Shown: one piece after another, positions 1 through 64,000 of the stretch
Numbering within the stretch: the first letter of the stretch is position 1
Layout of the letters: each line of letters starts with the position of its first letter
Assembly (NCBI RefSeq): GCF_026109735.1
Contig: NZ_CP069620.1
Coordinates: 248,001-312,000, forward strand
DNA: 64,000 nucleotides
DNA from: Salinimicrobium tongyeongense
GTDB taxonomy: Bacteria; Bacteroidota; Bacteroidia; Flavobacteriales; Flavobacteriaceae
Direction: 5' to 3'
Program-made: the position numbers and the translations under genes
Notes under the pieces: generated by a model
What the model was told of the DNA's origin: nothing
Database searches by the model: none
What the model saw: only the letters and a program-made list of their open reading frames with translations

Positions 1-418
1 ATTTAAAATAGAAGGGCAACTTCTTAAAAGTTTTAAAAAGCTTTCTCAAAATCTTTTTTACTAGATTATCTGGTGTAAATTGAAATGGAGATGGTTTAAT
101 CTGGAATGCCAGAAGCTTATCCTGTTTCCGCACTAGAATCTCGAAAGAACCTCGAGCAAACATGAGGTAAGTGTCATTGCAAACATAGATCGCCGGCTCA
201 GAGTCCAAATTTTCTTTGAAAGAAATTAAGTCATCATTATGAAGGCATCTTGTTCTTAAGTTGAGCATGTAGTCATCATTACAAGTAGGATTACCACCAT
301 AAATATGAGTGAGATCTAAAAGCTTTACATCATGCCCCTCCTCAATTAATTTATCAAATTGAAAAATTTTGCGATGAGAATTTCTGAAAATTCTAGTGAA
401 GCAAAAAATAATAGTCAT
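1..418 (-). CDS. Hypothetical protein of the glycan locus (3' part missing)
   Basis: An open minus-strand frame starts at an ATG (416-418) and runs off the left edge without a stop, giving at least 139 residues. It begins MTIIFCFTRIFRNSHRK and continues with FDKLIEEGHDVKLLDLTHIYGG, which has the beta-strand/helix rhythm seen at the N-terminus of Rossmann-like glycosyltransferases. I cannot assign a family. There is no N-terminal signal peptide. It lies 51 bp downstream of the PtmA-like SDR on the same strand, so it is probably the next gene of the legionaminic-acid operon. A transferase or a sugar-modifying enzyme would fit the position, but that is inference from context only. Confidence 0.6.
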   Translation of the reverse strand, partial: MTIIFCFTRIFRNSHRKIFQFDKLIEEGHDVKLLDLTHIYGGNPTCNDDYMLNLRTRCLHNDDLISFKENLDSEPAIYVCNDTYLMFARGSFEILVRKQDKLLAFQIKPSPFQFTPDNLVKKILRKLFKTFKKLPFYFK

Positions 419-469
419 GAAGTCTCAGGTTATCGGGGTGTTGTACAGAATAAAATCAACTTAGTTTGT

Positions 470-1213
470 TTAAATAGCTGTCCAGCCTCCATCTACCATC
501 ATATTATGTCCAGTAATAAAAGAAGCTTCATCTGACAAAAGAAAAACAATTGGTGGTGCAATTTCTTCCGGATTCGCTAATCTTTTAAGTGGTGATTTTT
601 CAGAATACCTTTCTATGAACGAGGGGTGCTGATTATCCTTATCTAAAACCCCTCCCGGAGAAACACAGTTAATTCTAACATTATATCTTCCATAGTAGGA
701 GGCTAAAAACCGAGTAAGATTAATGATTCCTCCCTTTATAGCTGTATAAGCAGCGGGAGAGCTTCCGTTATATCCTTCATACAGGGAAAAATCATTCCCT
801 ACCACACCGTAAATAGAACCTATATTTACAATAGAACCTGATTTTTGTTTCTTCATTATTTTGAGCACTCTCTGACAGATATAAAAGACACTGTTCATCT
901 GGTAATCTACATTTTCCTGCCAGGATTTTAGTGACACATCTTCAAATTTTGTTCCCCAATCTGAAGTTCTGGGATAAGCAAGATTGACAAGACCGTCTAT
1001 TCTACCATATTGACGTTCCACATCATCTATCGCATCGTCTATTTCTTCTTTTTTACTAACATCACAGGAGATAAATGTAGAATCTGAATTTCCTTTTTTT
1101 GTAATATCCAAACCAATAACTCTTGCACCTGCTTCTTTTAAATAGGTCACGACCTGCTTTCCTATTAATCCATTGGATCCAGTAACAAGAACTACTTTGT
1201 TTTTAACCTTCAT
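470..1213 (-). CDS. ptmA: SDR-family oxidoreductase, PtmA-like
   Basis: A 247-residue classical short-chain dehydrogenase. The cofactor loop TGSNGLIG lies at residues 11-18, the catalytic Ser near 133 and the YTAIK active site has Tyr156 and Lys160. An SPGGV segment and the C-terminal GHNMMVDGGWT are typical of the family. In Campylobacter, PtmA is a dehydrogenase-like protein co-encoded with the GDP-linked legionaminic-acid enzymes, and its exact step is not firmly settled. The start overlaps the preceding oxidoreductase gene by 4 bp, which implies translational coupling. Because the other legionaminic genes are all here, the PtmA-like label rests mainly on context. Generic reduction or oxidation of a sugar nucleotide is the safer statement. 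Confidence 0.8.
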   Translation of the reverse strand: MKVKNKVVLVTGSNGLIGKQVVTYLKEAGARVIGLDITKKGNSDSTFISCDVSKKEEIDDAIDDVERQYGRIDGLVNLAYPRTSDWGTKFEDVSLKSWQENVDYQMNSVFYICQRVLKIMKKQKSGSIVNIGSIYGVVGNDFSLYEGYNGSSPAAYTAIKGGIINLTRFLASYYGRYNVRINCVSPGGVLDKDNQHPSFIERYSEKSPLKRLANPEEIAPPIVFLLSDEASFITGHNMMVDGGWTAI

Positions 1214-2118
1214 AAACTCAATTTTAATATTTTAAATGCTTGCTCTGCAGAATTAAAGTTAGGGTTAGTCCCCGTAAGAATGTTGTTTAAGAAATATTCC
1301 ATCTGTTCAACGTAAGTGTTAATTAATGGCTGTTCGGAAGAAAAAATTTCTTGATCATTACGATAAATTTTGTTAGAAATGATATCTGCCAAAAACGTTT
1401 CTTCTGAAGTTAAAACTTCAAAAGTTCTTTTCGTATCACGCCTATAGTAATTTAGCGTCACATTGGCGCAAAAATTCTCATATTCCAGATTATAACTGGC
1501 ATAATCTACTGCATCAATTTGAAGTGAGGAATTACTTTTGAAAATTACACTACTTTTTTCGGGAACTCCAAAGATCCAACATAAGTAATCAAGTTCATGT
1601 ATTAAATCTAGATGAACTCCTCCTCCTAAATTTCTATTAGCACTATATATTTTTCTGTAATTAGTATTAGGTCTCCAATCTGGTAAGTAGGAACCACTAT
1701 AGGAGTTAACCTCATTAACCCTCCTGGTCCTTACTATTTTTTTCATTTCCTTCAAACAATCTCTAAACCTTAAATTGCATGCGATATAAGTAGGCACTTT
1801 AACTTCTATTATGTTGTCAAGAAGTTTTTTATTAGCCTCACTTATTTCGCTGAATAACGGCTTTTCAATAAACAGAGGTTTACGAAATTTTAGTACTTCT
1901 TGAATTGTTTCTGAATGCTTTGAAGTAGGGTTGGAAATTATAATAAAATCAAATTCAATATTGTACAATTCTTTTATAGAAAAGACATTTTTAACACCTG
2001 GATGGCTAGTTGGATCTTTGGAAGACCTTAAAGCATAAATGTCAACTAGCCCTAATTCTTTCAAGGAAAAGATGTGTTTTTGTGCAATAGAACCCAAACC
2101 TATAATTAAAACTTTCAT
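1210..2118 (-). CDS. Gfo/Idh/MocA-family oxidoreductase
   Basis: A 302-residue NAD(P)-dependent oxidoreductase. The N-terminus carries the dinucleotide loop GLGSIAQKH, followed by the family's EKP motif (FIEKPLFSE, about residues 88-96) whose Lys contacts substrate, and by GGGVHLDLIHELDYLCW with the Asp and His of the catalytic region near the middle. Members oxidise or reduce hydroxyls of sugars or inositols. It overlaps the CMP-sugar synthetase upstream by 4 bp and the SDR downstream by 4 bp. It is not part of the minimal legionaminic pathway, so it may modify the nonulosonic acid or a second sugar of the repeat unit. The substrate cannot be read from the sequence. Confidence 0.85.
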   Translation of the reverse strand: MKVLIIGLGSIAQKHIFSLKELGLVDIYALRSSKDPTSHPGVKNVFSIKELYNIEFDFIIISNPTSKHSETIQEVLKFRKPLFIEKPLFSEISEANKKLLDNIIEVKVPTYIACNLRFRDCLKEMKKIVRTRRVNEVNSYSGSYLPDWRPNTNYRKIYSANRNLGGGVHLDLIHELDYLCWIFGVPEKSSVIFKSNSSLQIDAVDYASYNLEYENFCANVTLNYYRRDTKRTFEVLTSEETFLADIISNKIYRNDQEIFSSEQPLINTYVEQMEYFLNNILTGTNPNFNSAEQAFKILKLSL

Positions 2119-2849
2119 TGTAGAAAATTAAAATCAAGTTTATCTTTCTCCATTAAAAAAGACATGAAATCGTAGTCTAGCGGATGATCCAAATCAAAAC
2201 ATATGTGAGGCATTTGATATATTAAAGTTTTCGGAGTAATAGGGGATGTCATATGATTTTCAAAAAAACTTCTCCTATAGATATAAAAGGAAGCATTCAT
2301 ATCATAAACTTTTGGTGCCGATTGGCGGGTTACAAATTCCCCCTCCTTTACAAGCTGTATGAATTCACTGTTAGGCCTTTTTTCTACCATGTTAAAATAT
2401 GGATTTCTATTTGCTTCATTTACTGAAAAAATGTTGATAGCCTCCTTGTTACTTCTTAAAAGACCAAAAGCAGTTTGAATATCCTGGATTGTTCTTAAGG
2501 GTGAGGTTACATCAAGATCCAGAATATAATCATAGATAATTTTATTTTCTCTTTCTGCATACAATCTTACATCATTTAGCACTCCTATCTTTCCAGAATT
2601 ATCTGTAGCAAGTTCCGCGGGCCTGTCATATTCAGTACTAACAGTTTTCAAATTACATGCTCTAACGGTCTGTTTTATTTCATCAGAATCCGTTGAAAGA
2701 TAGATCTGAACCCCTGGGTTCTCTGAAGCGTATATATCTGCCAACTTTAAACTATAATAGATTAGAGGTTTTTTGTTTAGAATCTTGATGTTTTTACCAG
2801 GTATTCCCTTAGAGCCACCTCTGGCACAGACCGTAATAAGAGTATTCAT
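2115..2849 (-). CDS. legF: Acylneuraminate/legionaminate cytidylyltransferase
   Basis: A 244-residue CMP-nonulosonate synthetase of the NeuA/LegF/PtmB type. It activates the finished nonulosonic acid with CTP before glycosyl transfer. The N-terminus shows CARGGSKGIPGKNIK, the CTP-binding signature, followed by STDSDEI and LDLDVTSPLRT, typical positions of the metal-binding and substrate loops. Its length matches single-domain bacterial family members. A 4-bp overlap with the downstream oxidoreductase and only 13 bp to the upstream nucleotidyltransferase place it in the legionaminic-acid operon. Specificity for legionaminate rather than sialate or pseudaminate is inferred from the LegB/LegC/LegG set in the same operon. 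Confidence 0.9.
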   Translation of the reverse strand: MNTLITVCARGGSKGIPGKNIKILNKKPLIYYSLKLADIYASENPGVQIYLSTDSDEIKQTVRACNLKTVSTEYDRPAELATDNSGKIGVLNDVRLYAERENKIIYDYILDLDVTSPLRTIQDIQTAFGLLRSNKEAINIFSVNEANRNPYFNMVEKRPNSEFIQLVKEGEFVTRQSAPKVYDMNASFYIYRRSFFENHMTSPITPKTLIYQMPHICFDLDHPLDYDFMSFLMEKDKLDFNFLQ

Positions 2850-2862
2850 GACAATTATACTG

Positions 2863-3924
2863 TTACTTATTCAAACTTGAATGTTTAACTAATTCCTGAG
2901 CCTGTTTATAGTCCACCGGTTTACCAATATCAATCCAAAAACCTAAAATTGGGTTATGTATTAATTTCCCCCCTTCTTTGATTAACTCTTCCATAAGTTC
3001 CGTAATATCATAATATTTATTTTGAGGGATTTTTGAAATCAGTTCCTTTTTAAGAATATAAATTCCAGCATTAGAATAATAAACGTAGGAAGGCTTTTCT
3101 TTAAATTCCATCACTTCTTTTCCTTCCGTTTCAAAAACTGCATAAGGCACATCCACTTTATATTCCGTTGATGCTACTGCCATATCGGCTTCCTGATTAA
3201 TGAGATCAACATACAGGTCCTCAAAATCAACATTTGTAAATAGATCACTATTCATTAACAAAATATGATCAGTTTCAAAATTTTCTACAAGTGCTAAAGC
3301 CCCAGCTGTCCCTAAAGGTTTATCTTCCCAAACATATTCAATGCTTATTCCCTTACTGCTTCCATCTCCAAAATAATCTTGGATCTGTTCTCCAAGATAT
3401 TTCACAGATATGTAGATTTTCCTAATTCCATAAGAAATTAGCCTGTCTATGTTATGTTCAATGATAGGTTTTTCACCCAGAGGCAGCATAGGTTTTGGAA
3501 TATCGTCAGTAAGTGGACTTAATCTTTTTCCTCTCCCTCCTGCCATTATCATACACTCTAAAGGCAGAACAGACTGGGTTTTCTCAAGATCTATAATCCG
3601 TTTAAGTCTCATATTTCGATCAAGAATGGGTAGAATCTTCAAATCTTTTTTCCTGTATTCTCTAAGATCCAAAAATCCTGAATGTTCAAACTTGAATATG
3701 AAATTCCTATTACAAATCTCTTCTAGTCGCTTTGATAAATTCCCGTGCTGAATTAAAGACCTCCTCACATCACCATCTGTGAGTGAGCCCAAAATTACTT
3801 CGTTATCATCAGCCACAAAAAGAATAAGACGACTTACGTTAATTTTAGATCGAACGTTATTCAACTTCCTTAAAGCGTCAAGAATCGTCTGATCTCTGTG
3901 AATAGTTATTTCTTCAAAACACAT
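2863..3924 (-). CDS. ptmE: CBS-domain sugar-phosphate nucleotidyltransferase (PtmE-like)
   Basis: Two N-terminal CBS repeats (about residues 1-115) precede a nucleotidyltransferase domain with IMAGGRGKRLSPLTDDIPKP, the G-x-G-x-R signature for NTP binding, and MNSDLFTN for metal binding. In Campylobacter, PtmE is a glucosamine-1-phosphate guanylyltransferase that starts the GDP-linked legionaminic route with this same domain order. I chose the ATG at 3922-3924, which follows an AAAGGTGG stretch. A GTG two codons earlier (3930) is the longer alternative. It lies 11 bp downstream of the PIG-L gene. Its presence argues that the intermediates here are GDP- rather than UDP-linked. Confidence 0.85.
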   Translation of the reverse strand: MCFEEITIHRDQTILDALRKLNNVRSKINVSRLILFVADDNEVILGSLTDGDVRRSLIQHGNLSKRLEEICNRNFIFKFEHSGFLDLREYRKKDLKILPILDRNMRLKRIIDLEKTQSVLPLECMIMAGGRGKRLSPLTDDIPKPMLPLGEKPIIEHNIDRLISYGIRKIYISVKYLGEQIQDYFGDGSSKGISIEYVWEDKPLGTAGALALVENFETDHILLMNSDLFTNVDFEDLYVDLINQEADMAVASTEYKVDVPYAVFETEGKEVMEFKEKPSYVYYSNAGIYILKKELISKIPQNKYYDITELMEELIKEGGKLIHNPILGFWIDIGKPVDYKQAQELVKHSSLNK

Positions 3925-3935
3925 AACCACCTTTG

Positions 3936-4607
3936 TTATTTATCAATATATTTTATTAATTGAAAAGCTTCAGCGTATGTTACACCACAGCTTGCACCTC
4001 TATACACTGCCAAAGCTTCCATGTTTCTTTCTGATCTGGGAAAAGGATGCTGACCGAGCTCTGACTCATAAATTCGCATCACTTCAATTTTTCGTTTAAA
4101 ATAATCAGAAATATCCACAAAATAATTTGGTATAAATGCTTTTTCGTGCAATGCTGCAGCAAATTCTGTCTCAGAAATACATTCATACAATAAGACCTGC
4201 TTTACAAATGGATATCTAAATGATTTAGTACACGCCATCACTGCATCAAAGGTAATGCGATGATCGGAATGTGCATCGGAACGGTTTAAACAATAAATTA
4301 CCTCGGGCTGTACCTGAGTAAAAACATCTGAAATTTTAGGCACCATTTCTATTAAACTACTTGAGGAGAGAGTCATAGTAGGATAGTTAAGCATATAAGT
4401 AGTTTTTATCCCCAACATCTTCTCTACCTTTTTTATTTCTTCCTGCCTGGAATCTACACGTTCTTTCGAAAATCCCTGGGCTTCGGATACATTTGTAGTT
4501 ATTAACCAATAAACCTCATCCCCGTTTTCTATATGCTTTAAAATAGAACCTCCAGCCCCCAGCACTTCATCATCAGGATGAGCTGAAATAATAATAATTC
4601 TTTTCAT
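3936..4607 (-). CDS. PIG-L family N-acetyl sugar deacetylase
   Basis: A 223-residue LmbE/PIG-L zinc hydrolase. The metal-binding AHPDDE motif is at residues 9-14 and the second zinc motif HSDH is present in RSDAHSDHRITFDA. Family members remove acetyl groups from GlcNAc-containing substrates. Its start overlaps the upstream formyltransferase by 4 bp. This coupling suggests that one N-acetyl group of the sugar is removed and that another acyl group, possibly formyl, is put on that amine. The function on a legionaminate or a repeat-unit sugar is inference. The zinc motifs look intact, so I expect an active enzyme. Confidence 0.85.
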   Translation of the reverse strand: MKRIIIISAHPDDEVLGAGGSILKHIENGDEVYWLITTNVSEAQGFSKERVDSRQEEIKKVEKMLGIKTTYMLNYPTMTLSSSSLIEMVPKISDVFTQVQPEVIYCLNRSDAHSDHRITFDAVMACTKSFRYPFVKQVLLYECISETEFAAALHEKAFIPNYFVDISDYFKRKIEVMRIYESELGQHPFPRSERNMEALAVYRGASCGVTYAEAFQLIKYIDK

Positions 4608-5506
4608 AGATATTCTCCTTCTTTGGGAAGCTCAACAAAATTATGATCTAAAATTTGTACGGCTCCATCCCATGCTTTTACAAGAATTTTAAAATCTTTA
4701 ACTTCTAATACTTTTCCTGGTTCAATATTACTCAGAGGGAACTGTTCCTCTTTGACTGCCCATATTTTAATCTCTTTTCCTTTATAAATCACATGTGCTC
4801 CAACATAGGGCCTTGTAAGTCCTCTTACAAGATTATATATGGCATTTGTGGTCATTCGAAAATCTATTTCACCGTCCTTTAAACCTCTCTTTCTCCAAAC
4901 ATTACCTTTCGTATGATCTTGAGGAATTCTTGAATAACTGCCATCTTCCAACTGCTTAAGAAATAAAGGTATTTGATCCATCGCATTTTTTTCTATTTTG
5001 CTATAAAGACTGGCAGCATCATCGTTATATTTTATCTTAAATAATTTTTGAGATAATATATCTCCGTCGTCTGCACCTTCTTCCATAAAAAAGAAAGTTG
5101 AAGCTCCTTTCTCCAGACCAAGGACAAGACTCCAGATAAGTGGATGCCTACCTCTATTAAATGGAAGTGCTGCAGGATGGAAACCCACGACCCCAAGTGG
5201 CGTTAATTCAAGAAGTTCCTTTTTGATTAAACTGGACCAACCGAAGCAAAAGATTACATCTGGTTCAAGACTTTTTATCCAGCTCAAAATGTGAGTGGCA
5301 TTAATATCCTTCACATATTTCCAGGGAATATTGTTTATCTCACACAGCGGTGCCAAATCCTTATGATCTGCATTAAATGCTGATCTTGATTTGGTTGCAA
5401 CACCTACAATTTCAGCTCTGAGAAAAATTAACTTCTCTAGAGCTTTTTGCGAAAAGGAAACGGTTCCGATAAAGAAAATTTTCAATTTTCTAGAATTTGA
5501 TATCAT
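4604..5506 (-). CDS. Sugar N-formyltransferase (Fmt-like)
   Basis: A 300-residue protein of the methionyl-tRNA formyltransferase fold: an N-terminal Rossmann part to about residue 190, with GFHPAALPFNRGRHPLIW carrying the catalytic His and FMEEGADDGDILSQ carrying the catalytic Asp, then a C-terminal Fmt-like barrel (KDGEIDFRMTTNAIYNLVRG). The Asn normally two residues before the His is Gly here. As I recall, this is usual in the sugar-modifying subgroup with the NRGRHP motif. It would transfer formyl from N10-formyl-THF to an amino sugar. A true tRNA formyltransferase is unlikely given the operon position. It overlaps legG by 17 bp and the PIG-L gene by 4 bp. Confidence 0.82.
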   Translation of the reverse strand: MISNSRKLKIFFIGTVSFSQKALEKLIFLRAEIVGVATKSRSAFNADHKDLAPLCEINNIPWKYVKDINATHILSWIKSLEPDVIFCFGWSSLIKKELLELTPLGVVGFHPAALPFNRGRHPLIWSLVLGLEKGASTFFFMEEGADDGDILSQKLFKIKYNDDAASLYSKIEKNAMDQIPLFLKQLEDGSYSRIPQDHTKGNVWRKRGLKDGEIDFRMTTNAIYNLVRGLTRPYVGAHVIYKGKEIKIWAVKEEQFPLSNIEPGKVLEVKDFKILVKAWDGAVQILDHNFVELPKEGEYL

Positions 5507-6650
5507 AAAACTTCTTTTTCAGAATATTGGTATAATCAAAGTTTTTCAGCACGTCTACAATTCTTTTAGAAGCCCCTCCTTCTCCGTAGGGATTTTTCAC
5601 ATCTTTCAAGATGCTTTGAAAATCTTTGGAAAAAGCCTTTTTAAGAGCTTCTCCTATAGATTCTTTAGTGGGCTCACAGGAAATAACGCTTGTCGCTTTT
5701 ATTCTTCCCTTCTGCCGATCTCCTATATCCACTGTTGCTGCTTTAAAGCTCGGTGCTTCCGTAAGTCCGCTGGAGGAATTTCCCAGCACCACATCTACGT
5801 GGCTTAAAGCTGAAAGATATCTTTTCTGACCAAGGGATGTAAAAGCACATGCCCGGTGAGGATTTTTAGAAACGAAATCATCAATCTGCTGAATGATAAT
5901 TCTTCCATTAGTATCAGAGTTGGGTTTGGTAAAGATAAAATTTGTATCACCCATACCGGTAATTGCCTCAAGCAATTCTCTAAACTGCTTCTCTGCCGTA
6001 TTATCTTCCAGAGTAACAGGATGAAACGTTATCATTAGATTTTTTTCATTCAATTTAAAATTTATAGCTTCTTCGAAATTTTTGCGGTTCAAAAGGTCAA
6101 GTTTCAGGATATTATCGATAAGAGGTGTACCAACATTAAAAACCCTTTCTGGATTCTCTCCCATTTGTATCACTCTTTTTCTGTACGTTTCTGTTGCTGT
6201 GAAATGTAAGTGAGACATTTTTGTGACAGAATGTCTTATCGGCTCATCGATAAGTCCCTCTGTTGCTTCACCTCCATGTAAATGGGCTACGGGTATTTTA
6301 GAAACCATTGCCGCCGAAACTGCCGAAAAAATTTCATAACGGTCACCTAAAACCAAAACAATATCAGGACGAAGTTCTACAAAAGCTTCGGCAAAGCCAA
6401 TCTGGGCCAATCCCATAGACTTTAAAATCCCAACTTCTGAATCTGAAGACAGTAACATCTCAACTTTCTTACTTATCTTAAATCCATCTTTTTCGATTTC
6501 TTTATAAGTCAGTCCGAATTCAGGTGAAAGGTGCATTCCTGTCACCACTAACTGCAAATCTAGATCCTTATCTTCCGATATTATCTTTATCAGAGTTTGC
6601 ATAATCCCATATTCAGCCCGTGTTCCGGTAACTACACAAACCTTCCTCAT
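5490..6650 (-). CDS. legG: Hydrolysing NDP-sugar 2-epimerase (LegG/NeuC)
   Basis: A 386-residue GT-B-fold epimerase that releases the NDP and inverts C2 to give the free 2,4-diamino-trideoxy-mannose precursor of legionaminic acid. Visible signatures are VTGTRAEYG at the N-terminus, VLGDRYEIF, HLHGGEATEGLIDEPIRH, and the C-terminal LGNSSSGLTEAP nucleotide-binding loop. The length matches NeuC/LegG enzymes. It overlaps legI by 4 bp upstream and the formyltransferase by 17 bp downstream. NeuC (UDP-GlcNAc) and LegG (2,4-diacetamido substrate) cannot be told apart by motif alone. LegB/LegC in the operon favour LegG. Confidence 0.9.
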   Translation of the reverse strand: MRKVCVVTGTRAEYGIMQTLIKIISEDKDLDLQLVVTGMHLSPEFGLTYKEIEKDGFKISKKVEMLLSSDSEVGILKSMGLAQIGFAEAFVELRPDIVLVLGDRYEIFSAVSAAMVSKIPVAHLHGGEATEGLIDEPIRHSVTKMSHLHFTATETYRKRVIQMGENPERVFNVGTPLIDNILKLDLLNRKNFEEAINFKLNEKNLMITFHPVTLEDNTAEKQFRELLEAITGMGDTNFIFTKPNSDTNGRIIIQQIDDFVSKNPHRACAFTSLGQKRYLSALSHVDVVLGNSSSGLTEAPSFKAATVDIGDRQKGRIKATSVISCEPTKESIGEALKKAFSKDFQSILKDVKNPYGEGGASKRIVDVLKNFDYTNILKKKFYDIKF

Positions 6651-7648
6651 ATTAATTCGTCTTCTTTGTAATCCTTTTCAGCTCTTGAACCAACAATTTT
6701 GTCCCATTTCATTGGACTAATACCAATCCCAGGCCTCTTCACCCCCAGATTTTCTTTAGTAAACTTTTCTCCTTTTTTGATACTGGCTGTAGCAATTAAG
6801 CTTTTTCTTACAACTGCTTTATTTTCCTTTTCTGACGCAGAGGGCTCCTTCCTACCTGACCCTGAAATCGCTACTTCTATATTTCTAATTGACTGTACCA
6901 TCACCTTCAGCTCATCCGGCTCAAGTGACGCACGGTGATCAGGGCCGGGAAGATTTCTATCTAATGTGAAGTGCTTCTCAATAACAGTTGCACCCAAGGC
7001 AACTGCTGCTATTGGCACTTCAATACCCAGGGTGTGATCAGAATAACCAATTTGCACTCCAAATTCATCTCTAATGTGCAACATAGCCATTAAATTTACA
7101 TCTTTCATTGGAGTAGGATATTCTGTATTGCAATGAACCACCGTAATTTTACTTCTTTCCATCCCCCCATGAATTAGTACCTCCAGGGCATTCTTTATCT
7201 CCTGCATATCTGCCATTCCGGTAGACATGACAACAGGTTTTTTGAAACTGCTTATTTTTCGTAGATAAGGCAGGTTAGTAATTTCCCCTGATGGTATTTT
7301 AAATAAAGGAATATTTATACTATTCAAGAATTCGAGGCTCTCAAGATCAAATCCGGTAGAAAGAAACCCTATCTTCCTATCTTTGCAATAACTTTTAAGC
7401 ACCTTATGATCTTCTTCAGATAATTCAAGCTTTTTGATCATCTGGAATTGGGTATCATCATTACCAGTATTTAAATCCTGATACTTTGCCCTTTTTGCTG
7501 ATCTGGAGACGACGTTTTCTGTCTTAAAAGTTTGGAATTTAACAAAATCGGCGCCTGCCAAAGCTGCAGCATCTATCAATTTTTTTGCCTCCTCTATATT
7601 GCCGTTATGGTTAACACCCGCTTCTGCTATTATTAAAACTTTTTGCAT
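6647..7648 (-). CDS. legI: N-acetylneuraminate/legionaminate synthase
   Basis: A 333-residue NeuB-family synthase that condenses the N-acylated mannose-type sugar with phosphoenolpyruvate. The TIM-barrel domain carries IAEAGVNHNG at the N-terminus, FKIPSGEITNLPYL, STGMADMQEI, YSDHTLGIE and EKHFTLDR, all standard substrate and metal contacts. A C-terminal antifreeze-like SAF domain follows (from about residue 278, SLIATASIKKGEKF). It overlaps legG by 4 bp and starts one base after the stop of the upstream acetyltransferase. Paralogues making sialic or pseudaminic acid share these motifs, so the legionaminate assignment depends on neighbouring genes. Confidence 0.92.
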   Translation of the reverse strand: MQKVLIIAEAGVNHNGNIEEAKKLIDAAALAGADFVKFQTFKTENVVSRSAKRAKYQDLNTGNDDTQFQMIKKLELSEEDHKVLKSYCKDRKIGFLSTGFDLESLEFLNSINIPLFKIPSGEITNLPYLRKISSFKKPVVMSTGMADMQEIKNALEVLIHGGMERSKITVVHCNTEYPTPMKDVNLMAMLHIRDEFGVQIGYSDHTLGIEVPIAAVALGATVIEKHFTLDRNLPGPDHRASLEPDELKVMVQSIRNIEVAISGSGRKEPSASEKENKAVVRKSLIATASIKKGEKFTKENLGVKRPGIGISPMKWDKIVGSRAEKDYKEDELI

Positions 7649-7649
7649 C

Positions 7650-8291
7650 TCATCTAACTTTTTTTGCCGGACACCCTAAATAGGTTCCTTTTTTTTCAAT
7701 ATTATTGACGACAACTGCTCCTGCTCCCACTAAAATATCTTTTCCTATTCGCACCCCAGAAACAACTTTTGATCCAAGTGCACATAATACACCCTCCTCA
7801 ATATTGGTATAAGCCCCTATTGTCACTCCTGCAGAGATCAAAACGTGGTCACCAATTAACGTTTCATGATCTATACTAGATGCAGTATATACTACTGTAT
7901 TCTTCCCAATCTTTACATCATTGTTTAAAATAACTCCTCGTGCCAGGAAAGCTCCTTCCTTTACTACTGCCGATTTTGATATTATACAAGAAGCATCAAT
8001 TAGTGGTGGTACCTTAAAACCCATTTTAGTCACTTTTTCAAAGACAGTTCTTCTTAAAGTATTATCTTTAAATGCTCCAACCCCTATTGCTGCATATCGT
8101 AGTCCTTTATCATAATATTCGCTCAAAACAGAATCATCACCTAAAACAGGATAACCACAAAACTCTTGGCTATCAGAATTTATGGTTGTGAATCCTATTA
8201 TTTTGTACTCCTGGTTTTCGTGGATCATATCAACAATCACCTTGGCATGTCCTCCAGTTCCAACAATAATAATTTCCTTTTTTTTATTCAT
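7650..8291 (-). CDS. legH: NeuD/PglD-family acetyltransferase 1
   Basis: A 213-residue sugar O/N-acetyltransferase. An N-terminal PglD-like Rossmann part (IIIVGTGGHAKVIVDMI) binds the NDP-sugar. A left-handed beta-helix of hexapeptide repeats follows from about residue 100, with the catalytic His in SSIDHETLIGDH (His142) and the C-terminal GCPAKKVR cap. In legionaminate synthesis LegH acetylates the C4 amine made by LegC. This copy and the next gene are both candidates for LegH, and I give the symbol here only tentatively. It overlaps acetyltransferase 2 by 4 bp. Confidence 0.75.
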   Translation of the reverse strand: MNKKKEIIIVGTGGHAKVIVDMIHENQEYKIIGFTTINSDSQEFCGYPVLGDDSVLSEYYDKGLRYAAIGVGAFKDNTLRRTVFEKVTKMGFKVPPLIDASCIISKSAVVKEGAFLARGVILNNDVKIGKNTVVYTASSIDHETLIGDHVLISAGVTIGAYTNIEEGVLCALGSKVVSGVRIGKDILVGAGAVVVNNIEKKGTYLGCPAKKVR

Positions 8292-8908
8292 ATTTTTCTA
8301 CCAGGATTTCCTACTACAGTTGTATTGTTTGCAATGTCCTTTAATACGACACTTCCAGCTCCTACGATGACATTTTTACCAATTTTAACTCCCTGCTTTA
8401 CTACTGCATTAGCACCAATAAAAGACCCCTCGCCCACATGTACATTTCCAGCTAGTACTGCTCCGGGTCCCACGTGTACCGTATCTCCAATTTTACATTC
8501 ATGCTCGATGATACAACCTGTATTAAAAATACAATAGCTACCAATCGAGACCAACAGTGGAATTGACACATTTCGGGCAAAAAAATTGCCCGAACCCATT
8601 ATTATTTTCTGAGATAAAGAAACAGACGGATGTAAAACATTGAGGATATTTTTACCATTTGAATTCAAGATCTCTGCTGTACGTTGTCTTATTTGATTGT
8701 CCCCTATACCAAGTATAAAATAATCTTTATTAGACCACTCATCAGAAGGGTTACCCTCATAGCCAGCGTATTTAAGATGAAAAGGATCTAGCTTGACTGG
8801 TTCTAAGTCTGTATAAAATTTTACTGGAAATCGGTTAAGCAAAGCCGCCTCAGCTACTACATAGCCGTGCCCGGAATATCCCACTAAAACCACTTCTTTA
8901 TCTAACAC
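8288..8908 (-). CDS. NeuD/PglD-family acetyltransferase 2
   Basis: A 206-residue member of the same family as the adjacent downstream gene but clearly diverged. The N-terminal domain reads VVLVGYSGHGYVVAEAAL, the hexapeptide beta-helix carries the catalytic His in CIIEHECKIGD (His136), and the C-terminus is VVGNPGRKI. With two such enzymes next to a formyltransferase, one may acetylate the C4 amine (LegH role) while the other O-acetylates or acts on another amino sugar. Which is which cannot be decided from sequence. The start overlaps legC by 11 bp, and the stop overlaps the next gene by 4 bp. Confidence 0.8.
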   Translation of the reverse strand: MLDKEVVLVGYSGHGYVVAEAALLNRFPVKFYTDLEPVKLDPFHLKYAGYEGNPSDEWSNKDYFILGIGDNQIRQRTAEILNSNGKNILNVLHPSVSLSQKIIMGSGNFFARNVSIPLLVSIGSYCIFNTGCIIEHECKIGDTVHVGPGAVLAGNVHVGEGSFIGANAVVKQGVKIGKNVIVGAGSVVLKDIANNTTVVGNPGRKI

Positions 8909-10040
8909 TACTAGGTATGTTTACTATTCGACTTTCCAAATATTCAGCATTTGTCTGACTGTCTCTAAAGCACTCTTTATACATTGGAAGTTTATACATA
9001 AGTCGCCAAATTGGACGAGTCATAATACCAGATTCGTTGGTCTCCTTCAAGAAAAAGTTTTTTTCTTTTTCATCTTCAAGCTCCACACACATTAACCAAT
9101 AATTAGCCCTAGTATCATTTAGTTCCTGACGAAAATGAACTCCTTTACCACTAAAAAATTCAGCGTATAATTTGGCTAGACTTCTTTTTCTCTCAAGAAA
9201 AAAATCTAGCTTCTCTAACTGACCACAAGCCAGAGCGGCATTTATGTTTGGCATCCTAAAATTATAAGCTATCTCTTCATGTATATACTCATAAACATGT
9301 GGCTTCTTAGCAGTAGTAGTTAAATGCTTTGCCTTTTCACCCAGGTTTTGATCGTTTGTAACTATTGCACCTCCACCGCCGCTGGTGGCAATTTTATTAC
9401 CATTGAAAGAAAAGACTCCCACTGTTCCAAAACCTCCTGTTGGTCTCGTCCGGTACTCACTGCCGAGAGATTCAGCTGCGTCTTCGACCACAGGAATGTG
9501 CCAATATTTACAAATTTCTAATATTTCTTCTATACGTACAGGAAAACCAAATGTGTGCATTGGCAAACATGCAGATATTCTATTTCCAGTTTTTTTATTA
9601 AAACAACCACTCTCTCTTATTTCGCCAAATTCGTTCAAAAAATTTTTAATTGCCTTAGGTGATAACCCCATAGTGTCAGAATCTACATCCAGAAACAGTG
9701 GGATTGCGCCATTGTATGCAATGGCATTAATCGTTGCGACAAAAGTAAGTGCCTGCGTGAGCACCTCATCTCCTCTTTCTACACCAACCAACTGCAAGGC
9801 CACTTGTAAGCCTGCAGTACCATTTACCACGGCCACAGCTTTTTTTGTTTGGGTAATGTACTGCATCTTTTCTTCAAACTCATCAACGTAGGCCCCAACC
9901 GAAGAGACAAAAGTGGAATCTATCGTATTCAATAAATACTTTTTTTCGTTTCCGGCAAAACAAGGTTCGTGAAGAGGAATAAAGTCCCTGGAATCAAAGG
10001 TATTCCTAATAAATGATATAGTTTCTCTAATATAATTCAT
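8898..10040 (-). CDS. legC: PLP-dependent sugar aminotransferase LegC
   Basis: A 380-residue DegT/DnrJ/EryC1 aminotransferase that converts the 4-keto intermediate from LegB to the 4-amino sugar. PLP contacts are readable: VVEDAAE with Asp187, which pairs with the pyridine nitrogen, and FSFNGNKIATSGGGG with the Schiff-base Lys216. VNGTAGLQVAL forms the phosphate-binding region. Length and the N-terminal extension before FIPLHEPCF match LegC-type enzymes. It shares one base with legB (stop/start junction at 10040), the tightest coupling in the operon and consistent with the dehydratase-aminotransferase partnership. Confidence 0.9.
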   Translation of the reverse strand: MNYIRETISFIRNTFDSRDFIPLHEPCFAGNEKKYLLNTIDSTFVSSVGAYVDEFEEKMQYITQTKKAVAVVNGTAGLQVALQLVGVERGDEVLTQALTFVATINAIAYNGAIPLFLDVDSDTMGLSPKAIKNFLNEFGEIRESGCFNKKTGNRISACLPMHTFGFPVRIEEILEICKYWHIPVVEDAAESLGSEYRTRPTGGFGTVGVFSFNGNKIATSGGGGAIVTNDQNLGEKAKHLTTTAKKPHVYEYIHEEIAYNFRMPNINAALACGQLEKLDFFLERKRSLAKLYAEFFSGKGVHFRQELNDTRANYWLMCVELEDEKEKNFFLKETNESGIMTRPIWRLMYKLPMYKECFRDSQTNAEYLESRIVNIPSSVR

Positions 10041-11227
10041 TACATCTTAGAATCTAAGTATCTCCCCGTTTCTTTATGCCCAAAGTTGGGAATCAATTCA
10101 ATGAAAAGATCTACAATTGTTTTCTTTTCCCAGGCTACGGAATTTTTTATTTTTTTAATCTCTGTTTCGAAATGCTGCAATTTATTTTCACGAATAGATA
10201 ATTTACTTCTAATCACACCGAGATTTTGGAAACGCTCCATGTCCAGCTCTTCCTTTTCTGTATAAAATTCTTCAAAATCCTTTTCTCCAGTAGTATCACT
10301 AGTGGTAAACAAACAAGGCCATTTTCCTTGTTGGGGCATTGTCTTCACCAATTCCCGGGCCTCGTCTTCTGTTTGGCATACATAAGCCTCATAACCTAAT
10401 TGCTCAAGATATTTTATAGCTACATCAGCGAAAGATATTAAATGAAGTTTTTCACTTAATTTTGGAAAAAAAATATCTCGGTTTTCTCCAAATATGCATG
10501 ACATAAGACATAACTCACCGCTTTCTTGTGGAGTTACAAAATACCTTTTCACATCATTGGGAGCTACAATAGGCTGTTTCTTTTGAATTCTTTGGTTAAA
10601 CCCATGTAATAAAGAGCCATCTGAAAAAGCTACGTTAGCAAAACGGGCAGTTGAAAAACAAATTTCCCGGCTTCTTCTCATTAAAAACATTTCCATTATT
10701 CTCTTGGAGCCTCCCATCATATTGACGGGATTAGCCGCTTTATCAGTTGAGACACAGAAATATTTTTTTGTACCGTTCTTTATAGCCTGTTTAACAGTTT
10801 TATCTGTGTTGAAGATGTTTACATCGATCATTCGCATTAAGGTAAATGGATCTTTTTCACTTCGTACGTGTTTTAATGCTGACAAATTAAGAACATAGTC
10901 ATACTTCCCATCTGCTCTTATAAGAGCATCATATTCCAGAGAACCGATATCCAATGCGAAAGTTTTAAATTCTCCATCAATATATCCTAAAGAACTTCTA
11001 ATGTCCCTTACCAGCTCCACCAAATTATTTTCACTTAAATCTACTACGTGAAGTTTAGCAGGTTTCCTTTTAAAAATCTCTTTTGTAACTGCCTGTCCTA
11101 TCGATCCAGCACCACCTAAAACCAGGAAGGAAGAACAGGAGACTTCCTGAGATAACTTCTTTTCATGCACAAGAATGTCCTCGTTAAACAAATTTTCTCT
11201 CCTACCGATTAAATCTAGAACGTTCAT
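10040..11227 (-). CDS. legB: NDP-sugar 4,6-dehydratase LegB
   Basis: A 395-residue soluble CapD/PglF-type extended SDR. The cofactor loop GGAGSIG is at residues 38-44. The active-site stretch STDKAANPVNMMGGSKR contains the TDK triad and a Met in place of the usual Tyr of YxxxK, a feature of this inverting/retaining dehydratase group. The membrane domain of PglF is absent. It would make the 4-keto-6-deoxy sugar nucleotide, GDP-linked if the PtmE-like enzyme feeds it. The C-terminal about 70 residues are charged and helical. It starts 29 bp after the stop of the ABC exporter gene. Confidence 0.9.
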   Translation of the reverse strand: MNVLDLIGRRENLFNEDILVHEKKLSQEVSCSSFLVLGGAGSIGQAVTKEIFKRKPAKLHVVDLSENNLVELVRDIRSSLGYIDGEFKTFALDIGSLEYDALIRADGKYDYVLNLSALKHVRSEKDPFTLMRMIDVNIFNTDKTVKQAIKNGTKKYFCVSTDKAANPVNMMGGSKRIMEMFLMRRSREICFSTARFANVAFSDGSLLHGFNQRIQKKQPIVAPNDVKRYFVTPQESGELCLMSCIFGENRDIFFPKLSEKLHLISFADVAIKYLEQLGYEAYVCQTEDEARELVKTMPQQGKWPCLFTTSDTTGEKDFEEFYTEKEELDMERFQNLGVIRSKLSIRENKLQHFETEIKKIKNSVAWEKKTIVDLFIELIPNFGHKETGRYLDSKM

Positions 11228-11256
11228 TTTTGGACTACCTAATTAAATTATTACTA

Positions 11257-13085
11257 TTAAATTTCCTGCAGCGCCACTAATTTTCCGAAATAACTGGAGT
11301 GCGCGACCAAATCTTTAAATTCTCCTATGTCTGCTATTTCTCCGTTTTTCATTACTACTATTTTATCTGCATTTTTTATTGTAGCAATACGATGAGCTAC
11401 AATTAACATTGTATAACTACCTTTCAACTTCTCTATATTGGTCTGAATAGCTCTCTCAGTTTCTGAATCTAATGCGGAAGTTGCCTCATCCAAAATAAGA
11501 ATTTCAACCTGCTTAAAAAGTTCCCTGGCTATTGAAATTCTCTGTCTTTGCCCTCCACTTAAATTCACACCATTGTTCCCGAGAATAGTCTCCTCTTTGG
11601 CAGGAAGTTCATGCACAAAGTCCAGAATAGCTGCCTGTTCTATGGCTTTCCAGAACTTCTGTCTGTTCTTTTCATTATCCTCTGCCCAAAATGTAACATT
11701 GTTAAACAACGTATCCCCAAAAATAACTGGATCCTGGGTAATATAACCAATTCTCTCCTGGAGACTCATCATATCTAGCCTATCACTTCCCACGCAATTA
11801 ACAGTATACCCCCCCTGCTAGCCGGCAGCAAACCTGCAACTATATTTACCAAGGTGGTTTTTCCGCTTCCACTTTCTCCTACAAAAGCTATAGTTTCATG
11901 TTTATTAATTTGTAAAGTTACATTCTTCAACACAGGTGTATCTCCGTAGTAAAACCAAACCCCCTCCAATCTAATTTTATCAACGACTTCTTTTACAGGC
12001 TCTTTCCCCGAAATTTCTTTGTTCTCACGCATTTCTGTCTCAAACCGAAGCATATTTTCCAAAGACCCTGAGACTCCAAGAAATTTGTTCCACCTTAATT
12101 GCATCTGGATAAGAGAATTTAATGCACGGTAGAAAAAAAAGAGGCTCATCAGAATAGGAGCCAACTCCGCACCCAAAAAGTAAGTCTGAATATATATAGC
12201 AATTACTACAATAATAACCAAGAGTGGCTCTCTTCCAGCTGTAAGCATAGCGTCCAGTTGGCCAATTTTTCTCTGGCTATTGCGAATTTTTAGAACTGCC
12301 AGCTTCAACTTCTCAGCATATTTCTCCAGAGAACCCGTAGCTTTCAAGTATTTATAATTACCTACATTTTGAATTATCAAACTTTGGAACTGATTATTCT
12401 CCCGAGTAAGCCCCCGCGAATACTCCTTTGTCCTTTTATAAAGACTCTTGTAGAGATAATTGGTTAAAATACCTCCAATGCTCACAATCATAGCAAATTG
12501 CGCATCACCATAGAAAGCAAAAGCCATATAAACAACAACAAGGATAAAGGATTCAAATGCACGGGTATAGTTGAAGTAAGCTCCGGCCACACGGTCAATC
12601 TCCCCAGTTAAGGTGTTCTGAATGCGCCCCACGTCCGACACAACAAAATATTTATAACCAATATTGTTCAGGCCCACAATATTGCGAATCCGCAGATTAC
12701 GAATAAACCACTCCTGAACATTAACTTTATATATTCCGGATAAATATTGTATTACACCCTTGGCTAAAAAGAAAAATGCCATCGTTGATAGCACCGTAAG
12801 CAATGTCAAAGATATCCCATTATTTTCCATGAAGGTTACCAGAAATTGCAAATTGCCAAGGGATTCTGAATCTACAGAGGAAGAACCATCAACCAACTGC
12901 AACAATGGCAAGAACATCATTAGACCAAAGCCATCCAAAATTCCCACAAAAATACTCAGTACAACTAGAATAAATATTCTATATCGTAAATAGGAGTAGA
13001 AGTAGGCAAAACTTTCGAAGTTTTGCTTTATGATTCTTTTTACCAAATTATCTAAAAAAATTATATTGTTACTGTCGAACAGCAA
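11257..13085 (-). pseudogene. ABC exporter (PglK/MsbA-like), split by a frameshift
   Basis: Two overlapping frames make one ABC half-transporter of about 605 residues. The first (13085 to 11775) holds six predicted membrane helices, Walker A GESGSGKTT and then runs to a premature TAG. The second (readable from 11793 to 11257) holds the Q-loop YITQD, signature LSGGQRQRIS, Walker B ILILDEATSALD and H-loop IVAHR. Adding one G to the G7 run (C7 on the plus strand, 11809-11815) joins them perfectly, giving ASRGGYTVNCVGSDRLD. All motifs are otherwise intact, so this is either a recent mutation, a sequencing error, or expression through -1 slippage. The first frame has no ATG: TTG at 13085 or TTG at 13049 are the candidates. 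The likely role is flipping of a lipid-linked glycan. Confidence 0.85.
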
Positions 13086-13187
13086 ATTACCTTACCATCA
13101 CAAGCTCAAGTCACTTCACATCTTTGAAAGAAGTAAATTAGGACTCGATACTATTAATACAAATCTCAAGAAATACCCTTGATGCTG

Positions 13188-13195
13188 CAAATATA
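13188..13195 (-). promoter_or_regulatory. Possible -7 box (TATATTTG) upstream of the ABC exporter
   Basis: Read on the minus strand this is TATATTTG, matching the Bacteroidota -7 consensus TAnnTTTG, about 100 bp upstream of the exporter start in a 275-bp gap. No good TTG is found at the expected -33 distance, so the call is weak. The rest of 13086-13360 shows no gene; it is AT-rich with several A tracts. Confidence 0.3.
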
Positions 13196-13360
13196 GGGTT
13201 TCACTTCGAGCCTCCTGTTTGATAAATATTAAAAAAAACCAAAATTCCTCATCGGCCATTTAAAAGAGACATAAGACGACATAATAAGAAACCTTTTATG
13301 AATTATACGAGTAACATTTTTCTATACCTCCTTCAATTTTCCCATTCTAAGAACCTTGTA

Positions 13361-14443
13361 TTAGTTTGACAATAGGATATTATTAATATTTTCTACTATA
13401 ACACCTATATTCTTATTATCCATATCATGAGCTAATGGTAAACATAAAACTGATTTTGCAACACTTTCTGAAAATGGCATATTGCTGGTATGTGCATAAC
13501 TGAGGGTATTGAGAGAAGGACAAAAATATCTACGAGGAAAGATGTTCTGATCGTTTAATGCTCTTTGTATCTTTTGAAGATCTTTTTCACTGTTTAAAAT
13601 TATGGGATAATATGAGAAGTTCCAGAAGGTCTTGTCACGTATAGAAATTTTTCTCATTCTAGAAAAATTAAGTCTCTTTTCATATAACTCCACTACATTT
13701 CTTCTTTTTCCCAAAAGTTTTGCAAAAAAAGGTAAAACCGCCAAACCCATCGCCGCCTGCAACTCATTCATTTTAGCATTTATTCCCAGTCCATAAAATT
13801 CAGTTGGGCTTTTGTGTCCAAAATTGTGGCTGTAAAATAATTTCTTAAATAGTTGCGGATCTTTACAAAACATAGCACCTCCTTCTCCCGTATGGAAGAT
13901 CTTGGTAGCATGAAAGCTACAGGTGCTTACATCTCCAAAATTGAAAATAGACTGGTCTTTATATTTGACCCCAAAACAATGAGCAGCATCATAGATGACC
14001 TTAAGCCCGTGCTTCTTTGCAATTCTATCAATCTCCTCCACGTTACAGGGATTTCCGAAGACATGGGTGGCGAGAATGGCAGTGGTTCTTTCGGTGATTG
14101 CAGCTTCGATCTTAGTTTCGTCAATAGTAAGAAAATCAGGATGAATATCTACAAAAACGGGCTTGCAGTTTTCCCATACTATGGCGGCGGTAGTTGCGAC
14201 ATAACTGAAAGGGGTTGTAATAACTTCACCGTTTCCCGCAAGAACTTTTAAGGCAATTTGCAAGGGTAATGTTCCATTGGCAGTCAAAATAAGATCAGGA
14301 GAATCGAGATACTCTTTCAGCTTTGACTGTAACTCATACCACAGTTTTCCTCCGTTTGCAATTTGTTTGGAATCCCAGATCTGCTCCAGGTATTTTTGAT
14401 ACTCCTCCAGTGGGGGGAGAAAAGTTTTAGTAACGTTGATCAT
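13361..14443 (-). CDS. DegT/DnrJ/EryC1 aminotransferase
   Basis: A PLP-dependent sugar aminotransferase of about 360 residues, with VIYDAAHCFGV (Asp for the pyridine nitrogen) and CSFHATKIFHTGEGG carrying the Schiff-base Lys. It resembles QdtB/FdtB-type enzymes that aminate 3- or 4-keto-6-deoxy sugars. I prefer the ATG at 14441-14443, because MINVTKTFLPPLEEY is the usual N-terminus in this family and AAAGGAAAA lies just upstream. A longer frame starts at 14524, directly after the wzx stop, and would add 27 residues (MIKNFCYIFDEN...). It is followed by a 275-bp gap, so it may end a transcript that begins at wzx. It is a second aminotransferase besides LegC, implying another amino sugar in the repeat unit. 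Confidence 0.85.
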   Translation of the reverse strand: MINVTKTFLPPLEEYQKYLEQIWDSKQIANGGKLWYELQSKLKEYLDSPDLILTANGTLPLQIALKVLAGNGEVITTPFSYVATTAAIVWENCKPVFVDIHPDFLTIDETKIEAAITERTTAILATHVFGNPCNVEEIDRIAKKHGLKVIYDAAHCFGVKYKDQSIFNFGDVSTCSFHATKIFHTGEGGAMFCKDPQLFKKLFYSHNFGHKSPTEFYGLGINAKMNELQAAMGLAVLPFFAKLLGKRRNVVELYEKRLNFSRMRKISIRDKTFWNFSYYPIILNSEKDLQKIQRALNDQNIFPRRYFCPSLNTLSYAHTSNMPFSESVAKSVLCLPLAHDMDNKNIGVIVENINNILLSN

Positions 14444-14524
14444 TCCATTTTCCTTTATATCCTCTCCGTCGAAGTGAGGAACACGACTATTTTCATCAAA
14501 GATGTAACAAAAATTTTTAATCAA

Positions 14525-15970
14525 TTATTTACTTAGTCTCTCTTTAATCAATTCCTTCAATTGGGACAATTGTTCAAAGCTCCCAAGAACAGAGACGAGA
14601 AAATAAGTTCCCAGGCCTATAACTCCTCCTGCAATAAGTCGAATAAAATCTGAATACGAAAAGAATAAAAGACTATCTCCCAACCCTACTATCAAGGCAC
14701 TCAACATGGTAATAAGATAAATAGGAAAGACATCAGATAATTGCTCTTTAAGAGGGTAGGAGATGAATTTTTGAGTGTAATAAGCATTGACAAAATATGC
14801 CACAATGGAGAAAACCACCTGCCCCCATAAAAGACCATAGATCCCAAAAGGAATAATCAATAGAATTGACCCGACAATTAAAACTTTTTTTATGATCTCC
14901 AGCTTCAGGAATAGATCACTTCTTCCATAAATATTCAGCAGGGTTAAGTTATAGCTGTGCAATGGCAACAGTAAACCACCCAAACATAATATTTGAAAAT
15001 AAGGTACTGCCGGCAACCACTTTTCGGTAAAGAGGAAAACAAATAATGGCTCTGCTATTGCAGCACTGATCATAAGCACTGGACAAACCACGAAAAGCAC
15101 CATTTTTAAAAGCCTTCTAAAGACATTTTTTAATCGGTCCGGATCATCTTTGATTCCCACAAACATTGGAAAACTAACTTTATTGAGAGCTCTCTCAATA
15201 TTACTTAGGGGTAGTTGTTTAGTACTTTCTGCACGACTATAAAAACCCAACAACGCCGGTGAAAAATATTTTCCTATTACTACTAAATATAAATTATTAA
15301 AAATTCTATTGAGTAAATTGGCCAATCCAAGCTTATAACCATATTTCCAGTGTTTTAAAAAAAGAATTTTATCAAAACTTAGGGAAGGGTACCAGTCTGA
15401 ATATTTCCAGATAAGCACAAAATTAACTATGGAATTCAACAGACTGCTATAGACAAGGCTCCAAACTCCGTAGCCTTGAATAGCCAGGACAATACCTAGA
15501 GCACCACTTATTACTGCCGCAGGAATAGCAGTAAGGGTTTGAACCTTAAAATTCATGTTTCTAGTGAATAAGGCTATATGAACGGAAGTAGCGGCAGAGA
15601 AAATAAAAGTTAAACAATACACCCGGATAATATTGGTAAGTATTTCCTGATCATAAAATTGTGCGATAAACGGAGCTGCGATAAATATTCCAAGGTAAAT
15701 TATAGCGCCTGCAACCACATTGAAAATGAAAACAGTAGAAAAATCTTTGTCCCCCGCTTCGGTATCACGAATGATGGAGAGACTCAACCCACTATCCATA
15801 AGACCATTTCCTACAGCAACAAAAACAGCGATCATGGCAATTAAACCAAATTCTTCAGGAAGTAAGAGTCGGGCCAGGATTAGTGAGACAACAAACCCAA
15901 TGATCTGGTTTCCGAATTGCTGCGTAAAAGTCCATACCAGTCCCGAAGTAACGACCTTTTTTAATGCCAT
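14525..15970 (-). CDS. wzx: Wzx-type oligosaccharide flippase (MOP superfamily)
   Basis: A 481-residue integral membrane protein with about 12-14 hydrophobic helices spread evenly along the chain, starting MALKKVVTSGLVWTFTQQFGNQIIGF, the standard N-terminal pattern of polysaccharide-flippase family proteins, with LLLPEEFGLIAMIAVF as the conserved first loop. It would flip undecaprenyl-linked repeat units across the inner membrane. It is the most upstream gene of the minus-strand glycan run and is divergent from the fucosyltransferase pair. Its presence alongside the ABC exporter suggests either two glycan assembly routes or one redundant flippase, of which the ABC copy is frameshifted. Confidence 0.9.
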   Translation of the reverse strand: MALKKVVTSGLVWTFTQQFGNQIIGFVVSLILARLLLPEEFGLIAMIAVFVAVGNGLMDSGLSLSIIRDTEAGDKDFSTVFIFNVVAGAIIYLGIFIAAPFIAQFYDQEILTNIIRVYCLTFIFSAATSVHIALFTRNMNFKVQTLTAIPAAVISGALGIVLAIQGYGVWSLVYSSLLNSIVNFVLIWKYSDWYPSLSFDKILFLKHWKYGYKLGLANLLNRIFNNLYLVVIGKYFSPALLGFYSRAESTKQLPLSNIERALNKVSFPMFVGIKDDPDRLKNVFRRLLKMVLFVVCPVLMISAAIAEPLFVFLFTEKWLPAVPYFQILCLGGLLLPLHSYNLTLLNIYGRSDLFLKLEIIKKVLIVGSILLIIPFGIYGLLWGQVVFSIVAYFVNAYYTQKFISYPLKEQLSDVFPIYLITMLSALIVGLGDSLLFFSYSDFIRLIAGGVIGLGTYFLVSVLGSFEQLSQLKELIKERLSK

Positions 15971-16071
15971 TGAATTAGTTGGTTGTCTTTAAAAGATAAA
16001 GCGAAAGTAAAACTTATTCCCTGAAAAAAGACAAAAGTGGATTTTAAAAGGAAAATATACCATATTAATCC

Positions 16072-16079
16072 TAATTTTG
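16072..16079 (+). promoter_or_regulatory. Possible -7 box (TAATTTTG) of the fucosyltransferase genes
   Basis: TAATTTTG fits the Bacteroidota -7 consensus TAnnTTTG. A start of transcription about 7 bp later would leave a leader of about 15 bases before the TTG at 16102, consistent with that TTG being the real start since no in-frame ATG precedes it. No TTG is seen at the -33 distance. Confidence 0.4.
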
Positions 16080-16101
16080 GGGTACAACCTACCATCAGCA
16101 A

Positions 16102-17046
16102 TTGGAAAAATTAAATCACACTGAAAAATTACGCAGGTATAAGGAGTTGAACAATTCATTTGAAGAGAAACTCACATTCCATTTTGGAGCCAATGCCGGA
16201 TTCTTTTCTGAATTTAATAATATGGTTTTTGCCATTCTTTACTGTTTACAGAACAAGATTGATTTCAGGTTATATTCGAAGAGGGGAAATTTAGCTTATA
16301 ACAAAGGTTGGCAGGATTTCTTCTCACCTTTTTGTGAGGAAACTGAATTCTATCTGCACAGCAGGTATAACAGAAGAGCCTACCAGATGGAAAGAGCCAA
16401 AGCTTTTCCTCCTGCTCTTTTAAGAATTATTTCAGGCAACCGCTATTTAACCCAGGATATCTGGGACAAGTTTCGCAGTAGGAAATTCGAATTGGAAACC
16501 TTTAATATCCCAGAACTGGAAATAATTAACGAAACTCTTCCACGTGCAGCTCAGACCATAATTCAAATGATTTGGAATTATAATGAACCTGCTAAAACCT
16601 ATATTAATAAATTCAAAGCTTCAGTTTCTTTACCTGAAAGGTATTTAAGTATTCATATTAGGGCCGGAGATAAAACAAAGGAAAGTAAAATCTTTAATAC
16701 TGAATCTTACATGGGAGAGGCAGAAAAATTAGGAATTTCTGAAAATATTTTCGTTTTAACCGATGATTACCGCCTCCTCCGGGAACTTAAAATAAAATAT
16801 CCTGCCTGGAATTTCTTTACTTTATGTCATCCTTCAGAAGAAGGATATGTACACAACGAATTTCTTAAACTCAGCAAAAAGGAAAAATATCTAAAACTGT
16901 TGAAGCTTTTAGCCAGTATTGACCTATGCGCTGCTTCTGAACATTTTATTGGCACGTTTAGTTCTGGTCCCGGTAATTACCTGGGTATGCGAATGGGAGA
17001 GGAGAAATGTACAGGTATTGATTACAAAAGCTGGTTACTATGGTAG
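16102..17046 (+). CDS. GT23-like fucosyltransferase (FUT8/NodZ-like fold)
   Basis: A 314-residue protein with SIHIRAGDKTKES, which matches the GDP-fucose binding HxRRxDK motif of GT23 enzymes (the second Arg is Ala here), then FVLTDDYRLLRELKIKYPAW and EHFIGTFSSGPGNYLGMRM, which correspond to the TDDP and TFSSQ regions of FUT8/NodZ. An alpha-1,6-fucosyltransferase-like role on a surface glycan is therefore likely, though sugar specificity is inferred. The start is a TTG: an in-frame stop lies at 16072-16074 and no ATG occurs between. It overlaps the next gene's longest frame by 7 bp. It is oriented opposite to the wzx run and shares its 131-bp upstream region. Confidence 0.72.
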   Translation: MEKLNHTEKLRRYKELNNSFEEKLTFHFGANAGFFSEFNNMVFAILYCLQNKIDFRLYSKRGNLAYNKGWQDFFSPFCEETEFYLHSRYNRRAYQMERAKAFPPALLRIISGNRYLTQDIWDKFRSRKFELETFNIPELEIINETLPRAAQTIIQMIWNYNEPAKTYINKFKASVSLPERYLSIHIRAGDKTKESKIFNTESYMGEAEKLGISENIFVLTDDYRLLRELKIKYPAWNFFTLCHPSEEGYVHNEFLKLSKKEKYLKLLKLLASIDLCAASEHFIGTFSSGPGNYLGMRMGEEKCTGIDYKSWLLW

Positions 17047-17075
17047 TAAATAATAAAAAGGTAGAGGTAAACTCA

Positions 17076-18062
17076 ATGTCAAAAAAAGTTTGGTTTACTG
17101 ATTTCTATCAAGGTTTTGATCCATCTAATAATTATTTGCACGATCTTTTAAGCCGCCAATACAAAATTATTCTTGATCCAGAAAAACCAGACTACCTCAT
17201 TTATTCCTGCTATGGACGGGAGTTTTTAAAATTTGAAGATTCTGTTAAAATCTTCTACACGGGAGAGAATTTAATCCCGGATTTTAACCTTTGTGACTAC
17301 GCAATTGGATTTAGCCACCTGGAATTTGGAGAACGTTATTTAAGGTATCCGAATTTTGCTCTAATTCCCGACCAGTTTAAAGAGCTCCTGAAGCCCAGGT
17401 CCTTTACAACAGAAGACGTTGAAAAAAAAGAATATTTCTGCAACTTTATTTATTCCAATTCACAGGCAGACCCTGTGAGAGATGATTTTTTTCATCTATT
17501 AAACAGCTACCGGAAAGTTCTCTCTCCGGGCAGGCATCTCAATAATGCTTCCATGGATATTGGGGGAAGATTTACCGAGGACTGGATGTATTCAAAACTG
17601 GAATTTCAATCTAAATGTAAATTTTCCATAGCTTTTGAGAACTCCTCTTCTCCCGGTTATACTACAGAAAAACTGATGCACGCTTATATCACTAATACAA
17701 TCCCAATTTACTGGGGAAATCCTGAAGTAATCAAAGATTTTAATCCTAAATCTCTTATTAACTGCCATGAATACGGCAACCTTGAAAAAGTAATGGAAAA
17801 GGTGAAGGAAATAGATGAAAACAACCAGCTTGCCGCCGAAATATTAAACGAACCTCCGTTTCAGGAAAATATTATCCCTATCCATCTAAGGGAGGATACT
17901 CTTGAAAAATTCTTACGCTCTATTTTCGATCAAGATCCAAAAATGGCATTTTTGAGACCCCGCTTTGGAACCACCCGAAACTATGAAAATGAATTGATTA
18001 AAAAATTTCATTCGGAGAAACCGGGAAGACTATCTTCCCTAAAAAGGTTACTGAAACTTTAA
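17076..18062 (+). CDS. GT10 alpha-1,3-fucosyltransferase
   Basis: A protein of about 328 residues of the GT10 family. KIFYTGENLIPDFNLCDYAI is the conserved first block and FENSSSPGYTTEKLMHAYI with IPIYWGNPEVI is the GDP-fucose binding alpha-1,3-FucT motif. I chose ATG 17076 (MSKKVWFTDFYQGF) because AGAGGTAAACTCA precedes it and family members begin at this strand. The frame also opens at ATG 17040, overlapping the upstream gene by 7 bp and adding 12 polar residues. It would transfer L-fucose or a related 6-deoxyhexose from a GDP donor. No gmd/fcl or fkp genes lie in the window, so the donor must come from elsewhere. Confidence 0.88.
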   Translation: MSKKVWFTDFYQGFDPSNNYLHDLLSRQYKIILDPEKPDYLIYSCYGREFLKFEDSVKIFYTGENLIPDFNLCDYAIGFSHLEFGERYLRYPNFALIPDQFKELLKPRSFTTEDVEKKEYFCNFIYSNSQADPVRDDFFHLLNSYRKVLSPGRHLNNASMDIGGRFTEDWMYSKLEFQSKCKFSIAFENSSSPGYTTEKLMHAYITNTIPIYWGNPEVIKDFNPKSLINCHEYGNLEKVMEKVKEIDENNQLAAEILNEPPFQENIIPIHLREDTLEKFLRSIFDQDPKMAFLRPRFGTTRNYENELIKKFHSEKPGRLSSLKRLLKL

Positions 18063-18103
18063 TAAAAGATTACACGGGTTTTGTCTGATTACAAGGATTT
18101 CGT

Positions 18104-19360
18104 TTAGACAATCATCCCCGCCGCCACAGTTTCATTGGTTGATTCATCAATAAGAATAATACTTCCGGTATTTCTGTTCTCTCTATAGGAATCTGACATA
18201 ATTGGCCTGGTACATCTCAATTTGACCCTGGCTATATCATTTCGGGAAAGATTTTTATCATCAGCTATTCTATCGTAAGTATTGATGTCTACCTTGTAAA
18301 TAACCTCCTTAATCATTGCCCTTTGCTCATTACTTGTATGCATAAGGCTGTATTTTGCCCTTGGCCTGGCTGCTTCATCATGAAGCCAGCATAGCATGAT
18401 ATCAAATTCCTGAGTCAACTCTGGTTGATTATTCACCCTCACAATCATATCACCTCTACCTACATCTATATCATCTTCTAAGGTCATTGCAACCGACATA
18501 GGGGCAAAAGCCTCCTGTACCTCAACCTCACCCGTATTGATAGATTTTATTTTGGAAGTAAAACCAGATGGCAAAACTGCCACTTCATCTCCAACACGGT
18601 AAATTCCACTCGCCACTCTTCCTGCATAACCTCTATAATCCCTATACTCTTCATTTTGAGGCCTCAAAACGGTCTGCACAGCAAAACGAGCATCAATTTT
18701 ATTAACGTCACTACTAATGTGAAGCGTTTCCAGAATGTTAAGCAGGGTTCCTCCCTGATACCACAACATTTTTTCTGACTGATTAACCACATTATCTCCT
18801 TCCAAAGCACTAATAGGAATGAACCGAACATCCTTCATGAGCAGCTTTGAAGAAAACTCTTCGAATTGCGAGATAATTTCATTGAACCTTTGCTCGCTAA
18901 AATCAACAAGATCCATTTTATTAATACACACAATAAGATGTGGAATATTCAGTAAAGAAGCAATAAAAGAATGTCTCTTGGTCTGTTCAATCACCCCATG
19001 GCGAGCATCAATTAATACCACTGCTGCGTTGGCTGTAGACGCCCCTGTAACCATATTCCTGGTATACTGAATATGTCCCGGGGTGTCTGCAATTATAAAT
19101 TTCCTCTTGGGAGTCGTAAAATACCTGTAAGCAACATCTATAGTAATTCCCTGCTCCCTTTCGTCTCTTAACCCATCGGTAAACAGCGCGAGATCTACCC
19201 CCTTGTGCCCTTTCTTTGCACTGGTAGCGCTCACCGATTCAAGTTGATCTTCAAAGATTGATTTTGAGTCGTATAAAAGGCGGCCTATTAAAGTTGATTT
19301 GCCGTCGTCTACAGAGCCGGCGGTGGTGAATCTCAGTAATTGGTTATTATTTATTTCCAT
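18104..19360 (-). CDS. cysN: Sulfate adenylyltransferase subunit 1 (GTPase)
   Basis: A 418-residue EF-Tu-like GTPase that drives ATP sulfurylase (CysDN) to make adenosine phosphosulfate. G1 GSVDDGKST is at residues 15-23, G3 is DTPGH, G4 is NKMD, and a switch segment DEREQGITIDVAYR follows G1. It is shorter than the E. coli protein (475 residues), normal for Bacteroidota. It is separated from its partner cysD by a 460-bp GxxExxY cassette whose left repeat ends about ten bases before this start codon. The product feeds APS kinase (cysC) encoded upstream. Confidence 0.95.
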   Translation of the reverse strand: MEINNNQLLRFTTAGSVDDGKSTLIGRLLYDSKSIFEDQLESVSATSAKKGHKGVDLALFTDGLRDEREQGITIDVAYRYFTTPKRKFIIADTPGHIQYTRNMVTGASTANAAVVLIDARHGVIEQTKRHSFIASLLNIPHLIVCINKMDLVDFSEQRFNEIISQFEEFSSKLLMKDVRFIPISALEGDNVVNQSEKMLWYQGGTLLNILETLHISSDVNKIDARFAVQTVLRPQNEEYRDYRGYAGRVASGIYRVGDEVAVLPSGFTSKIKSINTGEVEVQEAFAPMSVAMTLEDDIDVGRGDMIVRVNNQPELTQEFDIMLCWLHDEAARPRAKYSLMHTSNEQRAMIKEVIYKVDINTYDRIADDKNLSRNDIARVKLRCTRPIMSDSYRENRNTGSIILIDESTNETVAAGMIV

Positions 19361-19364
19361 TATG

Positions 19365-19828
19365 ATGCGAATTTTCGCAAATTTCTAAACGAATTAATGC
19401 GAAGGTTTTGTGTTTACTATTCTTTTATATGTCAGTGAAGATTCACCAAAATTGATGAGAATCCCCAGTTCTTTTTTTGTTGCAGTTAAGTAATTTTTAA
19501 GCTGCGCCTGAAAGGCAACTGGAACGAATTTGACTGTTTTTATTTCTAAAACTATTTTATCGTAGCAGATGAAATCAGCTTTATAAAACTTTTTTAGTTG
19601 TTGTTCTTCGTAGAATATATTCAACTTCACCTGTCGATTGAATGGAATATTTTCTTTCTCAAATTCTTTAGCTAAGGCTTCTTCATATACAGCTTCCAAG
19701 AATCCATTTCCCAGGGTTCTATGAACTTTCATACAAGCTCCGATTATCTTATAGCTTTCTTCTTTATATAAGATTTTCTCCTCCATCTAATTCGCGATAA
19801 TTTGTATTAATTCGTGCCAAATTCGCAT
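19365..19828. mobile_element. Putative small cassette carrying the GxxExxY gene
   Basis: The span between the cysD stop and the cysN start is bounded by imperfect inverted ends: ATGCGAATTTTCGCAA on the plus strand at 19365-19380, and ATGCGAATTTGGCACGAATT on the minus strand starting at 19828. Further degenerate CGAATTAAT/AATTCGCGA words lie inside both ends. The element fills the gap almost exactly. No transposase is encoded. The idea of an inserted, non-autonomous element is inference from the repeats and from the broken cysD-cysN adjacency. Confidence 0.5.
19394..19786 (-). CDS. GxxExxY protein
   Basis: A 130-residue protein with the family signature GNGFLEAVYEEALAKEF near residue 26 and a PD-(D/E)xK-like core (KADFICYDKIVLEIKTV), which resembles the nuclease-fold strand-turn-strand with Asp, Glu and Lys. 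The family is widespread in Bacteroidota, its function is unknown, and copies often sit alone inside other operons. Here it interrupts cysD-cysN on the same strand and its stop codon lies within the flanking CGAATTAATGCG repeat. A nuclease-like activity is suggested only by the fold-like motif. Confidence 0.85.
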   Translation of the reverse strand: MEEKILYKEESYKIIGACMKVHRTLGNGFLEAVYEEALAKEFEKENIPFNRQVKLNIFYEEQQLKKFYKADFICYDKIVLEIKTVKFVPVAFQAQLKNYLTATKKELGILINFGESSLTYKRIVNTKPSH

Positions 19829-20733
19829 TAGAAATAGCCTTGCTTCTTCCTGTCTTCCATCGCCGTCTCACTCCGTTTATCATCAGAACGATCTCCTCTT
19901 TCGGTTTTACGCATTGCTGAAACTTCCTGAACGATCTTTTCCAACGTATCGGCTTCAGATTCTATTCCTCCTGTGATAGTAATATCGCCCAGAGTTCTAA
20001 AGCGGATTTTTTTAACTTCCGATTTTTCATCTGGACCCAATTTTAAAAATTCAGAAACAGGTATCCATGAATTATTTCTCCATACTACTTCCCGCTCATG
20101 TGCAATGTAAAGCGACGGGATTTCAATATTTTCTCTTTTTATATAATTCCACACATCCATTTCGGTCCAGTTACTGATGGGAAAAGCTCTAAAATGCTCC
20201 CCTTCAAAATGTTTTCCATTTAAAAGGTTCCACAGTTCCGGGCGCTGGTTCTTTGGATCCCATTCTCCAAAATCATTACGGTGGGAAAAAAATCGCTCTT
20301 TTGCCCTCGCTTTTTCTTCATCCCTTCTCCCACCACCTATAGCACAGTCTATTTTGTGCTCTTCAATAGCGTCGAGCAATGTAGTAATCTGAAGGGCATT
20401 CCTGGTTGCATTTTTTCCTTTTTCCTCTGCTACCCGTCCTTTATCTATAGAATCCTGAACCGAGCCCACCAATAATTTCACCCCTAGTTTCTTTACGAGA
20501 TCATCTCTAAACTGAATGGTTTCAGGAAAATTATGGCCGGTATCCACATGAAGCAGCGCGAAAGGAATTTTGGCCGGAAAAAAGGCTTTTTTGGCAAGGT
20601 GTGTCACCAGAATGGAATCCTTTCCGCCGGAAAATAGTATTACCGGGTTTTCGAACTGTGCCCAAACCTCCCGCAGGATATAAATAGCTTCAGATTCCAG
20701 CTCATCGAGATAATTTAAGTAGTATTTGCTCAT
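19828..20733 (-). CDS. cysD: Sulfate adenylyltransferase subunit 2
   Basis: A 301-residue PP-loop ATPase, the catalytic half of ATP sulfurylase. The SGGKDS pyrophosphate loop is at residues 35-40, followed by HVDTGHNFPETIQFRD and GGGRRDEEKARAKER, which are hallmark CysD segments. The C-terminal tail ends ERGDRSDDKRSETAMEDRKKQGYF, typical of CysD. It shares a single base with the cysC stop/start junction at 20733, so the two are translationally coupled. Its stop codon abuts the right repeat of the GxxExxY cassette. Confidence 0.95.
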   Translation of the reverse strand: MSKYYLNYLDELESEAIYILREVWAQFENPVILFSGGKDSILVTHLAKKAFFPAKIPFALLHVDTGHNFPETIQFRDDLVKKLGVKLLVGSVQDSIDKGRVAEEKGKNATRNALQITTLLDAIEEHKIDCAIGGGRRDEEKARAKERFFSHRNDFGEWDPKNQRPELWNLLNGKHFEGEHFRAFPISNWTEMDVWNYIKRENIEIPSLYIAHEREVVWRNNSWIPVSEFLKLGPDEKSEVKKIRFRTLGDITITGGIESEADTLEKIVQEVSAMRKTERGDRSDDKRSETAMEDRKKQGYF

Positions 20734-21326
20734 TACAATTTTAATTTTTGTTGCAGAAACTGGTAAAGCCTTTCAATAGCTTCTTCTGCAGATTCCTCCA
20801 CAGTTTTAATTTCGAAATCCGGATTTTCAGGGGGTTCATAAGGGGAACTAATCCCGGTAAAATTCTTTATTTCTCCCTTCCGGGCCTTTTCATAAAAACC
20901 TTTTACATCTCTTTCTTCGCAAACTTCCAGCGGCGTATTCACAAACACCTCCACAAAATTTTCTTTTCCTATTATATCTTTAGCCTGCTCCCTATCCTCT
21001 TCTAAAGGTGAAATAAAAGCTGCTACAGTCACAATTCCCGCATCCACAAAAAGTTTGGCCACTTCTGCAATCCTCCTGTTATTTTCATGGCGATCTTCCC
21101 TACTGAAACCGAGACCCTTATTAAGTCCGCTTCGGATGTTATCCCCGTCGAGAGAATAAGTGGATATACCCTCTCTAAAAAGGCGTTTTTCAAGCCTGTT
21201 TGCCATAGTTGATTTACCTGAACCTGAAAGCCCAGTAAACCAAACAACCAACGATTGATGTTGGTTCTTTTTATTCCTGTCTTCTTTAGAAATGCTGTAA
21301 TTATGTTGTATAATATTCTTTGTCAT
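20733..21326 (-). CDS. cysC: Adenylylsulfate (APS) kinase
   Basis: A 197-residue APS kinase producing PAPS. The P-loop GLSGSGKST is at residues 32-40, DGDNIRSGLNKGLGFSREDR binds APS, FISPLEED carries the active-site Ser, and FTGISSPYEPPENP is the mobile lid. It sits between a DUF2061 gene (15 bp upstream) and cysD (1-base junction). With cysN, cysD and cysQ it forms a PAPS production and recycling module. No PAPS reductase gene is near, which points to sulfotransfer rather than cysteine synthesis. Confidence 0.95.
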   Translation of the reverse strand: MTKNIIQHNYSISKEDRNKKNQHQSLVVWFTGLSGSGKSTMANRLEKRLFREGISTYSLDGDNIRSGLNKGLGFSREDRHENNRRIAEVAKLFVDAGIVTVAAFISPLEEDREQAKDIIGKENFVEVFVNTPLEVCEERDVKGFYEKARKGEIKNFTGISSPYEPPENPDFEIKTVEESAEEAIERLYQFLQQKLKL

Positions 21327-21341
21327 ACCTTATAGAGCTCC

Positions 21342-21806
21342 CTAGTCATTTGAAGCCAAAATATTTACATCAGGATCTTTAGATTTTCGTTTATCGGCAA
21401 TCCCAAAGTCAATTCTATACCAGGCTCTTTCATGAAAATAGTACAGCAGCATCTTGGTAACCACTTCAGCAAGTCCAATTTTTAATCCGGTAAGCGGATT
21501 CCCGGTAATGATCCAGGCAAGAAGCATAGTATCTACCGTACCTACAATTCGCCAGGAAATTGTTTTCGCTACATGCCTTTTTCTACTACTCCACCTTCCC
21601 GAAGACGCCAAAAATTCTCCTTTAAACCACAATCTTTCATGAAAATAGTAAAGAATCATTTTGGTTACTACTTCAGCCAAACCAATTTTTAACCCTGCAA
21701 AAGGATCGCCTGAAATGATCCAGGCCAGGAAAAAAGTATCAAGTGTACCAACAATTCTCCAGGTAATGGTCTTGGCTAAATGCCTTTTATAAGACTTATC
21801 TTTCAT
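21342..21806 (-). CDS. Tandem DUF2061 membrane protein
   Basis: A 154-residue protein made of two DUF2061 copies. Each begins KRHxAKTIxWRIVGTxDT and continues with a hydrophobic segment (FFLAWIISGDP, MLLAWIITGNP), GLKIGLAEVVTKM and YYFHER. I place the start at the ATG at 21804-21806, which overlaps the cysQ stop by 11 bp. The frame is open further upstream only because it shadows cysQ. DUF2061 genes recur beside cysC/cysD/cysN/cysQ in marine Bacteroidota; their job is unknown. Transport or assembly linked to sulfate activation is a guess from this context. Confidence 0.85.
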   Translation of the reverse strand: MKDKSYKRHLAKTITWRIVGTLDTFFLAWIISGDPFAGLKIGLAEVVTKMILYYFHERLWFKGEFLASSGRWSSRKRHVAKTISWRIVGTVDTMLLAWIITGNPLTGLKIGLAEVVTKMLLYYFHERAWYRIDFGIADKRKSKDPDVNILASND

Positions 21807-22596
21807 AAACAACAGAAAAATGGTCGTTTTTAAGATTTTCCCTGTTGTAAGTAATACGCTCACCTGAATCTGCCCATTTACAGGCAAAACCAACAGCCTC
21901 ACAAATAGCCTGCCCGGCAGCGGTATCCCACTCCATGGTGGGGCCAAACCTCGGATAAACATGGGCTGCACCCTCGGCAAGTAAACAAAACTTTAAAGAG
22001 CTTCCCCTGGATATTACATCCACTTCTTTCCCACCTGTTTTAAGTTTCTCTATAAAATCTAGGGTTGCCTGATTCATATGTGACCGGCTACCAACTACCT
22101 TGATCTGGGATCCTGCCTGTTCGGGAAAAATTTGCCTCGCATTTTGGAAAATCTCATCTACGTGAACATCTTCACTTTCTACTACCACCTGAAAAGCTTT
22201 AGATTCAGACACATCAGCAAAATAAAGCGACTTTAAAGCAGGAGCATAAATGACACCCAAAACAGGGTTCCCTTCCAACACAAGGGCTATATTAACAGTA
22301 AATTCCCCGTTCCTTTTTACAAACTCCTTGGTCCCGTCTAAAGGATCTACTATCCAGCATCTTTTCCAATTTTTTCTTTCTTCAAAAGAAAGCTGGGTAT
22401 TCTCTTCACTTATTACAGGCACCCCTGTAGGGATCAGGAACTCATTAATAATATCGTTCGCTTTCCGGTCGGCAATGGTCAAAGGGGAATCGTCTTCTTT
22501 GAGTTCAACCTGAAGATCCTTTTCCTCATAAATTTTCATGATCTCCCTGCCGGCCGCAATAGAAGCCTCTATAGCTGTTTTTAAATAATCTTTCAT
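21796..22596 (-). CDS. cysQ: 3'(2'),5'-bisphosphate nucleotidase
   Basis: A protein of about 266 residues of the inositol-monophosphatase superfamily. Metal-binding motifs are EENTQ, the DPLDGTKEF block and, near the C-terminus, the EWDTAAGQAI segment. CysQ hydrolyses PAP, the by-product of sulfotransfer, to AMP. I chose the ATG at 22594-22596 (MKDYLKTAIEASIAAG), where CysQ proteins normally begin. The open frame extends 15 codons further without family resemblance. It is first in the PAPS block, 105 bp downstream of ugd. Confidence 0.92.
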   Translation of the reverse strand: MKDYLKTAIEASIAAGREIMKIYEEKDLQVELKEDDSPLTIADRKANDIINEFLIPTGVPVISEENTQLSFEERKNWKRCWIVDPLDGTKEFVKRNGEFTVNIALVLEGNPVLGVIYAPALKSLYFADVSESKAFQVVVESEDVHVDEIFQNARQIFPEQAGSQIKVVGSRSHMNQATLDFIEKLKTGGKEVDVISRGSSLKFCLLAEGAAHVYPRFGPTMEWDTAAGQAICEAVGFACKWADSGERITYNRENLKNDHFSVVYER

Positions 22597-22701
22597 AGAG
22601 GAGCCAAATATACCCAAACCTGTAGAAACAGAGAAAGACAATCACTAAAAAAGATATCTCTATCTCTTTAATGGGCTTTTTAATCCTGTTTCAGTGGCAA
22701 T

Positions 22702-24096
22702 TCAATTTCCAATGGCATAGAATTCAAACCCGATCTCCTTTTTGGTATTGGGTTCCAACAGCCTTCTTCCATCAAACAAAAATGCAGGTTTTAGCATCTG
22801 GTCATAGATCTTTTTCCAATCAAGTTGCTTGAATTCATCCCATTCGGTAAGTACTGCAATAGCATGAGCATCTTTACAGGCTTCCATAGGCGAATTAACC
22901 ACGGTGACTGCCTGCCGGTTGGCATCTCCACTACGACTTCCGAGGTAATCAAGATCTGAGTAGATCTGTTCTTCTGTCACTTTTGGATCATATACCACAA
23001 TTTCAGCCTGTTCATTCAGGAGATAATCTGCTACATAAATGGCTGCAGATTCCCGGGTATCATTTGTATCCTTTTTGAATGCCCAGCCTAATATAGCGAT
23101 CTTCTTCCCCGACACGGTATTATACATGGTTTGGACCATATTAGCCGCAAAACGCCTTTTTTGATAGTCATTCATAATGATCACCTGCTCCCAATAATCT
23201 GCAACCTCCTTAAGATTATAGGTTCGGGCAATATACACCAGGTTTAGAATATCTTTCTGAAAACATGAACCTCCAAAACCTACAGAAGCTTTAAGAAATT
23301 TAGGCCCTACCCTACTGTCCATTCCCACCGCTTTGGCAACTTCATTGACATCAGCACCGGTCTTTTCACACAGTTCTGAAATTGCATTAATAGAAGAAAC
23401 CCGCTGTGCAAGAAAGGCATTTGCAGTAAGTTTAGACAACTCTGATGACCAGACATTGGTAGTAAGAATCTTTTCTTTAGGCACCCATGAAGCGTAAATA
23501 TTCACCAGGGCTTCCATAGCCTCCCTGCCTTCTTCACTTTCAATATCGCCACCAATCAAAACACGATCGGGATTTTTCAAGTCTTCCACTGCTGTGCCTT
23601 CAGCTAAAAACTCGGGATTGGAAAGAATTTGATACTTAACCCCATTCCCAGTGTTATCCAAAATATTCTTTAAAGCAGCAGCTGTTCTTACCGGCAAAGT
23701 TGATTTTTCGATGACAATTTTATCATTTTTGGCTACTGCAGCAATTTGTCTGGCACAGAGTTCTATGTACTTCAAATCCGCAGCCATACCTTTTCCAATT
23801 CCGTAGGTTTTGGTAGGAGTGTTGACCGAAATAAAGATCATATCGGCTTCATCGATAGCTTTATCTACATTCGTAGAGAAGAAAAGGTTTCTGTCTCTGG
23901 TTTCTTTTACTATTGCAGAAAGCCCCGGCTCATAAATAGGAATCTTCTCTACATCGGGATCATTCCATTGTTTTATTCTCTTTTCATTGATATCAACAAC
24001 GGTTACTTTAACACCCGGACATTTCTGTGCTATTACTGCCATCGTGGGGCCACCAACGTAACCGGCACCAATGCAGCAAATGTTTTTTATTGTCAT
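22702..24096 (-). CDS. ugd: UDP-glucose 6-dehydrogenase
   Basis: A 464-residue NAD-dependent enzyme of the eukaryote-like UGDH type. The N-terminus [16 protein letters not shown] binds [17 protein letters not shown] and [11 protein letters not shown] carry the catalytic region including the nucleophilic Cys, and [14 protein letters not shown] belongs to the UDP-binding C-terminal domain. It makes UDP-glucuronate for acidic surface glycans. It is separated from the upstream tviB-like gene by a 570-bp stretch containing the four-helix-bundle cassette. Confidence 0.93.
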
Positions 24097-24124
24097 AATT
24101 TGGTAATTCGTTAAATCGTTAAAT

Positions 24125-24623
24125 CGGGAATCGTTAAACAGATTTTAGCTTTCCAATTTTACTTTTCGTTTTCTTTTCTTAAATATCTGATGTACCCATT
24201 TATAATTTGAATACACCTGGTTGTTTTAATTCGGATTTCACCCAGAGTCTCCTCATTGATGTAACCCCATGATCTTGCTTCAAGGGAATGATCCAATATT
24301 TCAGCAACGGAACCACGGGTATTTAGTAAAAACTTTATATTCTCTTTATAATAATTTCTTCCCCAACCTTCAGCTATGTTAGCTGTCGTAGAACGGGAAG
24401 CTCTGAGGATCTGACTGTAAAGCTGAAACTTTTCAGATGCCGGCAATTTCCGGAGAATATTTTCTTTGACAAAAAGTTTTAATTCATTGCACCTCTGCCA
24501 ACACTCCAGATCCTCAAAATTAGTTGTCATTTACTCTTCGTTAATTCAAAAATCGTTAAATCATCATTTCGTAAAATTTGATCCATTTAGAAGATGTTTC
24601 CCGTTTTTCATCTCCGATTCCCG
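24125..24623. mobile_element. Putative small cassette carrying the four-helix-bundle gene
   Basis: The gene is flanked by inverted copies of a 9-mer, CGGGAATCG (24125-24133) and CGATTCCCG (24615-24623). Direct copies of the word TCGTTAAATC also lie around 24107-24125 and again near 24551. The right side continues with a degenerate series (CCCGTTTCCCGATTCTCGATTC). The block separates two uronate dehydrogenase genes of one direction. No transposase is present. Element status is inferred. Confidence 0.4.
24159..24530 (-). CDS. Four-helix-bundle protein (S23/rRNA-IVS family)
   Basis: A 123-residue all-helical protein. It begins FEDLECWQRCNELK and has the family hallmark RASRSTTANIAEGWGR at about residues 44-59, followed by a helix with FLLNTRGSVAEILDH. 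The family was first seen inside intervening sequences of 23S rRNA genes and is now known as a common stand-alone gene in Bacteroidota. Its function is unresolved. Here it lies between ugd and a second nucleotide-sugar dehydrogenase on the same strand, with repeats on both sides. Confidence 0.88.
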   Translation of the reverse strand: MTTNFEDLECWQRCNELKLFVKENILRKLPASEKFQLYSQILRASRSTTANIAEGWGRNYYKENIKFLLNTRGSVAEILDHSLEARSWGYINEETLGEIRIKTTRCIQIINGYIRYLRKENEK

Positions 24624-24668
24624 TTTCCCGATTCTCGATTCTTATTTCCAGTTTCCCGAATAACACAG

Positions 24669-25949
24669 CTAAAGCTTCTTATCACACCTATCTCCCAATA
24701 CACCTTTTACATCATAGATCACCGTCTGACCATTTTTGAACTGATCGAGGTTGAGGTCAAGGAATTCTTTGTGAGCAACCGTAAGCACAACGGCTTCAAA
24801 TTTCTGATTAGGTAGTTCCCTTTTAGTTGTAAGGCCGTATTCATGTTGTACTTCCTCAGAGTCGGCTAATGGATCATAGATAGTCACATTCGTTCCGTAT
24901 TCCTTTAAGTTTTTAATAACATCAACAACTTTTGTATTCCGAACGTCAGGGCAATTTTCTTTGAAGGTTATACCCATCACCAGAATATTTGCACCCTTAA
25001 CTTTCTGATCATTCTGAAGCATTAGCTTGACCACCTCAGAAGCCACATATTGCCCCATGGAATCGTTCATACGCCTACCGGCAAGGATGATCTCTGGATG
25101 ATAACCTATCTCCTGCGCTTTTTGAGCCAGGTAATACGGATCGACACCAATACAATGTCCGCCGACAAGCCCTGGTCTAAAAGGCAGGAAATTCCATTTT
25201 GTTCCTGCGGCTTCCAGAACCGCCTGGGTATCAATATTCATCATGTTGAAGATCTTTGCCAGTTCATTTACGAAAGCAATGTTTATATCACGCTGAGAAT
25301 TCTCAATGACCTTGGCGGCTTCGGCTACTTTAATGGTAGGTGCAAGATGAGTTCCGGCTGTGATGACAGAGGCATATAACTCATCCACTTTTTTTCCTAT
25401 TTCAGGAGTTGAACCTGCAGTGACTTTAAGAATTTTTTCAACTGTGTGTTCTTTATCTCCCGGATTTATCCTTTCAGGGGAATATCCTACAAAAAAATCT
25501 TCATTATATTTTAATCCACTAACGCGCTCAAGTACCGGCACACATTCATCTTCAGTAGCTCCAGGAAATACGGTGGATTCATAAATTACAACATCACCTT
25601 TTTTTAATACTTTCCCAACAGATTCGCTGCTCTTGTACAAAGGTGTAAGATCTGGGCGGTTATTTTTATCTACCGGAGTAGGAACAGTAATAATGTAATA
25701 GCTACTGTTCCTGATATCTTCCAGTTCGGCAGTACAATAAAGACCTTTTTCACTGGAAGGCGACTCCACAAGTACCTCCTGCAAAATCTCATTCTCAACT
25801 TCTAAAGTAGTGTCTTTACCCTGTCTCAGCTCCTCAACACGGCGTTTATTAATATCAAATCCTACTACAGGATATTTTGATGCGAACAATCTTGCTAAAG
25901 GCAAACCAACGTAACCAAGACCTACAACTGCTATTCTGTTCTTATCCAT
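24669..25949 (-). CDS. tviB: Nucleotide-sugar dehydrogenase, TviB/WbpO-like
   Basis: A 426-residue UDP-sugar dehydrogenase. VVGLGYVGLPLARLFA binds NAD, YSPERINPGD lies in the substrate region and GGHCIGVDPYYL contains the catalytic Cys; GITFKENCPDVRNTK is the C-terminal UDP-binding block. The sequence is of the TviB/WbpO type that oxidises UDP-GlcNAc or UDP-GalNAc to the uronate, distinct from the ugd gene nearby. It starts 8 bp after the tviC-like epimerase, a pairing known from Vi-antigen and B-band O-antigen loci. Confidence 0.88.
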   Translation of the reverse strand: MDKNRIAVVGLGYVGLPLARLFASKYPVVGFDINKRRVEELRQGKDTTLEVENEILQEVLVESPSSEKGLYCTAELEDIRNSSYYIITVPTPVDKNNRPDLTPLYKSSESVGKVLKKGDVVIYESTVFPGATEDECVPVLERVSGLKYNEDFFVGYSPERINPGDKEHTVEKILKVTAGSTPEIGKKVDELYASVITAGTHLAPTIKVAEAAKVIENSQRDINIAFVNELAKIFNMMNIDTQAVLEAAGTKWNFLPFRPGLVGGHCIGVDPYYLAQKAQEIGYHPEIILAGRRMNDSMGQYVASEVVKLMLQNDQKVKGANILVMGITFKENCPDVRNTKVVDVIKNLKEYGTNVTIYDPLADSEEVQHEYGLTTKRELPNQKFEAVVLTVAHKEFLDLNLDQFKNGQTVIYDVKGVLGDRCDKKL

Positions 25950-25957
25950 TTTTTTAA

Positions 25958-26953
25958 TTACAAATTTTTATAATACCACTCCACCGCTTCTTTTAATCCT
26001 GCTTCTATTTTATATTTTGGATCGTAACCCAACAAAGTTTTGGCTTTATCTGTAGAAGCTAAAGAGTGCGGAATATCCCCCGCCCGGTTTGGGCCATGCT
26101 TTACTTCCACCTCAGAGATCTCCGGATCATATTCCGCAAGATATTGTTTAAGCAACTGGGCTAATTCCTTCAGGTTGGTCCTGTCGCCTACTGCAGTGTT
26201 ATAAACCTGATTTAGCGCCTCCTTGTTACTTGTAGTCAAAGCAAGCAGGTTCATCTGGATAACGTTATCTATGTACGTGAAATCCCTTGAATATGTGCCA
26301 TCGCCATTGATGACCGGACTCTCATGGTTCATAAATTGAATTACAAACTTCGGGATCACCGCCGCATAAGCACCATGTGGGTCCTGTTTCCTCCCAAAGA
26401 CATTAAAATACCTTAACCCTATGGTATCAATACCATAGGTAGAATGGAAAATATCGGCGTAAAGTTCATTTACATATTTGGTAATGGCATAAGGTGACAA
26501 GGGTTTCCCTATTTTATCTTCTATCTTCGGAAGGGCTTCCGAATCACCATAAGTAGAAGAACTGGCCGCATAAACAAAACGTTTCACCCCGGCATCCCGA
26601 GAAGCCACAAGCATGTTTAAAAAACCTGATATATTTACCTCATTACTAGTAATTGGATCATTTATAGATCTTGGAACAGATCCTAATGCCGCTTCATGCA
26701 AAACAAAATCTACCCCTGCGACAGCTTTTTTACAGTCTTCCAGGTTTCTAATATCCCCTTCGATCAAAGTGAAGTTTTCATGATTTTGAAACGCTGCAAG
26801 GTTTTCCTTTTTTCCTGTGGCGAAATTATCAAGACAAACCACCTCAGCCTTAAGGTCTAAAAGGGCTTCACATAAATTGGAGCCAATGAATCCTGCCCCA
26901 CCTGTAACTAATACTTTTGAAGAACTGAGCAATTCAAATTGTTTGCTGTTCAT
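25958..26953 (-). CDS. tviC: UDP-sugar C4-epimerase, TviC/WbpP-like
   Basis: A 331-residue extended [19 protein letters not shown] binds [12 protein letters not shown] provides the catalytic Ser/Thr and [11 protein letters not shown] the YxxxK pair. SFxx-to-small substitutions ([11 protein letters not shown]) are typical of WbpP, which epimerises UDP-GlcNAc(A) to the Gal form. With the downstream tviB-like gene it would supply UDP-GalNAcA. The start codon lies 65 bp downstream of the lacI-type gene stop on the same strand. Confidence 0.88.
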
Positions 26954-27018
26954 TAATTGAAATTTGGATTGGTTTAAATTTTACCCGCCAAAGGTAAAAT
27001 TTTCGAAGAAGCTAATTA

Positions 27019-28056
27019 CTAATTTCCTCTTAAAGAAGCTCCTTTTTTTACAAATTGTGTAGATTCATAATGAACAACTTCTGTATCTATAATGATCTTT
27101 TCTTTTGGCCCGGTATTTTTTCTATTTATCCTGCTAATAAGAACATCCATAGCTTTTTCACCGATTTTGTCTGGAGATTGGTCCACAAAACTAACCGAGG
27201 GCGTAAGATATTTTGCAAGTCCTCCCCTGATAAAGCCAATAATCTTAACATCTTCAGGGATTCTGAGACCATTTTCATAGGCTAACCTGTAAGTAAGCAT
27301 GGTGCTGTCAAAATCGCTGCACAAAACGGCTTCAACCTTATCCTCTAAAAGCATCTTCAGGGTTTTTTCCCTCAGGCTTTCCAGTTTAGCCGAATTTGCC
27401 AGGTAAAAGGTATCATCTTCCCTCAGCGCTTCCTTATAGCCTTCTATCCGGGCTTTTCCTACCCCCATATGATGAATGGAAGTGGCAATCCCAATTCTTT
27501 TCAATCCTTTATTCTGAAGGTCTCGTGTGGCATCATAAAACACTTTCCTGTCATCTATCCCCACCTTATCAACCGGCATATCAAAATCTATACGATCGTA
27601 AAGCACAACAGGAATATCATACTGAATAATGCTTCTAATGTGTTCAAAATCTTTCTTCCGCTGGGTTTCTTCGGCTATGGCGATTAAAACCCCATCAACA
27701 AAACCTGCAGTGAGCATTTCGGAAATCTGCTTTTCCCGCTCATGAGATTCATTCGAAATATAAGTAATTACCTGCAATCCCTCACGTTGTGCCCTAGCTT
27801 CCATACCCGACAACACCTTTGCGAAAAAAGAATTTGCTATATTTGGTATCAGGACTCCAATAGTTCCGCTTTTACTGCTCTTTAAATTTACAGCCGTAGG
27901 GTTGGGCCGGTATTTATGCAAAGCCGCAAGCTCCTTTACCCTCTCAATAGTTTTCGGACTAATTTCTGGGCTGTCATTTAAAGCCTTTGAAACTGTCGAG
28001 ACTGAAACGTTCAGCAACTTGGCCAACTCCTTGAGGGTAATTCTTGTTTTCATCAA
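27019..28056 (-). CDS. LacI-family transcriptional regulator
   Basis: A 345-residue repressor-type protein. The N-terminal HTH reads ITLKELAKLLNVSVSTVSKALN with the hinge helix PNPTAVNLKSSKSGTIGVLIP, followed by a periplasmic-binding-protein-like effector domain (ANSFFAKVLSGMEARA). In Bacteroidota, most LacI regulators respond to sugars. It has its own promoter (28079-28107) and lies upstream of the uronate genes; control of them is possible but unproven. The frame begins with two Met codons, and ATG 28054-28056 is taken as the start. Confidence 0.93.
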   Translation of the reverse strand: MMKTRITLKELAKLLNVSVSTVSKALNDSPEISPKTIERVKELAALHKYRPNPTAVNLKSSKSGTIGVLIPNIANSFFAKVLSGMEARAQREGLQVITYISNESHEREKQISEMLTAGFVDGVLIAIAEETQRKKDFEHIRSIIQYDIPVVLYDRIDFDMPVDKVGIDDRKVFYDATRDLQNKGLKRIGIATSIHHMGVGKARIEGYKEALREDDTFYLANSAKLESLREKTLKMLLEDKVEAVLCSDFDSTMLTYRLAYENGLRIPEDVKIIGFIRGGLAKYLTPSVSFVDQSPDKIGEKAMDVLISRINRKNTGPKEKIIIDTEVVHYESTQFVKKGASLRGN

Positions 28057-28078
28057 AAAAATATATAGGGGTTAGCTA

Positions 28079-28107
28079 CAAATTTAATAAAGCCCGAGTA
28101 AATTCAA
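28079..28107 (-). promoter_or_regulatory. Bacteroidota-type promoter of the lacI-family gene
   Basis: On the minus strand, TTG (28105-28107) is followed after 18 bp by TAAATTTG (28079-28086), matching TTG-N17-23-TAnnTTTG. The predicted transcript starts near 28072, about 15 bases before the ATG. Confidence 0.65.
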
Positions 28108-28164
28108 TATTTTTTGTTTGAAACTTCTGAACTTTTTTATAATTTATTACAAAGTCATTTTAAT

Positions 28165-28308
28165 ATGCAGTTTTTTAAAAGTTATTGGTTCTATATCATA
28201 GCAGCCTTCATCACCATTTTTGGCCTTATTACGGGATGGTATTTCTTTTTCTTGCTGGTACTGCCTTTCGGGTTATTTAATTTCGGCGGGAAAGACCCCA
28301 GGAAGTAG
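28165..28308 (+). CDS. Small membrane protein
   Basis: A 47-residue protein starting MQFFKSYWFYIIAAF. Almost all of it is hydrophobic, with two adjacent membrane-prone segments (FYIIAAFITIFGLITGWYF and FLLVLPFG), and it ends in a polar FNFGGKDPRK tail. The open frame extends 17 codons further upstream, but that part is polar and the ATG at 28165 is more plausible. No family is recognised. It is divergent from lacI and lies 89 bp before the next gene. Confidence 0.55.
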   Translation: MQFFKSYWFYIIAAFITIFGLITGWYFFFLLVLPFGLFNFGGKDPRK

Positions 28309-28397
28309 CTGCGTTAAATTAATACTAATCCCGCGTGCTTACTTGCATACCCCAAATTTGCAGCGTAATTTAATCCTGAACCAAAATAAAACCAGTA

Positions 28398-28721
28398 ATG
28401 AAACAAAAAGGAACACTTTCTCAAACCTTAAACATGCTTCGCACAGAAGAAGGCTATGAAGAAGATTTCAACCTTCTAGATGAAGAACTCAAATCTACTG
28501 AAGAAAGAGAAAAATTTCTTTCCCAAGACTTTGTTGTAGATGAAGTCTACCGGTTTGAAGGCCCTTCCAATCCCGGTGATGAAGCTACTCTTTATGCTAT
28601 TACCACTTCTTCGGGAAGAAAAGGTGTTCTGCTTGACGGGTACAATTATTCTTCAGGCCAAATCTCTGAGGAACTACTTAAAAAACTGGACCTCAAGAGC
28701 AACCGGCCAACTTCAGAATAG
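28398..28721 (+). CDS. Conserved small protein (often mislabelled PRPP synthetase)
   Basis: A 107-residue acidic protein with the conserved central stretch VDEVYRFEGPSNPGDEATLY followed by AITTSSGRKGVLLDGYN. This is the family commonly deposited as phosphoribosylpyrophosphate synthetase in Flavobacteria, although it is far too short and lacks the PRPP motif. The function is unknown. There is no signal peptide and no Cys. It precedes dps by 65 bp and is probably a separate transcript since a -7 box lies between them. Confidence 0.8.
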   Translation: MKQKGTLSQTLNMLRTEEGYEEDFNLLDEELKSTEEREKFLSQDFVVDEVYRFEGPSNPGDEATLYAITTSSGRKGVLLDGYNYSSGQISEELLKKLDLKSNRPTSE

Positions 28722-28746
28722 GCTTCGATTTACCGCATAATTATTG

Positions 28747-28754
28747 TATATTTG
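28747..28754 (+). promoter_or_regulatory. -7 box (TATATTTG) of dps-mscS
   Basis: TATATTTG matches the TAnnTTTG consensus 33 bp before the dps ATG. A perfect -33 TTG is missing at the right distance (TTCG is present near 28724), so activator dependence is possible, which would suit a stress gene. Confidence 0.5.
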
Positions 28755-28786
28755 TATACTAAATAACAAAACCATAAATAAAAACT

Positions 28787-29278
28787 ATGAGCTACTTAGG
28801 TTTAGACGCCAAAGAAACGTCAAATACAGTTCAGGAACTTAATGTTCTTTTAGCCGATTATCATCTATACTATCAAAAACTTCGCAACTATCACTGGAAT
28901 GTAATAGGAAAGAATTTCTTTGATCTTCACGAGAAATTTGAAGAGCTGTATGACGATGCTAAAATTAAAATTGATGAGATTGCCGAGCGTATCCTCACCT
29001 TGAGGTACCAGCCTACAAGCAATTTAAGCGAATACCTTAAAATTTCTAACCTCGAAGAATCAAAATCAGATCTTTCAGATTTACAGATGATCGAAAATCT
29101 TCTTAAAGACCACGGTACTATCCTGAAGCAAATGCGCAAGGTAGTTGAAGTGGCCGAAAAAGGAGGAGATGAAGGCACCATTGACCTTATAGGTGCTTAC
29201 ATCAGGGAACTGGAAAAAACCAGCTGGATGTTGGATGCCTGGAAAATGAAAACAGCCGAACAACATAAGCCGGTATAA
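28787..29278 (+). CDS. dps: Dps family ferritin-like DNA-protection protein
   Basis: A 163-residue Dps. The ferroxidase residues are recognisable with the correct spacing: His36 in NYHWNVIG, then Asp63 and Glu67 in KIDEIAERI, with His48 in DLHEKFEEL as the other inter-subunit ligand. It would form a dodecamer that oxidises and stores iron with H2O2 and shields DNA. It is followed after 6 bp by an mscS gene, an arrangement consistent with a stress-response transcript. Confidence 0.95.
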   Translation: MSYLGLDAKETSNTVQELNVLLADYHLYYQKLRNYHWNVIGKNFFDLHEKFEELYDDAKIKIDEIAERILTLRYQPTSNLSEYLKISNLEESKSDLSDLQMIENLLKDHGTILKQMRKVVEVAEKGGDEGTIDLIGAYIRELEKTSWMLDAWKMKTAEQHKPV

Positions 29279-29284
29279 CACTTA

Positions 29285-30184
29285 ATGTCGCAAGAAGAAT
29301 TTGACATACAAAATTCCGTAGAAGGAATTTGGACGAAATTAGGCGAATGGCTGGATTCCATAATCCTGGGTTTGCCTAATTTCATTTTGGCCGTTCTGGT
29401 CTTCATCCTTTTTGTTTTAGCTGCCAAATACCTGGGAAAACTGCTCGATAAGCTCCTCAGGTTTAAAGTAAGGCAGGCCTCCATTCGTGAAATCACCATC
29501 AAGATCCTCAAGGTAGTAGTCATTGCCATAGGGTTCTTTGTGGCTCTTGGCCTGCTCAACCTCAACACCGTACTCACATCTGTACTGGCCGGTGCCGGGG
29601 TGGTGGGGCTTGCTGTGGGTCTCGCCCTGCAGGGCACCCTAAACAACACCTTTTCGGGGATCCTGCTGAGTTTCCTTCCCGAATTACAAATTGGGGACTG
29701 GATCGAAAACAACGGCTATGCCGGAAGGGTCGTGGAAATCAACCTGAGAAGTATCGTCATCAGGGAAGCCGATAATAATTACGTGGTAATTCCAAACTCC
29801 CAGGTAATTGATGCCCCTTTCAAAAACTTTTCCCGCACATCGCGCTCAAGGATCACAGTAAGCTGCGGAGTAGCCTACAATTCTGATCTTGAACTCGTAA
29901 AAACCATCACCGTTAACACCATTTCAGAACTTTTTCGTCAAAAAAAGGGCGAAGAAGTAGAATTCATGTATAACGAGTTTGGAGATAGTTCCATCAACTT
30001 TGTGGTGAGGTTCTGGAGCGATGCCACCAACAACAGGGACATACTTTTTGCCCGAAGCACTGCCATCATGGCCATTAAAAAGACTTACGACGAGCATGAC
30101 GTCAATATTCCTTTCCCAATTCGCACGCTTGAATTCAACAACAAACTCAATATACAAAAGCCGTCTGCAGAAGGGGAACTATAA
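29285..30184 (+). CDS. mscS: Small-conductance mechanosensitive channel (MscS family)
   Basis: A 299-residue channel. Three membrane segments are visible: about residues 25-50 (FILAVLVFILFVLAAKYLGK), 72-92 (VVVIAIGFFVALGLLNL) and the pore helix TM3 with AGAGVVGLAVGLALQGTLNNTFSGI, whose Ala/Gly packing is diagnostic. The cytosolic beta domain follows with IGDWIE and VIPNSQVIDAPFKNFSR. It gates under membrane tension to release solutes in hypo-osmotic shock. The ATG lies 6 bp after the dps stop. Confidence 0.95.
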   Translation: MSQEEFDIQNSVEGIWTKLGEWLDSIILGLPNFILAVLVFILFVLAAKYLGKLLDKLLRFKVRQASIREITIKILKVVVIAIGFFVALGLLNLNTVLTSVLAGAGVVGLAVGLALQGTLNNTFSGILLSFLPELQIGDWIENNGYAGRVVEINLRSIVIREADNNYVVIPNSQVIDAPFKNFSRTSRSRITVSCGVAYNSDLELVKTITVNTISELFRQKKGEEVEFMYNEFGDSSINFVVRFWSDATNNRDILFARSTAIMAIKKTYDEHDVNIPFPIRTLEFNNKLNIQKPSAEGEL

Positions 30185-30716
30185 CCCCACTTAAAAGCCC
30201 TTATCCATATCCCTCTACCAGTACTGAATAATTTTATTTCTGCTGAAGATCGTTTCCTGCTGACTTCTCAAAAATGGCAAAAAACCGGAGCATTTTTCAC
30301 CTTCTTTAAAAAAGCCATCATTTTTACTGAAACTTGCTCTAAAAGACACTGAAATCCCTCTCTTTAAACCGTTTTATCCAGGTTTTGAACTCAGCAGGCA
30401 GGAATTTTATCATTTCCTGCCGGAAAATTCTCATTTGAAGATATTTTTAAAGCTGAAAAGCAGTTTTTGAGAGGGCAATCATCTTATTTCCTTTCAGAAA
30501 AGGTTAAATCAGGGTCTTTTCATTCTTCTGAAAGGGCATTTGAAAACGGCATTTTTAGAACATCAAAAAAACTGCCTTAAAAGCCGTTTTTGAATCCTTT
30601 TGAAGAAGCGCGATTTAATTATTCACTTCCGGTTTAACAGAAGTTATCGCACGACTTCAGAGGGAATTCTGAACAACTTTTAAGACAGCTTTGAAATATT
30701 TTCCGAAGAAATTAGG
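30185..30716. other. 532-bp noncoding gap with degenerate A/T-arm palindromes
   Basis: No convincing gene. The interval contains several near-copies of the word CAAAAATGGC...GCATTTTTG: 30267-30300 (arms separated by about 10 bp), 30542-30558 and 30563-30593. It separates mscS from the convergent end of the large metallophosphatase gene, so these may act as bidirectional terminators or be decayed members of a dispersed repeat. Confidence 0.5.
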
Positions 30717-33700
30717 TTAAAAACTCACTCCCAAACTAAAACTGAAGCGGAGTTTCTCACCGCCTGAAAAAAGGTTGAGTTTCGCCGAAACAGCCTCGGC
30801 CCCGGTTATCCATAATCCGCCGCCATAGCTGTCATGCCACAGGTTACTGTCTTCGCCGTCAAGCCAGACCCTACCCACGTCATAACCGGCAAATACACCA
30901 ATCTGGAACGGCACGAACGAAGTTTTGAACTCATCAAAACTGTACCGTAGATCATTGCCCCAAACAAAAGCACTTTCTCCAGAGAAACGTTCTTCCCTGA
31001 AACCTCTAAGGCTTTCGGCACCCCCAAGAGTCGCAGCCTGGTAGAACTCGAAATCGTCTTCCCAAAGCACTTCGGCATTCACCCGGGAATTGATCACCCA
31101 CTTGTCATTTCGCGTTACCGCCTTGTAGAACTCGAGATATGGACGAACAAAACCGTAGAGGTTATCGGTTTCGCCGGTATTAATCTTTCCGCCGCCAACA
31201 AATTCAAATTTCATCCCGTTGGTTGGGTTGAGCACATCATCATAGCTTTCATACCTAAAAAGCCCTTCTAAGCCGGCAAAATACTGGCGGTCAAAAAAGT
31301 TGGTTTCCTTCATGTATTCCCCTGAAAGAAAACGCCCACTGGTCTCCTCAATTTGTACGCCTTCAAAAGATGCGGTTAACTGGTAGAAACGACCAAAAGG
31401 GGTGTTTTTGACAATTCCGGCATCCCCGCCTATCCTGCTAATGCGCACCCGGTTAAAATCTTTACCCAGTTCTTCTTCATAATTTTTGGTCTCATTACCC
31501 ATTCCGAAGAAATTTCGGGTGTAACTGGGATTTGTAAAATGGGCTTTCAGAAGAAAGTTATAGTCTCCAAAAATATTGGCGAATTCGCCGCGGTACCTCA
31601 AATCAAAACTTTCAGTAGCAAAATAATACCCGGCCCTAAACCTGTGCTGAGCGGTAAAAGGGTTTCTTCGGAAACCATATTTGGTAAAGGAGGTGCTCAC
31701 GCCCACCTGGAAGCCGTCATCGGGATTATAACCCACTGCCGGAAGTATGGAACTTGAGGTATAGATCTTGCGATCTTTATCAAAAACATTCACCTCGTAG
31801 TTATCTGTGAAAGTAATATCTGCACCGTCGTTGACCTCAACGGTGTTGGGCAGGGATTCATGATCATAAACCTTCACTTTTTTGCCATTTTTGATCCTGT
31901 AGATGTCATTGTTCTGCCCCCCAATGATCCTCACCAGAATTTTAGCGGGAGCTTCCCCAAAGACTTCAAAAATATCGTCATCATCGAGGCCGTACACCCA
32001 TAATTCGCCGGTCACAGCAGGATCGTACTCCCTATTGCTCACCACATCGGCCTTTTCACCATCCTTTATTCTGTAAACGCTCACTCGGGTCTTGCCTTCG
32101 GGAAGACGTTCAATTTCAATATGATCATCTTTATCGGTAGCAGTGATCATGGCAAATTTGGCAAAGTAGTTATAGTACCTTTCAGCAATGTCAACTATAT
32201 TATTTCTTCGAGCCTTCAGATTTCTTATAATTCGCTGAGTTGCTTCTCCCCGGGTTTCTTCCGGAAGTTCTGCAAAGGCCTCTTCAATAACTTCATCTGT
32301 GATTTGCTCCTGCAGGTACCTGGCCTGCCGCAACCATTCTTCTTTTGAAGAATTTTGAATGAGGCTCCTGTCCAGCCCCACGGCAGCCGAGTTAAACCAC
32401 TCGATGTTGCTGATATCCTCATCATAAACCGCAAATTGATTGGCAAATCCGGTTAAGCCTCTTAAGGTGTTAAAGAAAGCGCCATCAAAATTGGAAAATA
32501 CCTGATCTCTGTCTCGGGGAATGGGCTTAAAAAGGTGGTTTCCTGCTTCATCCTCAATTTCGGCCCATCTCCATTGGTCTTCATGCCTGTCCCAATCGCC
32601 CACCAGCATGTCAAAAATCCTTGCCCTTATATAAGCTGCCTCGTCAAGACTGTATTTTTCATCACGGCGAAGTCGCTCAAATACACCTGATGTACTTTCA
32701 ATATCATGGTTTGGACTGCCAAAAGATTCATATCCAACCCAGCCTTCTTCGGGCCGCTCCACGATCATGTAAAGTTCATCTCCATATTCACTGTTGAAAT
32801 CTCCCAAAGCTTTTTGCTTCGGAACATAAAATACCTGCGGATTTGTATGGAAAATCCCGGCAGCTTCAGACAGTTTCGGAATTGCCAGAAAGGCATAAGG
32901 ATGTGCCGAAGTATAAAAATCCCTAATAACATCTTCGGCAAGGGTATTCTCAAATTTGGTTTCTACAGGCGTGTCTTTGTAGGCCACGGTTTGAATGAAC
33001 TGCACGGCACTCTTCTCGAGCGCCCTAAGGTTATAATCCCTCCCCTGCGAATCTTTTAACCGGAGAGAGCGAGTTTGGTGCCCTCCCCCGGCCCGCTCTA
33101 CGGTGAGCCCACCGTACAAAGTATCGAGAATGGCCACGGGAACTTCTACCGGTGTTCCATACAGATCTCTGTACCTGTCTCCCCAAATGCTTTCGTAGGT
33201 GGTAGACACCAAGGTATCGGCAGGCTCATAGACTGAGGCGCGTACCCTTTGCGGGAAAGACGTTGAAAGGGTATCGGTATTAAATGGCTGTGGCGCAGCA
33301 ATGACTTCTTTTTGATACAGCAATTTTGGTTTTTTATTTTCACTGCCGTACATACTTACCCAGGAAGAGCCATCTTTAAAAATGTCAAGCGTGGCAAACC
33401 CCTGGCCCGAATAAGCAAATAAGCCGTCGCTCCCCAGCCCCACATAAGAAGCCTTGGATGCCGACCCGGAGACTATCTGCTTAATCTCATCGTGTTCAAT
33501 GTACTGTACCGAATGATCGTGCCCCGAAACAAATACGACATTCCCCCAGCGGGAAGCAATAGTTTCTATGCGTTTTCTCATTCCCTTATAGCGTTCATTC
33601 TGAAGATCGGTACTGGTTACACCTCCTGTTGTTCTAATGAAGTTGGCCAAAGTACCAAGAATAGGCAGCGGTAGTTTGCGCTGGGTAGGATAAAGGTGGT

Positions 33701-34439
33701 CTGTAAGGCTGAAGTTTCCGCCGTGCAATCCGTTGGTATATAATGGATGGTGAATTGCAAAGACCACAGTCTTGGTCTGGTTCTTTTTTAACTCGCTGTC
33801 AATTTCCTGGAAAAAGGCTTCTCTGGTCTTTATTTCATCACAGTCGTCGTTAATTTTGGGGTGCTCATCCCAGTCTTCGAGAAACCACTGAGAGTCGGCC
33901 ACCAAAAGCTGAATACTATCTGTGACCTCAATAGAAGTCAATCCGCAACCGGCTTCAGGAAGAAAGACGTCGTCTCTTTCGAGTTTTTCCCGAAGGTAAT
34001 CTGCCTGGCGTTCCAACCCTGTTAATCCCTGGGCATACCAGTCGTGGTTTCCCGGGACGAAGAACAGGTTTCCGTCGTAATTCTCTACTGCATCTATCTG
34101 GGCATCCAGGCGGTATTCCATAAGTTCCCTCTCGGGGTGGTCTTCAGAAACAAGACCTGCAGGGTATACATTATCACCAAGGAAAATAGTGTAATTACCC
34201 ACCTGTTTTACTGAGTCTATATAAGTCTTGAACGCAAGAAGGGCTTCGGAAGAGCCTCCCGGAGGAGAATATCCTCCGTCTCCCAGTAGATAAAATGATT
34301 TTTCAATTTCTTTTTCTGTGGGATAACCAAAATCTTCTGAAGGTTCATCCTTGGCAAAATAAAGCTGATTAAGGTGTGGTGCACAGCCTGTGATTACAAT
34401 AAACAGTGCCAGTGTTAGAAATATGTTATTTTTTCTCAT
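30717..34439 (-). CDS. Lipoprotein fusing metallophosphatase, kinase-like region and outer-membrane barrel
   Basis: A 1240-residue protein. A lipobox ends at Cys19 (IVITGC). The calcineurin/purple-acid-phosphatase-like domain (about 45-350) shows GDGG at 53-56, GDN at 88-90, GNHD at 130-133, HH at 230-231 and GHDH at 306-309. A middle region (about 450-760) contains RSLRLKDSQGRDYNLRALEK at 457-476, VGDWDRHEDQWRW at 613-625 and PRDRDQVF at 641-648, an arrangement reminiscent of Fam20/CotH/HipA-type kinase catalytic and metal loops. From about 890 to the C-terminal Phe it is beta-strand-rich, like the BamA/Omp85 surface-antigen barrel. The phosphatase and barrel calls are firm; kinase activity is inferred. 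It is divergent, by 55 bp, from the HD-PycTM gene. Confidence 0.85.
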   Translation of the reverse strand: MRKNNIFLTLALFIVITGCAPHLNQLYFAKDEPSEDFGYPTEKEIEKSFYLLGDGGYSPPGGSSEALLAFKTYIDSVKQVGNYTIFLGDNVYPAGLVSEDHPERELMEYRLDAQIDAVENYDGNLFFVPGNHDWYAQGLTGLERQADYLREKLERDDVFLPEAGCGLTSIEVTDSIQLLVADSQWFLEDWDEHPKINDDCDEIKTREAFFQEIDSELKKNQTKTVVFAIHHPLYTNGLHGGNFSLTDHLYPTQRKLPLPILGTLANFIRTTGGVTSTDLQNERYKGMRKRIETIASRWGNVVFVSGHDHSVQYIEHDEIKQIVSGSASKASYVGLGSDGLFAYSGQGFATLDIFKDGSSWVSMYGSENKKPKLLYQKEVIAAPQPFNTDTLSTSFPQRVRASVYEPADTLVSTTYESIWGDRYRDLYGTPVEVPVAILDTLYGGLTVERAGGGHQTRSLRLKDSQGRDYNLRALEKSAVQFIQTVAYKDTPVETKFENTLAEDVIRDFYTSAHPYAFLAIPKLSEAAGIFHTNPQVFYVPKQKALGDFNSEYGDELYMIVERPEEGWVGYESFGSPNHDIESTSGVFERLRRDEKYSLDEAAYIRARIFDMLVGDWDRHEDQWRWAEIEDEAGNHLFKPIPRDRDQVFSNFDGAFFNTLRGLTGFANQFAVYDEDISNIEWFNSAAVGLDRSLIQNSSKEEWLRQARYLQEQITDEVIEEAFAELPEETRGEATQRIIRNLKARRNNIVDIAERYYNYFAKFAMITATDKDDHIEIERLPEGKTRVSVYRIKDGEKADVVSNREYDPAVTGELWVYGLDDDDIFEVFGEAPAKILVRIIGGQNNDIYRIKNGKKVKVYDHESLPNTVEVNDGADITFTDNYEVNVFDKDRKIYTSSSILPAVGYNPDDGFQVGVSTSFTKYGFRRNPFTAQHRFRAGYYFATESFDLRYRGEFANIFGDYNFLLKAHFTNPSYTRNFFGMGNETKNYEEELGKDFNRVRISRIGGDAGIVKNTPFGRFYQLTASFEGVQIEETSGRFLSGEYMKETNFFDRQYFAGLEGLFRYESYDDVLNPTNGMKFEFVGGGKINTGETDNLYGFVRPYLEFYKAVTRNDKWVINSRVNAEVLWEDDFEFYQAATLGGAESLRGFREERFSGESAFVWGNDLRYSFDEFKTSFVPFQIGVFAGYDVGRVWLDGEDSNLWHDSYGGGLWITGAEAVSAKLNLFSGGEKLRFSFSLGVSF

Positions 34440-34494
34440 ACAAAATTATTGGGGGGATTTTTTTGTAATTTGGTGAAAACCTAACCACAATTGA

Positions 34495-35685
34495 ATGACA
34501 ACTCTTACCGGTAAAGCTGAAAATTTCGTACAGGATCTATTCAGTAAAAAACTACCTAATACATTCATTTATCATAACTTTAAACACACTCAGAGGGTAG
34601 TTAAAAGTACTAAAGAATTAATTGAAAAATCTCAAATTGATGTTAAACAGGAGGAGCCCTTACTTCTGGCTGCGTGGTTACATGACACGGGTTATACCCG
34701 TAAATATGCCGGCCACGAAGAAGAAAGTGTAAAAATAGCCGAGACCTGGCTGCAGGAGCAGCATGCCGGCCAGCAGCTTATCGATGCTGTCTCCAGGCTC
34801 ATTCTTGCTACACGCATGCATGCCGAACCTAAAGACCTTTCTGAAAAGATCATCAAGGATGCCGACACCTCTCATTTAGCCAAAGATTATTTTGAAGAGA
34901 CCAGCGAATTTCTTCGCCAGGAACTTAAACTTCAAAAGATAAAGAACTTTACACACCAGGAATGGATTGAAAAGAACATTGAACTTTTTACAGAGCGGCA
35001 CGAATATTATACACCCTACGCCCGGGAAAACTGGAAGGAGCAAAAGGATAAAAACCTGTATAACCTGCTCAATAAAGAAAGAAAAGCAAAAAAGAAATTA
35101 GCCAAAGAAGAAGCCAAGGCGCGCCTGAAAGTAAAATATAAGGATAAAAGTCCCGACAGGGGGATTCAAACCCTCTTTAGGGTTACCATGCGCAATCACC
35201 TAAAGTTAAGTGATATAGCCGATGCTAAGGCAAACATCCTGCTTTCGGTTAATGCCATAATCATTTCACTGGCCATTGCCAACTTCATCCCAGATCTTGG
35301 AACCCCAACAACTGCCAGCCCCGCGGTTATGATACCAATTTTTATATTGATGATCTTTAGCGTGGCATCCATCATTGGGGCCATTATGTCTACACGCCCA
35401 AACGTTACCTCTGGTGAATTTACTCGGGAGCAAATCAAAAACGGTGAAGTAAACGTGCTGTTCTTCGGAAATTTTCACCGCATGCCTTACGAGCAGTTTG
35501 AATGGGCCATGCATGAGATTCTCGAAAATCAAAGTGATGTGTACGAATCTCTCATGAAAGACCTTTACATGCTGGGAGTGGTACTAAACCGGAAGTATTA
35601 TTTATTGAGAATTACCTACACCATTTTTATGGTAGGCATCATTCTTTCGGTCCTCAGTTTTATCGCCACTTACTACTTTGCCTAG
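34495..35685 (+). CDS. HD-domain protein with C-terminal Pycsar-effector-like (PycTM/DUF5706) domain
   Basis: A 396-residue protein. Residues 1-190 form an HD phosphohydrolase domain with His31, the HD pair 63-64 in AAWLHDTGY and Asp122 in IIKDADTS, all metal ligands being present. A basic coiled stretch (about 190-220) leads to a PycTM-type region beginning RVTMRNHLKLSDIADAKANI, with membrane segments at about 248-268, 276-298 and 371-393. In Pycsar defence, PycTM effectors respond to cCMP/cUMP. No cyclase gene lies in this window, so this looks like an orphan, possibly a housekeeping or membrane-signalling member. It overlaps the convergent GAF gene by 84 bp. Confidence 0.82.
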   Translation: MTTLTGKAENFVQDLFSKKLPNTFIYHNFKHTQRVVKSTKELIEKSQIDVKQEEPLLLAAWLHDTGYTRKYAGHEEESVKIAETWLQEQHAGQQLIDAVSRLILATRMHAEPKDLSEKIIKDADTSHLAKDYFEETSEFLRQELKLQKIKNFTHQEWIEKNIELFTERHEYYTPYARENWKEQKDKNLYNLLNKERKAKKKLAKEEAKARLKVKYKDKSPDRGIQTLFRVTMRNHLKLSDIADAKANILLSVNAIIISLAIANFIPDLGTPTTASPAVMIPIFILMIFSVASIIGAIMSTRPNVTSGEFTREQIKNGEVNVLFFGNFHRMPYEQFEWAMHEILENQSDVYESLMKDLYMLGVVLNRKYYLLRITYTIFMVGIILSVLSFIATYYFA

Positions 35686-38052
35686 CACTTTTTCAAGGTC
35701 GTCATAAGTAAAAATCTGTTCTTCGTGTTGTTCATTTTCCAAATGGTACAGCACCTCGACTCTTATGGCTTTAAGCCCAATCACCCCCTGAACATCTTCA
35801 AGTTCCAGTTTCTCTACCTTGTCACCAAGGTATTTTTTTGATTGTAGATATTTAATGTAACGCATATACTCCCTTTCATCCTTCCTGTTGGAATAAACGA
35901 TAGCAATTTTGCCCTTTTGGGTCACCCTCTCCTCAGTTCCTTTTACGTTTGCCTTGTCAATACGTTTTTTGATGATTTCATATCTTGCGTTATAGGTGCC
36001 GTCTACATCAAATTGTTTTTCATCCATCCTGTACCTTATAGACAGGGTGGTGTTGTAAACAAGGATGAGCGAGGCAGCTTCCAGCTTTAGCGGCATTCGT
36101 TCCTGGATCTGGTAAAAACGGTTTTCCATTTCACACATGGTCGTTAACTGCCACAAACGCAGATTAAAAAGATAGACCTGGTCAAAAGGTTTATTTTTTT
36201 TATTGGAGAGTGATGCCCCTATATAAATGTTGTGTTCAACACCATCTGTCTTGTACCTCTCGAAGTAATGCGGGTAGATCTCCTGGGCATCTACCTGTCG
36301 CCGGTCAATATATCGCGACATGGTACGGTTGATTTGCTGAACCGCTTCATCATAATTCTTTCGGTGATTATAAATTATACCTGTTTCAGAATTGATGTTC
36401 TTGCGGTATATTTTTACCTGCTCTTCTAAATGAGCCCCCTGCTTTTCAATATGGGCCATCACGGGGTTGATTTCCCTCTGAAGTAAATTGAATACCTTTT
36501 GTTCACTGGAGGTACTAAGGCTTCCGGCCAAATCGTCTTTAAATTCTTTTATGCGGAACTTTACCTGTTCATAGATATCAAGCTTTTCAATTTCTTCAGC
36601 TTCACATACAATGTTCTCTATGAGTTCAAGTTGATCTAGCAGATCTTTCTGAATAGCTTCATTTCGAGCTTCCGAAGAAGCCACTATATCTATCTCCCCG
36701 TATAAAGGATATACATCCTCAAAAGTGATATCTTTAAAGGAAGCAAGGCCATCCTCGTCCAGGTCTTTTATGAATTTGCGCGCCTCCTTCTCAAAAACCC
36801 ATAACACACTGGGGTGAATAGAGGTACATTCACTTTGTATAACGGCCTTTACCCGGTTCTCGAATTCAGATTTGCTGCGCTCTACTGCTGTTACTATATA
36901 CGGCAGGATATCTTCCAGTTTTGTGGCATTGATGCTGTTGAGCTCATTCTTTTCAAAAGAAACCAGCTCCATGAGCCCAAGCAAAATGTTGTTCTTGGCA
37001 ATAGGTGCAATTATGGCACTTTTGACACCTGCATCGACAAAAGATTTTATAAGCACATTTTCTGAAGCCTTATCGGCATACCTGCTAATATTGGGAATGC
37101 TGTAGTAATGCTGCTCTTCCACCAGGCTCCTGTACGCCTCCTCCCCAAGCACCTTCTTGCAGTTGAGTATTTTTTTCTTCTGAAGCAAAAAACTGGGGGA
37201 ACGATTTCCTATCATTCGCTCAAAAGTGGAGTCCTGCTCATTGTACATGGTAAATCCTACCCTAAGGTTAGGGATTTTGTAAATAGATTTAAAGATCTCT
37301 TCAAACTTTTCCATCTCTTCCTTGCCCGAAGTATTCCGCTGCAATAAGGTGGTTTTGAGATCTGAAATTGCATCGTCTACGGTAACATCGGTAAGGGTAA
37401 TGATTGTAAATCCTTTAAAAATCCAGCTGTTGAGTGGGAATTTTTCTTTCCAGAGCTTTACATTTTCAATATTCTGGATCAATTCATCAACATCTTCTTT
37501 GTTGATTTCCTTTGCATTTTTTCCCGGCTCCAGCTCCATAAAATGCGAATCCAGCTCAATTCTATAGTGCCTTAAAATGCCATTTTTGTCGGGTATATCG
37601 TAATAAAATGGCCTGGAAAAATCAATATCGTACCCATAATACCAGTTTAAAATCAGGATACAGGCATAGATGTAGTCAAGGTCTTCATTGAGGTTCCTCA
37701 TATTAAGCCTGAAGTCTTCTCCTGCCCCTGCCAGTATTTTCCGAAACTTCTGCGTAGAATTGAAAACCAGGTTATGAAAAGGTACCGAAATGGCCTTGAT
37801 CTGGGTTTCAGACAGGATTTCAGGAAAAAGGTCTTTTAATAAAATGCGGATAGGATCTTTGTAGCGATTGAGATCTTCAGAATTTACAATACCTTCTTCC
37901 AGTGCCGGAAAAGTCGATATATATTCGAGCATATTCTCCAGGTAATTTTTGGAAATGCTACTCGACTCATTTTTTAGCTGGTGGCGGTATTCTTCTATGA
38001 TCTTATGGAAACTGATCTTTATTTCCAGTGGAAACTCCTTCTGATTCTTCAT
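35602..38052 (-). CDS. Large GAF-domain protein
   Basis: An 816-residue soluble protein without signal peptide. A GAF-like module lies at roughly 290-400 (AGVKSAIIAPIAKNNILLGLMELVSF is its conserved core), after a helical N-terminal half. Long helical, acidic stretches follow (about 430-620) and a distinct C-terminal region ends in a basic tail. Proteins of this size with one GAF domain are typical of Flavobacteriia and uncharacterised. GAF domains often bind cyclic nucleotides or other small ligands. The last 27 codons overlap the HD-PycTM gene on the opposite strand, so the two transcripts collide. Confidence 0.8.
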   Translation of the reverse strand: MKNQKEFPLEIKISFHKIIEEYRHQLKNESSSISKNYLENMLEYISTFPALEEGIVNSEDLNRYKDPIRILLKDLFPEILSETQIKAISVPFHNLVFNSTQKFRKILAGAGEDFRLNMRNLNEDLDYIYACILILNWYYGYDIDFSRPFYYDIPDKNGILRHYRIELDSHFMELEPGKNAKEINKEDVDELIQNIENVKLWKEKFPLNSWIFKGFTIITLTDVTVDDAISDLKTTLLQRNTSGKEEMEKFEEIFKSIYKIPNLRVGFTMYNEQDSTFERMIGNRSPSFLLQKKKILNCKKVLGEEAYRSLVEEQHYYSIPNISRYADKASENVLIKSFVDAGVKSAIIAPIAKNNILLGLMELVSFEKNELNSINATKLEDILPYIVTAVERSKSEFENRVKAVIQSECTSIHPSVLWVFEKEARKFIKDLDEDGLASFKDITFEDVYPLYGEIDIVASSEARNEAIQKDLLDQLELIENIVCEAEEIEKLDIYEQVKFRIKEFKDDLAGSLSTSSEQKVFNLLQREINPVMAHIEKQGAHLEEQVKIYRKNINSETGIIYNHRKNYDEAVQQINRTMSRYIDRRQVDAQEIYPHYFERYKTDGVEHNIYIGASLSNKKNKPFDQVYLFNLRLWQLTTMCEMENRFYQIQERMPLKLEAASLILVYNTTLSIRYRMDEKQFDVDGTYNARYEIIKKRIDKANVKGTEERVTQKGKIAIVYSNRKDEREYMRYIKYLQSKKYLGDKVEKLELEDVQGVIGLKAIRVEVLYHLENEQHEEQIFTYDDLEKVLGKVVSGDKTEDRKNDAYHKNGVGNSQ

Positions 38053-38174
38053 GTTTTAAAATTAACCGATTTTGCATCCTGCCTTGAGGCACGGGCTCAT
38101 ATTAACATTAATTTATCTATTTGTCCCGTTTCTCTCCCCTTTCTTCCTTATTTTTGTCCAAAATGTAACAAATT

Positions 38175-39308
38175 ATGCGTAAATTTTTATTAGGCGGTTT
38201 TGTAATCTTCATGGCTGCTTGTGCAGGTGATAACGAAGGATACCGAATTAGCGGAACAGTTCAAAATGCTCAAGACGGGCAAAAGCTTATTGTTTCTGAA
38301 TTGAACGACAGCAACACCCAGGTAGTGCATATAGACACCGTAGAAATTAAAGAGGAAAAGTTTGAACTTGATTTACCCGAAAAAGACCAGCCTACCATTA
38401 GCTTCCTTAGCCTCGAAGGTACTCGTGGCAATGTGGTCTACATAGCAAACAATAGCCCTGTTGAATTCACGGTTTACCCAGATAGTATTTATTCTTCAGA
38501 AATAACCGGGGGAAAAGATAATGAAGTGCTCTCTGAATATCTTGCAAGTGTGAAAGATGTAAGCCAGAAAATGGGAAAAAACCGAAATGACCTTCGCGAG
38601 GCCATGATGAAAAAGGATTCAGCTTCACTGCAAAACCTTCAGGCATTCCAGGAACAATTATTTGAAGAGGACAAAAAGACAAAATCAAGTCTGGTTGAAT
38701 CGAATCCCAATTCTATTGTTTCTGTAATGATACTTCAGGATATGCTGAATACTTCTGCGTATTCCTCAGCCGAATTAAAAGCATTTTATGAGCAGTTAAG
38801 CCCCGAAGTAAAGGAACTTCCGCTGGCCAAAATAGTAAAAACAAGGCTTGACAAGATGAGCAAGACTGCGGTAGGCAGCAAAGCACCCGAGTTTAGTGCG
38901 CCCACCCCCGAAGGAAATGAGCTCGCTCTTAGTGAAGCGCTTGGAAAAGTGACCCTTGTAGATTTTTGGGCTTCATGGTGTAAGCCCTGTAGAGTTGAGA
39001 ACCCCAACATTGTGGAGGTCTACAAGAAATATCACGACCAGGGATTTAACATAATCCAGGTTTCCCTTGACCGCCCCGGCCAAAAAGACAAATGGATACA
39101 GGCTATTGAAGATGATAACCTGGGGGAATGGAATCACGTTTCAAACCTGATGTTCTGGCAGGATCCTGTTGCGGTTGATTATGGTATCCGTGCTATTCCT
39201 GCAGCATTTTTACTCGATGAAAAGGGAAACATCATTGCCAAAAATCTAAGAGGTGAAGCCCTGGGAGCAAAGGTGGAAGAAGTTCTGAATGGTTCTTCAG
39301 CAAATTAG
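38175..39308 (+). CDS. TlpA-like thioredoxin lipoprotein with DUF4369
   Basis: A 377-residue lipoprotein (lipobox FMAAC, Cys16). An N-terminal DUF4369 domain (about 22-125, YRISGTVQNAQDGQKLIV) is followed by a helical linker and a thioredoxin-fold TlpA/ResA domain from about 235 with FWASWCKPC, the redox pair being Cys269/Cys272, and a cis-Pro in IRAIPAAFLL. It likely reduces or isomerises disulfides at the periplasmic face of a membrane. It has its own terminator, shared with the convergent SIMPL gene. Confidence 0.92.
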   Translation: MRKFLLGGFVIFMAACAGDNEGYRISGTVQNAQDGQKLIVSELNDSNTQVVHIDTVEIKEEKFELDLPEKDQPTISFLSLEGTRGNVVYIANNSPVEFTVYPDSIYSSEITGGKDNEVLSEYLASVKDVSQKMGKNRNDLREAMMKKDSASLQNLQAFQEQLFEEDKKTKSSLVESNPNSIVSVMILQDMLNTSAYSSAELKAFYEQLSPEVKELPLAKIVKTRLDKMSKTAVGSKAPEFSAPTPEGNELALSEALGKVTLVDFWASWCKPCRVENPNIVEVYKKYHDQGFNIIQVSLDRPGQKDKWIQAIEDDNLGEWNHVSNLMFWQDPVAVDYGIRAIPAAFLLDEKGNIIAKNLRGEALGAKVEEVLNGSSAN

Positions 39309-39326
39309 TACCTGACAAATAATTAT

Positions 39327-39362
39327 AAAAAGAGGGAACCAAAAAATGGTTCCCTTTTTTTA
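39327..39362. terminator. Bidirectional terminator
   Basis: Arms GGGAACCA (39334-39341) and TGGTTCCC (39347-39354) pair perfectly, extended by flanking A and T tracts on both sides, so it can stop both the tlpA-like (+) and SIMPL (-) transcripts. Confidence 0.85.
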
Positions 39363-39376
39363 TTGATTTTTTTAAA

Positions 39377-40051
39377 TTAATTTAGCTGAAAATCAACGTT
39401 TACCTTAACGGTCACTTCCATTTCACCCGGGGCAATGCTTTGCTGCCCAGAAGTATCTGCTTTCATTTCCATCATCCTGTAGACCGGCTGATAGTTGTCT
39501 GTTTGCATTTCATTGATATGAATTGCTTTTCCGGCCTTTTGCCCTAAAGCAGATGCGTATTCTTCAGCTTTCATTTTGGCATCCAAAACTGCCTTTTTTC
39601 GGGCTTCAGACTGTAACTGGTCTTTTTTGGAGGTCATGAATTCAATGCCGTCAATCCTGTTAAGTCCTGAATCTAATAAACCCGACATGATCTTTTCATA
39701 AGCCTTCAGGTTGGTCAATTCAATAGAAATTGCCTGGTTTGCAGAGTACATGGTATCTTGCGTGTTGTAGTTGACCTCCTTGTTGAGCCTGATGTATTCA
39801 GTTTGAATATGTTTTGACACCACCCCCTGGGATTTCAGATATTTAATGACCTGATCTACAACTTTATCATTTTTACGCTTCACTTCAGCAGCCGTTTTCC
39901 CGGTATGTTCAATCCTCGATTTGATAAGGACCTTATCGGGTACAACATTTACGGTTCCGGTACCTAATACGGAAATGGATGGAAAAGGCTGGTCTTGTGC
40001 GAAGCCTACAGAGTAGCCAAAAATGGCAATTAAAAGGAGAAACTTTTTCAT
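39377..40051 (-). CDS. SIMPL (DUF541) domain secreted protein
   Basis: A protein of about 224 residues with a signal peptide (MKKFLLLIAIFGYSVGFAQD), followed by the SIMPL/DUF541 domain (ISVLGTGTVNVVPDKVLIK). Family members are periplasmic or outer-membrane proteins found in many bacteria, sometimes linked to oxidative stress, with unclear biochemistry. I place the start at the ATG at 40049-40051, where the signal peptide begins. The frame opens 14 codons earlier. It lies about 45 bp downstream of the rhomboid gene, same strand. Confidence 0.88.
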   Translation of the reverse strand: MKKFLLLIAIFGYSVGFAQDQPFPSISVLGTGTVNVVPDKVLIKSRIEHTGKTAAEVKRKNDKVVDQVIKYLKSQGVVSKHIQTEYIRLNKEVNYNTQDTMYSANQAISIELTNLKAYEKIMSGLLDSGLNRIDGIEFMTSKKDQLQSEARKKAVLDAKMKAEEYASALGQKAGKAIHINEMQTDNYQPVYRMMEMKADTSGQQSIAPGEMEVTVKVNVDFQLN

Positions 40052-40095
40052 AATTTTCACGGTTTTAGAACGGGTTTTCAAATTCAGTGCCAATG

Positions 40096-40746
40096 TCAGA
40101 ATTTCCCCGATTTTTGTAGGAAAAATAACAGAACAATGGGAATTGCAAGCAAGATCACCATAAACAGGCTGGTCACGAACAGTTGCGGCACCAGTAATAA
40201 GGTTAAAATATAACCTCCCACAGCTCCACCAAAGTGTGCGTCATGCCCAATGTTTCCAATCCGGTTTTTCATTCCGTAGATTGAGTAAAGCATGTATCCA
40301 ATCCCAAAAACATAGGCCGGAATGGGAATTGGGATAAAAAACATGTAAAGGCTCATATCCGGGTACAGGAGAATGGCAGCATAAATGATCCCCGAAACAG
40401 CCCCACTGGCCCCTACCGCGTTGTATTGATATTCGTCTTTATGAAAATAGTAAGACAACAGGTTGCCAAGTAAAAGACTTGCAAGATAGATCAATAAGAA
40501 GCTGACACTTCCCAGAGAGCCAATCACAACATCGGCAAAAAAGAAAAGGGTGAGCATATTCAAAAAAAGATGGGCAGTATCTACATGCAGAAAGCCCGAA
40601 GTAAGCACCCTTATCTTCTCCCCCCGTTTTACGGCTGCCGAGTTGAACTTGTACTTTTCAAAAAAAGACTGGTCGTTAAAACCTTTATAAGAAAAAATTA
40701 TGTTTACTGCTATGACTACGAGTGTAACCAGGTCGAAATCTCCCAT
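40096..40746 (-). CDS. Rhomboid-family intramembrane serine protease
   Basis: A 216-residue polytopic protein with about six hydrophobic helices. The catalytic Ser114 lies in GASGAVSG (112-119) and the His171 in GHDAHFGGAVGG (167-178), the standard dyad; HLFLNMLTLFFF is the conserved oxyanion-side helix. It cleaves membrane-embedded substrates. It is divergent from the LpxL-like gene, with two back-to-back -7 boxes in the 54-bp gap. Confidence 0.93.
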   Translation of the reverse strand: MGDFDLVTLVVIAVNIIFSYKGFNDQSFFEKYKFNSAAVKRGEKIRVLTSGFLHVDTAHLFLNMLTLFFFADVVIGSLGSVSFLLIYLASLLLGNLLSYYFHKDEYQYNAVGASGAVSGIIYAAILLYPDMSLYMFFIPIPIPAYVFGIGYMLYSIYGMKNRIGNIGHDAHFGGAVGGYILTLLLVPQLFVTSLFMVILLAIPIVLLFFLQKSGKF

Positions 40747-40765
40747 TAATGCAAAAATTTAGTTC

Positions 40766-40784
40766 CAAATATACCATATATTTG
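40766..40784. promoter_or_regulatory. Back-to-back divergent -7 boxes
   Basis: CAAATATA (40766-40773) is TATATTTG on the minus strand for the rhomboid gene, and TATATTTG (40777-40784) on the plus strand serves the acyltransferase gene. They form a perfect 8-bp inverted repeat around CCA. Predicted leaders would be very short (about 10-15 bases) in both directions. No clear TTG at -33 on either strand. Confidence 0.55.
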
Positions 40785-40800
40785 CCTAAATGACTTTTGC

Positions 40801-41709
40801 ATGCAGTGTTTAGTTTTCTGGCTGGCCTACCCGTTTTTATGGCTTATTTCCATCCTCCCTTTCAGGCTCTTCTACCTCTTTTCTGATGTTGTATTTTTTA
40901 TTGTGTACTACATCGCCAGATACAGAAGAAAAACTGTAAGTGAAAATCTACGGCTGGTATTTCCCGAAAAATCTGAAGCTGAAATTAAAAAGATCAGGAA
41001 ACAGTTTTTCCACCACATGGTTGACATGTTTTTGGAAATGATAAAAAGCCTATCTATTACAGACGAAGAGCTGAAAAAGCGGTTTTCTTTTACTAATCCT
41101 GAAGAGATTGAGAAAATAAATAAAATGGATAAAAGCATACTCCTGGCCTGCGGACATTACGCCAGCTATGAGTGGATGACGGCTCTTGAACTCTACGGCC
41201 TTGAGCATAAGAGTTTCGGAGTGTACAAAAAAATAAAGAATCGCTATTTTGACCAGCTTATCAAAGACATTAGGGGTCGCTACAGCACTGTGCTAATTCC
41301 TTCGAGTAAGGCGACCAAGACCATTACCGACAATGAACAAAATGGAATACGCGGAATATATGGCATGATTGCCGATCAATCTCCCAAACTGGGGCGTGCC
41401 AGGGCATGGGTCAATTTCATGGGGATTAACGCCCCGGCTTTTATGGGACTTGAAAAATTATCGCGCTCCCTGGATATGGCCGTGGTCTACCTTCATGTGG
41501 AAAAAATTAAAAGAGGCTACTACGTAGCCTCCTTTAAAACCATTTCATACACCCCGGTCCAGGAACCCGAGTATTTTATTACCCGTACCTACTTCAACCA
41601 CCTGGAAGAACAAATAAGACGGGAACCCCGTTATTACCTCTGGACCCATAAAAGGTGGAAACACCGCAATGCCCCCATCCCCCATGATGCCGTGGTGATT
41701 AAAGATTAG
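40801..41709 (+). CDS. Lipid A / lysophospholipid acyltransferase (LpxL/HtrB family)
   Basis: A 302-residue inner-membrane acyltransferase. The N-terminal membrane anchor (FWLAYPFLWLISILPFRLFYLF) is followed by LLACGHYASYEWM, which holds the HxxxxE-type catalytic motif (His, then Glu five residues later), and by the Gln-Ser segment IADQSPKLGRARAWVNFMG. It adds a late acyl chain to lipid A or a related lipid. It overlaps the convergent glmM by 11 bp. Confidence 0.9.
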   Translation: MQCLVFWLAYPFLWLISILPFRLFYLFSDVVFFIVYYIARYRRKTVSENLRLVFPEKSEAEIKKIRKQFFHHMVDMFLEMIKSLSITDEELKKRFSFTNPEEIEKINKMDKSILLACGHYASYEWMTALELYGLEHKSFGVYKKIKNRYFDQLIKDIRGRYSTVLIPSSKATKTITDNEQNGIRGIYGMIADQSPKLGRARAWVNFMGINAPAFMGLEKLSRSLDMAVVYLHVEKIKRGYYVASFKTISYTPVQEPEYFITRTYFNHLEEQIRREPRYYLWTHKRWKHRNAPIPHDAVVIKD

Positions 41710-43087
41710 CGATCTTCTTTATTTCAGCAATCATTGCTTCGGCCACTTCATCTGCCTGCTGCTGACTTTTAGCTTCAGTATAAATCCTGATGATGGGCTC
41801 TGTATTCGATTTTCTCAGGTGCACCCAATGTTCAGCAAAATCTATTTTAACACCATCTACAGTGCTCACCTGTTCTCCCGAATATTTTTTCGCCACCAGC
41901 TTCAAAATATTATCTACATCAAGCTGAGGGGTGAGTTCGATTTTATTTTTACTCATAAAATAAGCAGGATAGGTCTTCCGGAGTTCAGAAACCTTCATTT
42001 TCTTTTCGGCCAAAAAGCTTAGAAAAAGCCCCACTCCTACCAGGCTATCCCTTCCGTAGTGCAATTCGGGATAAATGATTCCGCCATTACCCTCACCGCC
42101 AATCACGGCATTGTTCTGCTTCATCAGCTCAACCACGTTTACTTCCCCCACGGCACTTGCTGCATAAGTAGCCCCATGTTTTTGGGTCACATCGCGCAGG
42201 GCACGCGAAGAAGAAAGGTTACTCACAGTATTTCCGGGGGTTTTACCCAGCACATAATCTGCACAGGCCACCAGAGTGTATTCTTCTCCAAACATTTCGC
42301 CTTCTTCGGTGATAAATGCAAGCCTGTCAACATCAGGATCTACCACAATTCCCAGGTCTGCCTTTCTGCTTTTAACAAGTTCGCAGATTTCAGAAAGGTG
42401 TTCTTTCAAAGGTTCAGGGTTGTGCGGAAAATCACCTGTGGGTTCGCAGTAGAGCTCCACCACTTCTACACCCAACCTCTTCAAAAGTTTGGGAATGGCA
42501 ATGCCCCCCGTAGAATTCACCCCGTCAACGGCAACTGTAAAGCCTGCTTCAGCAATTTTCCTGGCATCAACCAATGGCAGCATCACCACTTCTTCAATAT
42601 GAGTATCTATGTAATGATCTACTTTTGTCACTTTTCCAAGGTCATCGACAGCTGCAAAAGAAAAATCGGCTTTTTCAGCAATTTCAAGGATCTCTGCACC
42701 GTCATCTCCACTTAAAAATTCGCCTTTTTCATTTAGCAGTTTTAAAGCATTCCATTGTTTTGGGTTGTGACTGGCGGTAAGGATAATTCCGCCTTCGGCT
42801 TTCTCCATAGGAACTGCAACTTCTACCGTGGGGGTGGTAGAAAGATCAAGATCAATCACATTAATTCCCAGCCCGGTAAGTGTGTTCATTACAAGTTGCT
42901 GGATCATATGCCCCGAAATCCTTGCATCGCGGCCCACTACCACATTGATCTTTTTATCTTCATGGCGCTGTTTAAGCCAGCTGCCATATGCAGCGGCAAA
43001 TTTCACAGCATCAATTGGGGTAAGGTTTTCTGAAGGTTTCCCCCCAATGGTACCCCTAATTCCTGAAATAGATTTTATTAATGTCAT
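41699..43087 (-). CDS. glmM: Phosphoglucosamine mutase
   Basis: A 462-residue phosphohexomutase. TASHNP with the phospho-Ser106, DPDVDRLAF for Mg binding, GEGNGG for sugar binding and a C-terminal RKSNTEPIIRIY phosphate-binding loop are all present. It converts GlcN-6-P to GlcN-1-P, which supplies UDP-GlcNAc and could feed the GlcN-1-P-dependent guanylyltransferase of the legionaminic route. A phosphomannomutase is the alternative within the superfamily. Confidence 0.88.
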   Translation of the reverse strand: MTLIKSISGIRGTIGGKPSENLTPIDAVKFAAAYGSWLKQRHEDKKINVVVGRDARISGHMIQQLVMNTLTGLGINVIDLDLSTTPTVEVAVPMEKAEGGIILTASHNPKQWNALKLLNEKGEFLSGDDGAEILEIAEKADFSFAAVDDLGKVTKVDHYIDTHIEEVVMLPLVDARKIAEAGFTVAVDGVNSTGGIAIPKLLKRLGVEVVELYCEPTGDFPHNPEPLKEHLSEICELVKSRKADLGIVVDPDVDRLAFITEEGEMFGEEYTLVACADYVLGKTPGNTVSNLSSSRALRDVTQKHGATYAASAVGEVNVVELMKQNNAVIGGEGNGGIIYPELHYGRDSLVGVGLFLSFLAEKKMKVSELRKTYPAYFMSKNKIELTPQLDVDNILKLVAKKYSGEQVSTVDGVKIDFAEHWVHLRKSNTEPIIRIYTEAKSQQQADEVAEAMIAEIKKIANL

Positions 43088-43110
43088 ACGTTAATTTTCA
43101 AAAGTGTTGT

Positions 43111-43127
43111 CAAAAATGGCATTTTTG
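43111..43127. repeat. Dispersed palindrome CAAAAATGGCATTTTTG, copy 1
   Basis: A 17-bp palindrome with 8-bp arms around a central G. It lies in the 152-bp divergent gap between glmM and acpH. Closely related copies lie at 43828-43848 and 54282-54297, and decayed ones in 30185-30716. Confidence 0.6.
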
Positions 43128-43239
43128 GAACCTCTTTTTCTGCGGAAATTCTAAAAAAGCTGTACAAAGATACTCTCCTTCTGAAGCCTTCCCAAACCTT
43201 AACAAAATTTAAACATCCAGATTAAGTACCTTAGCACAA

Positions 43240-43824
43240 ATGAACTTTCTTGCCCATATATACCTCTCGGGAGATAATGACGATATTTGCCTGGGAAATT
43301 TTATCGCCGATTCCATAAAAGGAAAAAAGTACCTGGAGTTTCCTTCCGAAGTTCAAAAAGGGGTCCTTCTTCACCGGGCGATTGACTCCTACACCGATTC
43401 TCACCCCATAGTGAGGAAAAGCACCGCTAAATTGCATAAAAATTACAGTCACTACAGCGGGGTTATTGTAGATATTTTTTACGATCACTTCCTCGCTTCC
43501 CGCTGGGAAGATTACAGTGAAGTTCCGCTTGAAAATTTTGTGGCAGATTTCTATAAGCTCCTCAAGCAGAGATTTGAGGTATTACCCGCCCCCATTCAAA
43601 ACTTCCTGCCTTACATGGTTTCTGAAAACTGGCTTTTAAGCTATGCGAGCATTGAAGGAATTGCCCGAATTCTCTATCAAATGAACCTAAGGACAAAAAA
43701 CATTGTGCGAATGGATCGCGCCGTGAATGAATTGAAGGAATATTACGAAGAATTTTCGGAAGAGTTTACAGCATTTTTCCCACAACTTCAGGAATACTCC
43801 CATCAGCAGGTTTCTTCTCTGTAG
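43240..43824 (+). CDS. acpH: Acyl-carrier-protein phosphodiesterase
   Basis: A 194-residue AcpH-like hydrolase of the HD-like fold. It begins MNFLAHIYLS and carries GNFIADSIKG, LHRAIDSYTDSHP and YDHFLASRW, the metal-binding His/Asp clusters of the family. It removes 4'-phosphopantetheine from ACP. The family is common as a stand-alone gene in Flavobacteriia. The palindrome at 43828 starts 3 bp after its stop. Confidence 0.9.
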   Translation: MNFLAHIYLSGDNDDICLGNFIADSIKGKKYLEFPSEVQKGVLLHRAIDSYTDSHPIVRKSTAKLHKNYSHYSGVIVDIFYDHFLASRWEDYSEVPLENFVADFYKLLKQRFEVLPAPIQNFLPYMVSENWLLSYASIEGIARILYQMNLRTKNIVRMDRAVNELKEYYEEFSEEFTAFFPQLQEYSHQQVSSL

Positions 43825-43827
43825 CAC

Positions 43828-43848
43828 CTCAAAAATGGCATTTTTGAG
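43828..43848. repeat. Dispersed palindrome, longest copy
   Basis: Perfect 10-bp arms, CTCAAAAATG and CATTTTTGAG, around a central G, placed directly behind the acpH stop. Could serve as a weak terminator or be a protein-binding site. Confidence 0.6.
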
Positions 43849-43957
43849 CAGGCTTTAATAAACGCGTGACTGGCTGAATTCTTTTAGAAAGATAGAGTTA
43901 CAAAAAGGTCGTTTTTAGATCCTCTCAGGATATTATAGAAGCGATTAAGTCTGGACC

Positions 43958-43992
43958 AAAAAAAGAAGAGGCCGCCTTTACAGGCAGCCTCT
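43958..43992 (-). terminator. Terminator of the VWA lipoprotein gene
   Basis: On the minus strand AGAGGCTGCC and GGCGGCCTCT (one mismatch) form a stem with a TGTAAA loop, followed by a T7 run (A7 at 43958-43964 on the plus strand). It lies 28 bp after the gene stop. Confidence 0.85.
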
Positions 43993-44020
43993 GCTTAATC
44001 TGGTTTAAAAATCAGTAACT

Positions 44021-45544
44021 CTAAAGACTGTAACCCAGGCTTTGAAGTGCTGAAACAATTAGACCTTCATAGTATGCCGGAGAATCTCCGGGGTTTACAT
44101 CATAAACATAGCCAATTTCGGATTTATCAGAAAGGCCGTAGGCTCCTGCGTAATTTCCGTCTCCATTTTCAACATAGGAAACGAATTTCGCAAAATTCTC
44201 TGCATCAGGTGAATTTGGTGTTGCTACCTGAAATATAATACCGTTATAGGAATTGGAGGGCCAGGTTGCCAATCTGCCTCTTAATGCGGTAATATCTGCA
44301 TCGTAAGTCGCTGTACGTGTTGTATTTTGATCCCATGAGCTTACATAATCTGTATAGCTGTAAACTGCTTCATCCTGGAAAATTAAAGCAATTGAATTTC
44401 CGCTGGGAGATTCCCCCCTCAGGTTGAGAAAATGCATGGTTCGCTCACTAGGATCAGCTATTACCTGTACTTTTTCATCGAAAAGTGCATCATCATTGTT
44501 GTACAACCCAATTAGAGCAGCTCTAAGAAGGGTATTTCTCATTTCCTGCAGCGGATACAAAGTATTGTCCATTGATCCGGAAGAATCGAAATAGATGTAG
44601 ATATTCGTATCGGCATTAATAACAGGAGTTGAATCACATCCTATTCTTATGTGGTGGTAAGCTGGCTCTTGTGCTGCCAATGCGGTGATACTCGCCTGTG
44701 TAATTTCAAAATCATAATAATCTTCTGCACCTGCAGTATAATCAAGGTCTTCATGATCTAAAACAGTAACTCTGGCGTAGTAAGTCTCATCTCCAAGATC
44801 GGGCAATGCAAAACACAGCACAGAAGCTGAAGGCCATTCCCCTTCCATAGTAATGGTATTAGTGTCATTGTTTAACTCAATTTCCTGAGTCATCGCTTCA
44901 TCAGTATACACATCAATATTGAAGTAAGCCGGATATTCCCTTCCGGTTTCATCATCACAATAATTAATGAACACACAATAGCTGTTTTCCACCTCAACTA
45001 CATCAAAATCAAAGAAAGGATAGCCATACGCAGCTTCTTCCCTTGCATAGTAGCAAAGAACATCTACATCAATATAAGGTTTGGTCCCCGCTACAAGATT
45101 AACTTGTAATGGCAGGGCATCCCCTACTTCATCGGCAAATGCTCCTCCCTCACGTGGAGCTACCCATAATACCTGATCGTTGGAATCATATACTGCGAAA
45201 TGTTGCAGGTAATAAGTTCCGGCAGGAAGCTCTAAATCTTCAGAATAGGTAGTTTCCCATGAGCCATTGTTGTTCACAAGATCCACTTCAAAGAGTTCGT
45301 AGGTCCCCGGTTCGGCATCTTCAGATGTTGTACCTCCCAAAATAACATAAGCAGGATCAACTCCATCTCTACACTCAGCTTCAGACTGCCTGTTTTGCTG
45401 ATTAAAAGAATTCAGTAATGCTCCAAAAGTTAATTGTACTGTTTCAGGCTCATCTGATACAACTCCAGCTTCATCTTTACTACAGGATGTAAAAATCAAT
45501 GCAAAAATTGCTACCCAGGCAATTGAAAGTTTAAGATTTTTCAT
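44021..45544 (-). CDS. Surface lipoprotein with conserved core and C-terminal VWA domain (paralogue A)
   Basis: A lipoprotein of about 507 residues. The signal ends FTSCSKDEAG, and the K-D-E directly after the Cys fits the Bacteroidota surface-export signal. A core shared with the three paralogues nearby includes YGYPFFDFDVVEVENSYCVF and NYCDDETGREYPAYF. The C-terminal about 200 residues carry a VWA-like MIDAS (IYIYFDSSGSMDNTL). Start chosen at the ATG at 45542-45544; the frame opens 21 codons earlier without meaning. Part of its N-terminal half is nearly identical in DNA to paralogue C. Function unknown; adhesion is suggested by the VWA module. Confidence 0.85.
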   Translation of the reverse strand: MKNLKLSIAWVAIFALIFTSCSKDEAGVVSDEPETVQLTFGALLNSFNQQNRQSEAECRDGVDPAYVILGGTTSEDAEPGTYELFEVDLVNNNGSWETTYSEDLELPAGTYYLQHFAVYDSNDQVLWVAPREGGAFADEVGDALPLQVNLVAGTKPYIDVDVLCYYAREEAAYGYPFFDFDVVEVENSYCVFINYCDDETGREYPAYFNIDVYTDEAMTQEIELNNDTNTITMEGEWPSASVLCFALPDLGDETYYARVTVLDHEDLDYTAGAEDYYDFEITQASITALAAQEPAYHHIRIGCDSTPVINADTNIYIYFDSSGSMDNTLYPLQEMRNTLLRAALIGLYNNDDALFDEKVQVIADPSERTMHFLNLRGESPSGNSIALIFQDEAVYSYTDYVSSWDQNTTRTATYDADITALRGRLATWPSNSYNGIIFQVATPNSPDAENFAKFVSYVENGDGNYAGAYGLSDKSEIGYVYDVNPGDSPAYYEGLIVSALQSLGYSL

Positions 45545-45974
45545 AATAAATATTGGTTTATGGTTAATAAATAATTGCTTACTACTTATGACTTTTTGAG
45601 GGAGCAACTTTGCGCTGGAAAAAGTATACTCTTGGACTAAGGGGAAGGAGAGAATATTTTTTTCCAGGTTTCACTTTAAAAATCCAGATCATCTGGATCT
45701 CAAAATTCAATTTTTTAAATTAATGGGAGGAAAAATTACCTGGGGGAATGGCAACTAATGGTGTAAATATATAATTATTTGATTATCACTGAAATGGGGG
45801 TTAACCCTACTTTATGGTATATTTTCAGTTTAATTTTTTCACGGCTGCAGTTAAGGTTAAAAACTTTTAAGGAAGTGGAAATTTTCCACATCTTTTAAAA
45901 TACATTGTAGACAAATTCTACAGTGCTCTTAAAGGCTTATTTTTAAAATGGTAATCTAAGTTCGGGGTACTGCC
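45545..45974. other. Noncoding gap upstream of paralogue A
   Basis: AT-rich, no gene seen. No clear TAnnTTTG box found within 150 bp of the paralogue A start. Ends at the astacin terminator. Confidence 0.4.
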
Positions 45975-45975
45975 A

Positions 45976-46005
45976 TAAAAAAACCCGGCCTTACAGCCGG
46001 GTTTA
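45976..46005 (-). terminator. Terminator of the astacin gene
   Basis: AAACCCGGC (45981-45989) and GCCGGGTTT (45996-46004) form a perfect stem; on the minus strand it is followed by a T7 run. It lies 20 bp after the stop at 46025. Confidence 0.88.
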
Positions 46006-46024
46006 TAAATATATGCATTATAAT

Positions 46025-47089
46025 TTATGCTTTATAGTACCAGTATCCTCCTCTGGAAAATACTTCTTTCCACCCGTAAATTCTTGAATAGTAAAACCAG
46101 GTGTCATTCTTTCTAAGAAGATATACGCCGTAAACCGTATAGTATTCCCCATTAATATAAGTTTCTTCTGTAGTGCCGGTTGTAGTCTCTTTACCTGAAG
46201 TAGAACTATAAGGATACATATTGTTTATTCCGGTCTTATCGCCTGAAGACAGAGCAGATCTTTGCACATTATAAGTAGAACCACTTTTGGTAGTTATGGT
46301 AGGCTTTCCATTACTGGAAAATGAGTATGGACCATACATCATGATAGATCCAAAATCAAGAGCACTGGTAAACTCATCACCATCCATTCCCTGCTCAGCA
46401 TAAGTCTGGAAATTATATTCCCTTCCGCTTTGAATGTTATCATAATGCACGGTGATATAACTATTCCTGTCTACACGGCTCTGCTCGTGCCAAAGGCCAA
46501 CAGCATGGCCAATCTCGTGGATGGTATTCCCGGTAGAGCAAGCAGTAGACAAGGTTATATTTTGTCTTCCACCTATCATCCCCACGTAAGAGGAACAACC
46601 AGAACCGGTTACAAAATAAATATAGTTAGACTGGGATGTTCTCTCTACAAAATCAATATTAGTTTGAGATTCCCAGTGCTTTATTGCGTCGTAGACGCGG
46701 TATTTATTGTCTAAATTACTGTCTATAGCATAGTAAACAGTATTGTTGGGCCATCTGCCTGAAGTACGCCCAACACTTTTGGTTTCGGGAACAACTTCAC
46801 CTTCCTCAAAAACCACTTTAACTTCCTGATGGCTTACTAATGAAGGGGGCAAAAGTATATCTCCTTCATAAATGTAATCCCCATTAAACTGCTCAACGGC
46901 AAATTTTTGACCTGCATAATACACATCTGTAGAAGCACCGGGATTGGGATTGGCAAATTCTGTCATGATCTCCTGAGTCTCATTAATATTCGAACTTTCA
47001 ATGTTCTCTAATTCTTCAGGATTATCTTTACTACAGGAAACTAGGGAGGCTAAAGCTGGTAGTAACACAGCGAATTTTAAATTTTTCAT
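46025..47089 (-). CDS. Astacin-family (M12A) metalloprotease lipoprotein
   Basis: A protease of about 354 residues with a lipobox (SLVSCSKDNPEE). The zinc site HEIGHAVGLWHEQSRVDR is the full astacin signature (three His, Glu catalyst) and the Met-turn is SIMMYGPYSF. A threonine-rich linker (TSGKETTTGTTEETY) leads to a short C-terminal Tyr/Trp-rich module (about 40 residues) of unknown kind. The start is the ATG at 47087-47089; the frame extends 28 codons upstream. It lies among the paralogous surface lipoproteins on the same strand and may process surface or environmental proteins. Confidence 0.92.
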   Translation of the reverse strand: MKNLKFAVLLPALASLVSCSKDNPEELENIESSNINETQEIMTEFANPNPGASTDVYYAGQKFAVEQFNGDYIYEGDILLPPSLVSHQEVKVVFEEGEVVPETKSVGRTSGRWPNNTVYYAIDSNLDNKYRVYDAIKHWESQTNIDFVERTSQSNYIYFVTGSGCSSYVGMIGGRQNITLSTACSTGNTIHEIGHAVGLWHEQSRVDRNSYITVHYDNIQSGREYNFQTYAEQGMDGDEFTSALDFGSIMMYGPYSFSSNGKPTITTKSGSTYNVQRSALSSGDKTGINNMYPYSSTSGKETTTGTTEETYINGEYYTVYGVYLLRKNDTWFYYSRIYGWKEVFSRGGYWYYKA

Positions 47090-47909
47090 AAGTAGGTATT
47101 CATAATTTTTAAGTCCTGCATGTTTGGGTTTTACAGAACAAATTGTTTTAACTGACTTTTTGATGACGTTCATTTTTAGTTAATTAAAAGCTTTTAAAAA
47201 CAAAAAAGAATCTTAACATTCTTAATTGCGGTTTAACTTGTAATAACTATGCCAAAAATTTTTTTAGATATTTTTTAACTATGGCTTACGTCGGGACGAA
47301 GGGAGGGAATAAGCATATCTGTTTCGTGAATTTCTTTTTTTTAGTTAAACCTATGGAGATAAATAAATTATCACAAAATTAGAAATTAATATTTCCTTAA
47401 GAAGGTTTTAAGTGATTTTAACATGCTGCTGTTCAATAGCTTGGAACACTAAATACAGTAGGCCGAATTGAAGAAAATGCTAAAAGCTAAAAAAACATTT
47501 GTAAGGATTATGAAGAAAATTGAAAAGAACTTAAAGCCTGGAAGGATTTAAAGCAAATCTTGTATCGCTTGATACTATCAAAAATTTATAAGTAGCTAAA
47601 ACAGCCTGTTAATATTAATGTTATTTCTTTTAAAATATATGCTGTAAAAATTCCAGAACTTTCAGCTTAAGTAAAAAAGCGATAGTCAAAAATGATATTT
47701 TTGACTATCGCTTTTTTATAAAATGTAGGGCAGCTTTCGCAGAACTGGTCATATAGGTAGTGTAATACCTCTTAAACTACCATCTAATGTTGAGAAAAGG
47801 CCATTATAAATTCTTTTGCCGCTTCGACAAACTGATAGCTATATCGAATTCTGAAATAATCCAGTAGTGCTCAACTTTTAAAACAGCCTTTATTGTTGTG
47901 GATATTAGG
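47090..47909. other. 820-bp noncoding region with a long perfect hairpin
   Basis: No gene is evident in either direction between the astacin start and the paralogue B stop. The only strong structure is the perfect inverted repeat at 47672-47718, described separately. The rest is AT-rich with many in-frame stops. Confidence 0.6.
47672..47718. repeat. Perfect 22-bp inverted repeat, 3-base loop
   Basis: Arms 47672-47693 and 47697-47718 are exact reverse complements; outermost bases are an A6/T6 run and the core is GATAGTCAAAAAT / ATTTTTGACTATC. The A/T tracts at both ends make it a symmetric hairpin able to terminate transcripts from either side. It lies about 190 bp downstream of the paralogue B stop. 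Confidence 0.85.
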
Positions 47910-49301
47910 TCAATCCAGCAGGTTTATACTAAAGCAGTTAATGGTTTCTATTCTTACGTAGAATGGATAAGTATAGGTAAAACCATTGAAAGTGTTAGCA
48001 ATAGCACCATTTTCTCCCTGAATATTGGCACAATAATTCTCCCAACAAGTGGGACTCATTGCCCCTCCACTAGACGGCCGCACCTCAATTGCATAAGCAG
48101 CAATACGGTCACTGTCATCAAAAGGTGTATCAAGAATTATTTGCACTTCACCACCTGACAAGGAAACATCAGCGGTTCCCAAAGCTGTAAGATCTTCAAA
48201 ACCTAAATCGGCCAACAATTGCAAATCGGCATCGCTATTAATTTGAACCCAACCTTCGGTATCAGCCCCTTCAAGTAGGGTAAACTCGCAGTTAGAGGAG
48301 AGTTCATTTCTCAGGTTTAACCTACAACGCACATCTGTATCACAAGTTGGATCTCCAGGGTTGTTATTGTTATCACAGTTTATTCTTACATGATGATATG
48401 CAGGTATAAATATTTCCTGGGCTTCAATACTGGCCTGCGTAATTTCAAACTCAAATGTATCGGTAGCGTCTGCAGTGTAATCTAAATCGTCATGATTCAA
48501 AACGGTTACACGGGCGTAGAAAGTCCTGTCTTGAAGATCGGGAAGAGCAATACACAACACCGAAGCAGATGGCCAACCCCCTTCCATGGTTATGGTATTA
48601 GTATTATTGCTTAAGGGATATGGAGTTCCGTCATAAGAATCGGTCCATACTTCCATAGAGAAGTAAGCAGGATATTCTCTTCCTGTGGTATCATCACAAT
48701 AATTTACAAACACACAATAGCTATTCTCTACCTCAACAACATCAAAATCAAAGAACGGATAACCATAAGCTTCTTCATTGCGGGAATAGAAACACAAGAC
48801 ATCTATACTAATGTAGGGTTTGGTTCCCGAAACAACTTCAATTTCATGTGGCAGAGGCTGGTCTACATATTCGGAAAAAGTTCCTTCTAATCTTGGTGCT
48901 ACCCACAAAACATTATCACTGGTATCATAAACAATGAAATGTTGCAGGTCGTAATCTCCAGCAGGTAATGCAAGTTCATCGGAATATAATGTTTCCCATG
49001 TACTAAGGCTGGTGTTATATTTTAATTCTACCCTAATTAGATTCATTTCAGGGCTTCCCCCATTTTCTCCAATATAATTACCAAGAGCGTCTGTAATTCC
49101 AATCATCACGTAGCCGGGTGTGTTGTCACTACATACAACCGGATCCTTTTGTTGCAGGTCTATTTCTGCAAGAACAGTTTTAAATGTCAACTGTACCTTC
49201 TGTTCATCTTCATTTACTGGTTGTGGATCTTCAGTAGTACAGGAAGCAGCTGTAACCAGAAAAAGAAGTAACAGACTAAATTTATATAATGTAGTTTTCA
49301 T
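47910..49301 (-). CDS. Surface lipoprotein with conserved core (paralogue B)
   Basis: A 463-residue lipoprotein (signal ending VTAASCTTEDPQ). The core GYPFFDFDVVEVENSYCVFV and YCDDTTGREYPAYFS is shared with the neighbours. The C-terminal about 150 residues (from CDTDVRCRLNLRN) form a Cys-containing module with AYAIEVRPSSGGAMSPTCW, homologous to the C-terminus of paralogue C but not of A or D. It is the most diverged copy at the N-terminus. The function is unknown. Confidence 0.85.
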   Translation of the reverse strand: MKTTLYKFSLLLLFLVTAASCTTEDPQPVNEDEQKVQLTFKTVLAEIDLQQKDPVVCSDNTPGYVMIGITDALGNYIGENGGSPEMNLIRVELKYNTSLSTWETLYSDELALPAGDYDLQHFIVYDTSDNVLWVAPRLEGTFSEYVDQPLPHEIEVVSGTKPYISIDVLCFYSRNEEAYGYPFFDFDVVEVENSYCVFVNYCDDTTGREYPAYFSMEVWTDSYDGTPYPLSNNTNTITMEGGWPSASVLCIALPDLQDRTFYARVTVLNHDDLDYTADATDTFEFEITQASIEAQEIFIPAYHHVRINCDNNNNPGDPTCDTDVRCRLNLRNELSSNCEFTLLEGADTEGWVQINSDADLQLLADLGFEDLTALGTADVSLSGGEVQIILDTPFDDSDRIAAYAIEVRPSSGGAMSPTCWENYCANIQGENGAIANTFNGFTYTYPFYVRIETINCFSINLLD

Positions 49302-49409
49302 AGTAGTTTTTTTTTATAAGCAGGATGATAAAAATGATGGTTTAAAAAATGTTTGTAGATGATGATCCACCTGTGCATACAATGGGTCTCATCACAGTAA
49401 ATTTTTAAA

Positions 49410-49440
49410 ATTAACCACCTGTGCAACACAGGTGGTTAAT
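49410..49440 (-). terminator. Terminator of paralogue C
   Basis: Perfect 14-bp arms (49410-49423 and 49427-49440; ATTAACCACCTGTG and its complement) with a 3-base loop, followed on the minus strand by a T-rich stretch. It lies 11 bp after the stop. Confidence 0.85.
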
Positions 49441-49451
49441 CTTACAAGAAA

Positions 49452-50846
49452 TTAATTTTCAAGTGGAACGGAACAGAAGATAGCGTCTACTCTCATGTAG
49501 AAAGGATAAGAGTAATCGAAACCATCAAAAGATTCTGTAATGGCTTCCGTCTGATCTTCACCAACCACGTTGGCACATTCAGATTCCCAACAGGTTTGGT
49601 TCATAGCTCCTCCTTCAACAGAAGGTCTTACCTCTATGGCATATCCTGTAATCCGATCTTGTACTGAATATGGTGTATCCAGAGTTATGGATAACTCACC
49701 ATCGTCCATTACCACATTTACATCTACAACTTCAATTAGACCGTCTAGTGGAAAATCAACCAAAAGGTTCAGGTCTTCCAGATCCTGAGCATTATTTATT
49801 CTCACCCAGTTGTCATCGTCAGCGTTTTCAAGGATTGTGAAGTAGCAGAACTCATCAAGGGTACCTGTAGTCTCCAATTCACAGGCTGCATCTATATCAC
49901 ACACCTCGTCTTCTCCTCCACCATTTGGATCATCATCACACTCAAACCTAATGTGATGATAAGCGGGAACTTGAGTTTCAAGTGCCTCTATACTCTCCTG
50001 AGTGATTACAAAATCGTAATAATCGCTATCATCTGCAGTGTAATCAAGATCATCATGATTTAGTACAGTCACCCTGGCGTAATAAGTATCATCTCCAAGA
50101 TCGGGCAATGCAAAACACAGTACAGAAGCCGAAGGCCATTCTCCTGCCATTGTAATGGTGTTGGTATCATTGCTGATAGAAACTTCCTGAGTCATTGTTG
50201 CATCTGAATACACATCAATTGTGAAATATGCAGGATAATCACGACCAGTTTCGTCGTCACAGTAATTTACGAAAACACAATAGCTGTTCTCAACTTCAAT
50301 AACATCAAAATCAAAGAAAGGATAACCATAAGCAGCTTCTTCCCTTGCATAGTAGCAAAGAACATCTACATCAATATAAGGTTTGGTTCCCGCTACAAGA
50401 TTAACTTGTAATGGCAGGGCATCCCCTACTTCATCGGCAAATGCTCCTCCTTCACGTGGAGCTACCCATAATACCTGATCGTTGGAATCATAAACTGCGA
50501 AATGTTGCAGGTAATAAGTTCCGGCAGGAAGCTCTAAATCTTCAGAATAGGTAGTTTCCCATGAGCCATTGTTGTTCACAAGCCCCACCTCAAAGAGTTC
50601 GTAGGTCCCCGGTTCGGCATCTTCAGATGTTGTACCTCCCAAAATAACATAAGCAGGATCAACTCCATCTCTACATTCAGCTTCAGATTGCCTGTTTTGT
50701 TGATTGAAGGAATTTAACAAGGCTCCAAAGGTCAATTGTACCGTTTCAGGATCATCGGAAACAACACCTGCTTCTTCCTTACTACAGGAAGTAAACACCA
50801 ACGCCAACATTGCCAGCCAGGCAATTGAAATTTTAAAATTTTTCAT
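49452..50846 (-). CDS. Surface lipoprotein with conserved core (paralogue C)
   Basis: A 464-residue lipoprotein (SCSKEEAGVV after the signal, matching a surface-export signal). The N-terminal half is almost identical to paralogue A over about 115 residues, while its C-terminal third (CDIDAACELETTGTL onward, GYAIEVRPSVEGGAMNQTCW) matches paralogue B. The gene therefore looks like a mosaic of A-like and B-like parts. The function is unknown. Confidence 0.85.
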   Translation of the reverse strand: MKNFKISIAWLAMLALVFTSCSKEEAGVVSDDPETVQLTFGALLNSFNQQNRQSEAECRDGVDPAYVILGGTTSEDAEPGTYELFEVGLVNNNGSWETTYSEDLELPAGTYYLQHFAVYDSNDQVLWVAPREGGAFADEVGDALPLQVNLVAGTKPYIDVDVLCYYAREEAAYGYPFFDFDVIEVENSYCVFVNYCDDETGRDYPAYFTIDVYSDATMTQEVSISNDTNTITMAGEWPSASVLCFALPDLGDDTYYARVTVLNHDDLDYTADDSDYYDFVITQESIEALETQVPAYHHIRFECDDDPNGGGEDEVCDIDAACELETTGTLDEFCYFTILENADDDNWVRINNAQDLEDLNLLVDFPLDGLIEVVDVNVVMDDGELSITLDTPYSVQDRITGYAIEVRPSVEGGAMNQTCWESECANVVGEDQTEAITESFDGFDYSYPFYMRVDAIFCSVPLEN

Positions 50847-50904
50847 AATAAATTGTGTTTGATTAATAAAAATTAGAATGGTTAATAAAAATTATTAAGA
50901 AATC

Positions 50905-50930
50905 CTCCCCGGGTTTTATGACCCGGAGAG
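50905..50930 (-). terminator. Likely terminator of paralogue D
   Basis: CTCCCCGGGT and ACCCGGAGAG pair with one mismatch around TTTATG. The T-rich tail on the minus strand is imperfect. It lies 11 bp after the stop at 50942. Confidence 0.65.
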
Positions 50931-50941
50931 AATTATTTCTT

Positions 50942-52507
50942 TTACTGGAAATCTTCATGACATACCTGTCCGGCATGTACGATCATGGTATAAGGACCTA
51001 CACCATCAACAGGGAAGCTATAACTTAGAAGATCTGAACCTTTATGAAGGTCAAATTGTCCCGGAGCTCGTTTATCAGGCCAGGTGTTATCATCATTAAA
51101 CCAGAAGTGTGTATCACCTACAGTCACTCCGTCATAAAGATCAATAGTTATATGTATCTGCTCTCCGTCATCATCAAGTTCAATAATAACGTCTCCTGCT
51201 CTCCATGCCTTACTGGTATCATTTTGACCGGCACCTGCCCAGAATGGTAGTACCCAACGCTCATTTTCTTCGTCGTAAAATTCTTCATCTGCATCTACAC
51301 CAGTTCCGTCAATGAGAAGACCCCATCCCCAATTATTACTTTTATAATGATCGGCTAAAATGTAATCTCCAAACATGTAAGCAGTGTCTCCGCATCCATC
51401 AGATTCACAGGAATCTGTATCTCTACAATCTACAATACAGTCACCATTTATATCTCCGGGCACAACACATTCACCAGGTTGACAGGAACCTGTATCTCTA
51501 CAGTCTACAATACAGTCACCGTTGGTATCTCCCAATACAGTTCCCGGTTCACAGGTTGGCTCTCCGTAAGGTGGAGGACAGTTAAATCTTACATGCTCAT
51601 AGGCTGGAACTGCAAGCTCCTGTGCATCAATATCATCCTGAGTAAAGGTGAATTCGAAATAATCAGATTCCGGGTCAGACACATAAGAAAGAAGTTCGTG
51701 ATTCAATACTGTTACACGGGCATAATAAGTATCATCTCCTAAATCTGGTAAAGCAAGACACAATACAGAAGCAGCCGGGTTACCTCCCTGCATAGAAACC
51801 GTATTCATATTATTGCTCAAGACTACCTCTGTTCCATCAAATTCGTCAGACCATACTTCTACAGAGAAATATGCAGGATACTCACGACCGGTTTCATCAT
51901 CACAGTAGTTAACGAAAATACAGTAGCTGTTTTCTACCTCAATCACGTCAAAGTCAAAGAATGGGTACCCATAAGCTTCTTCTTGCCTTGGAATAAAACA
52001 CAATACCTCAACCGCGATATAAGGTTTCGTACCTCCTATTAGTTCTATAGCCTGTGGTAAGGCATCACTAACCTCCCCGGCAAAAGTTCCTCCTTCTCTT
52101 GGAGCCACCCATAGTACCTGATCATTTGAGTCATAGACAATAAAATGCTGTAGGTAATAAGTATCTTCAGGAAGTTCAAGGTCTGCAGAATAAGTAGTCT
52201 CCCAGGACCCGTTGTTATTGGTTAAACCTACTTCAATCAGGTTTTCTGCATTACTTCCATCAATGAACTCGGTTCCCTCCTCATCTGTGGAAATTCCTAC
52301 CATAACATAAGCAGGTACTGCATTTTCCCTACATTCTCCCGGTGTTGCTTGTTTGTTTTGGCTGTTAAAAGCTCCAAGCATGGCTCCAAAAGTTAACTGT
52401 ACGGTGTCTTTTCCGCCTTCGGTAGCACCAGTTTCTTCTTTACTACAGGAAGTAAAAACCAGCGCAAGTAGCGCAAAGCAGGCCATTGGCAATTTAAAGT
52501 GTTTCAT
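50942..52507 (-). CDS. Surface lipoprotein with dockerin-like repeats (paralogue D)
   Basis: A protein of about 521 residues (SCSKEETGAT after the signal). The shared core is present (GYPFFDFDVIEVENSYCIFV). Around residue 340 two near-identical 25-residue units with GDTNGDCIVDCRDT and GDINGDCIVDCRDT resemble dockerin/EF-hand-like calcium loops (DxNxDxxxD), with Cys inserted. A unique C-terminal domain of about 150 residues follows (rich in Trp, Asp and Gly), which looks like a carbohydrate-binding or CBM9-like beta-sandwich; that is a guess. Start set at ATG 52505-52507; a TTG two codons earlier is the other option. Confidence 0.85.
   Translation of the reverse strand: MKHFKLPMACFALLALVFTSCSKEETGATEGGKDTVQLTFGAMLGAFNSQNKQATPGECRENAVPAYVMVGISTDEEGTEFIDGSNAENLIEVGLTNNNGSWETTYSADLELPEDTYYLQHFIVYDSNDQVLWVAPREGGTFAGEVSDALPQAIELIGGTKPYIAVEVLCFIPRQEEAYGYPFFDFDVIEVENSYCIFVNYCDDETGREYPAYFSVEVWSDEFDGTEVVLSNNMNTVSMQGGNPAASVLCLALPDLGDDTYYARVTVLNHELLSYVSDPESDYFEFTFTQDDIDAQELAVPAYEHVRFNCPPPYGEPTCEPGTVLGDTNGDCIVDCRDTGSCQPGECVVPGDINGDCIVDCRDTDSCESDGCGDTAYMFGDYILADHYKSNNWGWGLLIDGTGVDADEEFYDEENERWVLPFWAGAGQNDTSKAWRAGDVIIELDDDGEQIHITIDLYDGVTVGDTHFWFNDDNTWPDKRAPGQFDLHKGSDLLSYSFPVDGVGPYTMIVHAGQVCHEDFQ
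51408..51530. repeat. Two direct copies of a 75-bp coding unit
   Basis: The stretches starting at 51408 and 51483 (CAGGAATCTGTATCTCTAC and CAGGAACCTGTATCTCTAC) are near-identical with an exact 75-bp period (25 codons), encoding the two Ca-loop units of paralogue D. Confidence 0.8.
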
Positions 52508-52697
52508 AATCAAAGGTTTTAGATTAATAAAATTTAGAATGGTTAATTATTATTATAGGGTCTGTGATTCTTCTTTAAATTCGCAACCGGCGAATAGCAA
52601 ATGGGGGAGTAAACGGGCGGGGGAACTTTAGGAAATTCTTTTGTTAAATGTAGGATTTCTCTTAACCTCTAACAATGGGGGAAAACCCTCCTTTTTT

Positions 52698-53696
52698 TCA
52701 AACTTTGATCATATTATGGTTTAGGGCATACACTATACTCTCCAGGATAGTCCCTGAGCGAGTGCGACGCACAATATTAGCCCTGTGTTTTTCTATTGTT
52801 TTAGCTGAAATACACAAGGCCTCAGAAATTTCTTTCGTTTTATATCCTTTACACAGCAGTGAAATAATTTCCTTTTCCCTTTTGGTAAAATGCTGTTCTT
52901 CCTGAGTACAGTTTTCGGCAAAATACTTTTCTATTTCTACCGAGTTAGTTCCTACTTCCTCTTTAAGCGGAAAGTCATTGCCGGTGAAATTGATCATCAT
53001 GATCATCTGCCCCGACAAATTTTTGTCAAGCTTGGAAAAAGTTATTCGGGCCTCCCTTATCTTCTCATTCATAATAAGAGAGGTTTTAGTCACAGCTTTC
53101 ATGTGCTTTCCCCTCACAAACTTTTTGAGGATTTCGCTAACTTTTAGTTTACTTCGTCCCACAACCAGGTCTGTAAGTTTTATTTGTTGCCTCCCAGTAA
53201 TAAAAAAGTCATTCCTGAAGGCGTCGTTCATCGCCACAATTTTCTCATCCTGAAGAAGGATAACAGGGTGTTCCAATAAGTTGAACAGGCCCATAAACGA
53301 ATCTTTCCAATAGTGCGTAAGGCAAGCCTGGGTTCCAATAAGCTCTTCAATTTCCTCTGCTATAGAACGATAACATCCTCTATCGTAGATAATCCCGTCT
53401 ACAGCATCTTTAAAATTTTTATCGAGCACCTTTCTGTTTTCAAGGTCCCCTAAAAGAAAAAGCAGGCTCTTGTTCAGAAAATGTGTGGACTTAAAACTGG
53501 TAAGATTTTTCAGGCTTTCCAGCCCCAGCGAAGAATAATCTATGAGAATAACATCGGGTAAAGTATTAAGCGCCAAAGAATAACCGGCATGAATACTATT
53601 AACTTCAACAGTATCAAAATGAAAATTGACTTCCTTTTCTATATTCTTAGCTAAATCCCCGTTTTTTGTAATAAGTAGTAGTATTTTCTTTTCCAT
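52698..53696 (-). CDS. LuxR-type transcriptional regulator with receiver- and PAS-like domains
   Basis: A protein of about 332 residues. Residues 1-120 resemble a receiver domain with the strand DVILIDYSS holding a possible phospho-acceptor Asp; a middle region (about 135-250) looks PAS-like (LLEHPVILLQDEKIVAMNDAFRNDFF). The C-terminus is a clear LuxR HTH (FTKREKEIISLLCKGYKTKEISEALCISAKTIEKHRANI). Start set at the ATG at 53694-53696, preceded by GGGGG; the frame opens 13 codons earlier. It is upstream of the lipoprotein island on the same strand and could control it. Confidence 0.85.
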   Translation of the reverse strand: MEKKILLLITKNGDLAKNIEKEVNFHFDTVEVNSIHAGYSLALNTLPDVILIDYSSLGLESLKNLTSFKSTHFLNKSLLFLLGDLENRKVLDKNFKDAVDGIIYDRGCYRSIAEEIEELIGTQACLTHYWKDSFMGLFNLLEHPVILLQDEKIVAMNDAFRNDFFITGRQQIKLTDLVVGRSKLKVSEILKKFVRGKHMKAVTKTSLIMNEKIREARITFSKLDKNLSGQMIMMINFTGNDFPLKEEVGTNSVEIEKYFAENCTQEEQHFTKREKEIISLLCKGYKTKEISEALCISAKTIEKHRANIVRRTRSGTILESIVYALNHNMIKV

Positions 53697-54281
53697 TCCC
53701 CCAACTTTTAACTTTATGACAACTTTTCGCAGCAAATTATGCGATCATCTTCACAAGTAAAGATATACAAGCTACTTCAAAATAAATCCTAAACTTATGT
53801 AGTACATAACTGACAAACAGCCACTTACACCTAAGCATTTCATCGAAAAAATGGTTTTATTAACATAAAATTAGACGTCAAAAAACCCTTTTTAAGAAAT
53901 ATTTATTCGGAATAAATTTATGCTTCGGTGAGGATGTCAGTAGAAAATTTTTGTTCCGGTATATTCTTTCAAGGCTGGTTCACCGTAGTATAGATGAAGT
54001 GTGTTCAGGCAATTCCAGATCTTCTTTTTTATAAAATATTTTCAGCCAGACGGCTTTATTACTGTTGCTGCACTAAAATTATTTTCTAACCTTCCGAAGG
54101 AACATCCAGAGGTTATACCGGCTTCAGGTATGATATCCGTATGATGGTTTAGCATAAAAATCCTATCTATTCCTAAAAAAGTAGCTGTTAAGCATTAACA
54201 TAATTCGAATTTCTTTTATTTATAAACCACTTAAGCTTTAAATTCTGATCAATTTTCAGACGTAATTAAGATTTCATTAAG
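53697..54281. other. Noncoding interval between the LuxR gene and uvrA
   Basis: About 600 bp without a convincing gene on either strand. Short AT-rich stretches and poly-A/T runs only; the palindrome copy 54282-54297 follows. Confidence 0.5.
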
Positions 54282-54297
54282 AAAATGGCATTTTTGA
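54282..54297. repeat. Dispersed palindrome, copy 3
   Basis: AAAATGGCATTTTTGA with flanking G: the same word as at 43111 and 43828, with the left arm shortened. Lies 130 bp before uvrA. Confidence 0.5.
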
Positions 54298-54400
54298 GAC
54301 TCAGGTGAGTAGATATTTTTGTAGGAAAATATTTAACATTACCGGCTGTACTTAATATATCAGGGCATCTTCCTCCTTTTCTCAATAACTACAGTTTCAG

Positions 54401-54408
54401 TACCTTTG
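54401..54408 (+). promoter_or_regulatory. -7 box (TACCTTTG) of uvrA
   Basis: Matches TAnnTTTG; transcription would begin near 54414, which makes the in-frame TTG at 54414 unusable and supports the ATG at 54429 as the uvrA start. Confidence 0.5.
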
Positions 54409-54428
54409 CTGCCTTGCAAAAAACTTAC

Positions 54429-57260
54429 ATGGCAGTTACAGAAGAATATATAGATATACTTGGTGCTAGGGTGCACAACCTGAAAAATGTGGATGTCAAA
54501 ATTCCCAGGGAAAAACTGGTGGTTATTACAGGACTTTCGGGTTCCGGGAAGTCTTCTTTGGCTTTTGACACTATTTATGCTGAAGGGCAACGCAGATACA
54601 TTGAAACTTTTTCGGCCTATGCCCGCCAGTTCCTTGGTGGCCTTGAAAGACCCGATGTAGATAAGATTGAAGGTCTTTCTCCCGTCATAGCCATTGAGCA
54701 GAAGACCACCAGCAAAAGCCCCAGAAGTACTGTGGGCACCATTACTGAAATCTACGATTTTTTGAGATTGCTTTTCGCCAGGGCCAGTGATGCCTATAGC
54801 TATCAAACCGGCGAAAAAATGGTGAGCTACAATGATGAGCAGATTGCCGATTTAATTCTGAAGAATTTTGAAGGAAAAAGAGTGAACGTACTGGCCCCGG
54901 TAATAAGGTCCCGAAAAGGGCATTACAGGGAGCTCTTTGAACAAATAGCCAAGCAGGGGTTTGTAAAGGTGAGGGTTGATGGCGAAGTACGGGATATTGT
55001 GAAGGGCATGAAACTTGACCGGTACAAGATACATGATATTGAGATTGTTGTAGACCGGTTGAAGATTAGCTCGAAAGAAGATCTCAAAAAGAGGTTATTT
55101 GACAGTATCAAAACTGCAATGTACCACGGGGAGGATGTTTTGATGGTGATGAACCAGGATAATGGCGACATCAAGTACTTTAGCCGGAACCTGATGTGCC
55201 CCTCTTCCGGAATTTCTTATCCAAATCCTGAACCCAACAATTTCTCCTTCAATTCTCCCAAAGGAGCCTGCCCACTTTGTAATGGCATTGGCACGCTTCA
55301 TAAGGTTAATGAGAAGAAGATCATTCCCGATGCCTCAAAAAGTATAAAAAACGGGGCTCTCGCCCCGCACGGGCCTCAAAAAAAGAACTGGATCTTTAGT
55401 CAGCTCCAGTTAATAGCCGAGCGTTTTGACTTCAGCCTTTCAGACCCCGTAGAGAAAATTCCCAAAGATGCCATGAACATGATCTTGTTCGGCGGCAGGG
55501 AGAAGTTCACTAAAGAATCTAAAACCCTTGGTATTACCCGCGAATACAAGATCGATTTTGAAGGGGTGGCAACATTTATTGAAGAGACCTACGAGAAGAA
55601 TGAATCCTCTTCCCTGCGGCGTTGGGCAAAGGAATATATGGATAAAATAACCTGCCCCGAATGTGAAGGAACGCGCCTCAAAAAGGAATCTTTGTACTTC
55701 AGGGTCAATGGGCAAAATATCGCCGAACTTGCTCAAAAAGACATTATTGATCTTGCCGACTGGTTTAAGGACATAAACGTCCATCTTTCAGAAAAACAAC
55801 AAAAGATTGCTGCTGAAGTTATCAAGGAGATTAGTGTACGTCTCCAGTTTTTGGTAGATGTGGGGCTAAACTACCTTTCCCTTAACCGCGGTTCTAAAAG
55901 CCTTTCGGGAGGTGAGGCCCAAAGGATAAGGCTGGCCACTCAAATAGGTTCTCAGCTTGTTGGCGTCCTCTACATTCTCGACGAGCCAAGCATAGGGCTG
56001 CATCAACGTGACAATGAAAAACTGATCAATTCCCTAATCTCGCTGCGTGACCTGGGAAATTCTGTTGTTGTGGTTGAACACGATAAAGATATGATTGAGC
56101 GTGCCGATTATGTGATTGATATAGGCCCACAGGCAGGAAGGCATGGCGGCGAAATTATAAGCGAAGGTACTCCCGAAGAAATCCGCAAACACAACACCAT
56201 TACTGCAAACTATCTCAATGGAAGCATGAAAATTGAAGTTCCTACAGAGAGAAGAAAAGGGAATGGTAAAAAAATCGACCTTAAAGGTGCCACCGGAAAC
56301 AACCTTCAAAACGTTTCGGTAAGCTTCCCATTGGGGAAAATGATCGCGGTAACAGGTGTTTCGGGAAGCGGGAAATCTACGCTTATCAATGAAACCCTCT
56401 ACCCCATTATGAATGCCCATTATTTTAACGGGGTAAAAAAACCTAAACCATACAAAAGTATTAAAGGGCTTGAGCATTGTGATAAGGTAATAGACATCAA
56501 CCAGACCCCAATTGGGCGAACTCCAAGATCTAACCCTGCAACTTATACTGGTGTTTTTTCTGAAATCAGGAATATTTTTGCGAAAACGCCTGAAGCACTT
56601 ATCAGGGGTTATAAACCAGGCCGTTTCAGCTTTAATGTAAAGGGTGGCCGATGTGAAACCTGCAAAGGTGGTGGCCTGCGGGTTATTGAAATGAACTTCT
56701 TGCCCGATGTTTATGTGGAATGTGAGACCTGCCAGGGCAAGCGTTTTAACCGGGAAACCCTGGAGATTAGGTACAAAGGAAAATCTATTGCCGATGTGCT
56801 CGAAATGACCATTAATGAAGCCGTTGTCTTTTTTGAGAATATCCCAAAGATCTACCGCAAGTTAAAGACAATAAGAGATGTGGGGCTTGGCTATGTGACC
56901 CTGGGCCAACAAAGCACAACCCTCTCGGGAGGGGAAGCCCAACGCATCAAGCTGGCTACCGAGCTCTCCAAAAGGGATACCGGTAACACCTTTTATATAT
57001 TAGACGAACCTACCACAGGCTTGCATTTTGAAGATATCCGGGTATTGATGGAGGTGCTCAACAGGCTGGTAAATAAAGGGAACACAGTACTTATCATTGA
57101 GCACAACCTCGATGTTATCAAAATGGCCGATCATATCATTGACATAGGGTACGAAGGAGGAAGAAACGGAGGAAAAGTGGTAGCTAAGGGTACGCCCGAA
57201 GAAGTTGCCAAAAACAAGAAAAGCTACACGGCACGCTTTCTTCAAAAAGAACTAAATTAG
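54429..57260 (+). CDS. uvrA: Excinuclease ABC subunit A
   Basis: A 943-residue UvrA that scans DNA for bulky lesions with UvrB in nucleotide-excision repair. Two ABC modules are present: Walker [10 protein letters not shown] near residue 38 and GVSGSGKST near 640, signatures [12 protein letters not shown] and [12 protein letters not shown], and Walker B/D-loop [10 protein letters not shown] and [10 protein letters not shown]. Zinc sites are [20 protein letters not shown] and CETCQGKR. Length and order are normal. It is followed after 17 bp by the LOG gene. Confidence 0.97.
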
Positions 57261-57277
57261 CCGCAATTGAATTTTTT

Positions 57278-57967
57278 ATGAGAACAGAGACAAGAAATAA
57301 AAGCTGGAATGAAATAAAAACAAATGACTCCTGGGCCATTTTTAAGATCATGGGAGAATTTGTAAACGGATATGAGAAACTAAGCCAGATTGGCCCCTGT
57401 GTTTCTATTTTTGGATCGGCACGTACAAAACCCGATCACAAATTTTACAAGTTAACCGAGGAAGTAGCCAAAAAAATCGTAGAACATGGCTATGGGATTA
57501 TCACCGGGGGTGGCCCCGGAGTAATGGAAGCAGGTAATAAAGGCGCCCATCTGGCCGGCGGAACTTCTGTAGGCCTCAACATTCACCTGCCATTTGAACA
57601 ACACGACAATCCATATATAGATAATGACAAAAACATCAATTTTGATTACTTCTTTGTAAGAAAAGTGATGTTTGTAAAATATTCGCAGGGCTTTGTAGTA
57701 ATGCCCGGCGGATTTGGCACTTTAGACGAGTTATTTGAAGCCATCACCCTTATACAGACCAACAAGATCGATAAATTCCCCATTATTTTGGTGGGAAGAG
57801 ACTTTTGGGGAGGTTTAATAGACTGGGTGCGGACTACGCTCTTGGATAACTTCCAAAATATTAGCAGTGGGGATATTGACATCATTCAGGTAGTAGACAC
57901 TGCCGATGAAGTCATTGAAATACTCGATAAGTTCTATGAAGAATACAATTTGAGTCCGAATTTCTAA
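57278..57967 (+). CDS. LOG-family (TIGR00730) Rossmann-fold protein
   Basis: A 229-residue protein. It contains ITGGGPGVMEAGNKGA and PGGFGTLDELFEAITLIQT, the two signatures of LOG-type nucleoside-monophosphate phosphoribohydrolases (PGGxGTxxE holds the catalytic Glu). It would cleave N6-modified or ordinary nucleoside monophosphates. Starts 17 bp after uvrA, so it is probably co-transcribed. It ends with a clear terminator. Confidence 0.92.
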   Translation: MRTETRNKSWNEIKTNDSWAIFKIMGEFVNGYEKLSQIGPCVSIFGSARTKPDHKFYKLTEEVAKKIVEHGYGIITGGGPGVMEAGNKGAHLAGGTSVGLNIHLPFEQHDNPYIDNDKNINFDYFFVRKVMFVKYSQGFVVMPGGFGTLDELFEAITLIQTNKIDKFPIILVGRDFWGGLIDWVRTTLLDNFQNISSGDIDIIQVVDTADEVIEILDKFYEEYNLSPNF

Positions 57968-57987
57968 GACATCTAAAATTTCATCCC

Positions 57988-58016
57988 AAAACAGCCTTTT
58001 TGACAAGGCTGTTTTT
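57988..58016 (+). terminator. Terminator after the uvrA-LOG unit
   Basis: AAAACAGCCTT (57988-57998) and AAGGCTGTTTT (58005-58015) form a perfect stem with a TTTGAC loop and end in a T run. Confidence 0.88.
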
Positions 58017-58160
58017 GTATTCTCCAGTTATCTCATTACAGAACTTTGTCTTATTTTTAACTCAATGATAGGTAAGTAAATATTGATTTTGTTGTTTGAA
58101 ATAATATCTTGCACCCCATGTCGTTTTTAGTGTTAAACCCCTATCTTCCACAAGAAAAAT

Positions 58161-60971
58161 TTGAATAAGAAATATCCAGTTTTTACCTTTTTTGCCCTTC
58201 TTGCATTTACGCTTTTCGGGCAACATAATGTCATCATTGAAGCCGAGCTCAATGATTCTATAAAGTCTTTATACATTCAGCAAACACTGGAGTATAGAAA
58301 CACCAGCAATGATACGCTTCGGGAAATCTACATGAGCGACTGGATGAATGCGTTCTCGGATACCCGTACGCCTCTTGCCCGCCGGTTCTTTGAAGATTAC
58401 GACCGAAATTTCCATTTTGCCCGCGACGACAGGCGGGGCGGGACTACCATCAATACCATTACCGGAAACACCTCTAATGCCCTCGCCTGGGATCGCCCCG
58501 AAAACCATCCCGATATCATTAGAATTGTTCCTGAAAAACCTGTGGCTCCCCACGAAAAATATGTTGTTAACCTGAACTATGTCGTAAAGATTCCTCATAA
58601 TGAATTTACGCGGTATGGCTTCGGAAGCAAAGGGAACTACCAGCTAAGATACTGGTTTATTGCACCTGCAGTACACAATAAAGGCTGGAAGGTGTACAGC
58701 CATAAGAACATGAACGACCTTTATCTTCCAAAGCTCGATTTAGATATACAACTCACCATCCCGTCAAAACTCTCGGCTGTTTCAGCATTAAAGAGGGAAA
58801 AAATTGTGCCTCAGGAAGACAAAAAAACAGTTTACCTTTCGGGGCAGGAAAGATTTGATACTGAACTGCACCTCACTTCCGAAGTTGTTTTTGACGATAT
58901 ACAGGTTGACAGCCTTCACGTGCTTACCAACATTACAGCTAGTGGGGCCAACCCCGGGATGAAGTCATTCTATGTGAACCGCATTGTCAGTTTCCTTCAA
59001 ACCAATTTGGGCTCTTACCCTCATCCTATTATTCTGGCCACCCAACAGGATTACGCTTCAAATCCGGTTTACGGTCTTAACCAGTTGCCAAAATTTCTTC
59101 GGCCCTTTCCCGACGGATTTGGATATGAACTAAAACAGTTAAAAAACCTGACCGAGAACTATCTCGAAAATTCCCTGCTGCTCAACCCGCGGGAAGACAA
59201 GTGGATCTTTGACGGTATTCACATATACCTCATGATGGAATATATTGATCAATATTATCCAGATCTTAAATTACTTGGAAGTTTAAGCGAGGTGATAGGG
59301 ATTCGCTGGTTTCATGCCGCTACGCTTGACTTTAACGACCAGTATCCGCTTATGTACCTCTTCGCCGCCCGAAAGCACATGGACCAGCCTTTAAGCTCGC
59401 CTCAGGATTCGTTGATAAAGTTCAATAAAAATATAGCCAATCCTTTTAAAGCTGGGGTTGGTTTCAACTATCTCAACAAATTTCTCGAAGACAATACCGT
59501 GTCTTATTCCATTAAAGAATTTTTCGAGACCTATAAACTACGCCCGGTTGATGATCAGGATTTTAGGCGAATCCTTACCGAGAATGCCGGCAAAGACGTG
59601 AAATGGTTCTTTACTGACTATGTGGGGACCAGGGATAAAATAGACTTTAAGATACGCAGCCTTCATAAAGAAGGGGATTCCTTGCGAATCACTTTAAAGA
59701 ACAGAACAGAAACCGATGTTCCTGTTCAGGTTTATGGGCTCAACGACAATGAAGTGGTGTATAAGACCTGGGTAGAACATTCCCCCGGAGTACGCAGTGT
59801 GCGTATTCCCGCAGCAAGAGTAAAACAGGTAGCAGTTAACCATGAAGGCATAGCCCCAGAGATTAACCGCAGGAATAACTACAGAACGGTGGGCGGCATC
59901 ATGAACCGCCCCCTGCAATTCCGACTCTTCAAAGATGTGGAAGACCCCAGGTATCAGCAGATATTTTTCATGCCTCAATTTCAATATAACTTATATGACG
60001 GGCTAGCACTTGGATTAAAACTCTACAACAAAACCATTCTAGACCGCAATTTTGAATATAATTTCTCCCCGCTTTATGCCTCCAAGAGTAAGACCCTGGT
60101 AGGTAGCGCAGGTCTTTCACACAAGATCTACTTTGATGAAAACCTGTACATGATCAATTACGGGATTTCAGGAAGCAGGTTTTCGTATGGTTATGACCTT
60201 ATGTATCAAAGGCTCAATCCTTACCTGTCCTTACATTTTCGGGATTCTTACATGAGGCAAAGTCCCAAGGAGAGAATTCTTCTTCGCAACGTGAATGTGT
60301 ACAGGGACGAAAATGAACTGACCGATCTTGAGGTGCCCGATTACAGTGTGTTTAATATTAACTACCTCTATAGCAATCCGGGGCTGGTAAGGCATTTTTC
60401 GGGATCTGTAGATTTTCAGGTGGCCCAGCAGTTCAGCAAATCTTCAATCACCTTAGAATATCGAAAACTTCTGGAAAATGACCGGCAGGTAAACCTTCGT
60501 TTCTTCGGGGGAGCTTTCCTTTACAATGATATGCCAAACAGTGATTACTTTAGTTTTGCATTAGACAGGCCTACAGATTATCTCTTCGACTATAGTTACT
60601 ACGGAAGAAGTGAAACCTCAGGAATTTTCAGCCAGCAAATCATCATGGCCGAAGGAGGCTTTAAATCAAACCTGGAACCGCAGTTTGCCAATCAATGGAT
60701 CACCACTCTAAACGGAAGCACTACCATCTGGAAATGGATCTACGCCTATAGTGATGTGGGGCTGGTAAAGAATAAGTATAAATCGGCCCAGCTCCTGTAC
60801 GATTCGGGAATTAGGCTGAGCCTCGTGCAAAATTACTTCGAGTTTTTCTTCCCGGTACATTCCAGTGAGGGGTGGGAATTTAATGATGGAAATTACGACC
60901 AGAAAATACGTTTTATTGCTACTCTTGATATCCAGACCCTCTCAAGACTTTTTACACGTAAATGGCTGTAA
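58161..60971 (+). CDS. Degenerate M1-peptidase-like protein with C-terminal outer-membrane-like barrel
   Basis: A 936-residue exported protein (signal peptide FTFFALLAFTLFGQ). Residues 20-480 follow an M1 aminopeptidase plan, with WIFDGIHIYLMMEYI (348-362) at the place of the WLNEGxA helix. The zinc motif HExxHxW is absent (the equivalent stretch reads LTENYLENSLL), and the third-ligand Glu is Asp, so peptidase activity is unlikely. From about 590 to the end the sequence is strand-rich with aromatic-girdle residues, like an outer-membrane barrel. The start is a TTG; an in-frame stop lies at 58134-58136 and there is no ATG between. Confidence 0.78.
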   Translation: MNKKYPVFTFFALLAFTLFGQHNVIIEAELNDSIKSLYIQQTLEYRNTSNDTLREIYMSDWMNAFSDTRTPLARRFFEDYDRNFHFARDDRRGGTTINTITGNTSNALAWDRPENHPDIIRIVPEKPVAPHEKYVVNLNYVVKIPHNEFTRYGFGSKGNYQLRYWFIAPAVHNKGWKVYSHKNMNDLYLPKLDLDIQLTIPSKLSAVSALKREKIVPQEDKKTVYLSGQERFDTELHLTSEVVFDDIQVDSLHVLTNITASGANPGMKSFYVNRIVSFLQTNLGSYPHPIILATQQDYASNPVYGLNQLPKFLRPFPDGFGYELKQLKNLTENYLENSLLLNPREDKWIFDGIHIYLMMEYIDQYYPDLKLLGSLSEVIGIRWFHAATLDFNDQYPLMYLFAARKHMDQPLSSPQDSLIKFNKNIANPFKAGVGFNYLNKFLEDNTVSYSIKEFFETYKLRPVDDQDFRRILTENAGKDVKWFFTDYVGTRDKIDFKIRSLHKEGDSLRITLKNRTETDVPVQVYGLNDNEVVYKTWVEHSPGVRSVRIPAARVKQVAVNHEGIAPEINRRNNYRTVGGIMNRPLQFRLFKDVEDPRYQQIFFMPQFQYNLYDGLALGLKLYNKTILDRNFEYNFSPLYASKSKTLVGSAGLSHKIYFDENLYMINYGISGSRFSYGYDLMYQRLNPYLSLHFRDSYMRQSPKERILLRNVNVYRDENELTDLEVPDYSVFNINYLYSNPGLVRHFSGSVDFQVAQQFSKSSITLEYRKLLENDRQVNLRFFGGAFLYNDMPNSDYFSFALDRPTDYLFDYSYYGRSETSGIFSQQIIMAEGGFKSNLEPQFANQWITTLNGSTTIWKWIYAYSDVGLVKNKYKSAQLLYDSGIRLSLVQNYFEFFFPVHSSEGWEFNDGNYDQKIRFIATLDIQTLSRLFTRKWL

Positions 60972-61081
60972 GAGATTAGGATTTTCTTACTGAAGCTCGA
61001 TATTTTAACGTTTGCCTAAAAATATCGCAATCAGAAGGTGTATATTTTGTTAAAAAACAATTTTTGCTGATTTTTTTTGAA

Positions 61082-61112
61082 TTGTAATTAATCATTGTTT
61101 TCGTTACATTTG
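61082..61112 (+). promoter_or_regulatory. Bacteroidota-type promoter of the fused E1 gene
   Basis: TTG (61082-61084), 20 bp spacer, TACATTTG (61105-61112): an exact fit to TTG-N17-23-TAnnTTTG. The predicted transcript starts near 61118, about 16 bases before the ATG at 61134. Confidence 0.75.
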
Positions 61113-61133
61113 TGCTAATTTTAAAAACGTGTT

Positions 61134-63548
61134 ATGCAGAGTGAAACTTCCTCAAAAAGTGAAATTTCTTTTGAAGATTTTAGGGCGCAGGTGATAAGCG
61201 ATTACAAATTAGCTGTAACCAGTCGGGAGTGCAGTCTCCTGGGAAGACGCGAAGTGCTAACCGGCAAGGCTAAATTTGGAATCTTTGGTGATGGTAAGGA
61301 AGTGCCCCAGCTGGCCTGGGCCAAGGTTTTTGAAAATGGAGATTTCAGGTCGGGCTACTATCGTGATCAAACCTTTATGATGGCTATTGGAGCCCTCAAT
61401 ATTCAGCAGTTTTTTGCAGGGCTTTACGCCACCACAAATATTGAACAGGAACCCAACTCGGCAGGAAGGCAAATGGGAGGGCATTTTGCTACCCACAGCC
61501 TCAATGAAGATGGCACCTGGAAAAATCTCACCCAGCAAAAAAATTCCAGTGCAGATATCTCTCCCACCGCAGGCCAGATGCCAAGGCTTTTAGGGCTTGC
61601 ACAGGCTTCAAAGATCTACAGAAATGTTGAAGGAATAGAGACCGATAATTTTTCCAGAAATGGTAACGAGATTGCCTGGGGAACTATTGGAAATGCAAGT
61701 ACCAGCGAAGGTCTTTTTTGGGAAACCATCAATGCTGCAGGCGTGCTTCAGGTACCCATGGTCATGAACGTGTGGGATGACGAGTACGGAATTTCGGTAC
61801 ATGCGAGGCATCAAACTACCAAACAAAGTATTTCTGAAGTCTTGAAAGGCTTCCAGAGAGATAAAGGAGATAATAACGGCTATGAGATCTTTACGGTAAA
61901 CGGATGGGACTATCCGGCCCTTATTGAAACTTATGAGAATGCAAGCCGCCTTGCCCGTGAAGAACATACTCCGGTGCTAATTCACGTTCAGCAGCTAACC
62001 CAGCCGCAGGGACACTCTACTTCCGGGTCTCACGAGCGTTACAAGAGCGAAGAAAGGCTTAAGTGGGAACGTGAGCACGACTGTAATGTAAAAATGCGGG
62101 AATGGATGATTGCCACCAACATTGCTACAGAACAGGAACTGCAGGATATCGAAAAAGATATTAAGAAGCAGGTGCGCGATGGGAAGAAAGCCGCCTGGGA
62201 GGCCCACATGGCACCCGTGAAAGACAAGGTCAAAGATGTACTGCCGGTGTTGCAAAGAGCAGCTGATAGCAGCCAGAACAAAACCTTCATCCTTCAGTTA
62301 AAGAAAGAACTTCAGGAGAATAAAGAAACATTAAAAAGGGATATTCTTGTCGCCACCCGCAAGGCCTTAAGGTACCTGAGGGGAGAAAATTCACCCGCAA
62401 AACAGGAATTGATCCAGTTTATAGATAAATATACCGAAGAGGTGCGGCCGCAATACAGTAGCCATTTGCAGAGTGCTTCAGAGTATAATGCGCTTAATGT
62501 AGCACCTGTTCCCCCTACTTATGATGAAGATTCTAAAGAAGTAGACGCCCGCCTTGTTCTAAGAGAGAATTTTGACCGCATTTTCAATAAATATCCCGAA
62601 GCTCTCATTTTTGGTGAAGACACAGGAGAAATTGGAGATGTAAACCAGGGGCTGGAAGGGCTTCAGGAGAAATACGGAGAACTGCGCGTCGCCGACACCG
62701 GAATTAGGGAAGCTACCATTCTTGGCCAGGGAATAGGAATGGCCATGCGTGGCTTAAGACCAATTGCCGAAATTCAATACCTTGATTACCTGCTTTACGC
62801 ACTCCAGATAATGAGTGACGACCTCGCTACCCTGCAATACAGAACGCGTGGAAAACAGAAAGCTCCGCTAATTATCAGGACCAGGGGCCATCGCCTGGAA
62901 GGTATATGGCACAGTGGTTCGCCCATGGGCGGGATCCTGAACCTCATTCGTGGGATTCACGTCCTGGTGCCCCGCAATATGACTAAAGCAGCCGGCTTTT
63001 ACAACACTTTGCTCGAAAGCGATGAACCTGCACTTATTATAGAGTCTCTTAACGGCTACCGCTTAAAGGAAAAAATGCCGAACAACCTGGGGGAATTCAA
63101 GACACCGCTGGGAGTAGTCGAAACTTTAAGGGAAGGAAGCGATATTAGCCTCGTTTCTTACGGCTCAACTTTAAGGCTGGTAGAACAGGCAGCTAAAGAA
63201 CTACAGGAAGTTGGGATAGAGGCCGAAGTTATTGATGTGCAGACTTTACTGCCTTTTGACCTAAACCACGATATTGTAAAGAGCGTTGCCAAAACCAACC
63301 GCCTGCTGGTGATAGACGAGGATGTTCCGGGAGGGGCCTCCGCCTTTATCCTTCAAAAGGTCATGGAAGAACAGGATGCCTGGAGGCATCTTGACAGTAA
63401 GCCGCAAACGCTTACGGCTAAAGATCATCGCCCGGCTTATGGAACCGATGGAGATTATTTCTCAAAGCCTTCCGTAGAAGACATTTTTGAGAAGGTATAC
63501 AACATCATGAACGAAGCCGATCCTAATAATTTCCCGCAGTTGAAATAG
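61134..63548 (+). CDS. 2-oxoacid (branched-chain type) dehydrogenase E1, alpha-beta fusion
   Basis: An 804-residue thiamine-diphosphate enzyme joining both E1 subunits. The alpha part (1-430) contains FWETINAAGVLQVPMVMNVWDDEYGIS (TPP/Mg binding) and HGQ-like QPQGHSTSGSHERY phosphorylation-loop segment. The beta part (about 460-804) shows FGEDTGEIGDVNQGLEGL, RVADTGIREATILGQGIG and HSGSPMGGILNLIRG. It decarboxylates 2-oxoisovalerate or related acids and passes the acyl group to E2. This fused form is common in Bacteroidota. Pyruvate-type specificity cannot be excluded. Confidence 0.92.
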   Translation: MQSETSSKSEISFEDFRAQVISDYKLAVTSRECSLLGRREVLTGKAKFGIFGDGKEVPQLAWAKVFENGDFRSGYYRDQTFMMAIGALNIQQFFAGLYATTNIEQEPNSAGRQMGGHFATHSLNEDGTWKNLTQQKNSSADISPTAGQMPRLLGLAQASKIYRNVEGIETDNFSRNGNEIAWGTIGNASTSEGLFWETINAAGVLQVPMVMNVWDDEYGISVHARHQTTKQSISEVLKGFQRDKGDNNGYEIFTVNGWDYPALIETYENASRLAREEHTPVLIHVQQLTQPQGHSTSGSHERYKSEERLKWEREHDCNVKMREWMIATNIATEQELQDIEKDIKKQVRDGKKAAWEAHMAPVKDKVKDVLPVLQRAADSSQNKTFILQLKKELQENKETLKRDILVATRKALRYLRGENSPAKQELIQFIDKYTEEVRPQYSSHLQSASEYNALNVAPVPPTYDEDSKEVDARLVLRENFDRIFNKYPEALIFGEDTGEIGDVNQGLEGLQEKYGELRVADTGIREATILGQGIGMAMRGLRPIAEIQYLDYLLYALQIMSDDLATLQYRTRGKQKAPLIIRTRGHRLEGIWHSGSPMGGILNLIRGIHVLVPRNMTKAAGFYNTLLESDEPALIIESLNGYRLKEKMPNNLGEFKTPLGVVETLREGSDISLVSYGSTLRLVEQAAKELQEVGIEAEVIDVQTLLPFDLNHDIVKSVAKTNRLLVIDEDVPGGASAFILQKVMEEQDAWRHLDSKPQTLTAKDHRPAYGTDGDYFSKPSVEDIFEKVYNIMNEADPNNFPQLK

Positions 63549-63569
63549 AGGAAAGCCTGCAGTAATTAA

Positions 63570-63606
63570 AAAAGCCACGACTGTTTGCACTCGTGGCTTT
63601 TCCTTT
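63570..63606 (+). terminator. Terminator of the fused E1 gene
   Basis: AAAAGCCACGA (63570-63580) and TCGTGGCTTTT (63591-63601) form a perfect stem around CTGTTTGCAC; T-rich on both sides, so it may also serve the convergent PH-domain gene. Confidence 0.85.
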
Positions 63607-63678
63607 TATATCAGGTCTATTCTGAAATTTCCCCCTGAAAATATTGATGAAAGCAGTGTTTTAATGAACCGGCTTCAG

Positions 63679-64000
63679 TTACATCCAGGCTCTTTCAGTA
63701 ACTTCAATCTTGTAGAGCAAGTAGTTGAGCACAGGCTGCACCTTTGCCTTGCTCACCATGGGAAAGTTCACATCGCCACCTGCCGAGTGAAATGTGAGCT
63801 TGCAAAGCCCCCTCCTTTTATACCATAAAGGCTGGGAAACTGAGACAGCCTGTAACCTGAAGATCTCTAAATATTCCTCTTTTTGAACCCAAACTCCCGA
63901 ATGTCTTATTAAAAATTCTTTGGAAATGCCTAACTGAAGCTTCTTGTAATGAAAATAATTGTAAACCACCATTAATACTACATAAACTGAAGCTACTCCC
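63679..64000 (-). CDS. PH-domain (DUF304/YdbT-like) membrane protein, C-terminal part
   Basis: The frame stays open to the right edge; an internal ATG at 63970-63972 is preceded in frame by a hydrophobic stretch (GVASVYVVLMVVYNYF), so the true start lies beyond the window. It is followed by a bacterial-PH-like domain (ISKEFLIRHSGVWVQKEEYLEIFRLQAVSV), which matches the C-terminal repeat of YdbS/YdbT-type membrane proteins. The function is unknown. Confidence 0.7.
   Translation of the reverse strand, partial: GVASVYVVLMVVYNYFHYKKLQLGISKEFLIRHSGVWVQKEEYLEIFRLQAVSVSQPLWYKRRGLCKLTFHSAGGDVNFPMVSKAKVQPVLNYLLYKIEVTERAWM

Follow-up and report, generated by a model that had tools for sequence, protein, structure and literature searches.

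Our analysis indicates that the gene at positions 30717..34439 of the window (the whole 64,000-nucleotide stretch of Salinimicrobium tongyeongense DNA analysed here; minus strand, as for all features of the protein given below) probably encodes a doubly anchored outer-membrane lipoprotein with a phosphoesterase and a kinase-like enzyme that would act on a target in the envelope, a reading that we hold with only modest confidence. The gene is one open frame with an ATG start and a final Phe, and its 1240 amino acids (aa) comprise a lipobox, a metallophosphoesterase, a kinase-like domain, a beta-rich linker and an Omp85-type barrel. An initial annotation of this DNA had read a single lipoprotein with phosphoesterase and barrel, and this was borne out; the motifs that it listed, namely GDN (88-90), GNHD (130-133), GHDH (306-309), VGDWDRHEDQWRW (613-625), PRDRDQVF (641-648) and RSLRLKDSQGRDYNLR (457-472), were all located in the translation. 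Its GDWDRH catalytic-loop motif also stood, but the Asp residues claimed as D614 and D616 are D615 and D617.

The metallophosphoesterase domain (aa 45-390; 33270..34307) was recognized by Pfam as a calcineurin-like phosphoesterase (PF00149; 33.7 bits, cut-off 21.5), and its metal-ligand motifs (GDGG, GDN, GNHD, HHP and GHDH) are complete. Of 124 full-length rows, 113 show D,D,N,N,H,H,H,H at the eight positions checked; a phmmer search of this part against the PDB gave no match at 0.01. The N-terminus (aa 1-19, FIVITGC19; 34383..34439) was read by eye as a signal peptide followed by a lipobox Cys (ITGC19), as expected of an outer-membrane lipoprotein, and is predicted to be lipidated; the Cys is retained in 132 of 167 rows. 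Surface export of lipoproteins is associated with acidic residues after the lipobox Cys, and by this yardstick none of the 132 Cys-bearing rows has two or more among the next four residues. The Omp85-type barrel (aa 893-1240; 30720..31763; PF01103/PF03865) scored 29.4 bits against the PF01103 cut-off of 24, has an LRGF motif near 1145, and shows 16 predicted strands of at least 10 residues when counted by hand in the structure model. Its fold matches in the PDB were BamA, TamA and Sam50 (SAM complex). No POTRA domain precedes the barrel: the expected place is taken by a beta-rich linker (aa 771-880; 31800..32129) with conserved D822, G840 and G841, and in the secondary structure of the model aa 762-878 are beta-rich, with helices of 3 residues at most. 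We predict that an N-terminal lipid and the protein's own barrel both hold it in the outer membrane, and this double anchoring would place the two enzyme domains at the inner face of that membrane.

Between its two annotated domains lies a stretch that the databases leave blank: the middle domain has no Pfam match, and an NCBIfam scan of the window protein returned Omp85 only. For this stretch we propose a function, since structure model, fold search and profile search all point to a protein-kinase-like domain (aa 412-770; 32130..33206). The model of aa 405-878 (pLDDT 86.3, pTM 0.87) contains both lobes of a kinase fold. The initial annotation had made its kinase-like reading depend on an N- and a C-lobe in the prediction of residues 430-780; a fold lacking them was looked for, and what appeared instead were strands and helices that follow one another as in kinase-like folds, the class to which the best PDB matches belong. 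In a Foldseek search of the PDB the middle-domain model matched CtkA (E 3.8e-5), HipA (2.2e-4), PI4KIIalpha (1e-3) and a Fam20 homologue (3e-3), and the best 50 of 771 matches were, judged by their titles, all kinase-like folds. TM-scores among the CtkA and PI4K matches listed were modest, at most 0.52 by target length and 0.35 by query length.

Sequence searches with the middle domain of the window protein gave no significant kinase match in Pfam or the PDB, the close-relative profile included. A PDB search with the window protein found only Rap-1b (0.38), and a second, with the window protein or the close-relative profile, had no match up to E 5. The Pfam result for the window segment was DUF4222 at 0.043, and no kinase family occurs among 25 families listed of 48 in a scan of 84 members. 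For the window protein there was no match to Fam20C (PF06702; cut-off 26.8 not reached), CotH (PF08757) or HipA_C (PF07804). Among relatives, Fam20C reached 5.8e-4 in one (20 bits, under the cut-off of 26.8), CotH was weak in 2 of 37 (best E 0.01, cut-off not reached), and HipA_C gave 11.9 bits in one against a cut-off of 30.5. The Fam20C value is not significant by itself, because unrelated families reach similar noise levels in the 84-member scan (PAN2_N at 2.5e-4 in 2 members; EnY2 in 21 members, best 0.0078). One relative matched C. elegans Fam20 in a PDB search (E 0.024) at RVFDMLIGDWDRH and HILDYLIGNQDRH; in the same search an unrelated transporter chain did better (0.0023). The PI3/PI4 kinase family was found in none of 99 genomes of the phylum.

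Profiles gave more. A profile of 37 diverse rows, compared with PDB sequences, placed CtkA first, if weakly (E 0.051), with DwDRHedqWrW lying on the DRH of CtkA. In hhalign, comparison with 24 CotH sequences scored 35.1 with IPRDRDQVF in register with CotH wD.d.afg, at a probability of only 26%; among the controls, 60 column shuffles never exceeded 18.0, the phosphoesterase profile reached 22.4, and all 24 profiles of neighbouring gene families stayed at or below 20.9. The HipA profile was no better than shuffled (17.4, reached by 7 of 60 shuffles). The missing Pfam and PDB sequence matches for the window protein, and the weakness of the profile matches, would suit a middle domain unrelated to kinases, whose GDWDRH and PRDRDQ motifs play structural or metal-binding roles in another fold and ornament an Omp85 'Metallo' protein. 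We consider this very improbable, since CtkA comes first in both the fold search and the sequence profile, the motifs follow the order and register of Fam20 and CotH, and CotH stands above every one of the unrelated profiles. The middle domain would instead constitute a novel family within the protein-kinase-like superfamily, close to its HipA/CtkA-Fam20-CotH-PI4K side.

The residues expected of a kinase pocket can be putatively assigned in the domain. A glycine-rich loop, GGGHQ (aa 451-455; 33075..33089), lies between predicted strands 1 and 2, and predicted strand 3 (DYNLRALEK, aa 468-476; 33012..33038) carries R472 and K476, the putative nucleotide-binding Lys. The catalytic-loop motif GDWDRHEDQW (aa 614-623; 32571..32600) holds D617, the putative catalytic base, with Q622 at the usual Asn position, and a DFG-like metal loop, PRDRDQVF (aa 641-648; 32496..32519), holds D645 and the putatively metal-binding D643. 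Such a Gln, where Asn would normally follow the catalytic Asp, is uncommon and speaks against the kinase reading. Across 157 aligned rows (the self row and a single partial row from the own-genome paralogue being the sole omissions), the conserved Lys, catalytic Asp and metal-loop Asp are present as K476 (150 rows), D617 (149) and D643 (142); D610 was retained in 156, D615 in 152, R618 in 153, H619 in 139, Q622 in 140 and D645 in 147. With such retention, the motif set is not due to chance. Three further alignments combined the window protein with 83 of 88 available relatives (A1), 65 of 86 relatives (A2) and 36 of 39 computed references (A3), and for the tree 95 of 167 rows were retained. The rows of A3 were hand-chosen, omitting L113 and L128 (both degenerate) and L151, and residue invariance there is therefore partly due to selection.

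Loss of one module can be separated from loss of the other. In 48 rows the phosphoesterase is absent or altered (L059, merely a contig end, is counted among them), and 36 of these jointly retain K476, D617, Q622 (Asn allowed) and D643; in the other 12 the kinase is degenerate. In tandem copies of Aequorivita the losses are reciprocal at 7 of 7 loci: one copy of each pair keeps its kinase motifs and has a ruined phosphoesterase, while copy 2 keeps the phosphoesterase and has undergone joint changes in its glycine loop, in the DRH His, in the Gln and in the PRDRD motif's first Asp. Such joint change is the pattern expected once a pocket falls out of use, although copy 2 retains D617 and K476 and may thus possess a changed kinase instead of a dead one. 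Taken together with the side-by-side genes for such modules described below, these patterns support the view that a single outer-membrane polypeptide carries two activities that can be separated. The losses also bear on a further reading, in which the kinase fold serves as a scaffold or nucleotide sensor, a pseudokinase regulating the phosphoesterase or the barrel. The 12 degenerate rows without an intact phosphoesterase, a split-gene clade (L216-L218) that lacks the catalytic Asp, and Q622 itself would agree with it, whereas the window copy retains all expected kinase residues, the 36 rows keep theirs, and the Aequorivita motifs change in concert. We regard this reading as unlikely. The initial annotation had offered a pseudokinase sensor as its alternative; conservation and the joint motif loss in one duplicate favour a working pocket in the window copy, while pseudokinase-like members are present elsewhere in the family.

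With a working pocket, the kinase-like domain would most likely move phosphate, or another nucleotide-derived group, onto an envelope component, and the phosphoesterase would take phosphate off the same or a related target. A polypeptide that both adds and removes phosphate, as the initial annotation suggested, may thus be envisaged. The periplasm is generally regarded as free of ATP, which weakens the reading of a kinase at the outer membrane; the donor may be ATP or another compound. Some members of the kinase superfamily AMPylate, and the domain might transfer a non-phosphate group such as AMP, or phosphorylate a lipid or glycan instead of a protein, reactions with precedents in the superfamily. 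Its predicted outer-membrane position and the presence of the lipid kinase PI4KIIalpha beside protein kinases among the best structural matches are compatible with this; no datum points specifically to such a reaction, and we find it rather unlikely. If the domain works as a kinase, phosphorylation would occur in many Bacteroidota at a place thought to be free of ATP. The Aequorivita pairs offer a natural separation-of-function experiment, through which a possible kinase/phosphatase cycle in the bacterial outer membrane becomes directly testable.

Fam20C acts in the secretory path. The middle domain shares with Fam20 a GxxDRH-type catalytic loop and with CotH the following metal-loop Asp; it differs in missing both Pfam cut-offs, in bacterial outer-membrane anchoring and in having its own phosphoesterase. 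CtkA matches its predicted fold best, ranks first in the profile search and has the DRH catalytic loop. Unlike CtkA and HipA, it misses the PF07804 cut-off, has Gln for Asn, is predicted to be exported to the outer membrane and is attached to a barrel and a phosphoesterase. Phosphoesterase-Omp85 proteins were already known: Heinz and Lithgow (2014, PMC4104836) describe an Omp85 'Metallo' subfamily with PF00149 and an Omp85 barrel, which our protein resembles by domain combination. In that article PF00149 is named a metalloprotease domain, a periplasmic or translocated position is weighed, and the word 'kinase' does not occur in the main text. In contrast to that description, we read the PF00149 part as a phosphoesterase, and the predicted kinase-like middle domain is what is added here. 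Patatin-Omp85 proteins of the PlpD type (PMC4104836) likewise have an enzyme N-terminal to an Omp85 barrel; in place of patatin our protein carries a phosphoesterase and a kinase-like domain, and it differs further in lacking POTRA and in having an N-terminal lipobox. A metallophosphoesterase of R. anatipestifer (Niu 2021) is listed in a review among type IX effectors and is thus probably a different protein.

By our own count, at least 90 of the 247 Bacteroidota genomes sampled carry the middle domain; 105 places were hand-picked as covering it, leaving out the weak or barrel-only G208 and G240. A different kinase-like family adjoins Omp85 barrel genes at L133 (twice), L135, L214, L215 and L216, and a phosphoesterase gene lies beside the pair at L135 and beside one of the two L133 pairs. 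Comparison of the fused and split kinase profiles gave 26.3 across 42 columns towards the C-terminus (2% probability; maxima of 22.7 in 40 shuffles and 20.9 in 24 unrelated profiles), only slightly more than the phosphoesterase profile reached (22.4), and we do not claim the two families as sisters. Against HipA the split profile scored 28.6 with all eight rows (0 of 40 shuffles as high) and 22.4 with only the five that retain the catalytic Asp (1 of 40); no signal emerged against CotH, where 14 and 16 of 40 shuffles reached the real score. The window gene has a divergent, linked neighbour with an HD domain and PycTM (34495..35685, plus strand), outside the protein. We tentatively suggest, though as less likely than not, a widespread Bacteroidota module for envelope signalling or remodelling, in which opposed kinase and phosphatase share one barrel, are sometimes split or divided between tandem duplicates, and are tied functionally to the inner-membrane HD-PycTM neighbour. 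Polyphosphate was considered as a donor because a polyphosphate kinase gene occurs near family genes, and was not adopted, the neighbourhood evidence being too thin: among hand-picked rows, the distance between the two is 65-131 bases in G070, G140 and G224 and roughly 10 kb in at least 14 further genomes.

All motifs named in the initial annotation were found in the open reading frame at 30717-34439 (minus strand), which encodes a protein of 1240 amino acids ending in Phe; the numbering of the catalytic-loop Asp residues was corrected from D614 and D616 to positions 615 and 617. The N-terminus carries a signal peptide and a lipobox with Cys19 (called by eye). Pfam matched Metallophos (33.7 bits, cut-off 21.5), ShlB (35.6 bits, cut-off 22.7) and Omp85 (29.4 bits, cut-off 24), and gave zero matches in the stretch between the Metallophos and barrel domains, here called the middle domain. 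The sole NCBIfam match, to Omp85, was below threshold (63.8 bits, cut-off 200). The nearest relative found is from S. profundisediminis (92% identity).

A kinase-like fold had been proposed for the middle segment, and this is favoured by structure prediction and a fold search, in which CtkA and HipA rank top. The AlphaFold2 model of aa 405-878, built from 84 aligned sequences, reached a pLDDT of 86.3 and a pTM of 0.87. Three strands carrying a Gly-rich loop come first, then one helix, and then more strands and helices; later, a helix leads into GDWDRHEDQW, followed by two strands and PRDRDQVF, with low confidence downstream of this last loop. Foldseek against the PDB placed H. pylori CtkA first (E 3.8e-5) and HipA next (2.2e-4), with PI4KIIalpha (1e-3) and a Fam20-type Golgi casein kinase (3e-3) at lower ranks; eight matches had E values of 0.001 or less. 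The middle-domain elements were nearly unchanged in a full model covering aa 41-1240 (66 sequences; pLDDT 85.5, pTM 0.82). Its C-terminal end has 16 strands of at least 10 residues, and the model shows a beta-rich linker and lacks POTRA-like helices. Its best PDB matches were SAM-complex, BamA and TamA barrels; GAP50 was also matched, presumably by way of the phosphoesterase domain.

Pfam and PDB sequence searches limited to the window protein gave zero support for a kinase relationship. When a 37-row profile of relatives was compared with the PDB, CtkA came first (E 0.051), in an alignment that covers the catalytic loop and the C-terminal helices. In a PDB search, one relative matched C. elegans Fam20 (E 0.024), its RVFDMLIGDWDRH lying opposite HILDYLIGNQDRH in Fam20, and an unrelated transporter chain ranked above Fam20, at 0.0023. 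The Fam20C Pfam model matched this same relative at 5.8e-4, below cut-off, as its single match across 148 phylum genomes; unrelated Pfam models were matched by chance down to 2.5e-4 in an 84-member scan. Against 24 CotH sequences, the middle-domain profile scored 35.1 (26% probability), in a register that aligned the catalytic loop and a DFG-like loop. Controls for this score reached at most 18.0 in 60 column shuffles, 14.4 with the reversed alignment, 22.4 and 12.9 with the phosphoesterase and barrel profiles, and at most 20.9 with profiles of 24 neighbouring-gene families. Each weak alone, the CtkA, Fam20 and CotH signals concur on fold, order and register.

Any match to the window protein (E 0.001) was found in 131 of 247 Bacteroidota genomes, including barrel-only and phosphoesterase-only matches. 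The middle domain is present in at least 90 of the 247, as counted from a hand-picked set of 105 places among the matches listed. Most proteins with all three parts are about 1240 aa long, and those with middle domain and barrel are mostly about 860-930 aa. Phosphoesterase-only relatives occur at four loci (L133-L136). The middle domain stands without barrel or phosphoesterase at two others (L131, 3364-4650; L132, 3331-4836), behind an N-terminal membrane or signal segment called by eye. The window's own genome holds a second, more distant copy (L002).

The phosphoesterase and kinase-like modules can be lost separately. We classed 167 rows of relatives by seven phosphoesterase and four kinase positions. 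The phosphoesterase was intact in 119, of which 112 have K476, D617, Q/N622 and D643 and seven have His622 and Asn643. It was not intact in 48, a number that includes one row cut by a contig end (L059) and one differing at a single position (L088); all four kinase residues were kept in 36 of these and not in 12. A FastTree phylogeny of 95 thinned rows, L059 and L088 included, required at least 11 changes of phosphoesterase state and at least eight of kinase state, all undirected. At seven Aequorivita loci, two full-length copies are adjacent. Most of the phosphoesterase ligands are missing from copy 1 at all seven (GNSFYP for GDNxYP, GNRDW for GNHDW, YHP for HHP), and GGGHQ, DRHNDQW and PRDRDQ are present. 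Copy 2 has intact phosphoesterase motifs at all seven. It retains K476 and D617, but its GGG loop is gone, as are the Gln, the DRH His and the first PRDRD Asp. Identity to the window protein was measured for three pairs: copy 1 reaches 56-60% over the kinase part and 39-41% over the phosphoesterase part, and copy 2 reaches 40-42% and 51-54%, respectively. Because the seven loci have common ancestry, this reciprocal loss most likely reflects a single event observed at all of them. A ruined phosphoesterase together with intact kinase motifs is also found in L002 with L197 and L198 and, separately, in L194 with L196.

A different kinase-like family is encoded beside separate barrel genes. At L135, three genes adjoin on one strand: one for a phosphoesterase lipoprotein (PF00149), one for a lipoprotein of 563 aa and one for an Omp85 barrel (PF01103) (lipoboxes called by eye). 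The 563-aa protein carries GANSGFFIEDENGNRYLIKFDG, WLNDTDRRDANTM and VQDFG, a kinase-like set by eye, and matches HipA_C below threshold (E 0.25); Pfam scans of its L133 and L215 relatives gave no matches. Six of 247 genomes have matches to it, that in G132 being weak. Eight split copies were examined (two at L133, one at L135 and L214-L218), of about 560-660 aa. By search, a barrel gene adjoins six, the remaining two being L217 and L218, and a phosphoesterase gene adjoins the L135 set and one of the two L133 sets. The L216-L218 clade lacks the catalytic Asp.

The module combination favours a putative kinase and a phosphoesterase, both periplasm-facing, on a single outer-membrane anchor. This orientation would follow from the usual topology of Omp85 proteins and from the residues behind the lipobox, where an acidic stretch would act as an export signal; 0 of 132 rows have one there. 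In Heinz and Lithgow 2014 (PMC4104836), the PF00149-Omp85 combination is named 'Metallo' and PF00149 is labelled a metalloprotease domain; 'kinase' is absent from the main text. Searches of open-licence papers, with papers on Omp85 and kinase domains judged by title and opening of the abstract, turned up no description of this fusion with a kinase-like domain. The KINtaro paper is neutral on the fusion, since the words Omp85, CotH and HipA are all absent from it, and the passage of a Legionella kinome survey in which Pfam kinase-clan families are listed names no such family.

Divergent from the window gene lies an HD domain and PycTM (Pycsar-effector-like) gene at 34495-35685 (plus strand). 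A relative of it occurs in 71 of 81 compared neighbourhoods, the window counted (67 by the PycTM part). Across the 247 genomes, PycTM is found in 79 of the 90 that carry the middle domain versus 15 of the 157 that lack it (raw counts, kinship ignored); where both families are present, they are no more than 5 kb apart in 58 of 79 genomes. We regard the linkage of HD-PycTM to the window-gene family as real; as a guess, it hints that PycTM may have a role outside defence. The end of the HD-PycTM gene is overlapped by a gene at 35602-38052 (minus strand) for an 816-aa protein, which had no match in a Pfam scan at 0.01; at 57 of the 81 loci, this neighbourhood also contains a relative of it. At L119, L120 and L125, phosphoesterase-less family genes adjoin polyphosphate kinase and SixA-like phosphatase genes (called by Pfam for L120 and by clustering for L119 and L125); the L119 and L120 stretches also contain HD or PycTM pieces. 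Putative lipoproteins are neighbours at L046 (9690-10502), L106 (9676-10587) and L117 (5453-6313). That of L046 had zero Pfam matches, those of L106 and L117 are SdiA-regulated by Pfam, and the cluster holding the L046 and L106 proteins occurs at 38 of the 81 loci.
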